This document shows, piece by piece, positions 1-64,000 of a stretch of DNA of 64,000 bases (positions are counted from its first letter, which is position 1; every line of letters begins with the position of its first letter). Under the pieces are notes generated by a model. It saw nothing but the letters and a program-made list of their open reading frames with translations. It ran no database searches and had not been told where the DNA came from. The DNA is from Rhodobacter calidifons (GTDB lineage Bacteria; Pseudomonadota; Alphaproteobacteria; Rhodobacterales; Rhodobacteraceae), in assembly GCF_011174775.1 (NCBI RefSeq), contig NZ_JAANHS010000002.1:186001-250000 (forward strand). The letters run 5' to 3'. Both the position numbers and the translations under genes were made by a program.

Positions 1-30
1 GCCGATGCCGATGAGGAAAAGCGTGGTCAT
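1..30 (-). CDS. 5' end of a tetrapyrrole methylase-like gene, probably cobF (partial)
   Basis: Only ten codons are in the window (MTTLFLIGIG, running off the left edge). The hydrophobic beta-strand followed by Gly-Ile-Gly matches how tetrapyrrole (corrin) methylases begin. CobF, precorrin-6A synthase (deacetylating), is the one methyltransferase of the aerobic B12 pathway not otherwise present here, so cobF is the best guess from context. The gene follows the CbiM-like gene by 55 bases on the same strand and would share its riboswitch-controlled transcript. The assignment rests on ten residues plus context and is tentative. Confidence 0.4.
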   Translation of the reverse strand, partial: MTTLFLIGIG

Positions 31-85
31 GGGCCCGGGCTTTAGCAGAGGCGCAGCCCGAAGGCCAAGGCCGCGCCCGATGGGA

Positions 86-760
86 TCAGGCCGCCGTGTA
101 GAGGCGCGGCGTCACGAGGACGGACCCCGACGCGCGGATCGCCTTGGCCGCCGCCAGCACGGCGAGATCGACCAGGGGCTCGATCAGGACGACCGCCATG
201 TAGGCGACGCCGAACGTGCCGATGGCGGCAAGGTTCGCAGCGGCGAAGCCCTGGCCGTAGAGCGCCCAGAACGCGACCCAGGTGACGACCCCGCCCTGGT
301 AGACCAGCGACAGGGCCAGCACCTGCCGGTATTGCAGGTCCACATAGGCCGTACCGGGTGCAATCACCCGCTTCGACACCTCGTACAGCGCAAAGAGCGG
401 CACCAGAAGCGTCGTGACGTTCATCCCGTATTGCGGCAGATCCGAGGGCGCGAAGAACAGGCCCTGGATCAGAAGGCCCATCGCAAGGCCGATGGCAGCG
501 GGTCCGGCCCCGAGGATCAGGAACAGGGTGGAGCCGAGGATCAGGTGCACCTCGCTGACGCCGATGGGGAAGTGCGGCAGCACCTCGAAGAAGCAGAAGA
601 CGCCAGCGGTTGCAATGAGCGAGCGCAGGGCGACCGAGGTCAGCCCCTGCTCCTTCGTGGCTCTGGCGATGTGGTAAAGGGCAACGCCCCCTGCGGCGGC
701 AGCGGTGGCGTAGCTGAGCGCGATCTTTGCCTCGCTGACGAGGCCCGGTTCGATATGCAT
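86..760 (-). CDS. CbiM-like energy-coupling factor (cobalt) transporter permease
   Basis: A 224-residue, very hydrophobic protein with about six membrane segments, starting MHIEPG. In CbiM/NikM-type ECF transporter S-components the N-terminal Met-His helps bind the Co or Ni ion, and His2 is kept here. Likely role: uptake of cobalt for B12 synthesis, with ATPase/T-subunits encoded elsewhere. The ATG at 760 is chosen because the conserved MHI motif must be N-terminal; an in-frame extension to about 920 would run through the riboswitch. A cobalamin riboswitch lies directly upstream and a probable cobF follows. Cobalt specificity is inferred from the B12 context; nickel is less likely but not excluded. 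Confidence 0.8.
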   Translation of the reverse strand: MHIEPGLVSEAKIALSYATAAAAGGVALYHIARATKEQGLTSVALRSLIATAGVFCFFEVLPHFPIGVSEVHLILGSTLFLILGAGPAAIGLAMGLLIQGLFFAPSDLPQYGMNVTTLLVPLFALYEVSKRVIAPGTAYVDLQYRQVLALSLVYQGGVVTWVAFWALYGQGFAAANLAAIGTFGVAYMAVVLIEPLVDLAVLAAAKAIRASGSVLVTPRLYTAA

Positions 761-804
761 AAGTCCCTCCTGACCGTCACACCCGACGGCGGTTTGCTTC
801 CTTT

Positions 805-995
805 GCAGGGCCGGTCTCCTGGCTGGCGGATCGTGGAGGGTCTTCGCCTTCCCATCCCGTCGGGGACAGTGGCTTGTGAAGACCCGCTCACCGCTGACAG
901 TCGCGGGGGCGGCTGATGTCACGGACCCCCTGATGGGTAGGCCCGCTCCTCATTCCCGTTTCAGTCCCGGCGCTTTGCGCCTGATGGGACACCTT
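805..995 (-). promoter_or_regulatory. Cobalamin riboswitch upstream of the CbiM-like gene
   Basis: Reading the minus strand, the B12 box AGCCAGGAGACCGGCC is at about 825-809, preceded by GCCACTG at 873-867 and the GCCGCCCCCGCGACTGTCA core at about 911-893. A P2-like arm pair GTCCC...GGGAC enclosing GGCGC-AAA-GCGCC lies near 992-965. These are the conserved parts of an adenosylcobalamin aptamer. The ATG of the transporter is about 50 bases downstream, so control could be at translation or by premature termination. Ends are approximate. Confidence 0.9.
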
Positions 996-1054
996 GCCCT
1001 CCCTTCCTGCGCCTCTGGCGACGTCCGGTCAAGGAGGAAGGCGACTCCGCAGGG

Positions 1055-1783
1055 TCAGTCTGCGACCCCGTCGGCCAGCTTGCCGAAAAGGATGAGGCCC
1101 GGAAGCGGGCTGCGGTCGCCTGACAGAGTTTCTGCCAGGGCTTCGACGGTGGAACGATGCAGACGCTGGTCCGGCGTGCTGACGCCTTCGGCCAGAAGCG
1201 CCGGAGTGTCGGGCGGCAGGCCATGGGCGATCAGCGCCTGGGCCAGCGCGGGAAAGGTGCGCTTGCCCATGTAAACCACCGTGGTCGCCTGCGGGTCGGC
1301 CAGGGCGGGCAGGTTCAGGCCCGGCGGCAGGTTGCCGGTCACATCGGCGGCAGTGATGAACTGGATCCGCTGGGCGTGCTGGCGCCGGGTCAGCGGGATG
1401 CCCGCGGCGGCGGCCGCGGCCGAGGCCGAGGTGACGCCAGGGATGATCTCGCAGGGGATGCCGGCGGCGCGAACGGCGGTCAGCTCTTCCTCGAGCCGGC
1501 CGAAGATGCCGCTGTCGCCCGATTTCAGCCGCACCACCCGCGCCCCGGTCCGGGCATAGTCCACCAGAAGCCGGCTGACGTGATCCTGCCTCGGCGAGGC
1601 GCGCCCCGCCCGCTTGCCCACGCCCACCATGTCGGCCCCCGGCCGCGCCAGCGCGAGGATCGGGCCCGAGGACAGATCGTCGAACAGCACCGCATCGGCC
1701 TGGGCCAGCGCCTTCACCGCCCTCACGGTCAAGAGGTCCGGGTCGCCGGGTCCGGCCGAGACGAAATGGACGAAGCCGGTCAT
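1055..1783 (-). CDS. cobA: Uroporphyrinogen-III C-methyltransferase (SUMT)
   Basis: A 242-residue S-adenosylmethionine-dependent tetrapyrrole methylase that methylates uroporphyrinogen III at C-2 and C-7 to give precorrin-2, the branch point into B12 (and sirohaem). The SAM-binding loop SAGPGDPDLLTV is at residues 9-20, and the usual VVRLKSGDSGIFGR and EIIPGVTSA motifs follow. Length matches stand-alone CobA without the CysG dehydrogenase/ferrochelatase part. It is the last gene of the cobL-cobE-cobM-cobB-cobA run, but is separated from cobB by 97 bases holding three hairpins. A separately controlled transcript is therefore possible. Confidence 0.93.
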   Translation of the reverse strand: MTGFVHFVSAGPGDPDLLTVRAVKALAQADAVLFDDLSSGPILALARPGADMVGVGKRAGRASPRQDHVSRLLVDYARTGARVVRLKSGDSGIFGRLEEELTAVRAAGIPCEIIPGVTSASAAAAAAGIPLTRRQHAQRIQFITAADVTGNLPPGLNLPALADPQATTVVYMGKRTFPALAQALIAHGLPPDTPALLAEGVSTPDQRLHRSTVEALAETLSGDRSPLPGLILFGKLADGVAD

Positions 1784-1791
1784 CCCTGCCC

Positions 1792-1859
1792 CCGATTTCC
1801 CTGCGGAAATCGGAACGGAGCCTGTTCAGGCTCCGGACCGGAATTCGCACGAATTCCGG
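1792..1859 (-). repeat. Triple-hairpin palindromic element (family D) between cobB and cobA
   Basis: Three perfect short hairpins lie in tandem: 1792-1813 (arms CCGATTTCC / GGAAATCGG), 1816-1835 (arms CGGAGCCTG / CAGGCTCCG) and 1838-1859 (arms CCGGAATTCG / CGAATTCCGG). On the minus strand the first and last match, in the same order, the two hairpins at 41657-41702. It fills almost the whole cobB-cobA gap. It may terminate or stabilise mRNA, or be a dispersed repeat. Confidence 0.8.
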
Positions 1860-1880
1860 GGGCGGAAGGGAGACGTTCGG

Positions 1881-3200
1881 TCATGGCTCGGCTGCGATCA
1901 GGTGAAAGAAGGTGCCGGTCGATAGCCCGCCGCCGGGCCGGAGTCGAGTGCTGCCGGTCTCGGCCACCCGGGCGCCGGTGGCATCCGTAACCTCGGCCAG
2001 CGGCGCATCCGGTTGTTCGAGTATGGTGGAATAATGGAACTCGTGCCCGCGCAGGACGCTTCCCGGGGCATGACCCGGAATGCCCTGCACCAGTCGGGCC
2101 CGCCGGTAACCCAGATGCATCCGCCGCTTCTCGAAGCTGGTGACCAGCCCCAGCAGCCCCGCCATCGGCCAGCGCTGACCTTCCCGGTCGATGATTGCCG
2201 CGCCCATCGCCATGTAGCCACCGCACTCGCCATGCACGGGCCTGGTTTCGGCAAAGGCCCGCAACCCGCTGCGGAAGCGGTCTGCCCCGGCCAGGGCCGG
2301 CCCGTGCAGTTCCGGGTAGCCGCCCGGCAGCCAGCAGACATCGGCCGAAGGGTCCGGCCCCTGATCGGCCAGGGGCGAGAAGGTCAGCACTTCGGCCCCC
2401 GCACGGCGCCAGCCGTCCAGCATGTGCGGGTAGACAAAGCTGAAGGCCGCGTCGCGCGCCAGGGCGATCCTTTGTCCCGGCGGTGTGATCCGCACCGCAG
2501 GCGCGGGACGCAGCGCGCCGTCCGCGGCGGCGATCAGGGCATCGAGATCCACGTTCTCGCGCATCAGATCGCCCGCTGCGCGCAGCAGTTCGGCCAGCGC
2601 CGGCAATTCCTCGGCCTGCACCAGGCCCAGATGCCGTTCCGGCATCGCGATGGCCGCCTGCTTCGGCAGAGCACCCAGCACCGGCAGCCCCGCCTCTGCC
2701 ATGCCCGCACGCAGCAGCGCCTCGTGCCGGGGCGAGGCGACCCGGTTCAGGATCACGCCCGCCACCCGCAGCCCAGCCCGGAACCGCGCCAGCCCCAGCG
2801 CCACCGCCGCCGCCGTCTGCGCCTGGCCCGAGGCGTCGATCACCAGAACCACCGGCCAGCCCAGGCGCAGGGCCAGATCCGCCGAGGCCCCGTTGCCCGC
2901 TGCACCCGACGCCGCCACCCCGTCGTAAAGCCCCATCGAGCCTTCGGCCAGCCCCAGGTCCGCCCCCTCGGCGAGCCCCGCCAGCCCGTCCAGCATGTCC
3001 CCCGGCATGGCCCAGCTGTCCAGGTTGTAGCTGTCCCGCCCCGAAGCCGCCCGGTGAAAGGCCGGATCGATGTAATCCGGACCGTTCTTGAACGGCTGCA
3101 CCACCAGCCCCCGCGCCCGCAGCGCCGACAGAAGCCCCAGCATCACCGTGGTCTTGCCCGTGCCGCTGGCCGGGGCGGCAATCACGAGGCCGGGTATCAC
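1881..3200 (-). CDS. cobB: Hydrogenobyrinic/cobyrinic acid a,c-diamide synthase
   Basis: A 439-residue ATP- and glutamine-dependent amidase adding the a- and c-amides to the corrin ring. The N-terminal P-loop [10 protein letters not shown] is at residues 9-18, followed by the [11 protein letters not shown] motif typical of CobB/CbiA. The C-terminal class I glutamine amidotransferase domain has its nucleophile in [11 protein letters not shown] near residue 327. Its product is the substrate for CobN-dependent cobalt insertion. The ATG overlaps the cobM stop (ATGA), showing translational coupling. Confidence 0.95.
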
Positions 3201-3979
3201 TGCCCGGTCTCCGGAAAGCGCGGCGCGCTGCCCAGCGGGCGATAGCGCCGGTCATAGTCACCTGCGTAAAGCCGGCTTTCCGCGAAACCCTCCTGCGCCA
3301 GAGCCCGCCCAATCAGGATCAGCGCTGTCCGCTCGCCCGCACCGACCGAGACATCCAGCGTGGCCAGCGTGGCCCGCAGCACCCGCTCTTCCGGCCAGGA
3401 GGCGCGGAAGACCACCGCAACCGGACAGTCCGGGCCGTAATGCGGCAGAAGCCGCGCCACCACGTCGCCCAGCACATGCACCGAAAGATGGATCGCCAGG
3501 GTTGCCCCGGTGCGGGCGAAGGCCTCCAGGCTCTCGCCCTCGGGCATCGGCGAGGCGCGGCCCGAGGTCCGCGTCAGCACCACCGACTGCGCCAGCCCCG
3601 GCAGCGTCAGTTCCGCCCCCAGCGCTGCCGCCGCCGCCGCGAAGGACGGCACGCCCGGCGTCACGTCATAGGGGATGCCAAGGTCGCGCAGCCGCCGCAG
3701 CTGCTCGCCCATCGCCGACCAGACCGACAGGTCCCCGGAATGCAGCCGCGCCACGTCCTGCCCCGCCGCATGCGCCGCCTGGATCTCGGCCACGATCTCG
3801 TCCAGGCTCATCGGTGCGGTGTTCACGATCCGGCAGCCGGTGGGGCAATGCGCCAGCACCCCTTCCGGCACCAGCGAGCCGGCATAAAGACAGACGGGCG
3901 AGGCCGCGATCAGATCGCGCCCCCGCAGCGTCAGCAGATCCGCCGCCCCCGGCCCGGCCCCGATGAAATGCACGGTCAT
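3197..3979 (-). CDS. cobM: Precorrin-4 C11-methyltransferase
   Basis: A 260-residue tetrapyrrole methylase that methylates precorrin-4 at C-11 to give precorrin-5. It begins [20 protein letters not shown], the classic CobM/CbiF start, and continues with the LHSGDLSVW and [13 protein letters not shown] motifs. The ATG at 3979 is preferred over an in-frame upstream Met at 4042 because the family starts directly at the first beta strand. It overlaps cobB by 4 bases. The 148-base gap to cobE upstream is filled by a dispersed repeat rather than by coding sequence. Confidence 0.95.
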
Positions 3980-4012
3980 CCTGCACCGTTCCAGAGGCGA
4001 ACCTCTGCCTTT

Positions 4013-4110
4013 CCCTTCTGCAAACATCCCCGCCCGAGGCAAACGGCCGAGCCGGTTGCGCGCCCTTTGCGCGCAGAGGCGAGACAGAAGGCTTGCGCCG
4101 CAAGGCGCGC
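4013..4110 (-). repeat. About 100-bp intergenic repeat, family A, copy 1 (inverted)
   Basis: The reverse complement of this block reads GCCTTGCGGCGCAAG, then TCTCGCCTCTGCGCGC, then GGGCGCGCAACCGGCTCGG, then a GGGGATGTTTGC tail. The same order of blocks is seen at 9800-9900 and 23356-23455. It sits between cobE and cobM inside an operon. It includes the self-complementary pieces GCGCCTTGCGGCGC and GCGCGC-N-GCGCGC. It is non-coding in all three places. Confidence 0.8.
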
Positions 4111-4127
4111 GATTTCACAGCCGCCCC

Positions 4128-4487
4128 TCACCCCGAACCCTCCGCCAGGGCCACCGTCGCCCACCCGTCGGCCGACACCGCCCGCGGCCCGCGCAGTCGC
4201 GCCCCCGGCCCCGCCGCCACCAACGCCGCCGCCTCGGCGATCGAGCCGGTGCCGAACATCTCCTCGACCCGGTCCGAACGGGTCGGCGTCGGCACGCCGC
4301 GCAAGGCGTCAGGGGCCAGCGCGACGATCGGCAGGTCCAGGGCACAGGCCAAGGGCTCCAGCCCCCCGACCTTCGCCGCCAGCGTGGCCAGATGCGTCAC
4401 GCCATCGGCCCCTCCGGCACGGTCCAGCGCGTCCCGAAGCGATGCCAGCGACACCCCGGTCCTGAAGCCGAAGCCCGCCACGATCAT
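4128..4487 (-). CDS. cobE: CobE / CbiG C-terminal-like cobalamin biosynthesis protein
   Basis: A 119-residue protein matching the CobE/CbiG_C family: MIVAGFGFRTG at the N-terminus, then the TLAAKVGGLEPLACAL and GVPTPTRSDRVEEMFGTGSIAEAAAL stretches typical of the domain. CobE is required for aerobic corrin synthesis but its exact reaction is not settled. By analogy with CbiG it may act on the ring-contraction lactone stage. The start at 4487 overlaps the cobL stop (ATGA), which supports it over a Met five codons upstream. Repeat family A lies just after its stop. Confidence 0.88.
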   Translation of the reverse strand: MIVAGFGFRTGVSLASLRDALDRAGGADGVTHLATLAAKVGGLEPLACALDLPIVALAPDALRGVPTPTRSDRVEEMFGTGSIAEAAALVAAGPGARLRGPRAVSADGWATVALAEGSG

Positions 4488-5653
4488 CGCGTGACGCTCC
4501 ATTGCAGGATCGGCAGCGCCGCGCGCCAGCCGCGCTTGCGGCCGATGGCAGCCGATTCCGCAAGCGCGATCCGCAAGAGCGCCCCGCCGTGTCGCGCCGA
4601 CCAGTCAAGAACCAGCGCCTCGGTTTCCAGCGTAACGGCGTTCATCACAAGGCGCGAGCCCGGCGGGATCAGGTCCCACAGCGCGTCCAGCAGCGCCCCG
4701 GAGGCCCCGCCGCCGATGAAGACGGCATCGGGGGTGGGCAGGCCCGTCAGCCCTTCGGGCGCGCGCGCTTCGGTCAGGCGGTGGCGGTGCGACAGGCCGA
4801 AGGCTTCGACATTCCCGCGCGCGCGAGCGGCGCGGGTGGGGTCGGTCTCCAGCGCCTCGACCCGCGCGCCTCCGGCCAGCAGCCATTCGATCCCGATGGA
4901 CCCGGACCCCGCGCCGATGTCCCACAGCACCTCGCCCGGCCGGGGGGCCAGGGCGGACAGTGTCAGCGCCCGCACGGGCCGTTTGGTGATCTGGCCGTCG
5001 TGCCGGAACAGATCGTCCGGCAGGCCCGAGGCACCCGGCAGTCCGGGATCGGTGGCCTCGATGGCCGCCGAGACCGGGGCCGCGATGGGGCCATCTGGCA
5101 GGCCGCGCGTGATCCGCTCCTGCGGGCCACCAAGACGTTCGAGGACCGTCAGGCGGACACCGGGGTGACCGTTGTCGCGCAGCCAGGTGGCAAGGTCGGC
5201 GACAGCGGCTCCATCGCGCAGGGTGCAGATCACCCGTATCCCGCGCCCCAGCACCGGGCGCAGGCGCGCGAAGGGCGCGGCGTGCAGGCCAAGGCAGATC
5301 ACCTCCTCCAGCCGCCAGCCCAGCCGGTTCGCCGCCAGCTGGAAGGTCGAAGGTGCGGGGTGGGACGTCCATTCGCCGGGTGACAGAAGCGCCATCAGAC
5401 TGCCGCCCGCACCGAACCAGAACGGATCGCCCGAGGCGAGAACGACGGTGGCTTGCCCCCGATGCGCAAGGACGGGGGTCGGATCGAAGGGCACGGGCCA
5501 GGGTTGGCCCCTGTCCCCGGCCTCGACCAGCGCCAGATGGCGCGGACCGCCGAAGATCACGCGGGCCCCGGCCAGCGCGGCACGGCTTGCGGGCGACAGG
5601 CCCTGTGGTCCATCTTCGCCCAGACCGATGATCGTGAGCCAGGGATCAGCCAT
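4484..5653 (-). CDS. cobL: Precorrin-6Y C5,15-methyltransferase (decarboxylating)
   Basis: A 389-residue two-domain enzyme. The N-terminal half is a CbiE-type tetrapyrrole methylase (WLTIIGLGEDG, LASGDPFWFG). The C-terminal half is a CbiT-type methyltransferase with the SAM motif DIGAGSGSIGIEW near residue 250. It methylates C-5 and C-15 and decarboxylates the C-12 acetate of precorrin-6B, giving precorrin-8X. The ATG at 5653-5651 sits within CATG, whose other strand gives the ATG of cobK, so the two genes start head-to-head with a 2-base overlap. First gene of the cobL-E-M-B-A operon; its promoter must lie inside cobK. Confidence 0.95.
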   Translation of the reverse strand: MADPWLTIIGLGEDGPQGLSPASRAALAGARVIFGGPRHLALVEAGDRGQPWPVPFDPTPVLAHRGQATVVLASGDPFWFGAGGSLMALLSPGEWTSHPAPSTFQLAANRLGWRLEEVICLGLHAAPFARLRPVLGRGIRVICTLRDGAAVADLATWLRDNGHPGVRLTVLERLGGPQERITRGLPDGPIAAPVSAAIEATDPGLPGASGLPDDLFRHDGQITKRPVRALTLSALAPRPGEVLWDIGAGSGSIGIEWLLAGGARVEALETDPTRAARARGNVEAFGLSHRHRLTEARAPEGLTGLPTPDAVFIGGGASGALLDALWDLIPPGSRLVMNAVTLETEALVLDWSARHGGALLRIALAESAAIGRKRGWRAALPILQWSVTR

Positions 5654-6383
5654 GACCCGCGTCCTGCTTCTGGGCGGAACCACCGAGGCCGCCGCGATGG
5701 CCCGTGCGCTCGCCGAGGCGGGGGTCGATGCGGTCTATTCCTACGCGGGCCGCACGGATGCGCCGGTGACCCAGCCCCTGCCGGTGCGGGTGGGCGGGTT
5801 CGGCGGCGTGCCGGGGCTGGTCGATCTGCTCCTCACCCGGTATTTCACCAATATCATCGACGCGACCCACCCCTTCGCGGCGCAGATGAGCCGCAATGCC
5901 GTCGAAGCCAGCAGGATTACCGGCGTTCCCCTGATCGCGCTGGAACGGGAACCCTGGCAGGCAAGGCCCGGCGACCGCTGGACCCATGTGCCGGACATCT
6001 CCGGGGCCGTCGCGGCGCTGGGAGAGGCTCCGCGCCGGGTGTTCCTGGCCATCGGGCGGCAGACCCTCGACCCCTTCGCCGCCGCGCCGCAGCACCACTA
6101 TCTTCTGCGCCTCGTCGATCCGCCGACCGAGCCGCTGCCCCTGCCCCGGGCCGAGGCGGTGATCGCGCGGGGGCCGTTCACGGTGGACGGCGACCGGGCG
6201 TTGCTGCGTGACAACCGGATCGAGGTGATCGTTGCCAAGAACTCCGGCGGCGCGGGGGCCGAGGCCAAGCTGATCGCCGCGCGCGAGCTGGGAGTGCCGG
6301 TAATCCTGATCGACCGGCCGATGGTGCCTGACCGACGGGTGGCGCGGACCGTGGCTGATGTCATGGCCTGGCTGAACGATTGA
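5652..6383 (+). CDS. cobK: Precorrin-6A reductase
   Basis: A 243-residue NADPH-dependent reductase converting precorrin-6A to precorrin-6B, the substrate of CobL. It shows the family's N-terminal MTRVLLLGGTTEA nucleotide-binding loop, a central DATHPFAAQMS motif (about residue 72) and the later VAKNSGG motif. It is the only cob gene between cobO and the left edge that is read on the plus strand. Its ATG overlaps the divergent cobL ATG, and its TGA lies inside the double-hairpin element shared with the convergent cobJ end. The ATG at 5652 is fixed because the conserved LLLGGT strand begins four residues later. Confidence 0.95.
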   Translation: MTRVLLLGGTTEAAAMARALAEAGVDAVYSYAGRTDAPVTQPLPVRVGGFGGVPGLVDLLLTRYFTNIIDATHPFAAQMSRNAVEASRITGVPLIALEREPWQARPGDRWTHVPDISGAVAALGEAPRRVFLAIGRQTLDPFAAAPQHHYLLRLVDPPTEPLPLPRAEAVIARGPFTVDGDRALLRDNRIEVIVAKNSGGAGAEAKLIAARELGVPVILIDRPMVPDRRVARTVADVMAWLND

Positions 6384-6445
6384 ACCGGGGCCAAGACTTT
6401 TCGAAAAGTCTTGCAAAATCCTTCGAAGGATTTTGGCCCGGTTCA
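6382..6445. repeat. Double-hairpin cruciform element (family C), shared by cobK and cobJ 3' ends
   Basis: Two perfect 20-bp palindromes, AAGACTTTTCGAAAAGTCTT (6393-6412) and AAAATCCTTCGAAGGATTTT (6415-6434), lie inside a third pair of arms, GAACCGGGGCCAA and TTGGCCCGGTTC. The outer arms include both stop codons, TGA of cobK at 6381-6383 and of cobJ at 6445-6443. A close relative sits at 53967-54008 between another convergent gene pair. Likely a bidirectional terminator. Confidence 0.85.
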
Positions 6446-7177
6446 TCTGACGCTCCTTGGGGAATAGACGAAGCGCCCGACGCGGCGGGTGGCCGAGTTG
6501 CCGAGGATCACCACGGTGCGCATGTCGGCCATCTCGGGGGTGGCTTCGGCAAGGGTGACGGTCTCGATGCGCTGGTCAGGGGTGCTGACCGCGCGGGCGA
6601 AGGTGACCAGGCGGTCCGGCCCGCATTCCTCGCGCAGGGTGGCGAGGGCTTTCGCGAAGCCTTCCGGGCGGCTGGCCGAGCGGGGATTGTAGAAGGCCAT
6701 CGCGAAACCGGCGCGGGCGGCGTGGCGGAGGCGGGTCTCGATCACCGCCCAGGGCTTCAGGTTGTCGGACAGGTTGATGCAGCAGAAGTCGTGGCCCAAA
6801 GGCGCGCCCGCAGCGGCGGCGGCGGCCAGCATGGCGGTGATGCCGGGCAGGACCCGGATGTCGAGCGCCTGCCAGTCCGGGCGGCCCTCCAGCGCCTCGA
6901 ACACTGCCGAGGCCATGGCAAAGACCCCCGGATCGCCAGAGGAGACGACGACGACCCGGTGCCCCGCGGCGGCCATCTCCAGCGCGGCACGGGCACGGTC
7001 GAGTTCAACCCGGTTGTCCGAAGGGTGCAGCGTCAGGCCGGGGCGCGGGGCGACGCGGGCGACGTAGGGAATGTAGCCCACCACATCCGTCGCCTCGGCC
7101 AGCGCCGCCGAGACCTCGGGCGTGACCAGCCGGTCATCCCCCGGGCCGAGACCCGCAATGGCCAGCCAGCCGGTCAT
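6443..7177 (-). CDS. cobJ: Precorrin-3B C17-methyltransferase
   Basis: A 244-residue tetrapyrrole methylase that methylates C-17 of precorrin-3B with ring contraction to give precorrin-4. It begins with LAIAGLGPGDDRLVTPEV and carries the CobJ/CbiH signatures VVVVSSGDPGVFAMA, VLPGITAMLAAAAAAGAPLGHDF and MAFYNPRSASR. Last gene of the riboswitch-2 operon; it overlaps cobI by 4 bases (ATGA). Its substrate comes from CobG (precorrin-3B synthase), encoded three genes upstream. Its 3' end meets cobK at the double-hairpin element. Confidence 0.95.
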   Translation of the reverse strand: MTGWLAIAGLGPGDDRLVTPEVSAALAEATDVVGYIPYVARVAPRPGLTLHPSDNRVELDRARAALEMAAAGHRVVVVSSGDPGVFAMASAVFEALEGRPDWQALDIRVLPGITAMLAAAAAAGAPLGHDFCCINLSDNLKPWAVIETRLRHAARAGFAMAFYNPRSASRPEGFAKALATLREECGPDRLVTFARAVSTPDQRIETVTLAEATPEMADMRTVVILGNSATRRVGRFVYSPRSVR

Positions 7178-7911
7178 TCATGGATCTCCGGGCGGCGGCC
7201 GTGGCCGTGGACAAGGACGATGGCGAAATAGGGACAGTCGGTCGGATCGACCTCGGCCAGACGGGCCACGCGCTGGTTCGGCATGGTGCCGCGTTCGACC
7301 AGCCAGGCCTGATCCAGCCGCCCCGCACGCTCCAGCGCGCGGCGGACGCGGGGCAGGTTGCGGCCCGTCTTCATCACCACCAGCGCGTCGGCCTGCTGCA
7401 TATGCCGCACCAGATCATCCTCGGGCAGCGTGCCCATCAGCACGGTCAGCACGTCATCGCCCCAGGTGATCGGCGTGCCGGTCGCGGTCCAGCAGCCGGT
7501 CATGCCGGTGATGCCGGGGATCACCTCCACCGCCACCCGGCCTTGCAGGCGCGAGTGGAGGTGCATGAAGCTGCCGTAGAAAAACGGGTCGCCTTCGCAG
7601 AGCACCACCACATCCTCGGACGCGGCGAGGGCGGCAAGGCGGCTCGCCCAGTCGTCGTAGAACCGGGCCAGCGCGTCGGTGTAGTCAGGGCTGTCGAAAG
7701 GCAGTTCCGTGGTGACCGGATACTCCATCGGGTATTCGATGGCGGCGGGGTGCAGCATCCCCTCGACGATCTGGCGGGCCTGTCCGGGGCGGCCTTCCTT
7801 GCGGAAATAGGCGACATGGCGGGCGGCCCCGATGGTGCGGGCGGCCTTCAGGCTCATCAGCTCGGGGTCGCCGGGGCCGAGGCCGGCGCAGATCACGCGT
7901 CCCATCGTCAT
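7174..7911 (-). CDS. cobI: Precorrin-2 C20-methyltransferase
   Basis: A 245-residue tetrapyrrole methylase producing precorrin-3A from precorrin-2. The SAM-binding N-terminus GRVICAGLGPGDPELMSLKA, the VVLCEGDPFFYGSF motif and VEVIPGITGMTGCWTATGTPI are typical of CobI/CbiL. It overlaps cobH upstream and cobJ downstream by 4 bases each, so cobHIJ are translationally coupled. The ATG at 7911 (MTMGRV) overlaps the cobH stop; a second ATG two codons later is possible. Confidence 0.95.
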   Translation of the reverse strand: MTMGRVICAGLGPGDPELMSLKAARTIGAARHVAYFRKEGRPGQARQIVEGMLHPAAIEYPMEYPVTTELPFDSPDYTDALARFYDDWASRLAALAASEDVVVLCEGDPFFYGSFMHLHSRLQGRVAVEVIPGITGMTGCWTATGTPITWGDDVLTVLMGTLPEDDLVRHMQQADALVVMKTGRNLPRVRRALERAGRLDQAWLVERGTMPNQRVARLAEVDPTDCPYFAIVLVHGHGRRPEIHE

Positions 7912-8537
7912 TCCTTCCGGCTGGCAAGGGCGTTGACTGCGGCCACGGTGATCGCCGACCCGCCGAGGCGGCCCTTGACGATCAGGGCGGGCGCGGGCGG
8001 GGCCGCCATCAGCGCGTCCTTCGACTCGGCGGCACCGACGAAGCCCACCGGGCAGCCGATGATCGCGGCGGGCCGGGGGCAGGCCGGGTCTTCCAGCATG
8101 TTCAGCAGGTGGAACAGCGCGGTGGGCGCATTGCCGATGGCGACGACGGCCCCGGCAAGGTGGGGCCGCCAGAGCTCGAGGGCGGCGGCGGAGCGGGTGT
8201 TCCGCATCTGCCGGGCCAGGTCCGGCACCTGCGGGTCGTGCAGGGTGCAGATGACCTGATTGTCCTTCGGCAGCCGGGCGCGGGTGATGCCCTCGCTGAC
8301 CATCCGCGCATCGCAGAGGATCGGCGCGCCGTCCTCCAGCGCCGCCCGGGCGGCGATGGCCATGCCGGGGCTGAACTGGATGTGGGGCGCCAGTTCCACC
8401 ATCCCGGCGGCGTGGATCATGCGGACGGCGACCACCTCTTCCTCGGGGGTGAAGCGGGAAAGGTCGGCCTCGGCCCGGATCATGGCGAAGCTCTGGGCGT
8501 AGATCGCGGCGCCGTCGGTTTCATAGAGGTGGGGCAT
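7908..8537 (-). CDS. cobH: Precorrin-8X methylmutase
   Basis: A 209-residue isomerase that moves the C-11 methyl group to C-12, converting precorrin-8X into hydrogenobyrinic acid. The catalytic histidine is in VRMIHAAGM (His42). The GAPILCDARMVSEGI, AIGNAPTALF and IIGCPVGFVGAAESK stretches are family signatures. It overlaps the 3' end of cobG by 17 bases, so its ribosome-binding site is within cobG, and it overlaps cobI by 4. Length is standard for CobH/CbiC. Confidence 0.95.
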   Translation of the reverse strand: MPHLYETDGAAIYAQSFAMIRAEADLSRFTPEEEVVAVRMIHAAGMVELAPHIQFSPGMAIAARAALEDGAPILCDARMVSEGITRARLPKDNQVICTLHDPQVPDLARQMRNTRSAAALELWRPHLAGAVVAIGNAPTALFHLLNMLEDPACPRPAAIIGCPVGFVGAAESKDALMAAPPAPALIVKGRLGGSAITVAAVNALASRKE

Positions 8538-9762
8538 GGAGGGCCTTCAGGTGGTTCAGGATCGCCTGCGGGGAAAGGCCCGTCAGGCTGGGCGTGTCAT
8601 GGGCGGTGCCGTGCCGGATCAGGACGTAGCCCTTGTCGGTGGCGGTAAGGGTCAGCGGCGCGGGGCCGGGATGGGCGCAGCCCTTGGCGCAGCCGGAGAG
8701 GTGCAGGCTCTGCCCGGGCGCGAGATGCGGGGCGATCTGTCTTGCAAGCTGGCGCGTGTCGCCCCTTGCCTGCGGGCAGGCGGGCGCGCCGGTGCAGGCG
8801 GTAATGCGCAGCATCGGGTCGGCCGGGTCGATGATGAGGCCGGCGATCTTCGGCAGCGTCGTTGCGCCCACGATCAGCAGCATCCGCCACGGCGTCGGGC
8901 GGATCTTGTGGCCGAGGGCGGCGAGGGCGCGCAGCGTCGCGGCCTGCATCTGGCCGAAGGCAAGGGCGACGAGCGCCCCGTCCGGGTGGAGACCGGGGGC
9001 TGGTGCAGGGAGCGGCTCGGCGGGGGCGAGGGTGCAGTCGGGCGGGACGATGCCACGGGCGATGAGGGCGGCCATGCGGCCCCGGCCGTTGCTGATGCCG
9101 CCATTGGCGACGAACCATTCGGCGATGGCGATGGTGTCGCGGGCAAGGTCGGTGACAGGCTGGCCGAGCGGGTGTCCGTCGGGGCGCAGGATCAGGCGGC
9201 CGTCGCGGCTGCGTTCGACGCGGATATCGGCGGAGGCCTCGGTCAGGACAGGGCGCGGGCCGGTGTCGAGGGCGAAGCCGAACTTGCCGGGCAGGCGCGG
9301 CATCCGGGCAAGGGCGGCGGTGAGGGTGGCGGCGAGAGTGTCGGTGGCGGTGGCGTCAAGGGATCCCCGTCCCGGGCTTGACCCGGGACCTCGTCCTTCG
9401 TCCAGCGTGCCCGGTCCCACGAGAGGTCCCGGGTCAAGCCCGGGACGGGGGGCGCGAAAAGGGGTGACGATCAGGTTGCGGAGGGATTCCGTCTGGATGT
9501 CGGGGTCGATCAATCCGTGGTGGCGCAGGTCGTCGATCAGTCGCGGATGGCTGGCCTCGGTCACGCCCCGCAGTTGCAGGTTGGCGCGGGCGGAGAGGTC
9601 GAGGATGCCGTTGCCGTGGGTTTCGGCGGCGTCAGCGATGGCTTGCGCCTGTTCGGGGGTCAGGCGGCCCTGGGGCGGGCGGATGCGGACCACGAGGCCA
9701 TCGCCGGATTGCATCGGGCGGAGTGCGCCGGGGCACCAGCCCTTGATCTCCCAGGCGGTCAT
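8521..9762 (-). CDS. cobG: Precorrin-3B synthase with an in-frame palindromic insertion
   Basis: A 413-residue iron-sulfur mono-oxygenase that converts precorrin-3A to precorrin-3B with O2, the defining step of the aerobic pathway. It has two ferredoxin/nitrite-sulfite-reductase-like halves and the [4Fe-4S] cysteines CTGAPACPQ and SGCAKGCAHP near the C-terminus. The ATG at 9762 (MTAWEIKGWCPGALRPM) is chosen because CobG starts there; the open frame upstream is repeat DNA. Residues about 105-133 (PRPGLDPGP ... GPGSSPGRG) are encoded by a palindromic element and do not look like CobG sequence. The frame is kept, so the protein is presumably functional. Confidence 0.92.
   Translation of the reverse strand: MTAWEIKGWCPGALRPMQSGDGLVVRIRPPQGRLTPEQAQAIADAAETHGNGILDLSARANLQLRGVTEASHPRLIDDLRHHGLIDPDIQTESLRNLIVTPFRAPRPGLDPGPLVGPGTLDEGRGPGSSPGRGSLDATATDTLAATLTAALARMPRLPGKFGFALDTGPRPVLTEASADIRVERSRDGRLILRPDGHPLGQPVTDLARDTIAIAEWFVANGGISNGRGRMAALIARGIVPPDCTLAPAEPLPAPAPGLHPDGALVALAFGQMQAATLRALAALGHKIRPTPWRMLLIVGATTLPKIAGLIIDPADPMLRITACTGAPACPQARGDTRQLARQIAPHLAPGQSLHLSGCAKGCAHPGPAPLTLTATDKGYVLIRHGTAHDTPSLTGLSPQAILNHLKALHAPPL
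9365..9450 (-). repeat. Palindromic element (family B) inserted in frame in cobG
   Basis: An 86-bp inverted repeat with arms CCCCGTCCCGGGCTTGACCC... and its complement at 9425-9450, around a non-palindromic centre. Each arm is itself nearly symmetric around CCCGGG-N5-CCCGGG. Read on the coding strand it gives RPGLDPGP, then a variable middle, then GPGSSPGR, without a stop. The same element in the same reading frame is inside cobN (12553-12636). Intergenic copies are at 13253-13316 and 27653-27722. Confidence 0.9.
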
Positions 9763-9799
9763 GCGGCGTGCCTTCGGGTTGGGGCGGTTTTCGGATCGA

Positions 9800-9900
9800 G
9801 CGCCTTGCGGCGCAAGTCTTTTGTCTCGCCTCTGCGCGCGAAGGGCGCGCAACCGGCTCGGGGCGTGCCTCCGGCGGGGATATTTGGGGACAGATGAAAG
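9800..9900 (+). repeat. Intergenic repeat, family A, copy 2
   Basis: The 148-base gap between the cobN stop and the cobG start is mostly this element. It runs CGCCTTGCGGCGCAAG, TTTTGTCTCGCCTCTGCGCGC, GGGCGCGCAACCGGCTCGG and the tail CCTCCGGCGGGGATATTTGG followed by GGACAGATGAAAG. It matches 23356-23455 almost base for base. Its tail reappears as an inverted pair at 35491-35555. Confidence 0.88.
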
Positions 9901-9910
9901 GGCTGCCCGG

Positions 9911-12900
9911 TCATGCGGCACCGTCGAGGCTTGCGGCGATGGAGTTGCGGCGGGTCTGCCAGAGGCCGGCGTCACGCAGGCGGCGGAAGAGGTCTTCCAT
10001 GGCGGCCAGGGCGGCGGGGTTTTCGCGGGCGAGGAAGTCGCGCACCTCGTCGCGGCCCAGGGTGGCCTCGTGGTAGAGGTCGAAGAGGTGCGGTGGGACC
10101 ACTTGGGCCAGATGGGCGAAGGCGGCCATGTGGTCCAGCGTGGCGGCGATTTCGGCGGCGCCGCGGAAGCCGTGGTGCATCATGCCTTCCGCCCAGGCCG
10201 GGTTGGCGGCCCGGGCGCGGGTGACGCGGGCGATTTCCTCGGTCAGGGTGCGGGCGTGGGGCGTGTCGGGGCGGGTGGAATCGAGGTGGTAGAGGGCGGG
10301 TCTCGCTCCGCCCAGTTTGGCGACGGCGGCGGCGAAGCCTGCCTCGTGCGCGGCGTAGTCGGCGGCGATGAGGACATCGGTCTCGGGCAGGTCCTGGGCG
10401 TGGACGAAGCTGTCGGCTGACAGGACTCGGGCTTCGAGGGCGGCGCGGGCCTCGGTGGACTGGCCGTCCTGGCCGATGGCCCAGGAGGACGCGTTGAGCC
10501 AGGCTTCACCGGCTGCGGCGCGGGCCTCGTCGGTGAAGGTCTCGGCGGCGGTGCCCATGCCAAGGCCGTAGAGGCCGGGTCTGGGGCCGAAGACGCGGGA
10601 GGCCCGCGTGGTATAGGGGTTGTCCTCGGGCGGTTCTTCCCTTCGGGACAGGGCTTCCGCCCCGGCCTCGAAAAGCTGGGCGAGCGTCGGGAACACGTCG
10701 CGGAACAGGCCGGAGACGCGGAGGGTGACGTCGATCCTCGGGCGGCCGAGAAGGGCGAGGGGGAGGATTTCGAAGCCGGAGACGCGGGCCGAGCCTTCGT
10801 CCCATTTCGGCGCGAGGCCCGCGAGGTGGAGGGCCATGGAGAATTCCTCACCCGCCGTGCGCATGGTCGCTGACCCCCAGAGGTCCACCACCAGCCCGCG
10901 CGGATAGTCGCCGTGGTCCTGGAGGTGGCGGCGGATCAGTTCCTCGGCCAGTTTCACGCCCTGGGCATGGGCGTTGCGTGAGGGGACGGCGCGGGGATCG
11001 ACGCTGAACAGGTTGCGGCCGGTGGGCAGCACGTCGCTGCGGCCGCGGTGCGGCGAGCCTGCGGGCCCGGGGGGGACGCGCTGGCCGTTCAGCGCGGCAA
11101 GAAGGCCCCGGGTCTCGCCCTCGCCGTCGCCGAAGATGTGCAGGCCGTGGCCGTATTGGCTTTCCTTCAGGTCGCAGACGAAGCGGTCGATGCGGGTGAT
11201 CGCCTCGGCCGGGGTGGCATTGGCGGACAGGCCGAGGTCGGCGGCCACGCCCGATGCCGCAGCCTCGTCGCGGATCGTGTCGATCAGGCGGCGGCGGCGG
11301 GCGGGGTCCAACCCGTCGGCGGTGGAATATTCGTCGAGGAGGCGTTCGAGGCGCTGGAGTTCAGGCGGGACCACGCTTTGCGTCAGCGGCGGCGGCAGGT
11401 GGCCGAGGGTCACGGCGCCGATGCGGCGCTTGGCTTGCGCCGCCTCGCCGGGGTCGTTGACGATGAAGGGGTAGATGACCGGGGTGGGGCCGATCAGCGC
11501 CTCGGGCCAGCAGGTATCCGACAGGGCGACGGATTTGCCCGGCAGCCATTCCAGCGTGCCATGCGCCCCCATGTGGATCAGGGCGTGCAGGGATTGCGAC
11601 CGGAGCCACAGGTAGAAGGCGACATAGGCGTGGCGCGGGGTGCGGGAGAGGTCGTGGTAGTCGCTGTCCCGGCTGGCAACCTCGCCGCGTTCGGGTTGCA
11701 GCGCGACGAGGACGTGGCCCCGGCGGGCGGCGGGGAAGTGGAACGCGCCGTCCTTTACCGAGGGATCGGTGGCGGGGTCGCCCCAGGCCTTGTGCAGGGT
11801 CCGGCGGAGGGTCTCGGGGAGAGTTGCGAGGGCGGCCTCATAGGCGGCGAGGGGCCAGGTGAGGGTTTCCGCCAGCGCCTGCGGCAGGGGTTGGCCTTCG
11901 GTGGCGTGATAGCCCTCGCCGGCGAGGGTTTCGAGGAGGCGCTCGGTCGAGGCCAGCGCGTCGAGGCCGACGGCATGGGCCATCTGATGCGGGCGCCCGG
12001 GATAGGTGGAGAGGATCACGGCAATGCGGCGGTCGGGTGCGGGGGTGGTGGCCAGGCGGTGCCAGTGTGTCACGCGATCGACCACGGCTTTGATGCGGCC
12101 CGCGTCGGCGCGGTGGGCGAAGCGGGAGAATTGCAGCTCCGGGTGGCGCTTGCCGGGGGACTTGTGGCTGACGATCCCCGCGAAGAGGCGGCCGTCCACC
12201 TCGGGCAGGACGACATGCATCGCAAGGTCGGCGGGAGAGAGGCCCCGGTCGGAGGCCGCCCAGTCGCGGCGGCGGTTGGTGGAAAGCGCGACCTGGAAGA
12301 CGGGGCAATGGGCGGCGTCGAAGGGGGTCCTGCCGGCATCGTCGCGGGCCGAGAAGGCGGTGGCGTTGACGATGGCGGCGGGCGGGTTTGCGGCGATTTG
12401 GGCCGACAGCCAGTCGGCGACGCCGGGGGCCTTGAGGCTCGGGGCGAAGGCGCCGTGGGCGGCGAAGCCTTCGGCGCGGAGGGCGTTGATCAGGGCATCG
12501 ACGGGCGCGGTGTCGCCCGAGGTGAGGTAGCTGCGGTAGAAGGTGACGAGAACCCGTCCCGGGCTTGACCCGGGACCTCCCCCGGTGGCCTGGGTGTCCG
12601 GTTCGCACAGAGGTCCCGGGTCAAGCCCGGGACGGGTATTCGCGGCGACCGGCGCGGGAATGACTCCCCGGTCGGGGTCGTAGAACCCCATCTGCGGCAC
12701 GGTCTTTTCGCCGATGACCGGGGCCGCGTAGAAGCCGGCCGCCAGCGCCAGTTGCGCAAGGGCCGCATGGGCCGCGACGGCCCCGCCCTCGTCGCACAGC
12801 GCCTGCAATCGGCGGAGGGTGGAGACGGGCAGCGTGGACAGCTCATCCAGGCGCGGATCGGGGCGGCCGTCGGCGGGAAGGATGGCAAGCGCAATGCCCT

Positions 12901-13225
12901 TGCGGCGGGCGAGGTCCTGGAGCGTGGCGAGGCCGTAGGGCCAGTAGGCCTCGCCCCCGATCAGTCGGACGAGGACGGCCTTTGCACCGCAGAGCGTGCG
13001 GTCGGCATAGCTGTCGACGGAAACCGGGTGCTTCAGCGCGATGATGTTGGCAAGCCGGACCGTGGGTTGGAAACCCAGCCTGCGGGCGCGCTCATAGCCT
13101 GCCGTGAAGGCCCCGAGGTCGCTGTCGGAGAACGAGAGCACCACCAGATCGGCCGGGTCCTGCCCGACGTCGAAGGGGGTCTCGGTTTCCTCCAGCCCGT
13201 GGCTTTCGCGGAAGACGACGTGCAT
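9911..13225 (-). CDS. cobN: Aerobic cobaltochelatase large subunit with an in-frame palindromic insertion
   Basis: A 1104-residue CobN/BchH-type chelatase subunit. With CobS and CobT (not in this window) it inserts Co(II) into hydrogenobyrinic acid a,c-diamide using ATP. Family stretches include LVRLIGGEAYWPYG, HMGAHGTLEWLPGKSVALSD, QYGHGLHIFGDG and VVDLWGSATMRTAGEEFSMALHL. Residues about 197-224 (TRPGLDPGP ... GPGSSPGRV) come from a palindromic repeat inserted in frame, just before VLVTFYRSYLTSGDTAPVDAL. It follows cobW after a 148-base gap containing another copy of that palindrome. Start at 13225 (MHVVFRESHGLEE) agrees with the family. Confidence 0.94.
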   Translation of the reverse strand: MHVVFRESHGLEETETPFDVGQDPADLVVLSFSDSDLGAFTAGYERARRLGFQPTVRLANIIALKHPVSVDSYADRTLCGAKAVLVRLIGGEAYWPYGLATLQDLARRKGIALAILPADGRPDPRLDELSTLPVSTLRRLQALCDEGGAVAAHAALAQLALAAGFYAAPVIGEKTVPQMGFYDPDRGVIPAPVAANTRPGLDPGPLCEPDTQATGGGPGSSPGRVLVTFYRSYLTSGDTAPVDALINALRAEGFAAHGAFAPSLKAPGVADWLSAQIAANPPAAIVNATAFSARDDAGRTPFDAAHCPVFQVALSTNRRRDWAASDRGLSPADLAMHVVLPEVDGRLFAGIVSHKSPGKRHPELQFSRFAHRADAGRIKAVVDRVTHWHRLATTPAPDRRIAVILSTYPGRPHQMAHAVGLDALASTERLLETLAGEGYHATEGQPLPQALAETLTWPLAAYEAALATLPETLRRTLHKAWGDPATDPSVKDGAFHFPAARRGHVLVALQPERGEVASRDSDYHDLSRTPRHAYVAFYLWLRSQSLHALIHMGAHGTLEWLPGKSVALSDTCWPEALIGPTPVIYPFIVNDPGEAAQAKRRIGAVTLGHLPPPLTQSVVPPELQRLERLLDEYSTADGLDPARRRRLIDTIRDEAAASGVAADLGLSANATPAEAITRIDRFVCDLKESQYGHGLHIFGDGEGETRGLLAALNGQRVPPGPAGSPHRGRSDVLPTGRNLFSVDPRAVPSRNAHAQGVKLAEELIRRHLQDHGDYPRGLVVDLWGSATMRTAGEEFSMALHLAGLAPKWDEGSARVSGFEILPLALLGRPRIDVTLRVSGLFRDVFPTLAQLFEAGAEALSRREEPPEDNPYTTRASRVFGPRPGLYGLGMGTAAETFTDEARAAAGEAWLNASSWAIGQDGQSTEARAALEARVLSADSFVHAQDLPETDVLIAADYAAHEAGFAAAVAKLGGARPALYHLDSTRPDTPHARTLTEEIARVTRARAANPAWAEGMMHHGFRGAAEIAATLDHMAAFAHLAQVVPPHLFDLYHEATLGRDEVRDFLARENPAALAAMEDLFRRLRDAGLWQTRRNSIAASLDGAA
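12553..12636 (-). repeat. Palindromic element (family B) inserted in frame in cobN
   Basis: An 84-bp inverted repeat whose outer 25-base arms are complementary (CCCGTCCCGGGCTTGACCCG at 12553 and its complement ending at 12636). On the cobN strand the arms read RPGLDPGP and GPGSSPGR, the same frame and same residues as in cobG. The middle (LCEPDTQATGG) differs from the cobG copy, showing that the arms rather than the loop are conserved. Confidence 0.9.
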
Positions 13226-13252
13226 GGGTTACGCCCTTTCCCGCCGGGCAAA

Positions 13253-13316
13253 CCCGCCCCGGGCCTGACCCGGGGCCTCGTGGCAAGGCAGAGGTCCCGG
13301 GTCGAGCCCGGGACGC
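13253..13316. repeat. Palindromic element (family B), intergenic copy between cobW and cobN
   Basis: A 64-bp inverted repeat with arms CCCGCCCCGGGCCTGACCCG and CGGGTCGAGCCCGGGACG around a short centre. It belongs to the same family as the in-frame copies in cobG and cobN but has diverged arms. It lies in the 148-base cobW-cobN gap, where it could act as a processing or attenuation hairpin. No gene fits in the gap. Confidence 0.85.
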
Positions 13317-13373
13317 GATGACCCCGTGACCGTCCGTCGCGCGCCTGCCGGTGCGGAACCCCGCGCCATGCCG

Positions 13374-14408
13374 TCAGACCCCCAGAACCCTGCGGATCGC
13401 GGCCTCGTCGATGTCGTCGTGCTCGGCGATGACCACCAGTTGCGACCGGCGCGGGTCTGCCCCCCAGGGCCGGTCGTACTGCATCCGCACCCGCGCGCCG
13501 ACGGCCTGCACCAGCATCCGCATCGGCTTGCCCGCCACGGCGATATAGCCCTTCACGCGCAGGACCTTCTGTTCGGTCGCCAGACGGACAATCGCGGCGG
13601 CCAGAGCCTCGGGGTCGGTGACGTCGGGCAGGTCGATGACCACGCTGTCGAAATCGTCATGCTCGTGATCGTCCGCGCCATCGTGGTGGCTGGGGCGAGC
13701 GGCGAGGTCGTTCTCGGCCGCCGCATTCAGGCCCAGGATGACGCGGGGGTCGATGACGCCATCTGTCATAGGCAGCATCGGGACGGGCCGGGTCATCTCG
13801 GCGGCGATGACTTCTTTCGCGGTGGCAACGCCGGCTTCGCCGGCAAGATCGGCCTTCGACAGCAGGATCAGGTCGGCGCAGAGGATCTGGTCCTCGAACA
13901 CCTCGGACAGCGGCGTCTCGTGGTCAAGCGAGGCATCGGCGGCGCGTTGCGCCTCAACGGCCTCCGGATCGGGGGCAAAGCGGCCCGCGGCCACGGCCTC
14001 GGCATCCGCCAGCGCGATTACCCCGTCCACGGTGATCCTTGACCGGATCGCAGGCCAGTCGAAGGCCTTGAGAAGGGGCTTCGGCAGGGCAAGGCCCGAG
14101 GTCTCGATCAGGATGTGGTCGGGGCGCTGGGGCATGGCCATAAGGGCCTCGATCGTCGGGATGAAATCGTCGGCCACGGTGCAGCAGATGCAGCCGTTGG
14201 CGAGTTCCACGATGTTCTCGACCGGGCAGTTCTCGTCGGCGCAGGATTTCAGGATGTCGCCGTCCACGCCCACGGTGCCGAATTCGTTCACCAGGATCGC
14301 CAGGCGCTTGCCCTGCGGGTTCTGCATCAGGTGGCGGATCAGCGTGGTCTTGCCCGCGCCAAGGAAGCCGGTGATCACGGTCACGGGGATTTTGGTCAGG
14401 TCGGTCAT
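13374..14408 (-). CDS. cobW: CobW-type GTPase metallochaperone
   Basis: A 344-residue COG0523 GTPase thought to deliver cobalt for insertion into the corrin ring. It shows the P-loop GFLGAGKTT at residues 10-18, the metal-binding NGCICC motif near residue 69, a switch motif LIETSG, the SKAD guanine motif, and a His/Asp-rich metal-binding run (HHDGADDHEHDD) before the C-terminal CobW_C domain. The ATG at 14408 overlaps the DUF1636 stop (ATGA). Its place just before cobN in a riboswitch operon supports a cobalt role rather than zinc. Confidence 0.93.
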   Translation of the reverse strand: MTDLTKIPVTVITGFLGAGKTTLIRHLMQNPQGKRLAILVNEFGTVGVDGDILKSCADENCPVENIVELANGCICCTVADDFIPTIEALMAMPQRPDHILIETSGLALPKPLLKAFDWPAIRSRITVDGVIALADAEAVAAGRFAPDPEAVEAQRAADASLDHETPLSEVFEDQILCADLILLSKADLAGEAGVATAKEVIAAEMTRPVPMLPMTDGVIDPRVILGLNAAAENDLAARPSHHDGADDHEHDDFDSVVIDLPDVTDPEALAAAIVRLATEQKVLRVKGYIAVAGKPMRMLVQAVGARVRMQYDRPWGADPRRSQLVVIAEHDDIDEAAIRRVLGV

Positions 14409-14779
14409 TCGGCGGCCTCGTCTAGCGGCGGATGGGGGGGAATGCGGGCGATGCTCTGCTTGCGGAAGACGGTGGGGCGGTCGCGCCACGGGACGATGCC
14501 GTCGCTGGTCGCCGCGTATTTCCGGGCGCCTTCCAGGATTGCGGGGACGTCGTCAAGGGTCAGGCGGCCATAGACATAGGACCAGGCGCCGGGTTTCGTC
14601 AGCGAGACCGCGCAGCCGGTGTTGCAGGCCGAAAGGCATTCCACCCCGACGATGCGCACGCCTTCGGGGACGGGTCCGGCCAGAAGGGCGGCGTGAAGCT
14701 GCGCGCCGGGGGGCGTTGCGCCCTCGGGCACCGGCTGGCCGGCCTTGCAGGTGGTGCAGACGTAGAGGGTCGTGCCCAT
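14405..14779 (-). CDS. DUF1636 cysteine-rich metal-binding protein
   Basis: A 124-residue protein with four or more paired cysteines (YVCTTCKAG near the start, then VECLSACNTGCAVSL around residue 48), the pattern of DUF1636, a thioredoxin-like ferredoxin-type family. The function is not established. It is the first gene downstream of the cobalamin riboswitch and is translationally coupled to cobW, so a role in cobalt handling or in supplying electrons/metal to corrin synthesis is inferred. The ATG at 14779 is preferred because MGTTLYVCTTC is the family's N-terminus. Confidence 0.85.
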   Translation of the reverse strand: MGTTLYVCTTCKAGQPVPEGATPPGAQLHAALLAGPVPEGVRIVGVECLSACNTGCAVSLTKPGAWSYVYGRLTLDDVPAILEGARKYAATSDGIVPWRDRPTVFRKQSIARIPPHPPLDEAAE

Positions 14780-14867
14780 CGTTGCCTTCCAATAGGCGAA
14801 AAGGGTGGGCCAGCGAGGGGCGTTTCCGCCGATCACCGGTCGCGGAACACCCCGTCCGCCGGTTGCC

Positions 14868-15044
14868 GTTCACGCTGGCAGGTCTCCCGGCTTGCGGATA
14901 CTGGGTCTCCCCAACAGCCCCCGCCTTCCCGGCATCCGCCAGTGGCCATGGGACCTCTCCGGTCACGGTCGCGGGGGCGGCTGCTTCGGGTCGTTTCCGA
15001 CCTGTCGCATTCCCTCTTCGCCTGTCATAAACAGGAACCAGCGC
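14868..15044 (-). promoter_or_regulatory. Cobalamin riboswitch controlling the DUF1636-cobW-cobN-cobGHIJ operon
   Basis: On the minus strand the order is: GGTTCCTG near 15039, GACAGGCGAAGAGGGAATGCG, GCAGCCGCCCCCGCGAC at about 14986-14970, GGCCACTGGCGGATGCCGGG, and the B12 box AAGCCGGGAGACCTGCC at 14890-14874. All conserved core elements of the aptamer are present. The operon's first ATG is about 95 bases downstream. cobO starts divergently 50 bases beyond the 5' end and is not covered by it. Confidence 0.93.
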
Positions 15045-15093
15045 CAGTCCACCTGAGCCATGGCACCCCCCCTTGTCAAGGACACGACCGACC

Positions 15094-15726
15094 ATGACCG
15101 ATCCCGTTGCGACGCCCGAAGTGGATGACCTTGCCCGCCACGCCCAGAAGATGGCCAAGAAGAAGGCCGCGCGGGACAGGATCATGGCGGGGAAAGAGGG
15201 GGAGAAGGGGCTGATCATCGTCCACACCGGGGCGGGGAAGGGGAAGTCGTCCAGCGGGTTCGGGATGATCCTGCGCTGCATCGCGCATGGGATGCCCTGC
15301 GCGGTGGTCCAGTTCATCAAGGGGGCCTGGGATACCGGAGAGCGGCGACTGATCACCACGCATTTCGCCGACCTCTGCCAGTTCCACGCGATGGGCGAGG
15401 GTTTCACCTGGGAGACGCAGGACAAGGCCCGCGACATCGCGGCGGCGCGGGCGGGGTGGGAGAAGGCGAAGGAGCTGATCCGGGACCCATCCATCCGCAT
15501 GGTCCTGCTGGACGAGATCAACATCGCGCTGCGGTATGATTACCTGGATGTGGGCGAGGTGCTGGCCTTTCTGAAGGAGGAGAAGCCGCCCTTGACTCAC
15601 GTGGTCCTGACGGGTCGGAATGCGAAGGAGGCGCTGATCGAGGCCGCCGATCTGGTGACCGAGATGACGCTGGTCAAGCACCCGTTCCGGGCCGGGATCA
15701 AGGGGCAGCCGGGGGTGGAGTTCTGA
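15094..15726 (+). CDS. cobO: Cob(I)yrinic acid a,c-diamide adenosyltransferase
   Basis: A 210-residue CobA/CobO/BtuR-family ATP:corrinoid adenosyltransferase that attaches the 5'-deoxyadenosyl group to Co(I). The P-loop HTGAGKGKSSSGFG is at residues 47-60, and the MVLLDEINIALRYDYLD and HVVLTGRNA motifs follow. ATG at 15094 is preceded by AAGGA; an in-frame TTG at 15073 is an alternative. It is transcribed away from the riboswitch operon, with no aptamer of its own visible on the plus strand. Confidence 0.95.
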   Translation: MTDPVATPEVDDLARHAQKMAKKKAARDRIMAGKEGEKGLIIVHTGAGKGKSSSGFGMILRCIAHGMPCAVVQFIKGAWDTGERRLITTHFADLCQFHAMGEGFTWETQDKARDIAAARAGWEKAKELIRDPSIRMVLLDEINIALRYDYLDVGEVLAFLKEEKPPLTHVVLTGRNAKEALIEAADLVTEMTLVKHPFRAGIKGQPGVEF

Positions 15727-15819
15727 GTGCGCCGCGCGCGGCGCGATTTGCGGGAACAGCGAAATCAAGGGCTTGGACGCGAGCGTTCAGGAACGGTTAA
15801 GGAAATGGCAGGAGGCAGG

Positions 15820-15966
15820 ATGATGCGGAAGACGGGTCTGGCGCTGGTGGTGCTGATGGCGGGGCTTGCGGTCACGGGCTGCGTGCCTCTGCTTGTCGGA
15901 GGTGCTGCGGCCGTGGTGGCGGACGAGGTGGTCGAGCAGGACAGGGGCGGCGACGGGCTGTTCTAG
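15820..15966 (+). CDS. Small predicted lipoprotein
   Basis: A 48-residue protein: MMRK, a hydrophobic stretch, then the lipobox LAVTGC, leaving a mature peptide of about 27 residues (CVPLLVGGAAAVVADEV...). GGAGG at 15811-15815 precedes two adjacent ATGs (15820 and 15823). The signal sequence and good ribosome-binding site argue that it is real despite its size. No function can be assigned. It follows cobO by 93 bases on the same strand. Confidence 0.6.
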   Translation: MMRKTGLALVVLMAGLAVTGCVPLLVGGAAAVVADEVVEQDRGGDGLF

Positions 15967-16030
15967 GCGGCGTTTCGCCAGGGGGTCTTGCCGGGGGAGG
16001 CCGGGCAGGCCGCGACCTGCGGTTCGCGGG

Positions 16031-16052
16031 AGTCGGTCTGAAGCCCGACCTA
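16031..16052. repeat. Short hairpin repeat with TCTGAAGCC loop (family E), copy 1
   Basis: GTCGGTCTGAAGCCCGACC forms a short stem-loop (GTCGG/CCGAC). A close copy, GGCCGGTCTGAAGCCCGGCC, lies at about 27071-27090 after chrR. Both are intergenic. The remainder of the 178-base gap before the MFS gene shows no other feature apart from a GGAGAGGAGA ribosome-binding site. Confidence 0.5.
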
Positions 16053-16144
16053 CTTTCCGGATCGCATGATTCTGCGCTATGGCCCTTGCGCCGACGGACG
16101 CCGGAAAGGGTCGGACCAGAGGACCGCCTGGAGAGGAGACGGAC

Positions 16145-17350
16145 ATGACCGGCGACCGGAGCAAGCCGACCGCCCCAGGCTGGAGGGGCCTGCCTGCCGG
16201 CATCTGGGTGCTGGGCCTGGTGTCGATGCTGATGGATATCTCGTCCGAGATGATCCACGCGCTGTTGCCGGTCTATCTGACGGTGGGCCTTGGCGCCTCG
16301 GCGCTGGTTGTGGGGGTGATCGAGGGCATCGCCGAGGCGACGGCGGCGATCACCAAGGTCTTTTCCGGCGCGCTGTCCGACCGGATCGGGCGGCGGAAGG
16401 AACTGGCGGCGCTGGGCTATGGGCTGGCGGCGGTGACCAAGCCGGTCTTTCCGCTGGCGCCCTCGCTGGGCTGGCTGGTGGCGGCGCGCTTCATCGACCG
16501 GGTGGGCAAGGGGATCCGCGCCGCGCCGCGCGATGCGCTGGTGGCGGACCTGGCACCCGAGGGGCGACGCGGCGCGGCCTTCGGTCTGCGGCAGTCGCTG
16601 GACACGTTCGGCGCCTTTCTTGGCCCGGTTCTGGCCATCGCGCTGATGTGGGCCTTTGCCGATGACTTCCGGTCGGTGTTCTGGGTGGCGGTGATCCCGG
16701 CCTTCGCGGCCCTTGGGCTGATCCTGTTCGCGGTGAAGGAGCCCGCCCGGCCCGAGGGGCTGCGCCGGGTGCGCAATCCGCTGTCCCGGGCCGAGATACG
16801 GCTGCTGGGCCGAACCTACTGGGCCGTGGTCGCGGTGGCCGCGGTCTTCACCCTGGCCCGGTTCTCGGAAGCCTTCCTGATCCTGCGGGCCGAGGCGGCG
16901 GGGTTGTCGCTGATGCTGGTGCCCCTGGTGCTGGTGGGAATGAACGCGGTCTATGCGGTATCGGCCTGGCCTGCGGGCGTGCTGTCGGACCGGATGAGCC
17001 GACCGGGGCTGCTGATGGTCGGGCTGGGCGTGCTGATCGCGGCGGATCTGGCCCTGGCGCTGGCGCCGGGACTGGCGGGTCTGGGACTGGGGGTCGCGCT
17101 GTGGGGTCTGCACATGGGGCTGACGCAGGGCCTCATGTCCGCGCTGGTGGCAGAAGCGGTGCCGGCGGAACTGCGCGGCACGGCCTTCGGCCTGTTCAAC
17201 CTTGTCACCGGGGGCGCGCTGTTGCTGGCCAGCATGATCGCCGGCGGGCTGTGGCAGGGCCTGGGGTCGCAGGCAACCTTCCTGGCCGGGGCCGCCTTTG
17301 CCCTGATTGCGGCGCTGGGTCTGGTTCCCTTGCGGCGCCGGCTGGGCTGA
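16145..17350 (+). CDS. Major facilitator superfamily transporter
   Basis: A 401-residue protein with about 12 predicted membrane segments. It has the MFS loop 2-3 motif as GALSDRIGRRKELA (about residue 77) and a second copy as GVLSDRMSRPGLL after the central loop. Several closely related MFS proteins are annotated as drug or metal-resistance carriers, but the substrate cannot be read from the sequence. A strong GGAGAGGAGA lies just upstream of ATG 16145, which fixes the start. It converges on the ynfA-like gene with only 6 bases between stops. Confidence 0.85.
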   Translation: MTGDRSKPTAPGWRGLPAGIWVLGLVSMLMDISSEMIHALLPVYLTVGLGASALVVGVIEGIAEATAAITKVFSGALSDRIGRRKELAALGYGLAAVTKPVFPLAPSLGWLVAARFIDRVGKGIRAAPRDALVADLAPEGRRGAAFGLRQSLDTFGAFLGPVLAIALMWAFADDFRSVFWVAVIPAFAALGLILFAVKEPARPEGLRRVRNPLSRAEIRLLGRTYWAVVAVAAVFTLARFSEAFLILRAEAAGLSLMLVPLVLVGMNAVYAVSAWPAGVLSDRMSRPGLLMVGLGVLIAADLALALAPGLAGLGLGVALWGLHMGLTQGLMSALVAEAVPAELRGTAFGLFNLVTGGALLLASMIAGGLWQGLGSQATFLAGAAFALIAALGLVPLRRRLG

Positions 17351-17356
17351 CCCCGG

Positions 17357-17683
17357 TCAGCCGCTGCGCGGGCCGTAAAGGATGACCGCCGCCCCGATCA
17401 GGCAGATCGCCGAGCCCAGCATGTCCCAGCGGTCGGGTCTTGTGCTTTCGACGGCCCAGAGCCAGGCCAGCGAGGCGACGATGTAGATGCCGCCGTAGAT
17501 CGCATAGGCCCGGCCGGCCTGATCCACATTGACCAGTGTCAGCAGCCAGGCGAAAAGCCCGAGGCAAAGCGCGCCGGGGATCAGCCAGAGCGCGCTCTTG
17601 TCCAGCCGCCACCAGCCCCAGACGGCGAAGCATCCGGCGATTTCGAAGAAGGCGGCGGCGAAGAAGACGACAAGGTTCTGCAT
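17357..17683 (-). CDS. YnfA family (UPF0060) small membrane protein
   Basis: A 108-residue, four-helix membrane protein. The N-terminus ([20 protein letters not shown]) and the [18 protein letters not shown] segment are diagnostic of the YnfA/UPF0060 family, which is related to small multidrug-resistance-like exporters. Physiological substrate unknown. It lies alone between an MFS gene (convergent) and modC (same strand, 60 bases upstream). Confidence 0.92.
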
Positions 17684-17743
17684 GCGGCGATCTGGACAGA
17701 GATTGTCCGGGTTCGCAACGGTTCTGTTGGTGCCGATGCCCTT

Positions 17744-18814
17744 TCAGGCGATATGATCGCGGGCGACCGACATGCTTTTCAGCACCGCATGGGCCTTGTC
17801 GCCCGGTTGCAGGGCCAGTTCGGCTGCGGCGCGGCGGGTGATCCGGGCGAGGATCACGCTGTCGCCCACCGCCAGATGCACCATGACGCCCGGACCGTCG
17901 CCGGGCCGGATCGCCGTCACGGTGCAAGGCAGGATGTTCTGCGCCGAAAGCCCCATGGGCCGGTCGCGCGACAGGATCACGTCGTGCGCCATGATTCGCA
18001 CCCGCAGCCGCGTGCCGGGCGGGCTGTCGATGCCGGGCAGGAACAGCGGCCCGGTGGCGGTATCGAGCCGGGTCAGGCCGTCCTCTTCCGCGCCGATCAC
18101 CGTGGCCGGCAGCAGTGCCGCGACCTCGCGGATGCCCAGGGCGCGCAGGGCGTCGGGGTCGGCCATCACGGCGGCGGTGGTGCCTTCGCGCAGGAGGCGG
18201 CCGCGGTCGATCACCACCATGCGATCGGCCAGAAGCTGGGCCTCGTTCATGTCATGCGTGACCAGCACCACGGGCATCTTCAGATGCGCGCGGAGCGCCA
18301 GGATCTCGGCATGCAGCCGTTCCCGCGTGGCGCGGTCCACGGCCGAGAAGGGTTCATCGAGCAAAAGCGCCGCGGGCTTGCGCGCCAGCGCCCGGGCCAG
18401 TGCCACGCGCTGCTGCTGGCCACCCGACAGCTGCGCGGGCCTGCGGTCGGACAGGCCGTGCAGGTTCACCAGGTCCAGAAGCCGCGCGGCCTCGGTATGG
18501 TCGGGGCGGTCCATCGCTGCGGCCACGTTCTGTGCCGCGGTCATGTGCGGGAAAAGCGCGTAGGTCTGGAACACCACCCCGACATGGCGCCGGTGGGCGG
18601 GCAGGGCCAGTCCGGCGGCGGTGTCAAGCCAGCATTCGCCGTCCACCGCCACGCGCCCGGTGGTGGGACGCCAGAGCCCGGCAATCGTGCGCAGGATCGT
18701 CGTCTTGCCCGAGCCGGAGGGGCCGACCAGCGCCAGAAGCTCCTCCGGCGCGACCGCGAAGGCCAGGTCCAGCGGGATCGGCGCCTCGGCCCGGAGGGTG
18801 ACGGTCAGCGTCAT
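17744..18814 (-). CDS. modC: Molybdate ABC transporter ATP-binding protein
   Basis: A 356-residue ABC ATPase that powers molybdate import with ModB and ModA. Walker [13 protein letters not shown] is near residue 32, signature LSGGQQQR, Walker B ALLLDEPFSAVD, and a switch His in VTHDMNEA. The C-terminal about 130 residues form a TOBE/Mop-type molybdate-binding domain, as usual for ModC. ATG 18814 overlaps the modB stop (ATGA); the open frame upstream of this ATG is antisense-like shadow within modB. Confidence 0.95.
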   Translation of the reverse strand: MTLTVTLRAEAPIPLDLAFAVAPEELLALVGPSGSGKTTILRTIAGLWRPTTGRVAVDGECWLDTAAGLALPAHRRHVGVVFQTYALFPHMTAAQNVAAAMDRPDHTEAARLLDLVNLHGLSDRRPAQLSGGQQQRVALARALARKPAALLLDEPFSAVDRATRERLHAEILALRAHLKMPVVLVTHDMNEAQLLADRMVVIDRGRLLREGTTAAVMADPDALRALGIREVAALLPATVIGAEEDGLTRLDTATGPLFLPGIDSPPGTRLRVRIMAHDVILSRDRPMGLSAQNILPCTVTAIRPGDGPGVMVHLAVGDSVILARITRRAAAELALQPGDKAHAVLKSMSVARDHIA

Positions 18815-19479
18815 GCCAGCCTGCGTCCGATGCGGGCAGAGAGCAAGTAGGTCAGGGTGATGGTGGTGAAGGAGATCGCGACGAGGACCGCCGACATGAT
18901 GCCGGCGCCGCGCATGTCGAAGGCCTGCACCCGGTCGTAGATCGCGATCGCGATGGTCCTGGTCTCGCCGGGGATCGAGCCGCCGATCATCAGCACGATG
19001 CCGAATTCGCCCAGCGTATGGGCGAAGGTCAGCACCATCGCGGTCATCAGCCCCGGCCAGGCGAGCGGCAGTTCGACCTTCCGGAGCGATTTCCAGGGCG
19101 ACATGCCGCAGGTCGCCGCCGCCTCGCGCAGCTCGGGTGCGATCGCCTCGAAGCCGCGCTGGGCGGGCTGGATCGCGAAGGGCAGGTTGAAGATCACCGA
19201 GGCGACCACCAGGCCCTCGAAGGTGAAGACCAGCTGATGGCCGAAGGTGTCCTGCCAGAAGGTGCCGACCGGAGAGTTCCGCCCGAAGGCCAGCAGGAGG
19301 TAGAAGCCGAAGACCGTGGGCGGCAGCACGAGCGGCAGCATGACCAGCGCCTCGACCGCGCCCTTGCCGGGGAAGCGCGCATAGGCCAGCCAGCGCCCCG
19401 CCAGCACCGAGACGGGCAGCAGGATGGCGACCGTCCACAGGCCCAGTTCCAGCGACAGCGTGAGCGCGGTCCAGTCCAA
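18811..19479 (-). CDS. modB: Molybdate ABC transporter permease
   Basis: A 222-residue inner-membrane permease with five to six membrane segments and the EAA-type loop (ATCGMSPWKSLRKVELPLAWPGL) that docks with ModC. Length and sequence are typical of ModB. It starts two bases after modA ends and overlaps modC by 4 bases, giving a tight modABC operon. Confidence 0.95.
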   Translation of the reverse strand: MDWTALTLSLELGLWTVAILLPVSVLAGRWLAYARFPGKGAVEALVMLPLVLPPTVFGFYLLLAFGRNSPVGTFWQDTFGHQLVFTFEGLVVASVIFNLPFAIQPAQRGFEAIAPELREAAATCGMSPWKSLRKVELPLAWPGLMTAMVLTFAHTLGEFGIVLMIGGSIPGETRTIAIAIYDRVQAFDMRGAGIMSAVLVAISFTTITLTYLLSARIGRRLA

Positions 19480-19481
19480 GG

Positions 19482-20264
19482 TCAGCCCTCTTCAGGCAGC
19501 ACGAAGCCGTATCTGACCATGATCTCGCGCGCGGGGGGAGATTGCATGTAGCCGTAGAACGCCTCGGCCACCGGCCCCGCGTCCTTCAGCAGCACCATGC
19601 GCTGCAACAGCGGATCGTGCCAGTCCTGCGGGATCAGCGCATGGTCGCCCCTGGCCGCAACCTCGGGCGCCAGCGCCAGCGACAGCGCGATGATGCCGCC
19701 GTCGGCATTGCCCGAAAGCGCGAACTGCGCGGTCTGGCTGACATTCTCGCCCAGCACGAGATGAGGCTGGATCCTGTCCCACAGCCCGCGATGCCGCAGC
19801 GCCTCGGCCGCACGCAGGCCGTAGGGGGCGTGATCGGGGTTGGCGATGGCGAATTTTCCCAGTTTTCCCGTCTCGAGAAGGCGCGCAAGATTGTCCAGCG
19901 TCGCATCAGGCTTCAGCGCCGAGCCATGCGGGGCCATCACCACGATCCGCCCCTCGGCGTAAGGCACGCCCGCGTCCCGGGTCAGGCCCTCGGCGTGCAG
20001 CTGGGCGATGAAGGTCTCGTCGGCGGCCATGAACAGCTGGAACGGCGCGCCCTCGCGGATCTGGGTGGCGAAATTGCCGGTCGAGCCGAAGGCGAGGCGG
20101 ACCTCCTGCCCGGTCTCGGCGGTAAAGGCGGCGGCGATCTCGGTCACGGCGAATTGCAGGTCCGAGGCGGCAGCGATCACCGGAGGCTCTTCGGAGCTGG
20201 CCGGCAGGGACAGGACAAGCGGTGCGAGCAGGCCGAAGATCAGGGCAAGCGGACGGACAGCCAC
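19482..20264 (-). CDS. modA: Periplasmic molybdate-binding protein
   Basis: A 260-residue ModA with an N-terminal signal peptide (hydrophobic LALIFGLLAPLVLSLPASS) followed by the mature start IAAASDLQFAVTEIA, which matches the oxyanion-binding SerA loop of ModA. GSTGNFATQI contributes the second anion-binding loop. The start is a GTG at 20264, just downstream of the Mo box, so transcription from that operator region drives modABC. It captures molybdate for the ModBC importer. Confidence 0.94.
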   Translation of the reverse strand: MAVRPLALIFGLLAPLVLSLPASSEEPPVIAAASDLQFAVTEIAAAFTAETGQEVRLAFGSTGNFATQIREGAPFQLFMAADETFIAQLHAEGLTRDAGVPYAEGRIVVMAPHGSALKPDATLDNLARLLETGKLGKFAIANPDHAPYGLRAAEALRHRGLWDRIQPHLVLGENVSQTAQFALSGNADGGIIALSLALAPEVAARGDHALIPQDWHDPLLQRMVLLKDAGPVAEAFYGYMQSPPAREIMVRYGFVLPEEG

Positions 20265-20276
20265 GCGGGGTTCCTT

Positions 20277-20300
20277 CGATATGTTTCACAAAACATATCG
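20277..20300. promoter_or_regulatory. ModE-binding palindrome (Mo box)
   Basis: A perfect inverted repeat CGATATGTTT-N4-AAACATATCG lies in the 55-base gap between the modE stop and the modA start. Its location and its resemblance to TA-rich ModE sites support repression of modABC by molybdate-loaded ModE. Assignment is by context; no binding data are implied. Confidence 0.8.
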
Positions 20301-20319
20301 CCTGGAAAGCAGCCCCGCG

Positions 20320-20703
20320 TCAATCCATCGTCTGGCTCTTCTCTGCGGATCTGCGCAGCCAGCCATGCAGGCGGCGGAGATGCGGCGCGGCATGCGCGCT
20401 GGCCGCCTGTTCCACCGCGCGGTATTCCTCCAGAACGGCCCGGCCGCGTTCGGTCAGCACCGCGCCGCCCCTTGCCGTTCCCCCGCGCGAGGATTCGACC
20501 AGCGGCGCGTCGAACATCGCGTTCAGGGTTTCGATCAGCATCCAGGCGCGCTTGTAGCTCATCCCCATGTCGCGCGCGGCGGCGGCGATGGAGCCGGTGA
20601 CGGCGATCCGGTCGAGCAGCGCGGCCTTGCCGGGACCCATCATGTCGTCGCCGCCGAAGCGGACGCGGATAGAAAGGGTCGGATGGGGCGGAGGCCTGGG
20701 CAT
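20320..20703 (-). CDS. modE: ModE-type molybdate regulator, DNA-binding domain only
   Basis: A 127-residue winged helix-turn-helix protein of the ModE/LysR-N-terminal type (LLDRIAVTGSIAAAARDMGMSYKRAWMLIETLN). Full-length ModE has about 260 residues with two C-terminal molbindin domains; these are absent here. Single-domain ModE-like regulators are known, but how this one senses molybdate is unclear; ModC or a separate Mop protein could contribute. It is directly upstream of the Mo box and modABC on the same strand. Confidence 0.85.
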   Translation of the reverse strand: MPRPPPHPTLSIRVRFGGDDMMGPGKAALLDRIAVTGSIAAAARDMGMSYKRAWMLIETLNAMFDAPLVESSRGGTARGGAVLTERGRAVLEEYRAVEQAASAHAAPHLRRLHGWLRRSAEKSQTMD

Positions 20704-20766
20704 GCCTCATTGAACGCGAGCCGGGGCGCGGCGCAAGTGCGAAGCGGCTGCCGGGCGGGCGGCGAC

Positions 20767-21507
20767 CTAGCCGCGCGGCGGGAACATCCGGTAATACAGC
20801 GCGTCGGGCAGGAAGTTGCCGCCCCGGAACAGCAGGGAGAACAGCGTCGGGAAGCTGATCTTGAAGCCGCCGCGCGTCATGTGCCGGAACATGATCCGGG
20901 CGGCGGCGTCGGCGTCCATGATGAAGGGCATGGCGAAATCGTTCTTCGCGGTCAGCCGGGTGCGGATGAAGCCGGGATTGGCCAGCTGCACGGTGATCCC
21001 GGTCTTCCGCAGATCGGCGTAAAGCGATTCGGCCAGCACCATAGTCCCGGCCTTGGAGGCGGCATAGCCGATGGCCCCGGGCAGGCCCCGGAACCCGGAC
21101 AGCGAGCCGGTGATGACCACATGGCCCCGGTTGCGCGCCACCATGCCGGGCAGGGCCGCGCCCAGCACGCGGATGCAGCCGGTGAAATTGACGTTCGCCA
21201 TCGCCTCGGCCTTTTCGGCGTCCCAGTCCTGGGCCCGCATCGGCCAGTAGACCCCGGCGAGGAACACCAGACCGTCAAGCTGTGGCAGCTGCGCGGCGGC
21301 CCTGGCCACGCTGGCGCTGTCGCCCACGTCCAGCGGCAGGATGGTTGCCGGTCCCGGCAGGCTGGCGGCGGCGGCCTTCAGGCTGTCTTCGCTGCGCGCC
21401 GACAGGATCAGCTCGGCCCCGGCCCGGGACATCAGCCGCGCGAGCGCGAGGCCCAACCCTTCCGATGCGCCGATCAGCCAGTAGCGTTTGCCTTTGAAGT
21501 CCCTCAT
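20767..21507 (-). CDS. Short-chain dehydrogenase/reductase in the RpoE-linked block
   Basis: A 246-residue SDR with the cofactor-binding GASEGLGLALA at about residue 13, NVNFTGC, and the catalytic Ser (GSLSGF) and YAASK tetrad. Substrate unknown. It ends the minus-strand series FAD oxidoreductase, DUF1365, MFS, DUF3833, SDR, which has the same composition as the RpoE-dependent genes beside rpoE-chrR in Rhodobacter sphaeroides. Its ATG overlaps the DUF3833 stop by 4 bases. A role in lipid or singlet-oxygen-stress metabolism is inferred from context. Confidence 0.88.
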   Translation of the reverse strand: MRDFKGKRYWLIGASEGLGLALARLMSRAGAELILSARSEDSLKAAAASLPGPATILPLDVGDSASVARAAAQLPQLDGLVFLAGVYWPMRAQDWDAEKAEAMANVNFTGCIRVLGAALPGMVARNRGHVVITGSLSGFRGLPGAIGYAASKAGTMVLAESLYADLRKTGITVQLANPGFIRTRLTAKNDFAMPFIMDADAAARIMFRHMTRGGFKISFPTLFSLLFRGGNFLPDALYYRMFPPRG

Positions 21508-22091
21508 TCCGCGGCGGCCAGCTGGCGCTCTTCGCGGGCGGCGGGGCGGATGGTGGCCACAAGCTCGGCCACCTTGATCCCGAACTTGCGGAACTGCGAC
21601 CGGTTCATGATCGTGCCGTTTTCCAGCAGATACATCCAGTCGGTCACGTCCAGCACATGCCCCCCGGCCTCGGGCGTGAGGCGGATGCGGTAGCGCAGAA
21701 GGACGCCCGAGCCGGCGACACGGCCCATGCCCTTGCCCTCGACATCCGGGGCGGTGGCGGTGATCTGCCCGTCCGGGCCCAGCGCCAGGGTCCAGGCGCG
21801 GTGCTGGACGCTGCCGCTGTCATAGCGGAACACCTCGGCCAGGGTGCCGGTGGTGCCGTCCCAGGTGCCGGTCATGTCGGCGACAAAGCGCGAGGTGACG
21901 CGACCGGTGGGGCCGAAGATCACGCCCTCGCAGATCAGGGGGCCGGACAGGTGCTTGCGCAGATCGAAGTCGGGCCCCTTGCCGCGATAGTCGGCGGGGT
22001 CCTGCGCGGCAAAGGAGGCATAGCGCTGCTTCAGCAGCATGACTGCGATGGCGATCAGCGCGCCGGCAAGGGCGGAGAGGATCGGGGTCAT
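21504..22091 (-). CDS. DUF3833 family protein
   Basis: A 195-residue protein with an N-terminal membrane segment (residues 3-20) and a single lipocalin-like domain. The LSGPLICEGVIFGPTGRVTSRFVADMTGTWDG stretch and the GSGVLLRYRIRLTP / DWMYLLENGTIMNRSQFRKFGIKVAEL segments identify DUF3833. Function unknown. It is coupled by 4-base overlaps to the MFS gene upstream and the SDR gene downstream, so all three are made together. Confidence 0.88.
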   Translation of the reverse strand: MTPILSALAGALIAIAVMLLKQRYASFAAQDPADYRGKGPDFDLRKHLSGPLICEGVIFGPTGRVTSRFVADMTGTWDGTTGTLAEVFRYDSGSVQHRAWTLALGPDGQITATAPDVEGKGMGRVAGSGVLLRYRIRLTPEAGGHVLDVTDWMYLLENGTIMNRSQFRKFGIKVAELVATIRPAAREERQLAAAE

Positions 22092-23338
22092 CGGAGGGCC
22101 TCCTTCGGGGGCGGGGTCAGCTGGGTCCGCGCGAGAAGCGCGATGGCGGTCAGCTTCAATACGCAAGGCAGGCCCGCGTAGATCAGTGTGAGGGCGCGCA
22201 GGGCGCTTTCGGGGCTGGACTGGCCGGACTGGAAGCCTGCGGCCTGGAGCGCGGGGAGGATGGTGAGGGCGGCAAGAGCGAGCGAGAGTTTCGAGACGAA
22301 GTTCCACAGGCCGAAGGCGGCGGCCTCGGGTGTGCCGGTCTGGGCCAGGCGGCTTGCGAAGATCGCGGGCAGCAGGGTGAGGTCGGCCCCGAGGGCCGCG
22401 CCGGAGGCGGCGCAGATCAGGGCGAAGGGGATGAGGTCTCCGGCCCCGAGGGTGAGGGTCCAGAGGAAGCTGGCGATGGCAAGGGTCATGGCGGCGAGGA
22501 GGGTCGGCCTGGCGCCATGGCGGCGGGCGAGGAGGGACCAGACCGGGGTCGAGGCGGCGGCGGCGAGGAAGAAGAGCAGGAGGAGCGGACCTTCCCAGTC
22601 GGGCAGGGCAAGGCGGCTTTCGACGAAGTAGAGGAAGAGGGTGGAGGTGACCGCGACGGGCGAGGCGTTGAGCAGCGCAATGAGGAGGAGGCGGCGCGAC
22701 AGCGGGTCGGCCAGCACGGGGCGGAAGAGGTCGAAGGGGTTGGGCGTGGGCTCGGCCGGGGTGCCTTGCCATTCGCGGCGCATCGCAAGGATGGCGGCGA
22801 TGGCCACCACGGCGAAGATCAGCGCGAAGGCTGTGAAGGGGGTGTCCGTCAGGCGGGCGAGGGCGACGGGGGCGGTGGCGGCAAGGCAGACGCCAAGGAG
22901 CGAGCCGCCCTCGCGCCAGCCGGCGAGGCGGATGTGGCCCTGCGGGCCGAGCGTGGCGGCCTTGGTCACGCCTTCGGCATAGAAGCAGATGGTGAGGAAG
23001 GAGAAGGCGGAAAAGAGGACGGCCAGCGTCAGCGCGAACCAGAGAAGCGGCGTGATGGGGGGGGGCATGGCAAAGAGGGCGTAGAGGGCGGCGGCCATCA
23101 GTGCGGCGGCGAGGGTGACGGTGAGCCGACGCTTTGGCCGCGTTGCCTCGGCCAGCCAGCCCAGCGCGGGATCCTGCACCACGTCGATCAGGCGGAGCGC
23201 AGCGAGCGTCAGGCCCATGGCGGCGAGGGAGGTGCCGTAGCTGTCGACGTAGAACTTCGGCGCGTGGATGTAGATCGGCAGGCCGGCCATCGCGATCAGG
23301 GCGGCAAAGAGCGACCAGGCGGGGAGGCGGTGGGTCAT
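22088..23338 (-). CDS. MFS transporter of the sugar:cation symporter (MFS_2) type
   Basis: A 416-residue protein with 12 membrane segments. The early LRLIDVVQDPALGWLAEATRPKRRLTVT motif (DxxxDPxxG...R) is the signature of glycoside-pentoside-hexuronide:cation symporter relatives. The cargo is not known. The same type of carrier occupies this position in the RpoE-linked block of R. sphaeroides. Upstream of it, repeat family A separates it from the DUF1365 gene, so it may have its own promoter or be reached by read-through. Confidence 0.86.
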   Translation of the reverse strand: MTHRLPAWSLFAALIAMAGLPIYIHAPKFYVDSYGTSLAAMGLTLAALRLIDVVQDPALGWLAEATRPKRRLTVTLAAALMAAALYALFAMPPPITPLLWFALTLAVLFSAFSFLTICFYAEGVTKAATLGPQGHIRLAGWREGGSLLGVCLAATAPVALARLTDTPFTAFALIFAVVAIAAILAMRREWQGTPAEPTPNPFDLFRPVLADPLSRRLLLIALLNASPVAVTSTLFLYFVESRLALPDWEGPLLLLFFLAAAASTPVWSLLARRHGARPTLLAAMTLAIASFLWTLTLGAGDLIPFALICAASGAALGADLTLLPAIFASRLAQTGTPEAAAFGLWNFVSKLSLALAALTILPALQAAGFQSGQSSPESALRALTLIYAGLPCVLKLTAIALLARTQLTPPPKEALR

Positions 23339-23355
23339 CGGCCGCGATCAGATTG

Positions 23356-23455
23356 AGCGCCTTGCGGCGCAAGCCCTTTGTCTCGCCTCTGCGCGCCACG
23401 GGCGCGCAACCGGCTCGGGCGGCCTCCGGCGGGGATATTTGCAGACAGATGAAAG
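23356..23455 (+). repeat. Intergenic repeat, family A, copy 3
   Basis: Nearly identical to 9800-9900: GCGCCTTGCGGCGCAAG, TTTGTCTCGCCTCTGCGCGC, GGGCGCGCAACCGGCTCGGG, CCTCCGGCGGGGATATTTGC and AGACAGATGAAAG. It occupies most of the 133-base gap between the DUF1365 gene and the MFS gene, lying antisense to their transcription. Non-coding. Confidence 0.88.
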
Positions 23456-23471
23456 GCGAAGGGGGGGCGCA

Positions 23472-24218
23472 TCAGCGCGAGATGTCTTCGGCCGGGGGCG
23501 TGGGGCGGGGGTTGAAGCGCACCTTCTTGAGCCAGAGCTTCAGCGCCTGCCAGTGGATCAGCGCCAGCACGCGGCGCGAGCCGAAGGGGCGGCGGAGGGC
23601 GGAGGCGAGGATTCCGGCGTTGGTCAGGGGTTGGCGCGGGCCGATCAGGTTGGTGAAGAGGCCGCCGCCGGGGGTGGTGTAGTCGATCCAGATGCCGATG
23701 CGGCCCTCGCGGATGTCGAAGCGGAAGGTGTAGGTCCCGGCAACGGGCTGGAAGGGCGAGACGTGGAAGATTTTCTGCGCGGTGATCGTGTCTTCCCGCG
23801 TGATCGGCGCACGATCCTCGCGGTGGCAGAGGTAGGAATGGCGGTCGCCGTAGGTGTTCGTCACCTCGGCGATCACGGCGCGCAGGTGGCCGAGGTGGTC
23901 GTAGGAGAGCCAGAAGGCGACGGGGTTGAAGACATGGCCCAGAAGGCGGGGCTGTGCCAGCAAGAGAATGCGGTCTGCGGCCAGCCCGTGCTGCGTCAGC
24001 ACCTCGCGCGCCCATTCGGCGCCGGTGCCCTGGCCGGGCGCGCCGCCGTGGTCCGCGTCGTGGACCGACATCAGGTTGCCCCGGTTGCGCGAGAACAGCG
24101 CGGGACCTTCGGCCTTTGCGGAGTCCAGGAGCAGGTAGTCCACCGAATAGCGGAAGGCGTTCTTCACCGCGCCCTTGCGGCCGTGGAAGGTTTCGGCCGG
24201 GATGCGTTGCACCTGCAT
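23472..24218 (-). CDS. DUF1365 family protein, RpoE-linked
   Basis: A 248-residue DUF1365 protein. The motifs HGRKGAVKNAFRYSVDYLL, QPRLLGHVFNPVAFWLSYD, VTNTYGDRHSYLC and KIFHVSPF are hallmarks of this family, found beside flavin amine oxidase-like genes. The pair is linked to cyclopropane or other modified fatty-acid metabolism in Rhodobacter, although the reaction of this protein is not known. It shares one base with the stop of the upstream FAD oxidoreductase (TGATG), so translation is coupled. Confidence 0.9.
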   Translation of the reverse strand: MQVQRIPAETFHGRKGAVKNAFRYSVDYLLLDSAKAEGPALFSRNRGNLMSVHDADHGGAPGQGTGAEWAREVLTQHGLAADRILLLAQPRLLGHVFNPVAFWLSYDHLGHLRAVIAEVTNTYGDRHSYLCHREDRAPITREDTITAQKIFHVSPFQPVAGTYTFRFDIREGRIGIWIDYTTPGGGLFTNLIGPRQPLTNAGILASALRRPFGSRRVLALIHWQALKLWLKKVRFNPRPTPPAEDISR

Positions 24219-25513
24219 CAGGCGACCAGCCGCAGGGCCTGGCGTTCGGCCATTGCCTCGACCACGTCCACCGCCGAGGCGAAACCGTCCTCGTGAAAGC
24301 CGTTGCGCATCCAGGCACCGCAGAACCAGGTGTTGCGGGCCCCGTTCATCGCGCGGAGGCGGTCCTGCGCCGCGAAGGCTGCGACGTCGAAGACCGGGTG
24401 GTGGAAGGTGGTCACGTCGTGGATCAATTCGTCCCGGATCGGCCTTGTGGTGTTCAGCGTCACGAACAGCGGGTCGTCCTGCGGGATCGGCTGGAGCGAG
24501 TTCATCCAGTAGGTCAGGTCGATCCGGTCGCCGGGGCCCGATTTTGGCTCGACATAGGACCAGGAGGACCAGACCTTGCGCGACCGGGGCATCAGCGAGG
24601 GATCGGAATGCAGCACAGCCTCGTTCGGCTGATAGCGGATCGCGGCCAGCGCGCCGGTTTCCTCGGGCGTGCCGTCGGCGAGGAGTTTCAGCGCGATGTT
24701 GGAATGGGTGGCGAAAACCACGTCATCGAACAGTTCCGGCTCGCAGCCTTCGGCGCGGACGAAGACCGACCCGGCCTCGCGCCGGACGCTGGCGACGGGG
24801 GTGGCGGTGCGGATGTCCACGCCTTGCGCCGTCATCGCGGAGTGCAGGCGGCGGACATATTCCACCGACCCGCCCCTGACGGTGTACCACTGGTGCTGGC
24901 CGTCATAGTCCATCAGCGCGTGGTTGCGGAAGAAGCGCACCAGCGCCTGCGCCGGGAAGTTCAGGATGCCCGAGGTCGGCGTGGACCAGATCGCGCCGGA
25001 GAACGGGGTGATGTAGTGATCGCGGAAGTAGCGGCCCGTGCCAAGCCGCCCCAGAAGCTCGCCGATGGTCATGGCGGGATCGGTCGCCATGGCTTCGGCA
25101 TTGCGGTTGAAGTGCAGGATGTCGGACAGCATCCGCAGGAAGCGCGGGTTGAAGGCGTTGCGGCGCTGGGCGAAGATCGTGTCCAGCGAGGCCAGCCCGT
25201 ATTCCAGCGCGCCGCCCCGGATCGAGGCGCCGAAGGACATGTTGCTTTCGGTGACGGGCACGCCCAGCTTGTCGAACAGCCGGACAAGGTTGGGGTAGTT
25301 GACCCGGTTGAAGACGATGAAGCCGGTATCGACCGGCTGGTCCTTGCGCTTGCCGGCGATCACGGTGCGGGCATGGCCGCCGAGGCGCGGCTCGGATTCG
25401 AACAGGACGACCGAGTTCCGGTCGGCCAGAAGATGGGCTGCGGCCATCCCGGAAATGCCGCCGCCGATCACGGCGATGCGGCGGGGCGTGGGGCCGAACT
25501 GTTCGAAAGGCAT
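24218..25513 (-). CDS. FAD-dependent oxidoreductase (flavin amine oxidase type), RpoE-regulated
   Basis: A 431-residue flavoprotein with the Rossmann motif IAVIGGGISGMAAAHLL at residues 13-29, then ESEPRLGGHARTV and DTGFIVFNRVNYPNLVRLFDKLGV, as in amine oxidase-like proteins annotated in cyclopropane fatty-acid synthesis. In R. sphaeroides its counterpart sits beside rpoE-chrR and responds to singlet oxygen. An RpoE-type promoter lies at 25571-25542. The predicted transcript starts after the in-frame Met codon at 25552, so ATG 25513, with GAGGGAAG just upstream, is the likely start. First gene of the divergent stress operon. Confidence 0.9.
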   Translation of the reverse strand: MPFEQFGPTPRRIAVIGGGISGMAAAHLLADRNSVVLFESEPRLGGHARTVIAGKRKDQPVDTGFIVFNRVNYPNLVRLFDKLGVPVTESNMSFGASIRGGALEYGLASLDTIFAQRRNAFNPRFLRMLSDILHFNRNAEAMATDPAMTIGELLGRLGTGRYFRDHYITPFSGAIWSTPTSGILNFPAQALVRFFRNHALMDYDGQHQWYTVRGGSVEYVRRLHSAMTAQGVDIRTATPVASVRREAGSVFVRAEGCEPELFDDVVFATHSNIALKLLADGTPEETGALAAIRYQPNEAVLHSDPSLMPRSRKVWSSWSYVEPKSGPGDRIDLTYWMNSLQPIPQDDPLFVTLNTTRPIRDELIHDVTTFHHPVFDVAAFAAQDRLRAMNGARNTWFCGAWMRNGFHEDGFASAVDVVEAMAERQALRLVA

Positions 25514-25541
25514 TTTCTGGACTTCCCTCGTTGGTTTCACA

Positions 25542-25571
25542 GGCTTACGCATCGGGTGCCCGATCGGATCA
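25542..25571 (-). promoter_or_regulatory. RpoE-type promoter for the flavoprotein-DUF1365 genes
   Basis: On the minus strand TGATCC (25571-25566) and TAAGCC (25547-25542) are separated by 18 bases. The Rhodobacter group IV sigma factor RpoE recognises TGATCC-N18/19-TAAG-like promoters. The start codon at 25513 is about 22 bases after the expected transcription start. Confidence 0.75.
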
Positions 25572-25709
25572 CCCTTCGCTGCGCATACGCGGTCGCACCG
25601 GAGAAAGTTTCGTGTCAGGTTCCCTATACGCACTGATGCCGGGGAATCTGTCAAATGAAGTTGACAGGAAGGCTTGACTTGTGGCGCCGGCGCTCCAATT
25701 GGCTGAAAA

Positions 25710-25739
25710 TGATCCGACTGCGGGGTCAGGGCGTAGAAG
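25710..25739 (+). promoter_or_regulatory. RpoE-type autoregulatory promoter of rpoE-chrR
   Basis: TGATCC at 25710-25715 and TAGAAG at 25734-25739 with an 18-base spacer match the RpoE consensus. Transcription would begin near 25747, after the ATG at 25744 but before the ATG at 25771, which decides the rpoE start. The site faces the opposite way to the flavoprotein promoter 140 bases away. Confidence 0.75.
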
Positions 25740-25770
25740 TCACATGATGCTTGACGCCTCGAGACCCGCT

Positions 25771-26394
25771 ATGACGGAGCAGGCCTTGCCGCCCATGCCT
25801 TCGGGCATCGGTGGGATGGTCGGTTCGCGCCAGAAAAAGGACGGGTCGTTGGCGAAGGTGGAAGATGAGACGGACTGGGCCGGCCTTCTGGTGAAGGTGC
25901 GCGACCATCAGGACAGGGCTGCCTTTGCCGCCTTGTTCCGGCACTTTGCCCCCAGGGTGAAGGCCTTCCTGATGAAGTCCGGTGCAGGGGCCGCACTGGC
26001 CGAGGAATGTGCGCAGGACGTCATGGCGGTGCTGTGGCAGAAGGCGCATCTCTTCGACCCGGCGCGGGCCAGCGTGGCGACCTGGGTCTATACCATCGCC
26101 CGCAACCGGCGGATCGACGCGCTGCGCAAGGCGCGCCGGGCCGAGCCGGAGGAACTGGATTGGGGTCCCGAGCCCGAGCCGGATCAGGCCGAGGTTCTGG
26201 AAGCCCAGCAAGAGACAGAGCGGCTGGGGCGCGCGTTGGCCGCGTTGCCTGCACCGCAGAGGACGTTGATCGAACGCGCCTTCTACGGCGACCTCTCGCA
26301 CAGCGAGATCGCGGCAGAAACGGGGCTTCCCCTGGGGACGATCAAATCGCGGATACGGCTGGCGCTGGAGAAGCTGCGCCACCAGATGGGTTGA
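25771..26394 (+). CDS. rpoE: ECF sigma factor RpoE (singlet-oxygen response)
   Basis: A group IV sigma factor of up to 207 residues. Region 2 (ALFRHFAPRVKAFLMKSGAG ... DPARASVATWVYTIARNRRIDALRK) and region 4 (FYGDLSHSEIAAETGLPLGTIKSRIRLALEKLR) are complete. It drives transcription of its own operon and of photo-oxidative stress genes when released by ChrR. The N-terminal about 30 residues are not conserved in look, so a later start (ATG 25795 or GTG 25858) is possible. ATG 25771 is used because it is the first after the predicted RpoE-dependent transcription start. chrR follows after 14 bases. Confidence 0.92.
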   Translation: MTEQALPPMPSGIGGMVGSRQKKDGSLAKVEDETDWAGLLVKVRDHQDRAAFAALFRHFAPRVKAFLMKSGAGAALAEECAQDVMAVLWQKAHLFDPARASVATWVYTIARNRRIDALRKARRAEPEELDWGPEPEPDQAEVLEAQQETERLGRALAALPAPQRTLIERAFYGDLSHSEIAAETGLPLGTIKSRIRLALEKLRHQMG

Positions 26395-26408
26395 AGGACT
26401 AAGTAGAA

Positions 26409-27053
26409 ATGACGATACGCCACCATCTTTCGGACCAGCTTCTGATGGCCTACGCGGCCGGTCAGCTGCCCGAGGCGTTCAACCTGGTTGTGGCGACGCA
26501 TGTCTCGCTGTGCGACGAGTGCCGGGCGCGGGCTGCGTCCTTCGATGCGGTGGGCGGGGTGCTGCTGGAAGAGGCCGAAGAGATCGCGATGGGCGAGGAT
26601 GCCCTGGCGCGCGCGCTGGAGCGGATCGAGGGCCTGCCGCAGGCGACAAGGTCCGAGCCCTTGAAACCGGCGGGCATCTTCCCGGCGCCGCTGGCCGATT
26701 ACGTCGGCGGCGACCTGTCGACGGTGCGCTGGCGCAAGGTCGGCGGCGGGGTGAAACAGGCGATCCTGCCCACCGGCAAGGATGCCTCGGCGCGGCTTTT
26801 GTATATTCCGGCGGGGACGGCGGTGCCGGACCACGGCCACCGGGGGATGGAGCTGACGCTGGTGTTGCAGGGCGCCTTCGCCGACGAGAACGACCGCTTC
26901 GGTCGGGGCGATATCGAGATCGCCGATGAAGAGGTGGAACATACCCCGGTCGCTCTGGCGGGTGAGGATTGCATCTGCCTGGCGGCCACCGATGCGCCGT
27001 TGCGGTTCCGGGGGCTGATCCCGAGGCTGGCGCAGCCGCTTTTGCGGATCTGA
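26409..27053 (+). CDS. chrR: Zinc-dependent anti-sigma factor ChrR
   Basis: A 214-residue anti-sigma factor that sequesters RpoE until singlet oxygen is present. The N-terminal anti-sigma domain has zinc ligands at His6, His31, Cys35 and Cys38, exactly the positions known from R. sphaeroides ChrR. The C-terminal cupin domain has HGHRGME (His142, His144, Glu148) and His178, and Cys188/Cys190 are also kept. The complete ligand sets suggest a functional singlet-oxygen-sensing protein. It is co-transcribed with rpoE. Confidence 0.96.
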   Translation: MTIRHHLSDQLLMAYAAGQLPEAFNLVVATHVSLCDECRARAASFDAVGGVLLEEAEEIAMGEDALARALERIEGLPQATRSEPLKPAGIFPAPLADYVGGDLSTVRWRKVGGGVKQAILPTGKDASARLLYIPAGTAVPDHGHRGMELTLVLQGAFADENDRFGRGDIEIADEEVEHTPVALAGEDCICLAATDAPLRFRGLIPRLAQPLLRI

Positions 27054-27061
27054 CAGGGGGG

Positions 27062-27091
27062 CCGGTCGGGCCGGTCTGAAGCCCGGCCTAC
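27062..27091. repeat. Short hairpin repeat (family E), copy 2, after chrR
   Basis: GGGCCGGTCTGAAGCCCGGCC forms a stem-loop in the 34-base gap between the convergent chrR and hutD-like genes and runs into the stop region of the latter. It resembles 16031-16052. It could act as a bidirectional terminator, although no clear T-run follows. Confidence 0.5.
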
Positions 27092-27618
27092 GGCAGTTGC
27101 AAGCGGACCGCGATCACCGGCCAGTCGCCTTGCAGGCGCGCGGGACCCTCGGTGAGGATCAGATCGTCGCGGCCGACCATGTGCCCGTTCACCTCACAAG
27201 GGCCGAGCGCGTAGAGCGCAAGGGTGCCACCGGCGGTCAAATGACCGTTCCGGGCGAGCGTCACCTGTGGCTTCGGCAGGCCGCGCGCGGTCATCACGTT
27301 GAAATCGTCGGACTGCTGGCTGTTGGTCTCGCTGGCGGTCACCTCGACATCTCCTGTAAAGGCCACCGGCACCAGAGGCGCGCAGCGCAGGTCGATGCCC
27401 GGTCCGGTCAGCCGGAAGCCGGGGCCCGAAAGCACCGTCAGGTTCCGCTCGATCCCGGGAAACAGCGAAAAGGGCCCGTCCTCCACCACGGATGCGCGCG
27501 ACAGGCGGACCAGAAGCTGGCCGTCCCGTTCCAGCCGCCAGAGCTCGGTCGTGGTGCCGCGTCCGTTCTTCCAGGGCTGGGTCCGGTAGTCGGCGGGTGT
27601 CAGGTGATGCAGGAACAT
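27088..27618 (-). CDS. HutD/Ves family cupin protein
   Basis: A 176-residue double-stranded beta-helix protein. The N-terminal PWKNGRGTTTELWR and SRASVVEDGPFSLFPGIERNLTVLSGPG motifs are those of HutD/Ves. HutD is associated with histidine utilisation operons in other proteobacteria, but no hut genes are nearby, so its role here is open. It stands alone: chrR converges from the left, and a palindromic repeat separates it from rmuC on the right. Confidence 0.88.
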   Translation of the reverse strand: MFLHHLTPADYRTQPWKNGRGTTTELWRLERDGQLLVRLSRASVVEDGPFSLFPGIERNLTVLSGPGFRLTGPGIDLRCAPLVPVAFTGDVEVTASETNSQQSDDFNVMTARGLPKPQVTLARNGHLTAGGTLALYALGPCEVNGHMVGRDDLILTEGPARLQGDWPVIAVRLQLP

Positions 27619-27652
27619 CCCGTCTTTTCGCGCGACACTTGCCGCAAGACAA

Positions 27653-27722
27653 CCCGTCCCGGGCCTGACCCGGGACCTCCCGGCATCTCTCGGAGAGGCC
27701 CCGGGTCAGGCCCGGGGCGGGG
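27653..27722. repeat. Palindromic element (family B), intergenic copy between rmuC and the hutD-like gene
   Basis: A 70-bp inverted repeat with arms CCCGTCCCGGGCCTGACCCG and CGGGTCAGGCCCGGGGCGGG around CTCCCGGCATCTCTCGGAGA, the centre being itself partly palindromic. It fills the gap between the rmuC stop and the hutD-like start. Same family as the in-frame copies in cobG and cobN. Confidence 0.88.
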
Positions 27723-27724
27723 TC

Positions 27725-28885
27725 TCACTCGGCCGCGGTCGGGCCGATCACCCGCGCCGGCGTGTCGGGGGCCAGGTCCTCGAAATCGAAATTGTCCAGC
27801 CGCCGCGCGCGTTTGCTGGCCTTGTCGGAGGAGATCTTGATTTCTTCGATATCCTTCGCCGCCTGGCCGAAATGGCGGTCGAGGTTCTCCACCCGCGCGC
27901 CAAGGCGTTCGACATCGGCATAGAGCAGCGACAGTTCCCGCCGGATCGCCCCCGCCTGTTCGCGCATCCTCGCGTCCTTCAGGACCGCGCGCATCGTGTT
28001 CAGCGTCGCCATGCAGGTGGTGGGCGAGACGATCCAGACCTTCACGCCGAAGCCTTCGCGCACCAGTTCCGGGAAATTGGCGTGCAGTTCGGCATAGACC
28101 GCTTCGGACGGCAGGAACATCAGTGCGCCGTCGGCGGTTTCGCCGTCCAGGATGTATTTCTCCGAGATCGCCCGGATATGGGCGCGGACGGCGGTGCGCA
28201 TCTGTTGCGCGGCCTCCTGTGCGGCGCGCGGGGTGTCGGCGCGGCGGATCGCCTCGTAGGCCTCCAGCGGGAATTTGGCGTCGATCACGATGGGGCCGGG
28301 GGGATTGGGCAGATGGATCAGGCAGTCGGCGCGGCGGCCGTTCGAAAGGGTCGCCTGCATCGTGTAGGCGTCCGATGGCAGCGCCTTCTGCACGATGTCA
28401 TGCAGCTGGATTTCGCCGAAGGCGCCGCGGGTCTGCTTGTTCGACAGGATGTCCTGAAGGGACAGGACGTTCCCCGACAGCTTTTCGATGTTGGCCTGCG
28501 CCTTGTCGATGGTTTCCAGCCGCTGCTGCAATTCTCCCAAGGACCGCGCCGTGCGCGTCGAGGTGCCATGCAGCGCCTCGGTCATCTGGCGCTGCACCTC
28601 GGCCAGCCGCTGTTCCATGACCTGCAACATCGCCGTCTGGCTGACCGCCTGCGCTTCGGAAACATGGTGCAGGCCGCCCGCCAGGCGTTCCTGCCCGTCG
28701 CCCAATTGCTGGATGCGGGAGGACAGCCAGCCGATCTCGCGCATCAGCGGTTCGGCGGCCTTCGCCGAGCGGCTGACGCTGCGCAGGATCAGGACGAGGA
28801 AGCCGAGGAGCACCGCGACGAGGCCCCCGAGGACCAGCACCTCGGGGTCGTTCCACTGATAGGTCTGGCCGAAAAGCGTGATCAT
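27725..28885 (-). CDS. rmuC: DNA recombination protein RmuC
   Basis: A 386-residue RmuC family protein: one N-terminal membrane anchor (about residues 14-34), a coiled-coil segment (about 50-150), then the nuclease-like RmuC domain ([69 protein letters not shown]). In E. coli RmuC limits rearrangements at inverted repeats, which is notable in a genome rich in palindromes. Its ATG overlaps the mutL stop, forming a mutL-rmuC repair operon. Confidence 0.93.
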
Positions 28886-30717
28886 CGGCGGCCGAACAGG
28901 CGTTCGATGTCGTGAAGGCTGAGTTCCACATAAGTGGGCCGCCCGTGGTTGCACTGGCCCGAAAGCGGCGTCGCCTCCATCTCGCGCAGAAGGGCGTCCA
29001 TCTCTTCCACCCGCATCTGCCGACCGGAGCGGACCGAGCCGTGGCAGGCCATGCGGCTGAGGATCGCGTCGATCTTTGCGCGGACAAGGTTGCTGTCGCC
29101 CTGATCGGCCAGTTCGTCCAGGATGTCGCGGATCAGCGCCGCGCCGTTGACCGGGCCGAGGATCGCGGGCGTCTCGCGGATTGCCACCGCGCTGCCGCCG
29201 AAGGGTTCGATCACCAGACCGACCGCCGCCAGATCGGGCGCGGCGTCCAGAAGGCGCGCGGCATCGGTGGGCGACAGGTCCACGATTTCCGGGATCAGCA
29301 GCGGCTGGCTGCGGATGCCGGTCTCGGCCAGTTGGCGCTTAAGCCGTTCATAGACGAGGCGTTCATGGGCGGCGTGCTGATCGACGATGACGATGCCGGT
29401 GGCGGTCTGGGCGAGGATGTAGTTTTCGTGCAGCTGCGCCCGGGCGGCGCCGAGGGGGTGCTCCCGGAAATGCTCGTCGTGCGGCTGCGCCTTCTCCTCG
29501 CTGGGGGCGGTGCCGGGGGTGAACGCCGGGGCCTGGGAGGCTTCGGCGAATCCCTGCGGCGCCTGAAACGCAAAGGCGCGTGACAGGCTTTGCTGGCTGG
29601 GTCGGTCCATCTGGTAGACGGGGTGGAAGGCGCCCAGCGTGGCCGCGCCGACAGTCGAGGAGGCCCGGTGGCCAGCGCCCGCCAGCGCCGATTTCAGCGC
29701 GGTGATGATGAGGCTGCGCGCGGCGTCGGGTTCGCGGAAGCGGACCTCGGCCTTGGCGGGGTGGACGTTCACATCCACGCGCTGCGGATCGGCGATCAGG
29801 TTCAGCACCGCCGCCGGGTGCCGGTCGCGGGAGAGGACGTCGAAATAGGCGGCGCGAAGGGCGCCATACAGCATCCGGTCCAGCACCGGGCGGCCGTTGA
29901 CGAACAGGTATTGCTGCGCCGAGGAGCCCCGCGAATAGGTCGGCAGGGCCGCATAGCCTTGCAGGCGCAGCCCCTCGCGTTCGGCGTCGATGCGCAGCGC
30001 GTTGTCGATGAAATCGCGGCCCAACACCGAGGCCAGCCGCGCGCCCAGTGCGTCGAACAGGTCGCCGCTCGCGGGGTCGGCGCGGAACAGCACGCGCGCC
30101 TCACCCCCGCTCACGTCGCGGAGCGTGAAGCCCACCAGCGGCTCGGCCATGGCCAGACGGCGGATGACCTCGGTCACCGCCTGCGTCTCGGCCCGGTCGG
30201 AGCGGAGAAATTTCAAACGCGCCGGGGTGGCGAAGAACAGATCGCGCAGTTCGACCACGGTGCCCCGGGTCAGCGCGGCGGGTTTCACCGGGGACATCCG
30301 GCTGCCCTCGCAGGTGATCTGCGCCGCCTCGCCGTCCGCGCGCGAGGTGATGGTCAGTCGTCCCACGGCGCCGAGGGACGGCAAAGCCTCGCCCCGGAAG
30401 CCGAAGCTGCGGATGTCCAGCAGGTCGGACCCGTCGATCTTCGAGGTCGCATGGCGCGAGAGCGCCAGCGGCAGGTCCTCGGCCGTCATCCCGCAGCCGT
30501 CGTCGGTGACCCGGATCAGCGTCTTTCCGCCGTCGGCGATGTCCACCTGGATACGCGACGCGCCGGCGTCCAGCGCGTTCTCGACCAGTTCCTTCACGGC
30601 CGAGGCGGGCCGTTCCACCACCTCGCCCGCCGCGATGCGGTTGATTGCGGCCTCATCCAGTTGCCGGATCACCGGACGACCGGTAATGCCCGTTATCTTG
30701 GGGGTGTGAAGCATCAT
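28882..30717 (-). CDS. mutL: DNA mismatch repair protein MutL (endonuclease type)
   Basis: A 611-residue MutL. The N-terminal GHKL ATPase has [19 protein letters not shown], the DDGCGM loop and [11 protein letters not shown]. The C-terminal domain contains the metal-binding endonuclease motif [12 protein letters not shown] (DQHAx2Ex4E), together with ACHGSVRSG and CNHGRPT. It is therefore a nicking MutL, expected where MutH is absent. Start at 30717 ([10 protein letters not shown]); the adjacent ATG at 30714 is equivalent. Divergent from the sbtA-like gene across 116 bases. Confidence 0.95.
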
Positions 30718-30833
30718 GCCCCCATCTGTAGCAGGGTGCAACGAGTCGGGGAAGAACGAAACGGGATTGTCGCGCTTCGGGGTTGCGCTGTCCGGGCCGT
30801 GCGTCGTATCGGCGGAAGAAACGGGGGACAGTC

Positions 30834-31811
30834 ATGCAGGACATCCTGGCGCTGGCCAGCGCCAACCTTCTGACGCCGATGATCCTGTGCTTTGCGCTGG
30901 GTCTCTTTGCCGCCCTCGCCCGCAGCGAGCTGACGATCCCCGAGGCGGTGGCGAAGGGGATGTCGATCTACCTTCTGTTCTCCATCGGCTTCAAGGGCGG
31001 GGTGGCGGTGGCCGACCACGGGATGGACGGGCGCATCGTCGCGGCGCTGGCGGCGGGCATCGTGCTGTCCTTCGTCATCCCCTTCGCGGCCTTCGCCCTG
31101 CTGAAGCTGATGACCCGGCTTCCGGTCACCGATGCGGCGGCGGTGGCGGCGCATTACGGCTCGATCTCGATCGTGACCTTCGTCACGGCCTCGTCGGTGG
31201 TGCAGGGCACGGGATTGAAGGCCGAGGGCTACATGGTCGCCGTGGCTGCCGCGATGGAGGCCCCGGCGATCATCTCGGCGCTGTTCCTGGCCAGCCGCTT
31301 CGGCGGACGGGCCGAGAAGATGGATGCCGAGCTCTGGCGCGAGATCCTGCTGAACGGGTCGATCGTGCTGCTGGTCGGGGCCTTCCTGATCGGGCTGGTG
31401 ACCGGAGAGCCCGGCATGGCGCGGATCGAGGCCTTCATCGTCGCGCCCTTCCAGGGGGTGCTGTGTCTGTTTCTTCTGGACATGGGCCTGGTCGCGGGAC
31501 GGGGGATGCGGAATGCAAAGGGCGTGCTGACCCTGGGGGTGCTGGCCTTCGGGCTGCTGATGCCGGTGGTGGGCGCGGGCTTCGGGCTGGCGGCGGGGAT
31601 GATCCTTGGTCTGTCCACCGGCGGCGTCGCCCTCCTGATGGTGCTGGCGGGGTCGGCGAGTTACATCGCCGTGCCCGCCGCGATGCGGGTGGCCCTGCCG
31701 GATGCGAACCCGTCGATCTACCTGACGCTGTCCTTGGGCGTGACCTTCCCGTTCAATCTGGTGATCGGTATTCCGGCCTGGGTGGCCGTGGCAACGGCGG
31801 TGGGGGGCTGA
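30834..31811 (+). CDS. sbtA: SbtA-type sodium-dependent bicarbonate transporter
   Basis: A 325-residue membrane protein with about ten helices, belonging to the SbtA (DUF897) family of Na+/HCO3- symporters first known from cyanobacteria. The helices ANLLTPMILCFALGLFAAL, GMSIYLLFSIGFKGGVAVA and AHYGSISIVTFVTASSVVQG carry the conserved Ser/Thr-rich segments. The downstream SbtB-like PII protein, four bases away, supports the assignment. Anion choice in this organism is inferred from the family, not proven. ATG 30834 is the first plausible start. Confidence 0.87.
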   Translation: MQDILALASANLLTPMILCFALGLFAALARSELTIPEAVAKGMSIYLLFSIGFKGGVAVADHGMDGRIVAALAAGIVLSFVIPFAAFALLKLMTRLPVTDAAAVAAHYGSISIVTFVTASSVVQGTGLKAEGYMVAVAAAMEAPAIISALFLASRFGGRAEKMDAELWREILLNGSIVLLVGAFLIGLVTGEPGMARIEAFIVAPFQGVLCLFLLDMGLVAGRGMRNAKGVLTLGVLAFGLLMPVVGAGFGLAAGMILGLSTGGVALLMVLAGSASYIAVPAAMRVALPDANPSIYLTLSLGVTFPFNLVIGIPAWVAVATAVGG

Positions 31812-31815
31812 GACG

Positions 31816-32124
31816 ATGCAGATGCACAAGGCGAAACGGGTGGAGATCATCATCGAGGCGCCGATGGAGGGCCGTCTGACCCAGGCGCTGGAGAAGGCGG
31901 GGGTCACGGGGTTCACCGTGCTGCCGGTGTTCGGCGGCTCGGGCCGGTCGGGCCGCTGGACGCGCGAGGGCCAGGTCGGCCGCAGCGGCATGGTCGCCGT
32001 GGTCTGCCTGATCCGGCCCGAGCGGCTGGATGGGCTGCTTGAGGCGGCCTATGCGGTGGTCGAGCGGCATATCGGGGTGATCGGGGTGACCGATGCCGAG
32101 GTGCTGCGGGCGGAAAGGTTCTGA
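31816..32124 (+). CDS. sbtB: SbtB-type PII-like regulator of the bicarbonate transporter
   Basis: A 102-residue PII-superfamily protein: the beta1 strand KRVEIIIEA, a glycine-rich T-loop (PVFGGSGRSGRWTREGQVG) and the VVERHIGVIGVTDAEVLR C-terminus. SbtB binds adenine nucleotides and gates SbtA. The C-terminal cysteine-containing R-loop seen in some cyanobacterial SbtB proteins is absent: the protein ends in ERF. It is four bases from sbtA, hence co-translated. Confidence 0.85.
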   Translation: MQMHKAKRVEIIIEAPMEGRLTQALEKAGVTGFTVLPVFGGSGRSGRWTREGQVGRSGMVAVVCLIRPERLDGLLEAAYAVVERHIGVIGVTDAEVLRAERF

Positions 32125-32130
32125 GACCCC

Positions 32131-32219
32131 CGCCCGCGAAGGCTCGTCGCTGACTTCGCCACTCCTCGCCGGGGTCAACCGACGACCCAACCGACGAGGA
32201 GCCGAAGGCGAACGAGGAG
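32131..32219. repeat. Palindromic spacer between convergent sbtB and patD
   Basis: This 98-base gap contains CTCCTCG and CGACGAGGAG arms, an inner GGGTC...GACCC pair, and repeated AAGGC/GAGGAG blocks. It probably folds and may terminate both transcripts. No poly-T run is seen. Confidence 0.35.
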
Positions 32220-32222
32220 GCG

Positions 32223-33653
32223 TCAGCCGTGCTTGACCATCACATGCCTGACCACCGTATAGTCCTCCAGCGCATAGACCGACATGTCCTTGCCGTAGCC
32301 CGACTGCTTCAATCCCCCATGCGGCATTTCGTTGGTCAGCATGAAATGGGTATTGATCCAGGTGCAGCCGTAGCGCAGCCGCGCCGCCGTCGCCATGGCG
32401 CGGCCGACGTCGCGGGTCCAGACCGATGACGCCAGCCCGTAATCGCTGTCGTTGGCCCAGGTGACGGCCTCATCGACTTCGCTGAACGGGGTCACGCTGA
32501 CCACCGGGCCGAAGACCTCACGCCTTACGATCTCGTCCTCCTGCCTGGCCCCGGCGACCACCGTGGGCTTGTAGTAGAAGCCCTGGTCCATCGCCTCGCC
32601 GCCCGTGGTGATCTGGATGTGGTTCAGTTCGCGCGCGCGGTTGACGAAGCTGGCCACCCGGTCGCGCTGGCGCTGCGAGATCAGCGGGCCGATTTCATTG
32701 GTGGCGTCGTCCTCCGCCCCCAGAACGATGGACGACGCCGCCGAGGTGAGATCCGCGACGAGATTGTCGTAGATCTTCTTCCCGGCATAGACCCGGCAGG
32801 CGGCGGTGCAGTCCTGTCCGGCGTTGTAGAAGGAAAAGGCGCGCAGGCCTTCGACGACCTCGGAAATGTCGGCATCGTCGAACACGATCACCGGGGCCTT
32901 GCCACCCAGTTCCAGATGCGTCCGCTTCACGGTCTTGGCGGCCGCGTCCAGCATCTTCTTGCCCGTCGCCACGTCTCCGGTCAGGGAGATCATGTCCACC
33001 TGGGGATGGTTGATGAGGTAGCTGCCGACGGTCTGCCCACGCCCGGCGATGACGTTGACCACACCTGCGGGCAGGACATCGGCCAGGATCTGCGCCAGTT
33101 TCAGCGCGGTCAGCGGCGTCTGCTCGCTGGGCTTGAAGACCACGGTATTGCCGCCCCCGATGGCAGGGCCAAGCTTCCAGGCCATCATCATCAAGGGATA
33201 GTTCCAGGGCGCGATACTGGCCACCACGCCCACCGGGTCACGGCGGATCATCGAGGTATGGCCCGAAAGGTATTCGCCCGCCACCGTGCCCGTCATGCAG
33301 CGCACGGCGCCGGCGAAATAGCGGAAGCAGTCCACGATGGCGGGGATCTCGTCGTTGCGCGCCGCGTTGATCGGCTTGCCGCAGTTCAGCGCCTCGAGCG
33401 CGGCGAAGACATCGGCTTCGGCTTCGATCCGGTCCGCAATGGCCAGAAGCGCGGCCGAGCGTTCGGCGGGCGTGGTGCGGGACCAGCCCTCGAAGGCGGC
33501 GCGTGCGGCGCCGACGGCGCGGTCCACCTGGGCGGTCGAGGCTTCGGGCAGTTCCAGGATCAGCCCGCCGGTGCGGGGGTTCAGGATCGGCTCGGGCGTC
33601 TCCTGTCCGGCTTCGAAGCTGCTGCCGATGAGGAATTTCGTCTGGATGGTCAT
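32223..33653 (-). CDS. patD: Gamma-aminobutyraldehyde dehydrogenase
   Basis: A 476-residue NAD(P)-dependent aldehyde dehydrogenase. The cofactor site ([19 protein letters not shown]), general base in LELGGKAP and nucleophilic cysteine in NAGQDCTA (about residue 289) are all present. Sequence and context match YdcW/PatD, which oxidises 4-aminobutyraldehyde to GABA in putrescine degradation. It is the last gene of a SBP-ATPase-permease-permease-dehydrogenase operon, the same set as E. coli ydcSTUVW. A relative acting on another amino-aldehyde cannot be excluded. Confidence 0.88.
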
Positions 33654-33665
33654 GGGTAAGTCTCC

Positions 33666-34472
33666 CTATTTGCCCATGCCGGCGGTCTCGGACCCGCCGC
33701 GGGTGAGGTAGTAGGCGATGAGAATCGGCAGGAAGGTGGCGGCAAAGACCACGATCGCGACGACATTGGTGACGGGGCGCTGGCGCGGGCGGACGAGTTC
33801 ATTCAGCATCCAGATCGGCAGGGTGGATTGCTGGCCCGCGGTGAAGGTGGTGACGATGACCTCGTCGAAGGAAAGCGCGAAGGCCAGCATCCCGCCGGCA
33901 AGAAGCGCCGAGCCGAGGTTCGGCAAAAGGACGTGACGGAATGTCTGGAAGGCGTTGGCGCCGAGGTCGGCCGATGCCTCCATGATCCCGCCCGACAGGC
34001 GGCGCATCCGGGCCACCGCGTTGTTATAGACGATGACGATGCAGAAGGTGGCGTGGCCAAGGACGATGGTCCAGGTGGAAAAGGGGATGTCCATGATCCC
34101 GAAGGCCGAGCGCAGCGACATCCCGGTGATGACGCCGGGCAGCGCGATCGGCAGGATGATGAGCAGCGAAAGCTGGTCGCGCCCGAAGAACCGCGCCCGG
34201 CTCATCGCGGCGGCAGCAAGGGTGCCCAGGATCATCGCCAGCACCGTGGCGATGGCCGCGACCTTCAGGGACAGGTAGAGCGGCGGCCAGATGTCGGCGC
34301 GGTTCCAGGCCACCGCGAACCATTTCAGCGTCAGGCCGGGGGGCGGGAACTGGTAGGTGCGTTCCTCGGTGGTGAAGGCGTAAAGGAAGATGAACAGGAT
34401 CGGCAGGTGCAGGAAGAGAAGCCCACCGATGGCCGTGATCTTCAGCAGGAGCGAGGGTCGGTCAGAGAGCAT
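33666..34472 (-). CDS. Polyamine-type ABC transporter permease (YdcV/PotC-like)
   Basis: A 268-residue inner-membrane permease with six predicted helices and the EAA loop [23 protein letters not shown]. It belongs to the PotC/YdcV group of spermidine/putrescine importers. The ATG at 34472 overlaps the preceding permease by 11 bases, and patD begins 12 bases after its stop. Together with the second permease it forms the translocation channel. Confidence 0.9.
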
Positions 34473-35400
34473 CGAAGGCCCCCGCACGTTTGGCCAGCGT
34501 CAGGTAGATCAGCATGATGACGATGGGCACGACCGCGAAGGCAGCGGCCAGCGGGATGTTCCCGGCGGTGCCTTGCAGCTGGTAGACCGCCAGCCCGATG
34601 AAACGCGACGAATTCCCCACGATCTGCGGGATGATGTAGTCGCCCAAAGTCAGCGAGAAGGTGAAGATCGACCCGGCGATCACCCCCGGCAGGGCCAGCG
34701 GCAGGATCACCGTGCGGAAGGTCTGGCCCCGCGTGGCGCCGAGGTCGGCCGAGGCCTCGAGCATCGACGTCGGCACCCGTTCAAGGGCGGCCTGCATCGG
34801 CAGGATCATGTAGGGCAGCCAGATGTAGACGAAGACGAGGAAGGTGCCGAAGGGCGAGGTGGAAAGCGATGAGCCTTCGAGGCCCGGGATGGTCAGGATC
34901 CCGTCGATCAGGAACCCGGTCCCGGTGCCCGAGGCGGCCCAGGTCAGCACGCCCTCTTTTGCCAGGATAAGCTTCCAGGCATAGACCTTGACCAGATAGC
35001 TGGACCACAGCGGCAGCATGACGCCAAGGTAGAAGGCCGCCTTCCACGGGCCTTTGGCGTAGCGGGCGGCGTAGTAGGCGATGGGGAAGGCCAGGATCGC
35101 GCAGGCCAGCGTCACGGCGGCGGCCATGACCACGGTGCGGATGATGATATCGAGGTTCTGCGCGCGGAAGAGTTCGGCATAGGTCTTGAGGGTGAACTCC
35201 TCTTTCACGACGCCCGAGAATTCGTCGATGGAATAGAAGGACTGGAGGAGCAGCGCGGCGAGCGAGCCGAGATAGACGACGCCCAGCCAGAGCAGCGGCG
35301 GCGCGATGAGGAGAAGGAGAAGCAGGCCGGGCCGCCGCCAGAACGTGCCGGTCAGCCGATCGGCCAGACCCTTTGCCGGGAGGATCGCGGTGACGGTCAT
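34462..35400 (-). CDS. Polyamine-type ABC transporter permease (YdcU/PotB-like)
   Basis: A 312-residue permease with six helices, an N-terminal extension and the EAA loop [26 protein letters not shown]. It pairs with the YdcV-like subunit. It is separated from the ATPase gene by 217 bases carrying repeat family A in inverted orientation, unusual inside an otherwise tight operon. Start ATG at 35400. Confidence 0.9.
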
Positions 35401-35484
35401 CGGCGCGCCTCGGAAAGGTCAAGCTTGCCGAAGGAAATGTCCCGGGCGCCCGGTCCTGCGGCGGCGCCCGGTCGAGTGGCGTCG

Positions 35485-35560
35485 GAGCCTCCGGCGGGGA
35501 TATTTTCCGGACAGATGAAATCTGTTGCGGCTTTCATCTGTCCCCAAATATCCCGGGGGT
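35485..35560. repeat. Inverted pair of family A repeat tails inside the polyamine ABC operon
   Basis: The right-hand end of repeat A appears twice, head-to-head: CCTCCGGCGGGGATATTT plus CCGGACAGATGAAA (about 35489-35520), and its mirror TTTCATCTGTCCCCAAATAT (35532-35551) plus CCCGG. The arms can pair over about 25 bases around TCTGTTGCGGC. It lies in the 217-base gap between the permease and ATPase genes. The rest of the gap (35401-35484 and 35561-35617) shows no gene. Confidence 0.85.
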
Positions 35561-35617
35561 GAGGGCGAAGCCCGAGGGGGCGGCGCCCCCTGTGGCGGTC
35601 GGGCCAGGCGTGGCGCA

Positions 35618-36604
35618 TCAGTCAGTCCCCATCAGGTGCAGGGCGTTGCGGTCGAAGGCGATGGCGGTCGTGGTGCCTTCGGGCGGAACCGGCTGGCCGG
35701 CAGGGACAAGGGCGGCGATCTCGGTCTCGCCCGCGCGGATCACGACGCGCGTGCCGGCGCCGAGGTAGCGCAGCGCAATGACGGTGCCGCTGACCGGGCC
35801 GGTCTGGGCAAGCCGGGTGGCCTCGGGGCGCAGGGAGGCCCATTGGGCGGGGCCTCCGAGGGCCCGGGTCAGCTCCGGGGGCAGCACGTTGGAGGAGCCG
35901 ACGAAATCTGCCACGAACCGCGTGGCGGGGCGGTCGTAGATGTCCTGCGGGGTGCCGATCTGGGCGATCCGGCCTTCGTTGAACACGGCCAGGTGGTCGG
36001 CCATCGACAGGGCCTCGTGCTGGTCATGGGTGACGAAGACGAAGGTCAGCCCCAGCTTGTGCTGGAGCGCCTTGAGTTCGTCCTGCATCGCCTCGCGCAG
36101 CTTCAGGTCCAGCGCGCCCAGGGGTTCGTCCAGCAGCAGCACCCGGGGTTCGTTGACCAGGGCGCGGGCCAGGGCCACGCGCTGGCGCTGGCCGCCGGAA
36201 AGCTGGGCGGGCTTGCGGTCGCCGTAGCCCTCCAGCTTGACCAGCGCGAGCATCTCTTCGGCCCGGGCATGGCGGCGGGCGCGGCCCATGCCCTTGACCA
36301 TCAGCCCGTAGGCCACGTTGTCGCGCACGTTCATGTGCGGGAACAGCGCATAGTCCTGGAACACCGTGTTCACGTTGCGCAGATGCGGGGGCGTCGCCGA
36401 AACGTCCTCGCCGAAGATGCGGATCGCGCCGGTCGTGGGCTTTTCGAACCCCGAGATCAGCCGCAGGCAGGTGGTCTTGCCCGACCCCGAGGGGCCGAGC
36501 ATGGCGAAGAAGGACCCTTCGACGATGGTCAGGTCCACGCCATCGACGGCCTTCACCGGGCCGAAATGGCGGGAAACATTGGCGAATTCGACGGCAGGGG
36601 TCAT
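35618..36604 (-). CDS. Polyamine-type ABC transporter ATP-binding protein (YdcT/PotA-like)
   Basis: A 328-residue ATPase: Walker [13 protein letters not shown] near residue 38, Q-loop [11 protein letters not shown], signature LSGGQRQR, Walker [13 protein letters not shown], switch His in VTHDQHEA, and a C-terminal TOBE domain (about 250-328). It energises the YdcUV-like channel. Start ATG 36604 ([15 protein letters not shown]) fits the family; the 90-base gap to the binding-protein gene is normal. Confidence 0.92.
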
Positions 36605-36694
36605 GGCACGATCGTAGGGTGCGCTACAGCGCACCGTTCCTTGCGATGTTGGGAAAATCAGGGTGGGCGATCCGCCCACCCTCTGGTCAGTATG

Positions 36695-37855
36695 TCAGCG
36701 ACCGCCGATCACCCCGATATAGTCCGACACCCAGCGGTAGTAGGGCACGCAGGCGCCATCCCCCTGGGAGCAGTTCGACACCGGCGTGGTCCAGAACCGG
36801 ATCTTCTCGAAATCGTCCATCCCGTTCGCGGTGCAGGTTTCGGCCGTGGCCATGCCGCGGCCGTCGGTGCAGGCGGCCGGGACCGAGGGGTTGGCGCCGA
36901 ACCAGACCGCCAGGTCGGATTGCAGGTTCGAGGACAGCGTATGCTCCATCCAGAGATAGGCGCAATTCGGGTTGGCGGCGTTGACATGCATCATCGTGGT
37001 GTCGGCCCAGCCGGTCGCGCCTTCCTGCGGGATCACGCTGGCGACGGGCTGGCCTTCGGACTTCAGCAGGTTCACCTGGAACGGCCAGGACCCCGAGGCC
37101 ACCACGCCCTCGTTCTTGAAGTCGTCCATCTGAATGAAGGCGTCGTGCCAGTAGCGGCTGACCAGGTTGCGCTGCTGGCGCAGAAGGTCGAGCGCGGCCT
37201 TGTACTGGTCCTCGTTCAGCTCGTAGGGCGAGGTGATGCCAAGCTCGGGCCGGTGGAACATCAGGTACTGCGCGGCGTCGGCCACGTGGATCGGGCCGTC
37301 ATAGGCCTGGACCCGCCCCTTGTTCGACTTGCCGTCGGGCAGGGTCATTTCCTCGAACACCACGTTCCACGAGGTCGGGGGTTCGGGGAACACATTGGTG
37401 TTGTACATCAGGACGTTCGGCCCCCACATGTAGGGCACGCCGTAGTGGACGCCCTTCACCGTGTGCCAGGGCGCGTTCTTCAGCCGGTCGTCCACCGTGG
37501 ACCAGGACGGGATCAGGTCGATGTTGATCGGCTGCACCCGGTCGCCCGCCACCAGCCGCAGGCTGGCGTCGCCCGAGGCGGTGACGAGGTCGAAACCGCC
37601 TTCGTTCATCAGCGCCACCATCTCGTCGCTGGTGTTCGCGGTCTTGACGTTCACCTTGCAGCCCGAGCTTTCCTCGAACTTCGTCACCCAGTCGAACTCC
37701 TTCATCGTCTCGCCGCGCTCGATGTAGCCCGGCCAGGCCACGATGTTCACCTGGCCTTCCGGCGCACCGATCGCGGTGACCTGGGCAAGGGCCGGGGCAA
37801 GGCCGGTCAGGACGGCTAGGGTGGTCGTTCCCATCAGTCTGAGGCTGGAATTCAT
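36695..37855 (-). CDS. Periplasmic polyamine-binding protein (YdcS/PotD-like)
   Basis: A 386-residue extracellular solute-binding protein with a signal peptide (MNSSLRLMGTTTLAVLTGLAPALAQ; cleavage expected near residue 25) and the spermidine/putrescine-binding fold (NIVAWPGYIERGETMKEFDWV, FDLVTASGDASLRLVAGDRVQPIN, YGVPYMWGPNVLMYNTNVFPE). First gene of the ydcSTUVW-like operon. Putrescine is inferred from the linked aminobutyraldehyde dehydrogenase. The 225 bases upstream, to the divergent glycosyltransferase gene, show an AT-richer stretch (about 37910-37985) likely to hold promoters. Confidence 0.9.
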   Translation of the reverse strand: MNSSLRLMGTTTLAVLTGLAPALAQVTAIGAPEGQVNIVAWPGYIERGETMKEFDWVTKFEESSGCKVNVKTANTSDEMVALMNEGGFDLVTASGDASLRLVAGDRVQPINIDLIPSWSTVDDRLKNAPWHTVKGVHYGVPYMWGPNVLMYNTNVFPEPPTSWNVVFEEMTLPDGKSNKGRVQAYDGPIHVADAAQYLMFHRPELGITSPYELNEDQYKAALDLLRQQRNLVSRYWHDAFIQMDDFKNEGVVASGSWPFQVNLLKSEGQPVASVIPQEGATGWADTTMMHVNAANPNCAYLWMEHTLSSNLQSDLAVWFGANPSVPAACTDGRGMATAETCTANGMDDFEKIRFWTTPVSNCSQGDGACVPYYRWVSDYIGVIGGR

Positions 37856-38080
37856 GGCAGGCTCCCGTTGGTGTGTCTCTTGCATGCGCAGAGGGTCCGT
37901 TGATCCGGACTTGCGAAAAAAGCCTATGTTGCCTTGAAAGTTTCACAATGACAAAAAACTGAAGCCTGATATCGGGTTTACCGATGCATCATGTCCGGCC
38001 TGCGCGGGTCGCGGGCCGATTGCGGGAATGGTCGGTCCCGGCCGGGGCGGAACCTTTGGGTGAAGTGTGGGTTTCTGACG

Positions 38081-39268
38081 ATGAGCAGTTTGTTGATGAT
38101 CGCACCGGCGCCGGTGATCGAGTCGGGGGGCCGTCTGCGTCTGGACGTGAAATTCGTCGAGGGGATGCGTGTCCAGCAAGGGCTCTGGCCCAGCCGGATG
38201 ACCGTGGCCTTGCGCCGTGGTGTGCCGGCAATTCCCTTCGGGCGGGATTACGGCCGGGACGAGCTGCCCTTCGATCTGCTGCTGCTGGACCCGGACGAGG
38301 CGCTGACGGCACGGCATCTGTCCGGGTTCGACTTGATCTACGCCGGTGGCGACGACTTTCACTGCCTGGGGCTGCCCGATCTGCTGCATCCCGGGCAGAA
38401 GCTGGTCTATGTGATCGAATACACGCAGGAAACGCGGTTGCAGATCATGGATCTGGACCGCAGCCGCAGCCTTCTGGGCCGGTTGCGCGGCCGGCTCTGG
38501 CTGCGGCAGCAGGAAAGGCGGCGCCTGCGGGCCTTCCGGGCGGCGACGGCGCTTCAGGCGAACGGCTATCCGGCCCATGACCTTTATGCGCCGATCTGCG
38601 CCGACACGCTTCTGTACCTGGACGGGCGCATGACGCCCGATCTCTTCGCCACCGAGACCGAGATGACCGCGCGCGAGACCTGGCGGGCGGCGGGCGGGCC
38701 GATGCGGCTGATCTTCTCGGGCCGGCTGGAACCGATGAAGGGCGCGCAGGACCTGATTCCGGTGGCGCGCGCGCTGGAACGGAACGGGGTGGACTTCACG
38801 CTGGACGTGTTCGGCACCGGCGCGTTGCAAGGCGACGTCGCTGCGGCCATGCAGCAGCTGGCCGAGCCGGGGCGCGTCCGGCTGCACGGCGCGGTGGATT
38901 TCGAGACCGAACTGGTGCCCTTCACCCGGACGCGGGCCGACATCTTCCTGGGCTGCCACCGGCAAGCCGATCCGTCCTGCACCTATATCGAGGCGATGGG
39001 CTGCGGGGTTGCGGTGGCAAGCTATGACAACCGCATGTGGCAGCGGCTGAACGGAGAGGCCAAGGCGGGATGGGGTTCGCCCCTGGGCGAGCCCGAGCGG
39101 CTGGCCGAACGCCTGATCGCGCTGTCGCGTGATCCGCAGGCCATCACCCGGGCCAGCCGCAACGCCTGGGAATTCTCGCGCGCCCATGGCTTCCTGCCCG
39201 AATTCCGGCGGCGGATGGAACATCTGGCCCGGATCGCGGGGATCACTCTCGCGCCGTTCGCTGCCTGA
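38081..39268 (+). CDS. Glycosyltransferase (GT4-type)
   Basis: A 395-residue glycosyltransferase. The C-terminal half carries the GT-B donor-binding features: RLIFSGRLEPMKGAQDLIPVARAL (about 215-238), a TLDVFGTGALQGDV strand, and the SCTYIEAMGCGVAVASYDN motif with the conserved E of EAMGCG. The acceptor is unknown. It stands alone, transcribed away from the polyamine operon. Start ATG 38081 (MSSLLMIAPAPV) is preferred; the upstream in-frame sequence is low complexity. Confidence 0.82.
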   Translation: MSSLLMIAPAPVIESGGRLRLDVKFVEGMRVQQGLWPSRMTVALRRGVPAIPFGRDYGRDELPFDLLLLDPDEALTARHLSGFDLIYAGGDDFHCLGLPDLLHPGQKLVYVIEYTQETRLQIMDLDRSRSLLGRLRGRLWLRQQERRRLRAFRAATALQANGYPAHDLYAPICADTLLYLDGRMTPDLFATETEMTARETWRAAGGPMRLIFSGRLEPMKGAQDLIPVARALERNGVDFTLDVFGTGALQGDVAAAMQQLAEPGRVRLHGAVDFETELVPFTRTRADIFLGCHRQADPSCTYIEAMGCGVAVASYDNRMWQRLNGEAKAGWGSPLGEPERLAERLIALSRDPQAITRASRNAWEFSRAHGFLPEFRRRMEHLARIAGITLAPFAA

Positions 39269-39292
39269 CCGTCCCGGCCCCGCAGGATCGGT

Positions 39293-40201
39293 TCAGCCCG
39301 GGCGCAGGACCGCGGTGCTTTGCGCCGACCGGATGAAGTTCGACGCAGGCCCGGTCAGCGGCGCGCCCTTGCGCCAGGCCAGGCCCACCTGCACCGTCGG
39401 CAAGTCGCCCGAGACATCGCGAATCTCGATCCGGTCGCCTTCCAGGCTCCAGGGGCGGTAGACGAGACTGGGCAGGATCGCCAGCCCCGCGCCGGTGGCG
39501 ACCAGGGATCGCACCGCCTCGACGCTGCGGGTGCGGAAGGCGATCTGCGGTTTCACCGGCAGGGCGGCGGTCAGGCGCCGGGTGGATTCCTCGATCTCGT
39601 CCACCATCAGCTGGATCAGCGGCGATCCGGCAAGCTCTTCCAGCGCGATGCTTTCCTGCTGCGCCAGCGGATGGCCCAGCGGCAGCCAGAGGCGATAGGG
39701 CGAGACCAGCAGCGTTTCCAGGTTCAGCGCCATCCGGTCGTGGACCGAAGAGGTGAGAAGCACCGCCACGTCCAGCTCTCCCCCGATCAGGAGGTGCTGA
39801 AGGTAGTCGCCCGAATCCTCGATCACGTTCAGCTCGACCTGCGGAAAGGCGCGGCGATAGCGTTGCAGGATGTCCGACAGCACATAGCCCGCGACAAGGC
39901 TGGTGACGCCCAGCGACAGGCGGCCCTTGGCGGTTTCGGCCTCGGTCTGGAAGGTGGTGCGGGCGGTGGCCACGTCGGCCAGGATCTGCCGGGCATGGCG
40001 CAGGAAGGCCGAGCCCTTGTGCGTCAGGACGATGCCGCGCGCCTGGCGGTCGAATAGCGCAACGCCGAGGTCGTCCTCCAGCCCGCGGATCGCCTCGGTC
40101 ACCGAGGACTGGCTGATCGAAAGCGCCCGCGCCGCGCCGGTGACGGATCCGGCCTCGGCGGCACCGACGAAGAACTGAAGCTGGCGCAGGGTGAATGCCA
40201 T
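39293..40201 (-). CDS. LysR-type transcriptional regulator
   Basis: A 302-residue LysR regulator: an N-terminal winged helix (LRQLQFFVGAAEAGSVTGAARALSISQSSVTEAIRGLEDDLGVALFDR) followed by a type 2 periplasmic-binding-like effector domain. It is divergent from the small DMT-type permease across a 112-base gap, the usual layout for a regulator controlling its neighbour. Effector unknown. Start at 40201 fixed by the HTH position. Confidence 0.92.
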   Translation of the reverse strand: MAFTLRQLQFFVGAAEAGSVTGAARALSISQSSVTEAIRGLEDDLGVALFDRQARGIVLTHKGSAFLRHARQILADVATARTTFQTEAETAKGRLSLGVTSLVAGYVLSDILQRYRRAFPQVELNVIEDSGDYLQHLLIGGELDVAVLLTSSVHDRMALNLETLLVSPYRLWLPLGHPLAQQESIALEELAGSPLIQLMVDEIEESTRRLTAALPVKPQIAFRTRSVEAVRSLVATGAGLAILPSLVYRPWSLEGDRIEIRDVSGDLPTVQVGLAWRKGAPLTGPASNFIRSAQSTAVLRPG

Positions 40202-40313
40202 CGGAATCCGCGATAGGATTGGTCTATTATCTGCCTGATAGATGACCCTGTGGCAAGGGTTGCGGCGTCCACGTCGCTGTGGCTTTGTGGAGCAAAAGGA
40301 AACGGAGGCAGGA

Positions 40314-40748
40314 ATGGTCTGGGTATTGTTGGCAGTTGTGCTGGGTGGCGTGGCCATTGCCCTGCAAGCGCCGGTCAATGCCGCCCTGGCGCGCGAACTC
40401 GGCGGTCCGGTCCCAGCCGCCGCCGTTTCCTTTGGCGTGGGCTTCGTCGTCCTTTTCGTGATCGCGATGGCTCAGGGGCAGGGCGCGTCCTTCCTGAGAC
40501 TGCCGCAGGTCCCGACCTGGACGCTGATCGGCGGCTGCCTGGGCGCCTGGTATGTCCTCAGCGCGGTCTGGGGCGTATCGACGCTGGGCGTGCTGACATT
40601 GGTCGCGGCGCTGATCCTGGGGCAGATGACGGCGGCGATGGTGATCGACGCCACCGGCGCGCTGGGCGTGACCGCGCGCGAGATCACGCCGACCCGGATT
40701 GCCGCCGCCGGTCTGGTGATGGCCGGGCTGATCCTGTCGCGGGCCTAG
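40314..40748 (+). CDS. DMT-superfamily DUF606 (YdcZ-like) membrane protein
   Basis: A 144-residue protein with five helices, of the half-size DUF606 family (LGGVAIALQAPVNAALARELGGPVPAAAVSFGVGF; GVLTLVAALILGQMTAAMVIDATG). Members work as dimers or pairs; substrate unknown. ACGGAGGCAGGA precedes ATG 40314. Its TAG stop overlaps the TAG of the convergent next gene within CTAG. Probably controlled by the divergent LysR regulator. Confidence 0.88.
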   Translation: MVWVLLAVVLGGVAIALQAPVNAALARELGGPVPAAAVSFGVGFVVLFVIAMAQGQGASFLRLPQVPTWTLIGGCLGAWYVLSAVWGVSTLGVLTLVAALILGQMTAAMVIDATGALGVTAREITPTRIAAAGLVMAGLILSRA

Positions 40749-41068
40749 GGGGCCTGCCAGCGCCCCGCGGCCCCGACCGTCCAGGGGGCGGCGACGGGGG
40801 GCGGCGGCGCGCCGTCCTGCCAGAAGCAGAGCCGCAGGTGATCCACCGCCTCGCCGTCAAGCACCAGCGCCCAGTCCATGTGGAAGCCGTCGATCAGAAG
40901 GCCCTCGGCGTAGAACACGATCTCGTCGGCTTCCAGCGCTTCCGAGGGCGCGGCATCCCAGCCCTCGGCCCCGCCCCAGAACACCAGGCCCTCGATGTCG
41001 CGGTGCTGGCGCGTGATCTTCCCAAGCGGGGCCAGGAAGGCCTCGACCGGGGTCAGTTCCTTGGCCAT
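40745..41068 (-). CDS. Conserved-looking small protein of unknown function
   Basis: A 107-residue soluble protein rich in acidic and aromatic residues (RQHRDIEGLVFWGGAEGWDA, EIVFYAEGLLIDGFHMDWALVLDG). I do not recognise a family. Reading-frame quality is consistent with a real gene, and it ends exactly against the DUF606 gene with overlapping stops. No signal peptide or membrane helix. The 184 bases upstream, up to the OsmC gene, show no other feature. Confidence 0.6.
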   Translation of the reverse strand: MAKELTPVEAFLAPLGKITRQHRDIEGLVFWGGAEGWDAAPSEALEADEIVFYAEGLLIDGFHMDWALVLDGEAVDHLRLCFWQDGAPPPPVAAPWTVGAAGRWQAP

Positions 41069-41252
41069 CAGCGCGACCCTGCCGCCAGCGCGGGGGCGGG
41101 CACGAGGGTCACGCGGTCCGGCGCGGCACAGCGGGCGTGGGGATCGGGGAATGCGGTCAAGGCTTGGCTCCGGACTTGCGCCAGGTCAAGGCGGGGTGAG
41201 GGTGCCGTGCCATACTCGGCACCGATGTGACCGTGTCAATGCGGGGGTTGCC

Positions 41253-41669
41253 ATGCAGTATCAGCTGAGCGCGCAACGGGTGGATGCGACGGGAAGCCTG
41301 GCCAGCAGTCACGGGGCCGAGGTGCGGCTGGCGACCGACATGGAGGGCCGCAAGGATGCGCCGAACCCGGTGGAGCTGTTGCTGGCGGCGCTGGCGGCCT
41401 GCATGATCAAGGGGGCGGAACGGGTGCTGCCGGTGCTGAAGTTCCAGCTGGACGGGATGCGCGTGTCGTTGCAGGCAGACCGGCAGGATGCGCCGCCAAG
41501 GCTGGCGGCGATCCGGTACGAGATCACGATCGACACCCCGGAAAGCGCGGCGCGGCTTGATCTCTTGCACCGCAACATCCTGAAATACGGCACGATTTCC
41601 AACACGCTCGCCGCTGCGGTTCCCCTGTCCGGGACCATCCGTCGCGCGGGGGACGACCGGAGTTCGTGA
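41253..41669 (+). CDS. OsmC/Ohr-like family protein
   Basis: A 138-residue OsmC-fold protein. The NPVELLLAALAACMIKGAERVLP helix carries the conserved cysteine (Cys50) of the family, but the usual second cysteine of the peroxidase pair is not evident. Peroxidase activity is therefore uncertain. Its last codons (Arg-Ser-Ser-stop) are formed by a palindromic repeat, so the stop codon TGA lies in the loop of a hairpin. Convergent with holA. Confidence 0.82.
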   Translation: MQYQLSAQRVDATGSLASSHGAEVRLATDMEGRKDAPNPVELLLAALAACMIKGAERVLPVLKFQLDGMRVSLQADRQDAPPRLAAIRYEITIDTPESAARLDLLHRNILKYGTISNTLAAAVPLSGTIRRAGDDRSS

Positions 41670-41702
41670 CGAACTCCGGACCGATTTCCGAACGGAAATC
41701 GG
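41657..41702. repeat. Double-hairpin palindromic element (family D), copy 2
   Basis: Two adjacent perfect hairpins: 41657-41679 (CCGGAGTTCG-N3-CGAACTCCGG) and 41681-41702 (CCGATTTCCG-N2-CGGAAATCGG). The same pair, with an extra hairpin between, is at 1792-1859 on the other strand. It contains the stop codon of the OsmC gene and ends 3 bases before the holA stop, a position suited to a bidirectional terminator. Confidence 0.85.
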
Positions 41703-41705
41703 TGC

Positions 41706-42719
41706 CTAGCGACGGGTCATCGCGATGCGGATCAAGGCGCGTTCCATCAGCGCCATGCCGGGCGCCTTGCTGGTGGAGCGCAGCGTGAGGTCGGTCTCCA
41801 GCAGGATCGCCATCGCGCTTTCCAGCGCCCGAGCCCCCCATTGGCCAGCCTGCCGGCCCATCGCGTCCTTCTGCCTGAAACTCACGCGCGCCTTCTGGAT
41901 GCCGGCGGCGGGGCCGGCGGGGTCGGTCGCGGCGGCATGGAGGATGCGGAAATGCCGCAGCGCGCCGATGCAGATCGTCACCGGCTGCACCCCCTGGCCC
42001 TCCAGCCGCCGGAACAGCGGGCCGATGGCGGTGCTGCGCGCCTCGGCCACGGCGTCGATCAGGTCGTCGATTTCGGCCTCGATGGTCGCGGGGGCCATGG
42101 CGGCGACATCGGCGGGGGTCAGGGGCGTCGGATCATTGAACTTGTAGAGCGCGATCTTCTCCAGCGTCTGGCGGAAGTCGCCCGGGTCCAGGGCGCGCGC
42201 AAGGGTGGTCAGGTCGGTCATCGCTTCGCGGTCGATGTCGGTCAGCCCCGCCTTCTTCAGCGCGTCCTCGATTTCCTCGCGGCTGGGGGGATCGTCGTAA
42301 AGCCCGATGCTGACCGCGTTCGGGTGCTTTTCGAACAGGGTCTTCAGGGCGGATTTCCCCGTCAGGCCCCCCGCCGTGACCACGATCACCGCGTCACCCG
42401 GTTTCCATTCCTTCAGCGCGGTGGCGATGGGGTCGGACAGACCGTCGGTCGCGTCCTCGACGAAAGCGACGCGCGGACCGGGGAAGAAGCCCACCGCCTT
42501 GATCGCGTCCAGCAGCAGACTGCCGTCCTTGCGCAGGTCGGCGCCCGAAATCCGGGTCAGGCGCATCTCGGCCTCGCCCTGCGGTCCGACCAGCGCGGCG
42601 ATGGCGTCCTGGCGCTTGAGCGCCACCCGCATCGCATCGGCGCCGAAGATCAGCAGCCCTGCCCGTCCGGGATCGGGTTTCGCGCAGTAGCGGGCGGCCT
42701 CGGCCCCCTTCAGGATCAT
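41706..42719 (-). CDS. holA: DNA polymerase III subunit delta
   Basis: A 337-residue HolA, part of the clamp loader. The N-terminal LLIFGADAMRVALKRQDAIAAL and the mid-protein DAVIVVTAGGLTGKSALKTLFEKHPNAVSIGLY stretches match, as does the C-terminal collar domain (ITICIGALRHFRILHAA-like). It overlaps lptE by 4 bases in the leuS-lptE-holA series conserved in alphaproteobacteria. Confidence 0.92.
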   Translation of the reverse strand: MILKGAEAARYCAKPDPGRAGLLIFGADAMRVALKRQDAIAALVGPQGEAEMRLTRISGADLRKDGSLLLDAIKAVGFFPGPRVAFVEDATDGLSDPIATALKEWKPGDAVIVVTAGGLTGKSALKTLFEKHPNAVSIGLYDDPPSREEIEDALKKAGLTDIDREAMTDLTTLARALDPGDFRQTLEKIALYKFNDPTPLTPADVAAMAPATIEAEIDDLIDAVAEARSTAIGPLFRRLEGQGVQPVTICIGALRHFRILHAAATDPAGPAAGIQKARVSFRQKDAMGRQAGQWGARALESAMAILLETDLTLRSTSKAPGMALMERALIRIAMTRR

Positions 42720-43264
42720 GGCTGCCGCGCCATGGCCGCGATCAGCCGGGCGGTGATCTGGTCGGCCAGGATGCGCATCAGCCGCAGGCTTGCGTCCTCT
42801 TCGGCCGCCAGCCCCGCGACGGTCGATCCGGTCGCGGCATAGGCGGTGAAGCTTTGCACCCGACCGCCGGTCACCCGCGCCCCGGTCGCGCGGTCGGTCA
42901 GCGTGTAGTCGATCACGCCCTTCAGGTTGTAGCGCGTGGTCTTGTTGTCGGTGGTGATGCCCACGCCCACCGTCTCGGTGACGATGGCATAAGCCAGATC
43001 ATAGCGCGGCGCCTCGGGCCGGCCGAGCCGTTCCTCCAGCCGCTCGACCAGGTCGAAGCCGTTCTTGTCGGTCGGGTCCTGGACCTGGACCCTGCCCATG
43101 AGCGCCGTCGCCGGCCCATCGGGGGCGAGCGCGGGGGCAAAGCCGCAGGCCGCCATGGCAAGCGGGGCAAGCAACAGGAAGCGCCGCGTCGGTCGGAGAA
43201 CGGCCTGCCCGCCCCCGGGTCCGGTGCAAGACAGAGGCGGGTGGCTGAGGTCAGACGACGACAT
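42716..43264 (-). CDS. lptE: LPS assembly lipoprotein LptE
   Basis: A 182-residue outer-membrane lipoprotein. A signal sequence with lipobox ([20 protein letters not shown]; Cys40) is followed by an LptE-like domain ([37 protein letters not shown]). It works with LptD to place lipopolysaccharide. It overlaps the leuS 3' end by 14 bases, so the 27 residues before the signal sequence come from the overlap, and a later non-ATG start is possible. Followed by holA. Confidence 0.9.
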
Positions 43265-45803
43265 TGATGATGCGGCCCGGGACGACGATGATCTTCTTCA
43301 CCGGCTGGCCGGCAAGGAACCTGATCACATCCTCATCCGCCAGCGCCAGCTTTTCAACCTCGGCCGTGGCCAGGTCCTTCGGCACGCTGATTTCCGCCCG
43401 GCGCTTGCCGTTGATCTGGATCGGCAGGGTGACCGTGTCATCGACCAGCAGCGCCGGGTCGGCCTTGGGCCAGGGCGCCTGGGCGCAAAGGCCCGCGCCG
43501 CCCTGCATGGCCCAGATCTCCTCGGCCAGATGCGGGGTCATCGGCGACATGAGCTGCGCCAGCGTGCGAAGCGCCTGTTTCATCGCCGCCGTCGAGGCAT
43601 TGGCCCGGCTCAGGGTGTTGGTGAAGGCGTAGAGGCTGGCGATCGCCTTGTTGAAGGCAAAGCCCTCGATCCCCCGGGTCACCTCGTCGATGGCCCGGGC
43701 GGTCGCCCGCGCCAACTCCGCGTCGCCCTCGCCCTTGTGATCCGCCGGCATCTGGCCGATGCGGTCGGAGAGGCTCCAGACCCGGGACAGATGCTTGAAC
43801 GCGGCCTCGGCTCCCGAGGAGGTCCATTCCACGTCGCGCTCGGGCGGGCTGTCGGACATCACGAACCAGCGCGCGGTGTCGGCGCCGAACCGGGCGATGA
43901 TGTCCATCGGATCGACGACGTTCTTCTTCGACTTCGACATCTTGGCCGAAGGCACGATTTCCACCGGAGTGCCATCCTTCAGCGTGGCGCCACCCTCACC
44001 CCGCAGCACGTCCTCGGGCAGGTGATAGACCGGGCGACCCTGGCGGTCGCGGGTCATGTAGATCTCGTGCGTCACCATGCCCTGGGTGAACAGCGCGTTG
44101 AACGGTTCGATGGCCTTTGCGGGCAGATGGCCGGTCCTGTGCATCGCCCGGGCGAAGAAGCGGGAATAGAGCAGGTGCAGGATCGCGTGTTCGATCCCGC
44201 CGATGTACTGGTCGACATTCATCCAGTATTCCGCGTCCTCGGCCACGGTCGGGGTCGTGGCGCGGGGGTTGGTGAAGCGGGCATAGTACCAGGACGAATC
44301 GACGAAAGTGTCCATCGTGTCCGTCTCGCGCCGGGCCGGCTGCCCGCATTTCGGGCAGGTGCAGTCGCGCCAGGTCGGATGCCGGTCGAGCGGGTTGCCG
44401 GGGACGTCGAAGGTGACGTCGTAGGGCAGTTCGATGGGCAGGTTCTTCTTGTCCTCGGGCACCACGCCGCAGGAGGGGCAGTGGATCACCGGGATCGGGC
44501 AGCCCCAATAGCGCTGGCGGCTGACGCCCCAGTCGCGCAGGCGGTATTTCGTCACGCCCTTGCCATAGCCGTTCGCCTCGGCATGGGCGATGGCGGCGGC
44601 GACGCCCTCGTCGCCGGTCTGCACCGTTTCCCCGGCAAAGCCGCGGATGTAGTGGACGCGTTCGGACTTCATCGGCACGAAGGCTTCGGTCAGGGCCGCA
44701 TCGCTTCCGTCCGCGCTGAACACCGGCCTGATCGGCAACCCGTATTTCGTGGCAAAGTCGAAGTCGCGCTGGTCATGCGCCGGGCAGCCGAAGATGGCGC
44801 CCGTGCCATAGTCCATCAGGATGAAGTTGGCGATCCAGACCGGCAATTCCCACGTCGGATCAAGCGGATGCCGGACGCGGATGCCGGTGTCGTAGCCGAT
44901 CTTCTCGGCCGTCTCGATCTCTTCCGCCGATGTCCCGCCCTTCCGGCACAGCGCCACGAACGCGGCCACCTTCGGGTCGGCCTCCAGCGCCTTGGCCAGG
45001 GGGTGATCCGGGCTGATCGCCGCGAAGGATGCACCCATCAGCGTGTCGGGGCGGGTGGTATAGACCTCCAGCCTTTCGAACTCGGCCGGCGCCCCGACCG
45101 TCTCGAAGGCGAATTGCAGCCCGCGAGATTTCCCGATCCAGTTGGCCTGCATCAGGCGCACCTTCTCCGGCCAGGCGGTCAGCCCGTCCAGCGCGCCGAG
45201 CAGTTCCTCCGAATAATCGGAAATCCTGAAGAACCACTGCGTCAGTTCGCGCCGTTCGACCGGAGCGCCGGACCGCCAGCCCTTGCCGTCGATCACCTGC
45301 TCGTTGGCCAGCACGGTCATGTCCACCGGGTCCCAGTTCACCACGGCGGCCTTGCGATAGACCAGCCCGGCTTCCATCATGTCGATGAACATGGCCTGCT
45401 GCTGGCCGTAATATTCCGGGTCGCAGGTCGCCAGTTCGCGCGACCAGTCGATCGACAGGCCCAGGGGCTTCATCTGCGCCTTCATGTCGGCGATGTTGCC
45501 GTAGGTCCAGTCCTTCGGGTGGCCGCCCCGTTCCATCGCGGCGTTCTCGGCGGGCATCCCGAAGGCGTCCCAGCCCATCGGATGCAGCACGCTGAACCCC
45601 TGCGCGGCCTTGTAGCGCGCCACCACGTCGCCCATCGTGTAGTTGCGCACATGCCCCATGTGGATGCGCCCCGAGGGGTAGGGGAACATCTCCAGCACGT
45701 AATACTTGGGCTTCGCCGGATCGCGCCGAGCGGTGAAGGCCTCGGCCCTGTCCCAGGCCTCTTGCCAGCGGGGTTCGATCACCGAAGGGTCATAGCGCGA
45801 CAT
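43251..45803 (-). CDS. leuS: Leucyl-tRNA synthetase
   Basis: An 850-residue class I aminoacyl-tRNA synthetase. The HIGH-type motif is in [21 protein letters not shown] (about residue 41), the zinc-binding cysteines in [10 protein letters not shown] and [12 protein letters not shown], the CP1 editing domain in the middle, and KMSKSKKN near residue 622. ATG 45803 ([14 protein letters not shown]) is the usual bacterial start; an upstream Met is four codons away. Second gene of the DUF3576-leuS-lptE-holA block. Confidence 0.97.
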
Positions 45804-45912
45804 CAGGGGCCTCATGCGGGATTCCGCGCGGAATTACACATGCGCGGGGGGAAAGGTCCACCCCTTCCAGCCGAAACTGCGGCGGGCCTGCGGGGGTCGG
45901 CCCCGACCGGCC

Positions 45913-46461
45913 TCAGAGCTTGCTGTCGCGCACGCGCAGCTGGCGCGCCCGGGTCAGGATCGCATCCTCGACCGCGCGCACGGTTTCGGGCGCCACCGAG
46001 GCGCCGCCCTGGCCCTGCAACGCGACCTTCAGGCTGCGCGCATCAAGGGCGGGGTCCTGCACATAGACCGTCGCACGATAGGCGCGGCCGCCGCCCGGGG
46101 GGCGGCCATAGCCGGTCACGATCACGCCGGTGAACGGGTCCACCGATTCGATGGGCAGGAAGTTCAGAACCTCAAGGCTGGCCTGCCAGATATACTTGTT
46201 CACCTCGACGGTGGTATTGGGGTTGTCGGCGTTCGAGAACAGGTCCCAGATCGTCGAGCCCCGCTCATCCTCGCCCCGGGCCTTCGCGATGGCGGCGCGC
46301 TGGGCGTCGGCCCTTTCCTTGCGGGTCAGCTGTTCCTCGCTGGGGATCGAGGCGCGCTTGCCGCCGAACAGGTTGCCGCTGCCGATGCCGCCCCCGCAGG
46401 CAGTGAGCGACAGTACAAGCCCGGCTGCCAGTGCTGCCCGCGCGAAGTGTTGCAAGTTCAT
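45913..46461 (-). CDS. DUF3576 lipoprotein
   Basis: A 182-residue lipoprotein with signal and lipobox LVLSLTACGGG (Cys22), a charged linker (about 35-65) and the DUF3576 domain (STIWDLFSNADNPNTTVEVNKYIWQASLEVLNFLPIESVDPFTGVIVTGYG). Function unknown, but the gene lies just upstream of leuS in many alphaproteobacteria, and an envelope role beside LptE is a reasonable guess. Start ATG 46461 gives a proper signal peptide. Confidence 0.9.
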   Translation of the reverse strand: MNLQHFARAALAAGLVLSLTACGGGIGSGNLFGGKRASIPSEEQLTRKERADAQRAAIAKARGEDERGSTIWDLFSNADNPNTTVEVNKYIWQASLEVLNFLPIESVDPFTGVIVTGYGRPPGGGRAYRATVYVQDPALDARSLKVALQGQGGASVAPETVRAVEDAILTRARQLRVRDSKL

Positions 46462-46912
46462 CCGGTCACCCCTGGAACCTCTTGCCAGTTGTCTAGCCGA
46501 GGGGCGGGGGCCTGCCAAGGGCTTTTGGCGCAAGCGCCCGCGCCGCGGTCAGGACCGGCGCAGGCGCCCGCCTCTGCCGTCGCTCTCCGGACTCTCGCGC
46601 GCGCTGGAACCAGAGGAGGGCATTTTCACGATCCCGCAGGCTGGCCTGCGGACGCTCGCGCGCGCGGGAATCAGGGGTATCGGCGCGAGGTATCGGCGCG
46701 CGCCTGCGCTGGCTGGCGCGCCTCTTCTCTGGGCCGCCCCTCTGGTCCGCCCCGGGCGGCGCGCCCGGACCTGTGACTTTGCTGCACCAATTTTCCGCCG
46801 ATTTCCCGCAGGCCGCTAGCGGGCGTTGCAATCCCGGGCGCCAGCGGCGAAAACCGCAGCATTCCCCTGCGGATTCCCCTGCGGCGGGCTTACCTTGAAG
46901 AAAGAGGGAAAC
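46462..46912. other. Long GC-rich, palindrome-rich gap upstream of the porin gene
   Basis: About 450 bases between the divergent DUF3576 and porin genes. Seen in it: a strong imperfect hairpin around 46541-46578 (GCGCCCGCGCCG.../...CGGCGCAGGCGC), CGCAGG-CTGG-CCTGCG at about 46638-46653, and several alternating GCGCGC tracts between 46596 and 46720. Near the porin, a direct repeat ATTCCCCTGCGG occurs twice at about 46861-46882, then GAAAGAGGGA before the ATG. I see no gene. It probably holds the porin leader and promoter. Confidence 0.5.
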
Positions 46913-47800
46913 ATGAAAAAGATTCTTCTCGCGACCAGCGCCCTGGTAATGGTTGCCGGCGCTGCCGCCGCTGAAGTCAAGCTGTCGGGTTCGGCCCGCA
47001 TGGGTCTGATCTTCGACGGCGAAGATACCCTGCTGACCTCGCGCGTTCGCGTCGTGTTCACCATGTCGGGCGAAACCGATACCGGTCTGTCCTTCGGCGC
47101 TTCGATGCGCTCTGACCAGTTCGGCGGCAACCAGAAAAAAGATTCGGCCGGCGACCTGCTCGGTTCCTCGCAGACCGGGAACAACGACTCGACCGTCTAT
47201 GTCTCGGGCCCCTTCGGCAAGCTGACTTTGGGTGACGTTGACACGGCTGCCGAAGGCCTCGTCGGGCACGTTTCGGGCGTCGGCCTCACCGGCCTCGGCG
47301 ACTGGAACGAACTGCGCTATCTCGGCCACGAAAAGACCGCCGCCCTGTACGAATACTCGGCCGGCGATCTGACCTTCGCGCTGTCCGCTGGCCAGATCGA
47401 AGACCTGGACGGTGTTGCCGCCAACGACGACGCCTATTCGGTCGCGGTGAAGTATGCTCCGGGCGACTACAGCGTCGCGCTCGGCTACGAAACCGCCGGT
47501 GGCGTGGACCACATCGCTCTGGGCGCCTCGGCGACCTTCGGCGGCGCGACCGTCAAGTTCGTCGCTTCGGACACCGACATCTCGGGTGACCCGACCCAGT
47601 ATGCCCTGTCGCTGGACTACAAGGTTGACGCGGCCACCTTCACCATCTTCGCGACGGACGAAGGCACCACCAACAACTACGGTATCGGTGCGGCCTACGA
47701 CCTGGGCGGCGGTGCCAAGGTTGTCGGCGGCATCGTGAAAGTGGACGACTCGTCGGTGGACGACACCATCGCCGACCTCGGTCTGTCGTTCAAGTTCTGA
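46913..47800 (+). CDS. Rhodobacter-type outer-membrane porin
   Basis: A 295-residue beta-barrel porin with a signal peptide (MKKILLATSALVMVAGAAAA, cleavage before EVKLSG), alternating amphipathic strands throughout and the C-terminal phenylalanine (LSFKF) that marks outer-membrane proteins. The DNSTVYVSGPFGKLTLGDVDTAAEG segment is typical of general diffusion porins in this order. Codon use shifts to GGT/GCT and AAG, as expected for a very abundant protein. It has a long upstream region and a clear terminator, so it is monocistronic. Confidence 0.93.
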   Translation: MKKILLATSALVMVAGAAAAEVKLSGSARMGLIFDGEDTLLTSRVRVVFTMSGETDTGLSFGASMRSDQFGGNQKKDSAGDLLGSSQTGNNDSTVYVSGPFGKLTLGDVDTAAEGLVGHVSGVGLTGLGDWNELRYLGHEKTAALYEYSAGDLTFALSAGQIEDLDGVAANDDAYSVAVKYAPGDYSVALGYETAGGVDHIALGASATFGGATVKFVASDTDISGDPTQYALSLDYKVDAATFTIFATDEGTTNNYGIGAAYDLGGGAKVVGGIVKVDDSSVDDTIADLGLSFKF

Positions 47801-47822
47801 TCCGGACGGACCGGACAACCGG

Positions 47823-47853
47823 AAAGAGCGGGCCCTGCCCGCTCTTTTCTTTT
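47823..47853 (+). terminator. Rho-independent terminator of the porin gene
   Basis: AAAGAGCGGG-CCCTG-CCCGCTCTTT (47823-47847) followed by TCTTTT, 22 bases after the porin stop codon. A 10-bp stem with T-rich tail. Confidence 0.9.
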
Positions 47854-47893
47854 GCGGCCGGGCCGTTACCTTGCCATGGAAACGGGGGGCGTG

Positions 47894-48553
47894 ATGGCAC
47901 TTGCGGATATCCTGGCGCGGATGCGGGCGGCGGAACGGGCGGTGGGGCGGGCCGAGGGGTCGGTCCGGCTGATCGCCGTGTCCAAGGTCCAGCCGGCAGA
48001 GCGGGTCGAGGCGGTGCTGACCGAAGGCCACCGCGTCTTTGGCGAGAACTATGTGCAAGAGGCGGCGGCGAAATGGCCTGCCTGGCGTGACAGGTTCGGG
48101 CCGCTGGAGCTGCACATGATCGGCCCCTTGCAGACCAACAAGGCCAAGGTCGCCGTGGACCTGTTCGACGCGATCCACACGCTGGACCGCCCCTCGCTGG
48201 CCGCGAGGCTGGCGGGGTTGCAGCAGGCCCGGGGCGCGCTGCCCCAGCTTTTCGTCCAGGTGAACACCGGCGCCGAGCCGCAGAAGGCCGGGGTCCTGCC
48301 GGCCGACCTTCCCGGTTTCCTGAAGGACTGCCGGGCGATGGACCTCGCCCCCGTGGGCCTGATGTGCATCCCGCCCGAGGATCAGGACCCCGCCCCGCAT
48401 TTCGCGGCTCTGGCGCGGATGGCGGCGGATCACGGGCTGTCCGGCCTGTCGATGGGGATGAGCGGCGATTTCGAGACCGCCATTGCCCATGGCGCGACCC
48501 ATGTGCGCGTCGGCAGCGCGATCTTCGGGGCACGGGCCTATCCCGCCCGATAG
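47894..48553 (+). CDS. YggS-type pyridoxal phosphate homeostasis protein
   Basis: A 219-residue fold-type III PLP-binding protein (YggS/PLPBP). The PLP lysine is in LIAVSKVQPAE (about residue 30), followed by GENYVQEAAAKW, HMIGPLQTNKAK, and the phosphate-binding GMSGDFETAIAHGATHVRVGSAIFG. It buffers free PLP and affects amino-acid pools. ATG 47894 (MALADIL) with GGGGGG upstream is preferred; ATG 47876 is an in-frame alternative six codons earlier. Confidence 0.93.
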   Translation: MALADILARMRAAERAVGRAEGSVRLIAVSKVQPAERVEAVLTEGHRVFGENYVQEAAAKWPAWRDRFGPLELHMIGPLQTNKAKVAVDLFDAIHTLDRPSLAARLAGLQQARGALPQLFVQVNTGAEPQKAGVLPADLPGFLKDCRAMDLAPVGLMCIPPEDQDPAPHFAALARMAADHGLSGLSMGMSGDFETAIAHGATHVRVGSAIFGARAYPAR

Positions 48554-48571
48554 GCCGGGCGAAGCGGAACC

Positions 48572-50446
48572 TCAGGTCAGCCAGACCCGCGCATAGGGGG
48601 GCAGCACGATCTGCCCGTCATGCGGCGTCACCTCGGCCTCGGACAGGGCGTCCCACAGGCGGACGACCCCCAGCGCACGGACCCGGGGCTCGGGCAGGTG
48701 CTGCCAGGTCTCGGTGAAGTTGAACAGGCAGAGCAGCGTGCCGGTCGGCGCCAGGCGCTGGACCGCCAGCACAGCATTGTTGCCCGAGGACACCACCCGC
48801 ACCGGATGGGCCGCGTGCAGCCCGGCCGTGGCCCGCCGCCGCGCCAGGATGTGCCGGACGCCCCGGAACACCCGGGCCGAGGGCGTCTCGTCCCGGTGGC
48901 GCGCCTCGGCCAGCGCCCAGTCCATCCTGGGGCGGTGCACCCAACGGCTGTCATGGGCATGGTCGGGATCGTCGCGGTAGCTGTCATCGTTCACAAGCGC
49001 CAGCTCGTCGCCCATGTAGATCAGCGGGATGCCGCCCCAGGCCGCGATCAGCGCATGGCCCAGCAAAATGCGCTGCACTGCCAGGTCGCGCGCGCCATCG
49101 TCCCGCGCCGTCTCCAGCCCGGCCAGCGAAGCGAAGCTGCCCGAGATCCGCTTGTCCCCCGTCGCCTCGTTCACCTGGAACAGGGCGCCCCGGGCGAAGG
49201 TGCCGGGAAAGCTGCCCTCGTAGAAATCGGACAGGAAGTTGCGATGCGCATGACCCGAAAGCCCGACCGCCGCCGCGTCCGCGTCGGTCACCGCCCAGCC
49301 GATGTCGTCGTGGCAGCGGATATAGGTGGCATAGGTCGCGTTGGTCAGCCGGTCGGGGAAATGCGTGGCCAGGACATGCGTCATCAGCCGCACGTCGCGG
49401 GTCGCCAGCGCGGACCAGAACTGCACCATCAGGCTGTTGTGGTAGGCAAGATTGCCTTCCTTGCCGTCATGCCGCCCGCGTCCCAGATACGGCAGCATCT
49501 CGGCCGGCGCGACGATGGCTTCCTCCAGGTGGATCACGGCGGCCGAGGCGATGCGCGAACAGGCCCGCAGCGCCTGAAGAATCATGTGCACCTCGGGTTC
49601 CGACTGGCAGCGGGTGCCAAGGCGTTTCCACATGAAGGCCACCGCGTCCAGACGCAGCACATCGACGCCCTTGTTGGCCAGGAACAGCATCACCTCGACG
49701 ATCTCCAGGAACACCGCCGGATTGGCCCAGTTCAGGTCCCACTGGTGTTCGTTGAAGGTGGTCCAGACCCATGTCCCGATGTCGGGGTAATGGGTGAAGT
49801 TGCCCGGCGCGTTGTCGGGGAAGACCTCGACCAGGGTCTGTTCGTAAAGCTGCGGCAGGTCGGGGCTGTCGAACATCAGATAGTAGTCCCGATACTTCGG
49901 GTCGCCCTTCGCCGCCTTCCTGGCCCAGGCGTGCTCTTTCGCGGTGTGGTTCAGCACCAGGTCCACGCAGAGCGACATGCCCCGCGCGCGCAAAGCGCGG
50001 CTGACCGCCTCGAAATCCGCCATCGTGCCGAAGGCCGGGTTGATCCGGCGGTAATCCATCACCGAATAGCCGCCGTCGCTGTCGCCCGGCCGCGGCTTCA
50101 GGCAGGGCATCAGGTGGACATAGGTGATGCCGAGGTCTTCCAGATAGTCCAGCTTCTCCAGCACGCCCTTCAGATCGCCGTTGAAGCGGTCGATGTAGAA
50201 GACATAGCCCGCCATCTCCGGACGCTGGAACCAGTCCGGCTCCAGGTCGCGTTGCAGGTCAAGCCGTTTCAGGTCCTCGGGCCGGTCGGCCCAGCCCTTG
50301 CGCAGGACCCGGATCAGCCGGTCGCGAAAGGCCGGATAGTCCGTGCGCGCGCCGTACAGCGCCTCCAGCATCGGGAACAGGTCGGGGGCAGAGCGGGCCA
50401 GCCGCAGGTCGAACAGCTCGTCGCTGGCCGTCGTCGTCCTTGCCAT
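48572..50446 (-). CDS. Amylosucrase-like GH13 enzyme
   Basis: A 624-residue GH13 glycoside hydrolase/transglucosidase. The (beta/alpha)8 motifs are clear: I DLVLNHTAKEH, II GVDVLRLDAVAF (nucleophile Asp), III IHLEEAIVAP (acid/base Glu), IV YIRCHDDIGWA. The N-terminal helical domain and overall length resemble amylosucrase, which makes alpha-1,4-glucan from sucrose, or sucrose hydrolase; which of these applies cannot be read here. GGGGAGGA precedes ATG 50446. No sugar-transport gene is next to it, so it acts as an isolated unit. Confidence 0.82.
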   Translation of the reverse strand: MARTTTASDELFDLRLARSAPDLFPMLEALYGARTDYPAFRDRLIRVLRKGWADRPEDLKRLDLQRDLEPDWFQRPEMAGYVFYIDRFNGDLKGVLEKLDYLEDLGITYVHLMPCLKPRPGDSDGGYSVMDYRRINPAFGTMADFEAVSRALRARGMSLCVDLVLNHTAKEHAWARKAAKGDPKYRDYYLMFDSPDLPQLYEQTLVEVFPDNAPGNFTHYPDIGTWVWTTFNEHQWDLNWANPAVFLEIVEVMLFLANKGVDVLRLDAVAFMWKRLGTRCQSEPEVHMILQALRACSRIASAAVIHLEEAIVAPAEMLPYLGRGRHDGKEGNLAYHNSLMVQFWSALATRDVRLMTHVLATHFPDRLTNATYATYIRCHDDIGWAVTDADAAAVGLSGHAHRNFLSDFYEGSFPGTFARGALFQVNEATGDKRISGSFASLAGLETARDDGARDLAVQRILLGHALIAAWGGIPLIYMGDELALVNDDSYRDDPDHAHDSRWVHRPRMDWALAEARHRDETPSARVFRGVRHILARRRATAGLHAAHPVRVVSSGNNAVLAVQRLAPTGTLLCLFNFTETWQHLPEPRVRALGVVRLWDALSEAEVTPHDGQIVLPPYARVWLT

Positions 50447-50502
50447 GCAATCCTCCCCGCGACGGGCACAGGTTAGCGGGGCCAAAGCGTTTTGGAAAGA
50501 GG

Positions 50503-51006
50503 TCAGCCGGGCACGATCAACCGTGTCTGATGGGTGATGCGCGGCGCGATCCAAAGCAGGGCGCGGCGCGGCAGGGCGATGCAGCCGGCGGTGGGCGCGC
50601 CGGGCCGGCGCCACTGGTGCAGGAAGATGGCCGAGCCCTTGCCCGGTTCGGCATGGGGCCAGTTCCAGTCGGTGAGGATGACCAGATCATACATCGGATC
50701 GGCCCGGCGCAGGCGTTCGTGGCGGTAACCGTGCGGCGCGCGGACCATCAGGTTGTAGTCCGGGTCCTCCGGGTCGTCCGACCACAGGTCCGAAGGGCCG
50801 ATCGGCAGCGCCCAATCCGCTGGGCGGAGCAGCCGGTCGGGGCGATAGAGCATGCCGACCAGCCGATGCACCCCCGCCGGCGTCGCCCCGTCGCCTTCGC
50901 GCTTCTGTCCCGGGGGAACGATGCCGCCGCGCCCGATGGTGCAGGGAAAGCGGCGGCCCAGAAAGCGCAGGCCCATCGGGGTGACCACAAGGTCGGCGGG
51001 TTTCAC
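50503..51006 (-). CDS. L,D-transpeptidase (YkuD) family protein
   Basis: A 167-residue YkuD-domain protein. The catalytic motif appears as [20 protein letters not shown] (His about 129, Cys about 142). There is no obvious signal peptide, and related short proteins are known in alphaproteobacteria. It probably modifies peptidoglycan cross-links, but may have another substrate. It overlaps ribA by 4 bases (ATGA), an odd pairing that suggests simple operon fusion. Confidence 0.85.
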
Positions 51007-52091
51007 AGAAGATGCCCCGACTTCGCCGCCTTGGTCGCCAGATAGGCGCGGTTCTCGGCCGTCTCGCCGACGCGCAGCGGCACGCGCTCGGTGACGTGCA
51101 GGCCGCAGCCCTCCATCATCGCCAGCTTCTTCGGATTGTTGGTCAGAAGCCGCACGCTGGAAAAGCCCAGCTTGCGCAGGATTTCCGCCCCGATGCGGAA
51201 GTCGCGCTCGTCATCCTCGAATCCCAGCCGGTGATTGGCCTCGACCGTGTCGAAGCCCTGATCCTGCAAGGAATAGGCCCGCATCTTGTTGGCCAGCCCG
51301 ATGCCGCGGCCCTCCTGGTTGAGATAGAGCAGAACCCCCGCCCCTTCCTCGCCCATCTGCGCCAGCGCCGCGCGCAGTTGCGGCCCGCAGTCGCATTTCA
51401 GCGACCCCAGCACATCGCCGGTGAAACAGGCCGAATGCAGCCGGGCGAGGACGGGCTTGTCGCGGTCCGGGCGGCCGATCTCGATGGCGTAATGCTCCTC
51501 GCCGCCGTCGTCGGGGCGGAACACATGCACCCGTCCCGCACTGGAGGCCACCAGCGGCACCCGGGCGGAGACGACCTCTTCCAGCGGCGGCAAGGCGGCC
51601 AAGGCGGGGGAAATCTCGTCCAGCGTCAACAGCGTCAGCCCATGCGACCCTGCCAGCGGCAGCGCGTTGTTCAAGGGAACCAGCAGGGCGGCGGGCAGAA
51701 GCTGCGCGGACTTGGCTAGACCCAGCGCGGCGCGGGCCAGATCGGCCGGACCTTCACGCAGGGATTGCAGCGGCCCCTTCATCGGGGTGCGCAGGTCGTC
51801 GGCCGGGTCCGCGACCGACCGCAGCCAGTGCAGCCCCGCATCCGCCGGGGGCACCACCCGCGCCAGATCGCCGTCATAGGCCCGCGCCTTCAGCGTCTCG
51901 GCCCGCCGCGCGGTGATCGCCAGGACCGGCGCGCCGAACAGGCGCAGATCGGCAAGCCGCGCAGCATCCAGCGTCTCCACCGCGGCGACCAGGGCTGCCT
52001 CGCCCGCTCCGGCCAGGACCACGGGCACCCCCATGCGCAGGTCGCCCCGGGCTCGGGTCAGGCGTTCGGCAATGGACAGGCGCAGGCTCAT
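51003..52091 (-). CDS. ribA: GTP cyclohydrolase II
   Basis: A 362-residue RibA, catalysing the first step of riboflavin synthesis from GTP. The C-terminal two-thirds hold the zinc site [22 protein letters not shown] and the [17 protein letters not shown] motif. The N-terminal about 150 residues form an extra domain, seen in alphaproteobacterial RibA proteins, that resembles a degenerate DHBP-synthase-like region and is not a functional RibB by its motifs. Start ATG 52091; a Met four codons upstream (52103) is also possible. Confidence 0.92.
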
Positions 52092-52230
52092 GCCCCCATC
52101 CATAGCCCCGGCCCGGCGAAATTGAAACATGAGGCGCGGAACCGACACGTCCGCGTGAGCATTTCGTTGCAAATCTTGCAGGCTTTGTGATCGGGGCGCA
52201 TCTGAACCGAAAGCAGCAATGGAGGACCCG

Positions 52231-52917
52231 ATGGCCGGACTGCGGAAGATCCTGCTGGTCGATGACGACGAAGACCTGCGCGAGGCGCTGAGCGAACAGC
52301 TGGTGATGACCGAGGATTTCGACGTGTTCGAGGCCGGAACCGGCGCCGAGGGGATGGAGAAGGTCAAGGCCGGGCTGTTCGATCTGGTCATCCTCGATGT
52401 GGGCCTGCCCGACACCGACGGGCGCGAGCTGTGCCGCCGGATGCGCAAGCAGGGCGTGAAGTGCCCGATCCTGATGCTAACCGGGCATGACACCGACAGC
52501 GACACGATCCTGGGTCTGGACGCGGGCGCCAACGACTATGTGACCAAGCCCTTCAAGTTCCCGGTCCTGCTGGCCCGCATCCGCGCGCAACTTCGGACCC
52601 ATGAACAATCGGAAGATGCGGTGTTCCAGCTTGGGCCTTACACCTTCAAGCCCGCGCAGAAGTTGCTGGTGGACGAGAAGGACAGGAAGATCCGCCTGAC
52701 CGAGAAGGAAACCAACATCCTGAAATACCTCTACCGCTCGACCAGCGGTGTGGTGGCGCGGGATGTCCTCTTGCACGAGGTCTGGGGCTACAACGCCGGC
52801 GTCACCACCCATACGCTGGAAACCCACATCTACCGCCTGCGCCAGAAGATCGAGCCCGATCCCTCGAACGCGCGGCTTCTGGTGACGGAAAGCGGTGGCT
52901 ATCGGCTGGTGGCCTGA
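52231..52917 (+). CDS. OmpR-family response regulator (CenR-like)
   Basis: A 228-residue two-component regulator. The receiver domain has the acidic pocket LLVDDDED, phospho-acceptor Asp in [13 protein letters not shown] (about residue 53) and Lys in YVTKPFKFP. The C-terminal winged helix is of OmpR type ([33 protein letters not shown]). The strong conservation feel resembles CenR, the envelope regulator of alphaproteobacteria. No histidine kinase gene is adjacent. GGAGG at 52221-52225 places the start at 52231 rather than 52219. Confidence 0.88.
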
Positions 52918-53014
52918 CGGCTCGTTGCAGGGCGGCCACAATGCGGCTGCCTTGCAACAAACACGAAATCTTGCCGCTTAGGGCTTATTGTTGCCGGATT
53001 CGCTTGCTACCTTT

Positions 53015-53118
53015 TCCTCATGCACGGGTTGTGCAGCAAGTTCCCCTGGTCGCGTCGGGGTTATGGCGCGGCATCCTCCCTGTTGGACCTGGCCGGGCTT
53101 CGTGCCCGGCCTTTTTTC
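53015..53118 (+). ncRNA. Candidate small RNA between the response regulator and xth
   Basis: In the 256-base gap there is a compact series of stems: TGCAC-GGGTT-GTGCA (about 53021-53035), CCCC...GGGG (about 53044-53060), an unpaired CATCCTCCCTG stretch, and a strong terminator at 53091-53117. A possible promoter is TTATTG (about 52986) and TACCTT (about 53009) with 17 bases between. The terminator is 173 bases after the regulator stop, and no open frame uses the interval. Could instead be the 3' UTR of the regulator mRNA. Confidence 0.5.
53091..53117 (+). terminator. Strong rho-independent terminator
   Basis: GGCCGGGC-TTCGT-GCCCGGCC (53091-53111) followed by TTTTTT. An 8-bp all-GC stem upstream of xth; ends the candidate sRNA and/or the response-regulator transcript. 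Confidence 0.93.
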
Positions 53119-53173
53119 TGTGGTTGAGGTCGCCCGGCCTTCCCCCTAGGGTCGCCGCGACAGGAGACCCGCC

Positions 53174-53962
53174 ATGCCCTTCACCCTTGCCACCTGGAAC
53201 ATCAACTCCATCCGCCTGCGCGAGGCGCTGGTCACGCGGCTGATGGCCGAAGAGGCGCCGGACATCCTCTGCCTTCAGGAATGCAAGTGCCCGGTGGAGC
53301 TGATCCCGATGGAGGGCTTTCGCGCGCTGGGCTACTGCCACATCGTGGCGCGCGGGCAGAAGGGCTATAACGGCGTGGCGATCCTGTCCAAGCTGCCGAT
53401 CACCGATGCAGGCGGCCATGACTTCGCGACCCTGGGTCACGCGCGGCATGTCGCGGCGCGGCTGGACAACGGGGTCACGATCCACAACTTCTATGTCCCC
53501 GCGGGCGGTGACATCCCGGATCGTGAGCAGAACCTCAAGTTCGGCCAGAAGCTCGATTTCCTGATCCAGATGCGCGACCACTTCCACGCCGACCGGCCGG
53601 AAAAGGCGATCCTGGTGGGCGATCTGAACATCGCGCCCCGCGAGGATGACGTCTGGGACCACAAGGCGCTCTTGAAGATCGTCAGCCACACGCCGATCGA
53701 AGTCGAGCATCTGGGCCAGGCGATGGACTCAGGCCGTTGGGTTGACGTGACCCGGCAGGACATTCCGCAGGGGAGGCTTTACAGCTGGTGGAGCTATCGC
53801 AGCCCCGACTGGGACGGGGCCGACAAGGGCCGCAGGCTCGACCATATCTGGGCCACCCCCGATATCTCCGGCGCGGCCCATGGCAGCCGCATCCTGCGCC
53901 CGGTGCGGGGGTGGGAGCAGCCGTCGGACCACGTCCCGGTCTTCGCGACGTTTGATCTGTAG
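53174..53962 (+). CDS. xth: Exodeoxyribonuclease III
   Basis: A 262-residue Xth/ExoA AP endonuclease of base-excision repair. Motifs: ATWNINSIRLR (metal-binding Asn), LCLQECK (catalytic Glu), GYNGVAILSK, LVGDLNIAPREDD, and the C-terminal RRLDHIWATPD and PSDHVPVFATF (catalytic Asp-His). GGAGA lies upstream of ATG 53174. Its stop is immediately followed by a double-hairpin repeat shared with the convergent tlpA-like gene. Confidence 0.95.
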   Translation: MPFTLATWNINSIRLREALVTRLMAEEAPDILCLQECKCPVELIPMEGFRALGYCHIVARGQKGYNGVAILSKLPITDAGGHDFATLGHARHVAARLDNGVTIHNFYVPAGGDIPDREQNLKFGQKLDFLIQMRDHFHADRPEKAILVGDLNIAPREDDVWDHKALLKIVSHTPIEVEHLGQAMDSGRWVDVTRQDIPQGRLYSWWSYRSPDWDGADKGRRLDHIWATPDISGAAHGSRILRPVRGWEQPSDHVPVFATFDL

Positions 53963-53966
53963 GACC

Positions 53967-54008
53967 AAATCTTTTCGAAAAGATTTGCAAATTCCTTCGA
54001 AGGAATTT
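53967..54008. repeat. Double-hairpin element (family C), copy 2
   Basis: Two perfect 20-bp palindromes, AAATCTTTTCGAAAAGATTT (53967-53986) and AAATTCCTTCGAAGGAATTT (53989-54008), joined by GC. Same design as 6393-6434 (core TTTTCGAAAA, then CCTTCGAAGG). It lies between the xth stop and the stop of the convergent tlpA-like gene, so it is probably a bidirectional terminator. Confidence 0.9.
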
Positions 54009-54009
54009 G

Positions 54010-54549
54010 TCAGAACCCCGCCACCAGCGCCGCCATGATCGCCCTGGCGCTGTCACTGTCCCATTCGGCATCCCCGATCAGCCGGCCGACTTCCTGGCCT
54101 TCGGGGTTCAGGATCACGGTGACCGGCAGGCCCATCACATGCATCGCCCGCGCCAGATCGGATTTCGGATCGCGCAGGATCGGCAGGCCCTTCACCTCTG
54201 CCTGCTCAAAGAATCGCCGGATCCCCTCCACCGCATTGCGCCCGGTCGCCACGGGCACCACCGCAATCTCGGGCATCGCCGCCTGAAGCCGGTCCAGCGA
54301 GGGCATCTCTTGCCGGCAGGGCGCGCACCAGGTGGCCCAGAAGTTCAGCACCACCCATTTGCCGCGATAGTCGGCAAGGGAATGTGCCGCATCCTCTGCG
54401 TCCAGAAGCACGGCCTCGGGCACCGGCACCGGGGCTTCGTGCAGCATCAGCTTCTTCATGTCGCCGTCGCGCAGGGCAGCCACGTCGGACAAGCCCGGAT
54501 TTGCACCGATCAGGAAGGCCGTGTAGAGGACGACCAGCAATTTCCGCAC
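54010..54549 (-). CDS. TlpA-like thiol:disulfide oxidoreductase
   Basis: A 179-residue membrane-anchored or periplasmic thioredoxin-like protein. It has a short N-terminal hydrophobic segment ([18 protein letters not shown]) and the redox motif [14 protein letters not shown] (Cys-x-x-Cys), followed by [14 protein letters not shown] with the cis-proline. It likely reduces periplasmic disulfides, for example for cytochrome c or oxidase assembly. A GTG at 54549 with GGAG eight bases upstream gives the best start. An ATG at 54576 would overlap the divergent argH ATG by two bases. Confidence 0.86.
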
Positions 54550-54574
54550 GCTTCTCACTCCAAAGGCTACGCCC

Positions 54575-55978
54575 ATGTCCGACCCCCGCGACCCGAAATC
54601 CGCCAACACGATGTGGGGCGGGCGCTTCGCCGAAGGTCCCAGCGCGATCATGACGGCGATCAACGCCTCGATCGGCTTCGACCAGCGGCTCTACGCCCAG
54701 GACATCGCGGGCAGCCGGGCCCATGCAGCCATGCTGGCCGCGCAAGGCATCATCTCTTCTAAGGACGCCGAGGCGATCGGGGAAGGGCTGCTCGCGATCT
54801 TGTCAGAGATCGAGGCCGGAAACTTCCCCTTCACCCCCGATCTGGAAGACATCCACCTGAACATCGAGGCCCGCCTGACCGAACGGATCGGCGAGGCGGG
54901 CAAGCGCCTGCACACCGCGCGCAGCCGCAACGACCAGGTCGCGGTGGACTTCCGGCTCTGGGTCCGCGACCAGTGCGATCAGGCCATCGCCGGGCTGACC
55001 GGGCTGATGCGCGCCTTCCTGGCGCAGGCCGAGGCCGGGGCGGATTGGGTGATGCCCGGCTTCACCCATCTCCAGACCGCCCAGCCCGTCACCTGGGGCC
55101 ACCACATGATGGCCTATGTCGAGATGTTCGCCCGCGACCGCAGCCGGTTTCAGGATGCCCGCAACCGGATGAACGAATGCCCGCTTGGGGCTGCGGCGCT
55201 GGCCGGAACCTCGTTCCCCATCGACCGGCACATGACCGCCAGGGCGCTGGGTTTCGACCGGCCCACGGCGAACAGCCTCGATTCCGTCTCCGACCGCGAC
55301 TTCGCGCTGGAATTCCTTGCGGCCGCCTCGATCTGCGCCATGCACCTGTCCCGGTTCGCCGAGGAACTGGTGATCTGGTCCTCGGCCCAGTTCCGCTTCG
55401 TGCGGCTGTCGGATCGCTGGACCACGGGCTCCTCGATCATGCCGCAGAAGAAGAACCCGGACGCGGCGGAACTCCTCCGCGCCAAGCTGGGGCGCATCCT
55501 CGGGGCCACGGTGGCGCTGTTCACCGTGATGAAGGGCCTGGCGCTGACCTATTCCAAGGACATGCAGGAGGACAAGGAACAGGTCTTCGACGCCGCCGAC
55601 AGCCTGATGCTGGGCCTGGCCGCGATGACCGGGATGGTCAGCGACATGACCGCCAACCGCGAGGTGCTGAAGGCCGCCGCCGCGTCGGGCTTTTCCACCG
55701 CGACCGACCTGGCCGACTGGCTGGTCAAGGCATTGGGCCTGCCGTTCCGCGAGGCGCATCATGTCACCGGCGCGCTGGTGGCGATGGCCGAACGCAAGGG
55801 CTGCGACCTGCCTGACCTGACGCTGGAGCAGATGCAGTCGGTCCATGCGGGAATCACCGCCGACGTGTTCGGCGTCCTTGGCGTTGAAAACTCGGTCCGC
55901 AGCCGCACCTCTTACGGCGGCACCGCGCCGGATCAGGTCCGCGCCCAGATCGCGCGCTGGCAAAAGGCGCTGGGGTGA
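54575..55978 (+). CDS. argH: Argininosuccinate lyase
   Basis: A 467-residue enzyme of the fumarase/aspartase superfamily that splits argininosuccinate into arginine and fumarate, the last step of arginine synthesis. Signature [12 protein letters not shown] is at about residue 288, with early [16 protein letters not shown] and central [13 protein letters not shown] motifs. Divergent from the tlpA-like gene and followed by two tiny lipoprotein genes on the same strand. Confidence 0.97.
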
Positions 55979-56028
55979 CGGCCGCAACCGGCGGTGCTAA
56001 CCTGCCGCCACCGATCAGGGAGATGACG

Positions 56029-56181
56029 ATGAAAGCCCTGCTGCTTCCCGCGCTTCTGGTTCTTGCGGCCTGCCAGGACCCGATGCTGACCACCAACATG
56101 ACCTTCGGCGCCAACGGAGTGTCGGTAAGCCCCGCCCTGTCCGGCAAGGTCGGCGGTGCGACCGTCACGATCGAGGATTGA
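56029..56181 (+). CDS. Small lipoprotein downstream of argH
   Basis: A 50-residue protein with a short signal and lipobox (LLPALLVLAAC), mature part CQDPMLTTNMTFGANGVSVSP.... AGGGAG upstream favours ATG 56029 over 56023. Function unknown. It precedes a second, even smaller lipoprotein gene by 5 bases, and all follow argH, so they are probably co-transcribed with it. Confidence 0.65.
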   Translation: MKALLLPALLVLAACQDPMLTTNMTFGANGVSVSPALSGKVGGATVTIED

Positions 56182-56186
56182 GCGTG

Positions 56187-56315
56187 ATGATGCCCCGTGT
56201 GCTGTGCATCGCCTGCCTGATCCTGGCCGCCTGCGGCGCGGATGGCCCGCCCGAGCCGCCCTCGCGCGGGGCTGCGCTTTCGGGCGAGGTCAAGGTCGGC
56301 GCGGTGTTCAGATGA
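56187..56315 (+). CDS. Very small lipoprotein (42 residues)
   Basis: ATG at 56187 opens MMPRVLCIACLILAACGADGPPEPP..., a signal sequence with lipobox LAAC (Cys16) followed by a proline-rich stub ending [10 protein letters not shown]. Its TGA at 56313-56315 overlaps the ATG of the DUF2834 gene (ATGA), which together with the lipobox argues that it is a genuine gene. It may be a minimal anchor or a lysis-type peptide; no function is known. Confidence 0.6.
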   Translation: MMPRVLCIACLILAACGADGPPEPPSRGAALSGEVKVGAVFR

Positions 56316-56620
56316 CCCCGCTTCGGTTTGCCTATCTGGCCCTTGCCCTCTGGGGCGCGGTGCATCCGATGTACTGGTTCCTGACCTACATGCGCGAGAC
56401 GGGGACCGGCCTTGGCGGGCTGATCGACGCCTGGTACGTCAATGCCTCGACCACCGGCCTGACCTGGGATCTGACCATCGCCGCCATCGCCCTGACGGTC
56501 TGGGTCCTGGCCGAAAGCGCCAGCCGGCGCGACTGGCTGGGCCTGCTGGCCATCCCCGCAACCTTCGGCATCGGGGTCAGCTGCGGGCTGCCCCTGTATC
56601 TGTTCCTGCGCTCGCGCCCC

Positions 56621-56632
<12 letters not shown>
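56312..56632 (+). CDS. DUF2834 small membrane protein
   Basis: A 106-residue protein with three predicted membrane segments (about 5-25, 46-66 and 75-97), matching DUF2834. Function unknown. Coupled to the lipoprotein gene before it by an ATGA overlap. Its last 12 bases overlap the 3' end of the convergent ABC ATPase gene. Confidence 0.82.
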
Positions 56633-57379
<747 letters not shown>

Positions 57380-57382
57380 CTG

Positions 57383-58378
57383 CTACTCCGCCGCCCGGGC
57401 AAGGGGTTCGATCTGCAAAAGGCCGCCCGGGCCGATGCGCACCGGCTCGGGGTCCATGATGTAACCGCCGAAACTCGCCTTGCCGCTGTCGGAAAACCCC
57501 AGGATCACCAGACCCTGCGGGCCATCCACGATGCGGGCGGCATAGCGGCGGCAGGGCTCGGCCCCGTCAAGGAAGGCACCCGGCGCGATGCGCCAGGGGC
57601 CGCGCGGATGATCGGCGATCAGGTAGTGGCTGCCGGTGACCGGGGCCTGCGGGTTGTCGCGGCGGTATTGTTCGGACCAGTGGATAGAGAAGGTGCAGAA
57701 CAGGCAGTACCAGTGCCTGCCCGCCTGAAACACCTGCGGCACCTCCAGCTGACCGAAGCCGCCGTGAAACACCGGGGGCAGCAGGGTCCAGCTCATCAGG
57801 TCGGGAGAGGTGGCAAAGCCGATCGCTCCGCCGGCGTTGGGTTCGGGAACGCCCGGCACGCGGGCGGTGAAATACATCAGCCAGCCCTTGCCCTCGGGGT
57901 CCTTCATCACCCAGGGGTCACGCATCGCGCGGTCGTGCCAGTGGCCGATGGCGTGGTCCTTCTCGTAGCAGTCGGCGTTCGGCCCGGTCAGGTCCAGGGC
58001 CAGCCCGTCGCCCACACGGGTCCAGTTGTGCAGGTCGGTGGAGGTCGCATGGCCGATCCGCTGATACAGCGACTGCTCGGCCAGGCAGGTGCCGGTGTAG
58101 AACAGATGCCACAGCCCGTCGTCGCCCCTGACCACCGATGCGGTCCAGGTCGTGCTGTCGTCCCAGGCGGCGCCGTTCCTTTGCGGCTCGAACGTCGTGC
58201 CCATGTCGGTCCAGTTGACCAGATCCTTCGACACCGCATGGCGCTGGGTCGCGTTCAGATGCCGCGCATCGGGGTCGCCCAACGACTTCGGCGCTTGCAG
58301 GAAATAGCCGTGCCAGATGTCGCCGTCCCGGACATACCAGCTGTCCCAGAACCAGAGATCCTTGTGTTTGAACGCCAT
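57383..58378 (-). CDS. GH32-like five-bladed beta-propeller glycosidase
   Basis: A 331-residue protein with the repeated 'S.DL..W' blades of GH32/GH43/GH68 propellers (SKDLVNWTDMG, STDLHNWTRVG, SPDLMSWTLLP), an N-terminal WFWDSWYVRDGDIWHGYFLQAP and an RDPWV motif (about residue 150) that usually supplies the transition-state Asp. It presumably acts on a fructoside or related sugar. GGAG precedes ATG 58378, eleven bases after the stop of a permease remnant, showing that it was part of a sugar ABC operon. The gene itself looks intact. Confidence 0.75.
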   Translation of the reverse strand: MAFKHKDLWFWDSWYVRDGDIWHGYFLQAPKSLGDPDARHLNATQRHAVSKDLVNWTDMGTTFEPQRNGAAWDDSTTWTASVVRGDDGLWHLFYTGTCLAEQSLYQRIGHATSTDLHNWTRVGDGLALDLTGPNADCYEKDHAIGHWHDRAMRDPWVMKDPEGKGWLMYFTARVPGVPEPNAGGAIGFATSPDLMSWTLLPPVFHGGFGQLEVPQVFQAGRHWYCLFCTFSIHWSEQYRRDNPQAPVTGSHYLIADHPRGPWRIAPGAFLDGAEPCRRYAARIVDGPQGLVILGFSDSGKASFGGYIMDPEPVRIGPGGLLQIEPLARAAE

Positions 58379-58388
58379 AGCGGACTCC

Positions 58389-58481
58389 TCAGCCCTTCAC
58401 GCCGGTCGAGGCGATCGACGCGATGCAGGCTTTCTGCGGGTAAAGGTAGAAGGCAAGGACGGGGACGGTGATTAGGTGTTC
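58389..58481 (-). pseudogene. C-terminal stub of a carbohydrate ABC permease
   Basis: The frame ending at 58389 reads ...PVLAFYLYPQKACIASIASTGVKG-stop. MalG-type sugar permeases typically end with a helix followed by '..Q+..v.Gia.tGvKG'. Only about 28 codons are recognisable; upstream sequence is unrelated and belongs to an RbsC-like remnant on the other strand. It is thus the broken end of the permease gene that once preceded the GH32-like and ATPase genes. Confidence 0.7.
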
Positions 58482-58494
58482 GATCCCACGGTTT

Positions 58495-59058
58495 AATGGT
58501 GCGATCCTGTTCCTTCCGTTCCTCCTGCCGAACACCTTCCCGACGCTCCTCAACCTCCGCTCCATCCTTTCGGACAAGGCGATCTTCGCGCTTCCCTCCC
58601 TCGCTGCGGTTCTTCCGATGGTCGCGGGACGCATCGACCTGACCGGGGGCTACGGCATCGTCCTCTGGCACAGCCTCACGATCAGCCTGCTGAACCTCGA
58701 CGGACTCCCCTCGCCAATCGCTGTCTGCATCGTCCGGATCATTGGCACCATCTTCGGGGCGCTCAACGGCCTTCTCGTCGAGGTCGCCCGCATCGACAGC
58801 TTCATCGCCACGCCGGGAACCGACACGATCCTCTGCGCCCTTGCCCTCCGGCACAGCGGGGGCGCCAGAGGGTCTGCCAGCTTCCCGATGCCTTCTGCAC
58901 GATCATAGACCCCTTCTTCCCCGGCCTGCCGAACACCGCTTTCGTCCTCCTGGCCATCACCCTGATCCTCCGGGTCGTGCCCGACTACGCCCCCATCGGC
59001 CGCTGTCTCCATGCCATCGGCGCCAACCAGCGCGCGGCGGAACGGCTTTGCGGGTGAT
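58495..59058 (+). pseudogene. Frameshifted remnant of an RbsC-type sugar/inositol ABC permease
   Basis: The first frame reads LRSILSDKAIFALPSLAAVLPMVAGRIDLTGGYGIVLWHSLTISLL...LNGLLVEVARIDSFIATPGTDTI, clearly RbsC-family. At the G-run 58858-58862 one base appears missing: the frame moves, and the next part reads GRQRVCQLPDAFCTIID...LAITLILRVVPDYAPIGRCLHAIGANQRAAERLCG, ending at TGA 59056-59058. Its N-terminus and last helices are absent. Cys and Arg replacements at odd places suggest long decay. Beside inositol genes, it may once have been an inositol permease (IatP-like). Confidence 0.82.
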
Positions 59059-59310
59059 GGCTCGGAAGCCGCCTTCCAGAGCCTTCGCAGCGGCCAGTAT
59101 CCGGCCGTGACCGTCGCCGAGCCCCTGACCCCCCCGGGCTGGCAGCTGGTCGACAAGCTGAACCGGGCCATCCGGGGTCAGCCCTGCTCTGGCTACATCC
59201 CCCCCTGCGCGCTGGTGACCGAGGAAGCCCTTCGGGCACCGAAGGCAAAGTCTGCGACCCGGACAACGGCCACCGCGAGGCTGATGCCGCCATCCGGGGC
59301 AGGACAGACA
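59054..59310 (+). pseudogene. C-terminal remnant of an RbsB-type sugar-binding protein
   Basis: Directly joined to the permease remnant, the frame reads AAFQSLRSGQYPAVTVAEPL, then GWQLVDKLNRAIRGQPCSGYIPP, the C-terminal lobe of periplasmic sugar-binding proteins. After about 59235 the frame changes again, to ...GKVCDPDNGHREADAAIRG, matching the usual 'dpdngYrdaYrkiWg' end. Hence at least one deletion fused it to the permease, and there is a further frameshift. No start codon or signal sequence remains. Confidence 0.75.
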
Positions 59311-59313
59311 TCC

Positions 59314-59341
59314 AGCGCCGGCGGGACCCTTCGCCGGCGCT
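59314..59341. terminator. Hairpin at the end of the transporter remnant / aldolase gene
   Basis: AGCGCCGGC-N10-GCCGGCGCT (59314-59341), a perfect 9-bp stem directly against the stop codon of the convergent aldolase gene. It probably once terminated the binding-protein transcript and may serve the aldolase operon. No T-run. Confidence 0.6.
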
Positions 59342-60176
59342 ACACCCGGTTTGACGCCCCCATGCCCCGGAACACCGCCCGCGCCGCCTCCGTCACCGGC
59401 TCCTCCGTGTCGCGCAGGATGGCAATCCGGTCGAACCGCGCCGGGTCGCGGGCGACCGCCTCGCGCAGCGCCGCGCCGAAGGCCATGCGCAACTCCGTTC
59501 CGACGTTGAACTTGGCGATCCGCGACCCCGCCGCCAGCATCGCGCGCTGATCCACCGGCACCCCCGACCCGCCATGGATCACCAGCGGCACATCCGTCAC
59601 CGCCTCGATCCGCCTGATCAGCGCCAGGTCCAGCCCCTGACCCGCGTCCTGCTGCAAATGGACATTGCCCACCGACACCGCCAGCGCATCCACACCCGTC
59701 TCGCGCGCGAACCGCGCCGCCTCATCCGGGTCGGTCCCGGTCGAGGCCTTGCCCCCGGCATAGCCGACGACACCAAGCTCCCCCTCGCAGGACAGCCCCG
59801 CCGCATGGGCCAGCGCCGCGACCTCTGCCGTCAGGTGGATGTTCTGCTCCAGCGGCAAAGCCGACCCGTCGATCATCACCGAGGTGAACCCCGCCGCAAT
59901 CGCCGCACGGGCGTCCCCCACCGTCAGCCCATGGTCCAGATGCGCCACCACCGGCACCGAGGCGGCTTCCCCCAAAGCCCGGAACATCGCCCCCCAGACC
60001 GCCACCGGCATATGCGCCCGCGCCCCCGGTCCTGCCTGCAGGATCAGCGGAGCCCGCTCTGCCTCGGCCGCCCGGACATAGGCCCGCGCGTCCTCCCAGC
60101 CAAGGCACACCAGCCCCGGCACGGCGTAACCGTCCCTCAGGGCAGGCCCCAGCACCTCTGCCAGCGTGGCGATCAT
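59340..60176 (-). CDS. Class II aldolase of the inositol operon (IolJ-like)
   Basis: A 278-residue class II fructose-bisphosphate aldolase family protein. Zinc ligands are recognisable in VVAHLDHG (catalytic Asp and His), the GELG loop, VSVGNVHL and VIHGGSGV. In inositol degradation the IolJ type cleaves 2-deoxy-5-keto-D-gluconate 6-phosphate, the product of IolC, to DHAP and malonate semialdehyde. The tight link to iolB and iolC (4-base overlap with iolB) points to that role rather than glycolysis. Confidence 0.82.
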   Translation of the reverse strand: MIATLAEVLGPALRDGYAVPGLVCLGWEDARAYVRAAEAERAPLILQAGPGARAHMPVAVWGAMFRALGEAASVPVVAHLDHGLTVGDARAAIAAGFTSVMIDGSALPLEQNIHLTAEVAALAHAAGLSCEGELGVVGYAGGKASTGTDPDEAARFARETGVDALAVSVGNVHLQQDAGQGLDLALIRRIEAVTDVPLVIHGGSGVPVDQRAMLAAGSRIAKFNVGTELRMAFGAALREAVARDPARFDRIAILRDTEEPVTEAARAVFRGMGASNRV

Positions 60177-61012
60177 CTGAACTTGGCCACCATGTCCATG
60201 ATCCCCGGGATCGTCTGCACCTGCGCCGCATGGGTCGGCTGGAAGTACTGCTTCAGACTGCGCTGCGACTGCCCGCCCAGGATGGTGAAATAGTACATCT
60301 CATACCCCGGCAGCGCGCAGCAGGGGTGATAGCCCTTGTCGATCAGCACGGTGGACCGGTTCATGATGTGGTACGCATCCCCCGGCTCGTTATCCACCCG
60401 CTGCAACATCTGGAGCCCCGAGCCATAATCGGGCCGGAAGCGGAAATTGTAGCACTCGTCATGCCGCGTCTCCTCCGGCAGGCGGTCGGTGTCATGCTTG
60501 TGCGACGGAAACCCCGACCACCCCCCCGCGCCCACGGTGAACAGCTCACTCACCAGAAGCCGCCCCACCCGGTCGTGATACCTGGTCCCCAGGATATGCT
60601 TGATCTTCCGGTGAGTCTTCGTCTCGTCCGACCCGTATTGCACCACATCCAGATCGCCCGAACGCACCGCAAAGGGGCTCAGCGCCTCGTCGAACTTCGC
60701 CCCCGCGACAAAGCACTCCGTCGCCGTCCGCGCCGTGATCCGCGTGCCGGTGCCACTGGGCACATAAACCCCCTCCGGCTCTCCATCCCAGACATCGACG
60801 CCCCGGTTGCCGATATCGGCAAAGACCTCGCCCCCGACCTCTACCTTCACCGTTCCCGTCGCCGGGACCACGCAGGTCTCGTAGCCCGGGGTGCGATAGT
60901 CGAAATGCTCGCCGGGTTTCAGCCGGACGATGTTGAAATAGACCAGCGGGACCAAGGGATCGTCCCGATCGACGATGGCGCGGTTCCGGTTGTCATGGGG
61001 GGGGATGTGCAT
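60173..61012 (-). CDS. iolB: 5-deoxy-glucuronate isomerase
   Basis: A 279-residue double cupin (KduI/IolB family) converting 5-deoxy-D-glucuronate to 2-deoxy-5-keto-D-gluconate. Motifs: LKPGEHFDYRTPGYETCVVPATGTVKVEVGG, SGFPSHKHDTDRLPEETRHDECYNFRF (metal-binding His/Glu) and YHPCCALPGYEMYYFTILGG. Overlaps the aldolase gene by 4 bases and follows iolC after 11 bases. Confidence 0.94.
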   Translation of the reverse strand: MHIPPHDNRNRAIVDRDDPLVPLVYFNIVRLKPGEHFDYRTPGYETCVVPATGTVKVEVGGEVFADIGNRGVDVWDGEPEGVYVPSGTGTRITARTATECFVAGAKFDEALSPFAVRSGDLDVVQYGSDETKTHRKIKHILGTRYHDRVGRLLVSELFTVGAGGWSGFPSHKHDTDRLPEETRHDECYNFRFRPDYGSGLQMLQRVDNEPGDAYHIMNRSTVLIDKGYHPCCALPGYEMYYFTILGGQSQRSLKQYFQPTHAAQVQTIPGIMDMVAKFR

Positions 61013-61023
61013 CGGATGTCCCT

Positions 61024-62001
61024 TCAGGCACTTGGGCCGGGGTGGGTGGTTAGAAAATCGTCAAGCTCCGGCAGATCCGGCATCGCCGGGGCGCAGCCGA
61101 CCCGCGCCACCACCATCGCCGCCGCTGCCGAGCCGCGCAGCACGGCGGCCTTCACCGGCAGGCCCGAAGCCAGGCCCGCAAGGAAAGCGCCAAGGAAACT
61201 GTCCCCGGCCCCGGTCGGTTTCAGCGCCCGCGTCGGGTAGATGCCGGTCGCAAACTCGCCCTCGCGGGTGATCGTGACCGCCCCCTTCTCGCCCATCTTG
61301 TAGACGACGACCTGCGCCCCCTCGGCCACCAACTCACGCGCCTTGTCCAGACCACGGTCGGGATGCCCGGCCATGAAGCCGAACTCGACATCATTGCCGA
61401 CGATCACATCGCACAGGGCCGCCGCGCGGGAATAGGTCTCGGCGGCGACCGCAGCCGAAGGCCAGGAATAGGGCCGGTAATCCACGTCGAAGACCAGGGG
61501 CAGCCCGGCAGCCCGCGCCAGATCGAAGGCCCGGAACGCCGCCGACCTTGAAGGTTCCGCCGCCAGCACCGTCCCCGTGGTGACCAGCGCCGAGAACTTC
61601 GCGTAATCCACCGCCTCGACATCCGCCGCGACCATCGCGAAATCCGCCGCACCGTTGCGGTAGATCACCGACTGGCAGTCCTCGACCCGCGTCTCCACCA
61701 CCGCCAAAGAGTTGCGCGCCTCGCCGCCCTCGACCCGCACCAGCGTCCGGTCCACGCCATAGCCGTCCAGCTGCGCCAGACAGAACCGCCCCACCGCATC
61801 GTCCGACACCCGCGTCAGCAGCGCCGCCTTGCAGCCCTGCCTGACCAGCGCCACCGCGATATTGGCCGAGGACCCGCCCAGATGCGCGACGAACCGGCTT
61901 GCCTCCTCGATCCGCGTGCCCGCAGGATCGGCGTACAGGTCCATCCCGGCCCGGCCGATGACCAGAAAGTTCCGTCCCCTCAGCCGTTCCAGCTCTGCCA
62001 T
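61024..62001 (-). CDS. iolC: 5-dehydro-2-deoxygluconokinase
   Basis: A 325-residue PfkB-family sugar kinase. N-terminal FLVIGRAGMDLYADP, the GGSSANIAVALVRQG dimer/substrate motif and the C-terminal GAGDSFLGAFLAGL with the catalytic Asp are present. It phosphorylates 2-deoxy-5-keto-D-gluconate. First gene of the minus-strand iolC-iolB-aldolase operon. Start ATG 62001; the 120 bases upstream form the divergent promoter region with a palindromic operator. Confidence 0.92.
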   Translation of the reverse strand: MAELERLRGRNFLVIGRAGMDLYADPAGTRIEEASRFVAHLGGSSANIAVALVRQGCKAALLTRVSDDAVGRFCLAQLDGYGVDRTLVRVEGGEARNSLAVVETRVEDCQSVIYRNGAADFAMVAADVEAVDYAKFSALVTTGTVLAAEPSRSAAFRAFDLARAAGLPLVFDVDYRPYSWPSAAVAAETYSRAAALCDVIVGNDVEFGFMAGHPDRGLDKARELVAEGAQVVVYKMGEKGAVTITREGEFATGIYPTRALKPTGAGDSFLGAFLAGLASGLPVKAAVLRGSAAAAMVVARVGCAPAMPDLPELDDFLTTHPGPSA

Positions 62002-62070
62002 CCCGCGCTCCACCCCCGCCCGCAGCCCCACAGAGGGACTTGCGCGCCTTCAAAGGCCACGATACAACTT

Positions 62071-62086
62071 TTGCAACCGGTTGCAA
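62071..62086. promoter_or_regulatory. LacI-family operator in the divergent iol promoter region
   Basis: TTGCAACCGGTTGCAA is a perfect 16-bp palindrome with a central CG, the typical form of LacI/GalR-type operators. It lies 70 bases upstream of iolC and 36 bases before the dehydrogenase gene, so one repressor could control both directions. No LacI gene is in the window. Confidence 0.75.
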
Positions 62087-62121
62087 CACCAACGGCACAT
62101 GCCGCCGGGCAGGACCATGAC

Positions 62122-63237
62122 ATGACACAGATCGGGATCGGACTGGTCGGCGGCGGCTACATGGGCAAGGCGCATGCCGTGGCGTATTCCGCCGTGGGCC
62201 CGGTCTTCAACACCAGGCTCCGCCCCCGGCTGGAGGTGATCGCCGCCACCTCGCAAGCCTCGGCCGAAACCTACGCCAAGGCCTACGGCTTCGCCCGTGC
62301 CGCCAGCGACTGGCAGGACCTTGTCGCCGACCCCAAGGTGCAGGCCGTGGTCATCGCCTCGCCCCAATCCACCCACCGCGCGATTGCCGAGGCCGCCTTT
62401 GCCGCCGGAAAACCCGTGTTCTGCGAAAAGCCGCTGGGCGCCTCGCTGGAGGACGCCCGCGCCATGACCGCAGCTGCCGAAGCCTCCGGCCTGCCGAACA
62501 TGATCGGCTTCAACTACGTCCGCACCCCGGCCACGCAGTTCGTCCGCCAGCTTCTGGCGCAGGGCGTCCTCGGCGACATCACCTGGTTCCGCGGCGAACA
62601 TACCGAGGATTTCCTGGCCGACCCGACGCTTCCCGCCAACTGGCGCACCCGCGACCGGGCGAACGGCTGCATGGGCGACCTGGCTCCGCATCCGATCAAC
62701 TGCATGCTGGCTCTGATGGGTCCGGTCGCGGAACTGAACGCCCGGATCGAGACGGTCCATGGCCTGCGTCCCGGCCCGAATGGTCCCGAGGCGGTGACGA
62801 ACGACGACCACGCCCAGATCATGCTCCGCTTCGCCTCTGGCGTGATGGGCCATCTCTACATCAGCCGCACCGCGACGGGCCGGAAGATGGGCTATGCCTA
62901 TGAAATCCACGGCACCAAAGGCGCGATCCGCTTCGATCAGGAGGACCAGAACGCCGTCCACCTCTACCGCGCTGAGGGGCCAGAGGCCGCGCGCGGCTTC
63001 ACCCGCATCCTGACCGGACCCTGCCACCCGGATTACCTCGCCTTCTGCCAGGGCCCCGGCCACGGCACCGGCTATCAGGACCAGATCATCATCGAGGCGC
63101 GCGACTTCCTGACCGCCATCGAGACCGGCCACCCCGTCTGGCCCACCTTCCGCGACGGGCTTGCCGTGTCGCAGATCGTCGAAACCGCCTTCCAGTCATC
63201 CGACAGCGGCCGCTGGGTCGCCGTTCCCGCCACATGA
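62122..63237 (+). CDS. Gfo/Idh/MocA-family dehydrogenase of the inositol cluster
   Basis: A 371-residue NAD(P)-dependent oxidoreductase. The Rossmann loop IGLVGGGYMGKAHAVAY is at residues 6-22, VFCEKPLG at about 96-103 supplies the catalytic Lys, and the GDLAPHPINCML region holds the substrate-site His. In this context it probably oxidises an inositol isomer (myo- or scyllo-inositol, IolG/IolX-type), but exact substrate is open. It is divergent from iolC and 7 bases ahead of the IolE-like gene. Confidence 0.85.
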   Translation: MTQIGIGLVGGGYMGKAHAVAYSAVGPVFNTRLRPRLEVIAATSQASAETYAKAYGFARAASDWQDLVADPKVQAVVIASPQSTHRAIAEAAFAAGKPVFCEKPLGASLEDARAMTAAAEASGLPNMIGFNYVRTPATQFVRQLLAQGVLGDITWFRGEHTEDFLADPTLPANWRTRDRANGCMGDLAPHPINCMLALMGPVAELNARIETVHGLRPGPNGPEAVTNDDHAQIMLRFASGVMGHLYISRTATGRKMGYAYEIHGTKGAIRFDQEDQNAVHLYRAEGPEAARGFTRILTGPCHPDYLAFCQGPGHGTGYQDQIIIEARDFLTAIETGHPVWPTFRDGLAVSQIVETAFQSSDSGRWVAVPAT

Positions 63238-63244
63238 GGACCAA

Positions 63245-64000
63245 ATGACCATCCGCATCGGCAATGCGCCCTGTTCCTGGGGCGTCGAATTCGCAGGCGA
63301 CCCGCGCAACCCGCCCTGGCGGCAGGTCCTGAAGGACTGCGCCGATGCGGGCTACACGGGTATCGAGCTTGGCCCCATCGGCTTCATGCCCGAGGACCCG
63401 GCGATCCTGTTCGACGCGCTGGAGGAAAACGGCCTCGACCTGATCGGCGGCGTAGTCTTCCGCCCATTCCACGACCCCGCCGCCTGGGATGACGTGCGCG
63501 ACGCCGCATGGCGCACCTGCCGCGCGCTGACCGCCCACGGCGCGCAGCATCTGGTGCTGATCGACAGTATCTCCCCCCGCCGCGCTCCCACCGCAGGCCG
63601 GGCCGATGCCGCCGAGCAGATGGACTGCGCCGAATGGACCGCCTTCCGCGACCGGATCGCCACCATCGCCCGGCTTGGGACCGAGGAATTCGGCCTCACC
63701 GTCGGCATCCACGCCCATGCTGCGGGCTTCATCGACTTTGAACCGGAACTCGAACGGCTTCTGGACGAGGTGGACGAAAAGATCCTGAAGATCTGCTTCG
63801 ACACCGGCCACCACTCCTTCGCCGGCTACGATCCGGTGGCCTTCATGCGCCGCCATATCGGGCGGATCTCCTACATGCACTTCAAGGACATCGACCCGGT
63901 GGTGAAGGCCGATGCCATCGCGAAAGGCACCGGCTTCTACGAGGCCTGCGGCCAGGGCATCTTCTGCAACCTCGGTCAGGGCGATGTCGATTTTCCGGCC
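63245..64000 (+). CDS. IolE-like sugar isomerase/epimerase or dehydratase (partial, runs off the edge)
   Basis: At least 252 residues, no stop before the window ends. The AP endonuclease 2/xylose isomerase-like TIM barrel is shown by IRIGNAPCSWGVEF at the N-terminus, YTGIELGPIGFM, VGIHAHAAGFIDFEPELERLLDE and KICFDTGHHSFAGYDPVAFMRRH (metal-binding His/Glu/Asp). IolE (2-keto-myo-inositol dehydratase) and IolI-type isomerases belong here. GAGGA precedes ATG 63245, and the spacing to the dehydrogenase (7 bases) indicates one operon. Confidence 0.85.
   Translation, partial: MTIRIGNAPCSWGVEFAGDPRNPPWRQVLKDCADAGYTGIELGPIGFMPEDPAILFDALEENGLDLIGGVVFRPFHDPAAWDDVRDAAWRTCRALTAHGAQHLVLIDSISPRRAPTAGRADAAEQMDCAEWTAFRDRIATIARLGTEEFGLTVGIHAHAAGFIDFEPELERLLDEVDEKILKICFDTGHHSFAGYDPVAFMRRHIGRISYMHFKDIDPVVKADAIAKGTGFYEACGQGIFCNLGQGDVDFPA

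Follow-up and report, generated by a model that had tools for sequence, protein, structure and literature searches.

The window analysed here, a stretch of 64,000 nucleotides from Rhodobacter calidifons, carries the adjacent genes cobG and cobN, both of which contain an inverted repeat translated in frame (Table 1). The cobG frame starts with an ATG at 9762 and ends with a stop codon at 8521-8523, on the minus strand, and its product scores 274.5 bits against the CobG profile TIGR02435, for a cut-off of 234.8. A cobalamin riboswitch lies at each end of the cob region, and a SorX small RNA is found elsewhere in the window.

Table 1. Features of the window discussed in the text, in window positions.
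Feature	Position	Strand	Basis or remark
cobG (precorrin-3B synthase), host gene	8521..9762	-	TIGR02435 above cut-off; ORF list
Net in-frame insert in cobG, 32 codons, APRPGLDPGPLVGPGTLDEGRGPGSSPGRGSL	9358..9453	-	Protein and DNA alignments; pLDDT <50 at residues 108-134
Doublet arm 1, itself a hairpin	9365..9392	+	
Doublet spacer, 30 nt	9393..9422	+	Identical in T. thermarum cobG, unlike other window copies
Doublet arm 2, inverted	9423..9450	+	
cobN (cobaltochelatase subunit), second host gene	9911..13225	-	NF008973 and TIGR02257 above cut-off
Doublet inside cobN, frame as in cobG	12556..12633	-	pLDDT <50 at residues 196-218
Short-spacer doublet between cobN and upstream gene	13256..13314	.	
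Fourth doublet of the window, intergenic	27656..27718	.	
Cobalamin riboswitch	792-1011	-	RF00174
Cobalamin riboswitch	14860-15057	-	RF00174
SorX small RNA	53043-53117	+	RF02784

The inverted repeat described at 9365-9450 in the initial annotation is real, with arms of 28 nt that are 100% complementary and 30 nt apart, and the cobG frame indeed runs through it without a stop codon. The same annotation proposed that it adds about 28 residues to the protein: the insertion was borne out, but the net gain over empty homologues, relative to which its boundaries (about 9358-9453) were set, amounts to 32 codons, or 96 nt. The suggested alignment with other CobG proteins was carried out on 132 rows, 80 of them named loci and 52 retrieved by searching genomes, after removal of 7 loci that were partial, duplicate or not CobG. 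The CobG proteins compared from outside the genus lack the insert, with both flanks alignable. The gap between the anchors spans 43 residues in the window protein; it is at most 14 residues in 118 of the 132 rows and 18 in one, and the 13 longer rows (at least 24 residues) correspond to 7 species of the genus, six of them present twice. CobG searches returned matches in 54 of 149 genomes of the family and 27 of 32 of the genus, many of which, in both sets, consist of two pieces separated at about query residues 103 and 139. Nothing was found in favour of reading this segment as ordinary CobG sequence, and with homologues interrupted between residue 103 and about residue 139, this reading was rejected as having practically no chance of being correct. 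Neither is the repeat a product of chance, because the fold of the insert as RNA (-79 kcal/mol) is far below that of shuffled sequences (-46.4 +/- 3.8) and because the core of the arm has 66 matches, at two mismatches at most, in the 3.62-Mb genome, versus 6 for the reversed control. No Pfam or NCBIfam match was confined to the insert, and no Rfam match fell on it. Between this genome and that of Tabrizicola thermarum, 59 of 1230 nt of cobG differ overall, and none of the 96 nt of the insert, while the flanks display a dS of about 0.094 and a dN of about 0.036. The identical insert is more conserved than plain neutrality predicts, with gene conversion or constraint as possible causes.

The arm-encoded residues recur in cobN, as first noticed by the initial annotation: identical 21-nt arms (12556-12576 and 12613-12633) read TRPGLDPGP...GPGSSPGR. 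At the site upstream of cobN, T. thermarum is without 54 nt, ending at a CCCG common to both breakpoints, which looks like a slipped deletion, given that another genome of the genus (G152) has the full doublet there.

Although the 86-bp palindrome is a perfect inverted repeat, it is not itself the unit: the element consists of 29-nt hairpin repeats paired as an inverted doublet. The arm consensus, (C)CCCG[C/T]CCCGGRCYTGAYCCGGGRCCTC, forms an 8-bp hairpin with a 5-nt loop, CYTGA. Pairing is better kept within arms (1368 Watson-Crick, 1 wobble and 7 unpaired, out of 1376) than between arms (1648 Watson-Crick, 76 wobble and 82 mismatched, out of 1806), and the two arms are unlike in 53 of 86 distinct doublets, which designates the single hairpin as the conserved unit. 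The stem pair -1/17, whose positions are outside the search pattern, covaries, being C-G in 111 and T-A in 59 of 172 arms. The element, hereafter repeat A, is thus classed from its sequence as a REP-type repeat organised in inverted doublets. With at most one mismatch allowed over both arms together, 88 doublets were collected from 15 of the 16 doublet-bearing genomes of the genus, which were examined for context (both sites of G176, and one of the two in G171, were left out). They fall into two spacer classes, with arm offsets of 36-42 (57 doublets) and 54-60 (31 doublets). Doublets lie mainly just downstream of genes: 42 are between unidirectional, 18 between convergent and 2 between divergent genes, 13 are unclear and 13 are genic, including two calls (G152 cobN and G155 nnr) that scored too low for automatic detection and were included manually. 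Of 390 genomes sampled across the order, 47 contain the exact doublet pattern, in 29 of 139 genera; a search of plasmid and phage records (E 1e-3) gave no match to the element. Tandem 24-nt expansions of one arm, up to five copies, were also seen between genes and once inside glyS (L049 contig C22:338741-338911, and also C56:42075, C56:58067, C57:112399 and C55:19212).

Occupancy of the cobG site was clearly variable among close relatives. In the 24 genomes of the genus that are readable there, repeat A is present in two (R. calidifons and T. thermarum), a second repeat, B, in three (G150, G154 and G163), another perfect hairpin in one (G151, T. flagellatus) and a remnant in one (G164); the remaining 17 have none of these, one of them with 4 extra residues. 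A hairpin kept as an RNA element, regulating the cob operon or stabilising its mRNA, would be in line with the very stable fold of the insert, with the riboswitches at both ends of the region and with the location of most copies just downstream of genes, as expected of transcript-end elements, but these 17 genomes do without any such hairpin insert in cobG, and we consider this explanation quite improbable. As regards the CobN site, 22 rows were readable (5 of 27 were dropped, being out of frame or without both sides): A stands alone in 2, A next to B in 2, B in 7 and half of B in 2, while 9 are empty. In T. thermarum the CobG site carries A and the CobN site B, and in the CobN of G163 and G152 an A doublet adjoins the right half of B. 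Like A, repeat B is dispersed, with 22, 12, 21, 29 and 16 matches to its unit pattern in five genomes (three mismatches at most) and none for the control. In alignments of 64 of the 81 CobG and 55 of the 71 CobN sequences available, the rare insertions of at least 6 residues occur at one position only, and a Frigidibacter CobN carries, where the CobN inserts lie, an arm-like stretch of eight residues, RPGPDPGP. The sharing of these loops by unrelated repeats shows where CobG and CobN are likely to tolerate insertions; the number of independent insertions is uncertain, since the species tree is weakly supported. The T. flagellatus hairpin (L249:4335-4360) is A+T-rich, perfect and in frame at the same CobG site. 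Over 2.07 Mb of loci it has no other occurrence (a match in L113 comes from the species of L249 itself), and it has none in plasmids; it is therefore not established as a repeat family.

The structure models place both inserts in predicted low-confidence loops. In the AlphaFold2 model of CobG (mean pLDDT 86.4), the segment given in Table 1 is the only one of at least 3 residues below 50, and in that of CobN (mean 83.0) it is one of three; the scarcity of alignment rows covering the insert also contributes to such low scores. These loops bear on another explanation, according to which the sites are hot spots of the DNA, where repeats enter or replace earlier palindromes without being sorted by protein tolerance. 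Alternation of A and B also at the intergenic site upstream of cobN, together with the A doublet found beside the right half of B in the CobN of G163 and G152, points in that direction; the location of both cob sites in low-confidence loops argues against it, as do valS and glyS, which carry A where relatives have an ordinary loop or nothing, with no B seen. We regard such hot spots as possible, though doubtful.

The genome-wide search for the arm, which had also been suggested, revealed doublets inside cobG, cobN, valS, glyS and nnr of this genome, and single arms in carB and nrdJ. When compared with a solved homologue, the glyS insert falls between two well-aligned stretches (query 416 and 451, chain 417 and 420). 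The glyS site is empty in 24 of 29 loci of the genus and holds A in R. calidifons and T. thermarum, the former having one arm more than the latter, i.e., 24 nt or exactly eight codons. In valS, A is present in the same two species, and most relatives have another loop at that place; a genome from another genus bears a doublet with nearly the same spacer inside an ORF of 1098 aa, a putative valS. Comparison with a solved homologue places the single arm of carB in a linker for which E. coli CarB has a shorter counterpart. A further candidate, an ORF spanning window position 35863, contains a single arm with one mismatch and without flanking palindrome; it was judged to be due to chance and was not counted.

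Of the three reading frames of the left arm, one is closed by a TGA and two are open: the frame reading RPGLDPGP is used in cobG, cobN and valS, and that reading VPGLTRDL in nnr and glyS. At 11 gene ends the TGA of an arm provides the stop codon; 8 of these represent one orthologous site in four genomes. The initial annotation had raised the idea that the element is selected to use a stop-free frame. This idea was not upheld: genic copies use both open frames (3 and 2 genes), so that there is no sign of a preferred frame among the five independent host genes on which the comparison rests, and the closed frame supplies gene stops. Purging of gene-breaking copies explains the frame pattern without selection on the element. 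As for spacers, 11 of 31 long-spacer doublets are genic, versus 2 of 57 short-spacer ones (one-sided Fisher test, 1.2e-4); once orthologous sites are merged, which joined some neighbouring sites, the figures become 4 of 11 versus 1 of 28 (p 0.017), an excess that rests on few sites. This excess inside genes, as well as the tandem arm expansions of 24 nt, a multiple of three, would be in line with a selfish coding palindrome tuned for translation, whose open frames and long-spacer form are adaptations to genic life. However, the spacer contrast weakens upon merging, genic copies are split over the two open frames, arms expand by 24 nt between genes as well, and 75 of 88 doublets are not genic, which makes such tuning unlikely.

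Taken with these alternatives, insertion of the REP-type repeat A, whose usual place is just downstream of genes, into insertion-tolerant loops of cobG and cobN is in our view the highly probable explanation. From a mechanistic point of view, a copy of family A, as an inverted pair of 29-nt hairpin units, would insert into a loop of cobG or cobN that tolerates extra residues. Copies that shift the frame or bring a stop codon would be removed by selection, so that the length of the survivors would be a multiple of three and their frame either of the open ones, and the insert would be close to neutral for the enzyme. Repeat families may then come and go at these loops, gained through insertion and lost when the palindrome is removed by slipped deletion, and different families would alternate at the same loops because these would stay the only tolerated places. 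No clear target duplication was found at the cobG insert. More tentatively, and with less than even confidence, the CobG and CobN loops may constitute standing landing pads, where unrelated palindromic repeats recur, expand in steps of 8 codons and are deleted, and the long-spacer form may have spread because it is suited to genes. In that case, a given loop would bear one foreign peptide in one species and another in its sister species.

REPINs, which are linked to RAYTs, consist like repeat A of two inverted hairpin repeats with a spacer, and move as a doublet. By contrast, a search for a RAYT (Y1_Tnp) as the mover of repeat A gave no match over the cut-off in the 32 genomes of the genus, and two weak matches below it, for a control signal in 5 of 14 genomes. 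REPs of the CGTC superfamily (Di Nocera et al., 2013; PMC3733652) form inverted dimers, have intragenic copies, including in tRNA synthetases, and lack a dedicated transposase; in a single instance, two Xanthomonas species are reported there to hold distinct REPs at nearly one position of recB, and neither Rhodobacter nor Paracoccus is mentioned in the text of that article. Repeat A resembles them in its inverted dimers, its alphaproteobacterial host, its location mostly downstream of genes and its few genic copies, some in tRNA synthetases. Its stem of 8 bp and loop of 5 nt also fall within the CGTC ranges (8-9 bp and 4-5 nt). The unpaired tag of the CGTC type (CGTC, TGTC or CCTC at one end) is nevertheless missing, since the CG[C/T]C of A, at -3..0, lies inside the stem, where the pair -2/18 is G-C in 164 of 172 arms. 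Likewise, the stem of A starts with G-C, then C-G or T-A, instead of having A-T in the first two pairs, and its tail after the stem is CTC (C 169, T 164 and C 170 of 175 arms) instead of CCA-like. These differences in tag, stem start and tail set A apart from the CGTC type. Head-to-head dimers prevail in the CGTC superfamily; inverted doublets are the rule among the A copies collected, by a search pattern that required them, and the absence of a tag prevents head and tail from being fixed.

In-frame palindromic elements of Rickettsia were reportedly described by Ogata et al. in 2000 and 2002. The likeness to these elements put forward initially holds insofar as a palindrome is translated in frame in unrelated genes (the five with doublets, and the two with single arms); they are not the sole comparator, as intragenic REPs in general are another (PMC3733652). 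The Rickettsia elements, treated in PMC10969869 and PMC3733652, are about 150 bp long according to a review. Judged by such descriptions, repeat A differs from them in host and in its smaller insert of 32 residues, and probably in sequence. The QMITE elements of Coxiella share with A the inverted-repeat structure and the occasional in-frame extension or interruption of ORFs, but they are 150-400 bp long and have direct repeats (PMC5896051). Repeat A is thus, to judge by sequence comparison, a separate REP-type family of Tabrizicola-group bacteria with shared intragenic sites. Intragenic REPs have already been described; it is the shared intragenic sites that are new. Among the open-licence papers listed by literature searches, none reported this repeat in the genus.

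How proteins cope with dispersed repeats is a long-standing question, raised by intragenic REPs and the Rickettsia elements. Here, in two adjacent genes and in the same codon neighbourhood, close free-living relatives carry different repeats, remnants or nothing. This natural series of insertions and deletions offers the perspective of measuring their effect on a defined enzyme pathway. It should also be noted, for annotation purposes, that peptides of the GPGSSPGR type in proteins of this group are translated repeats.
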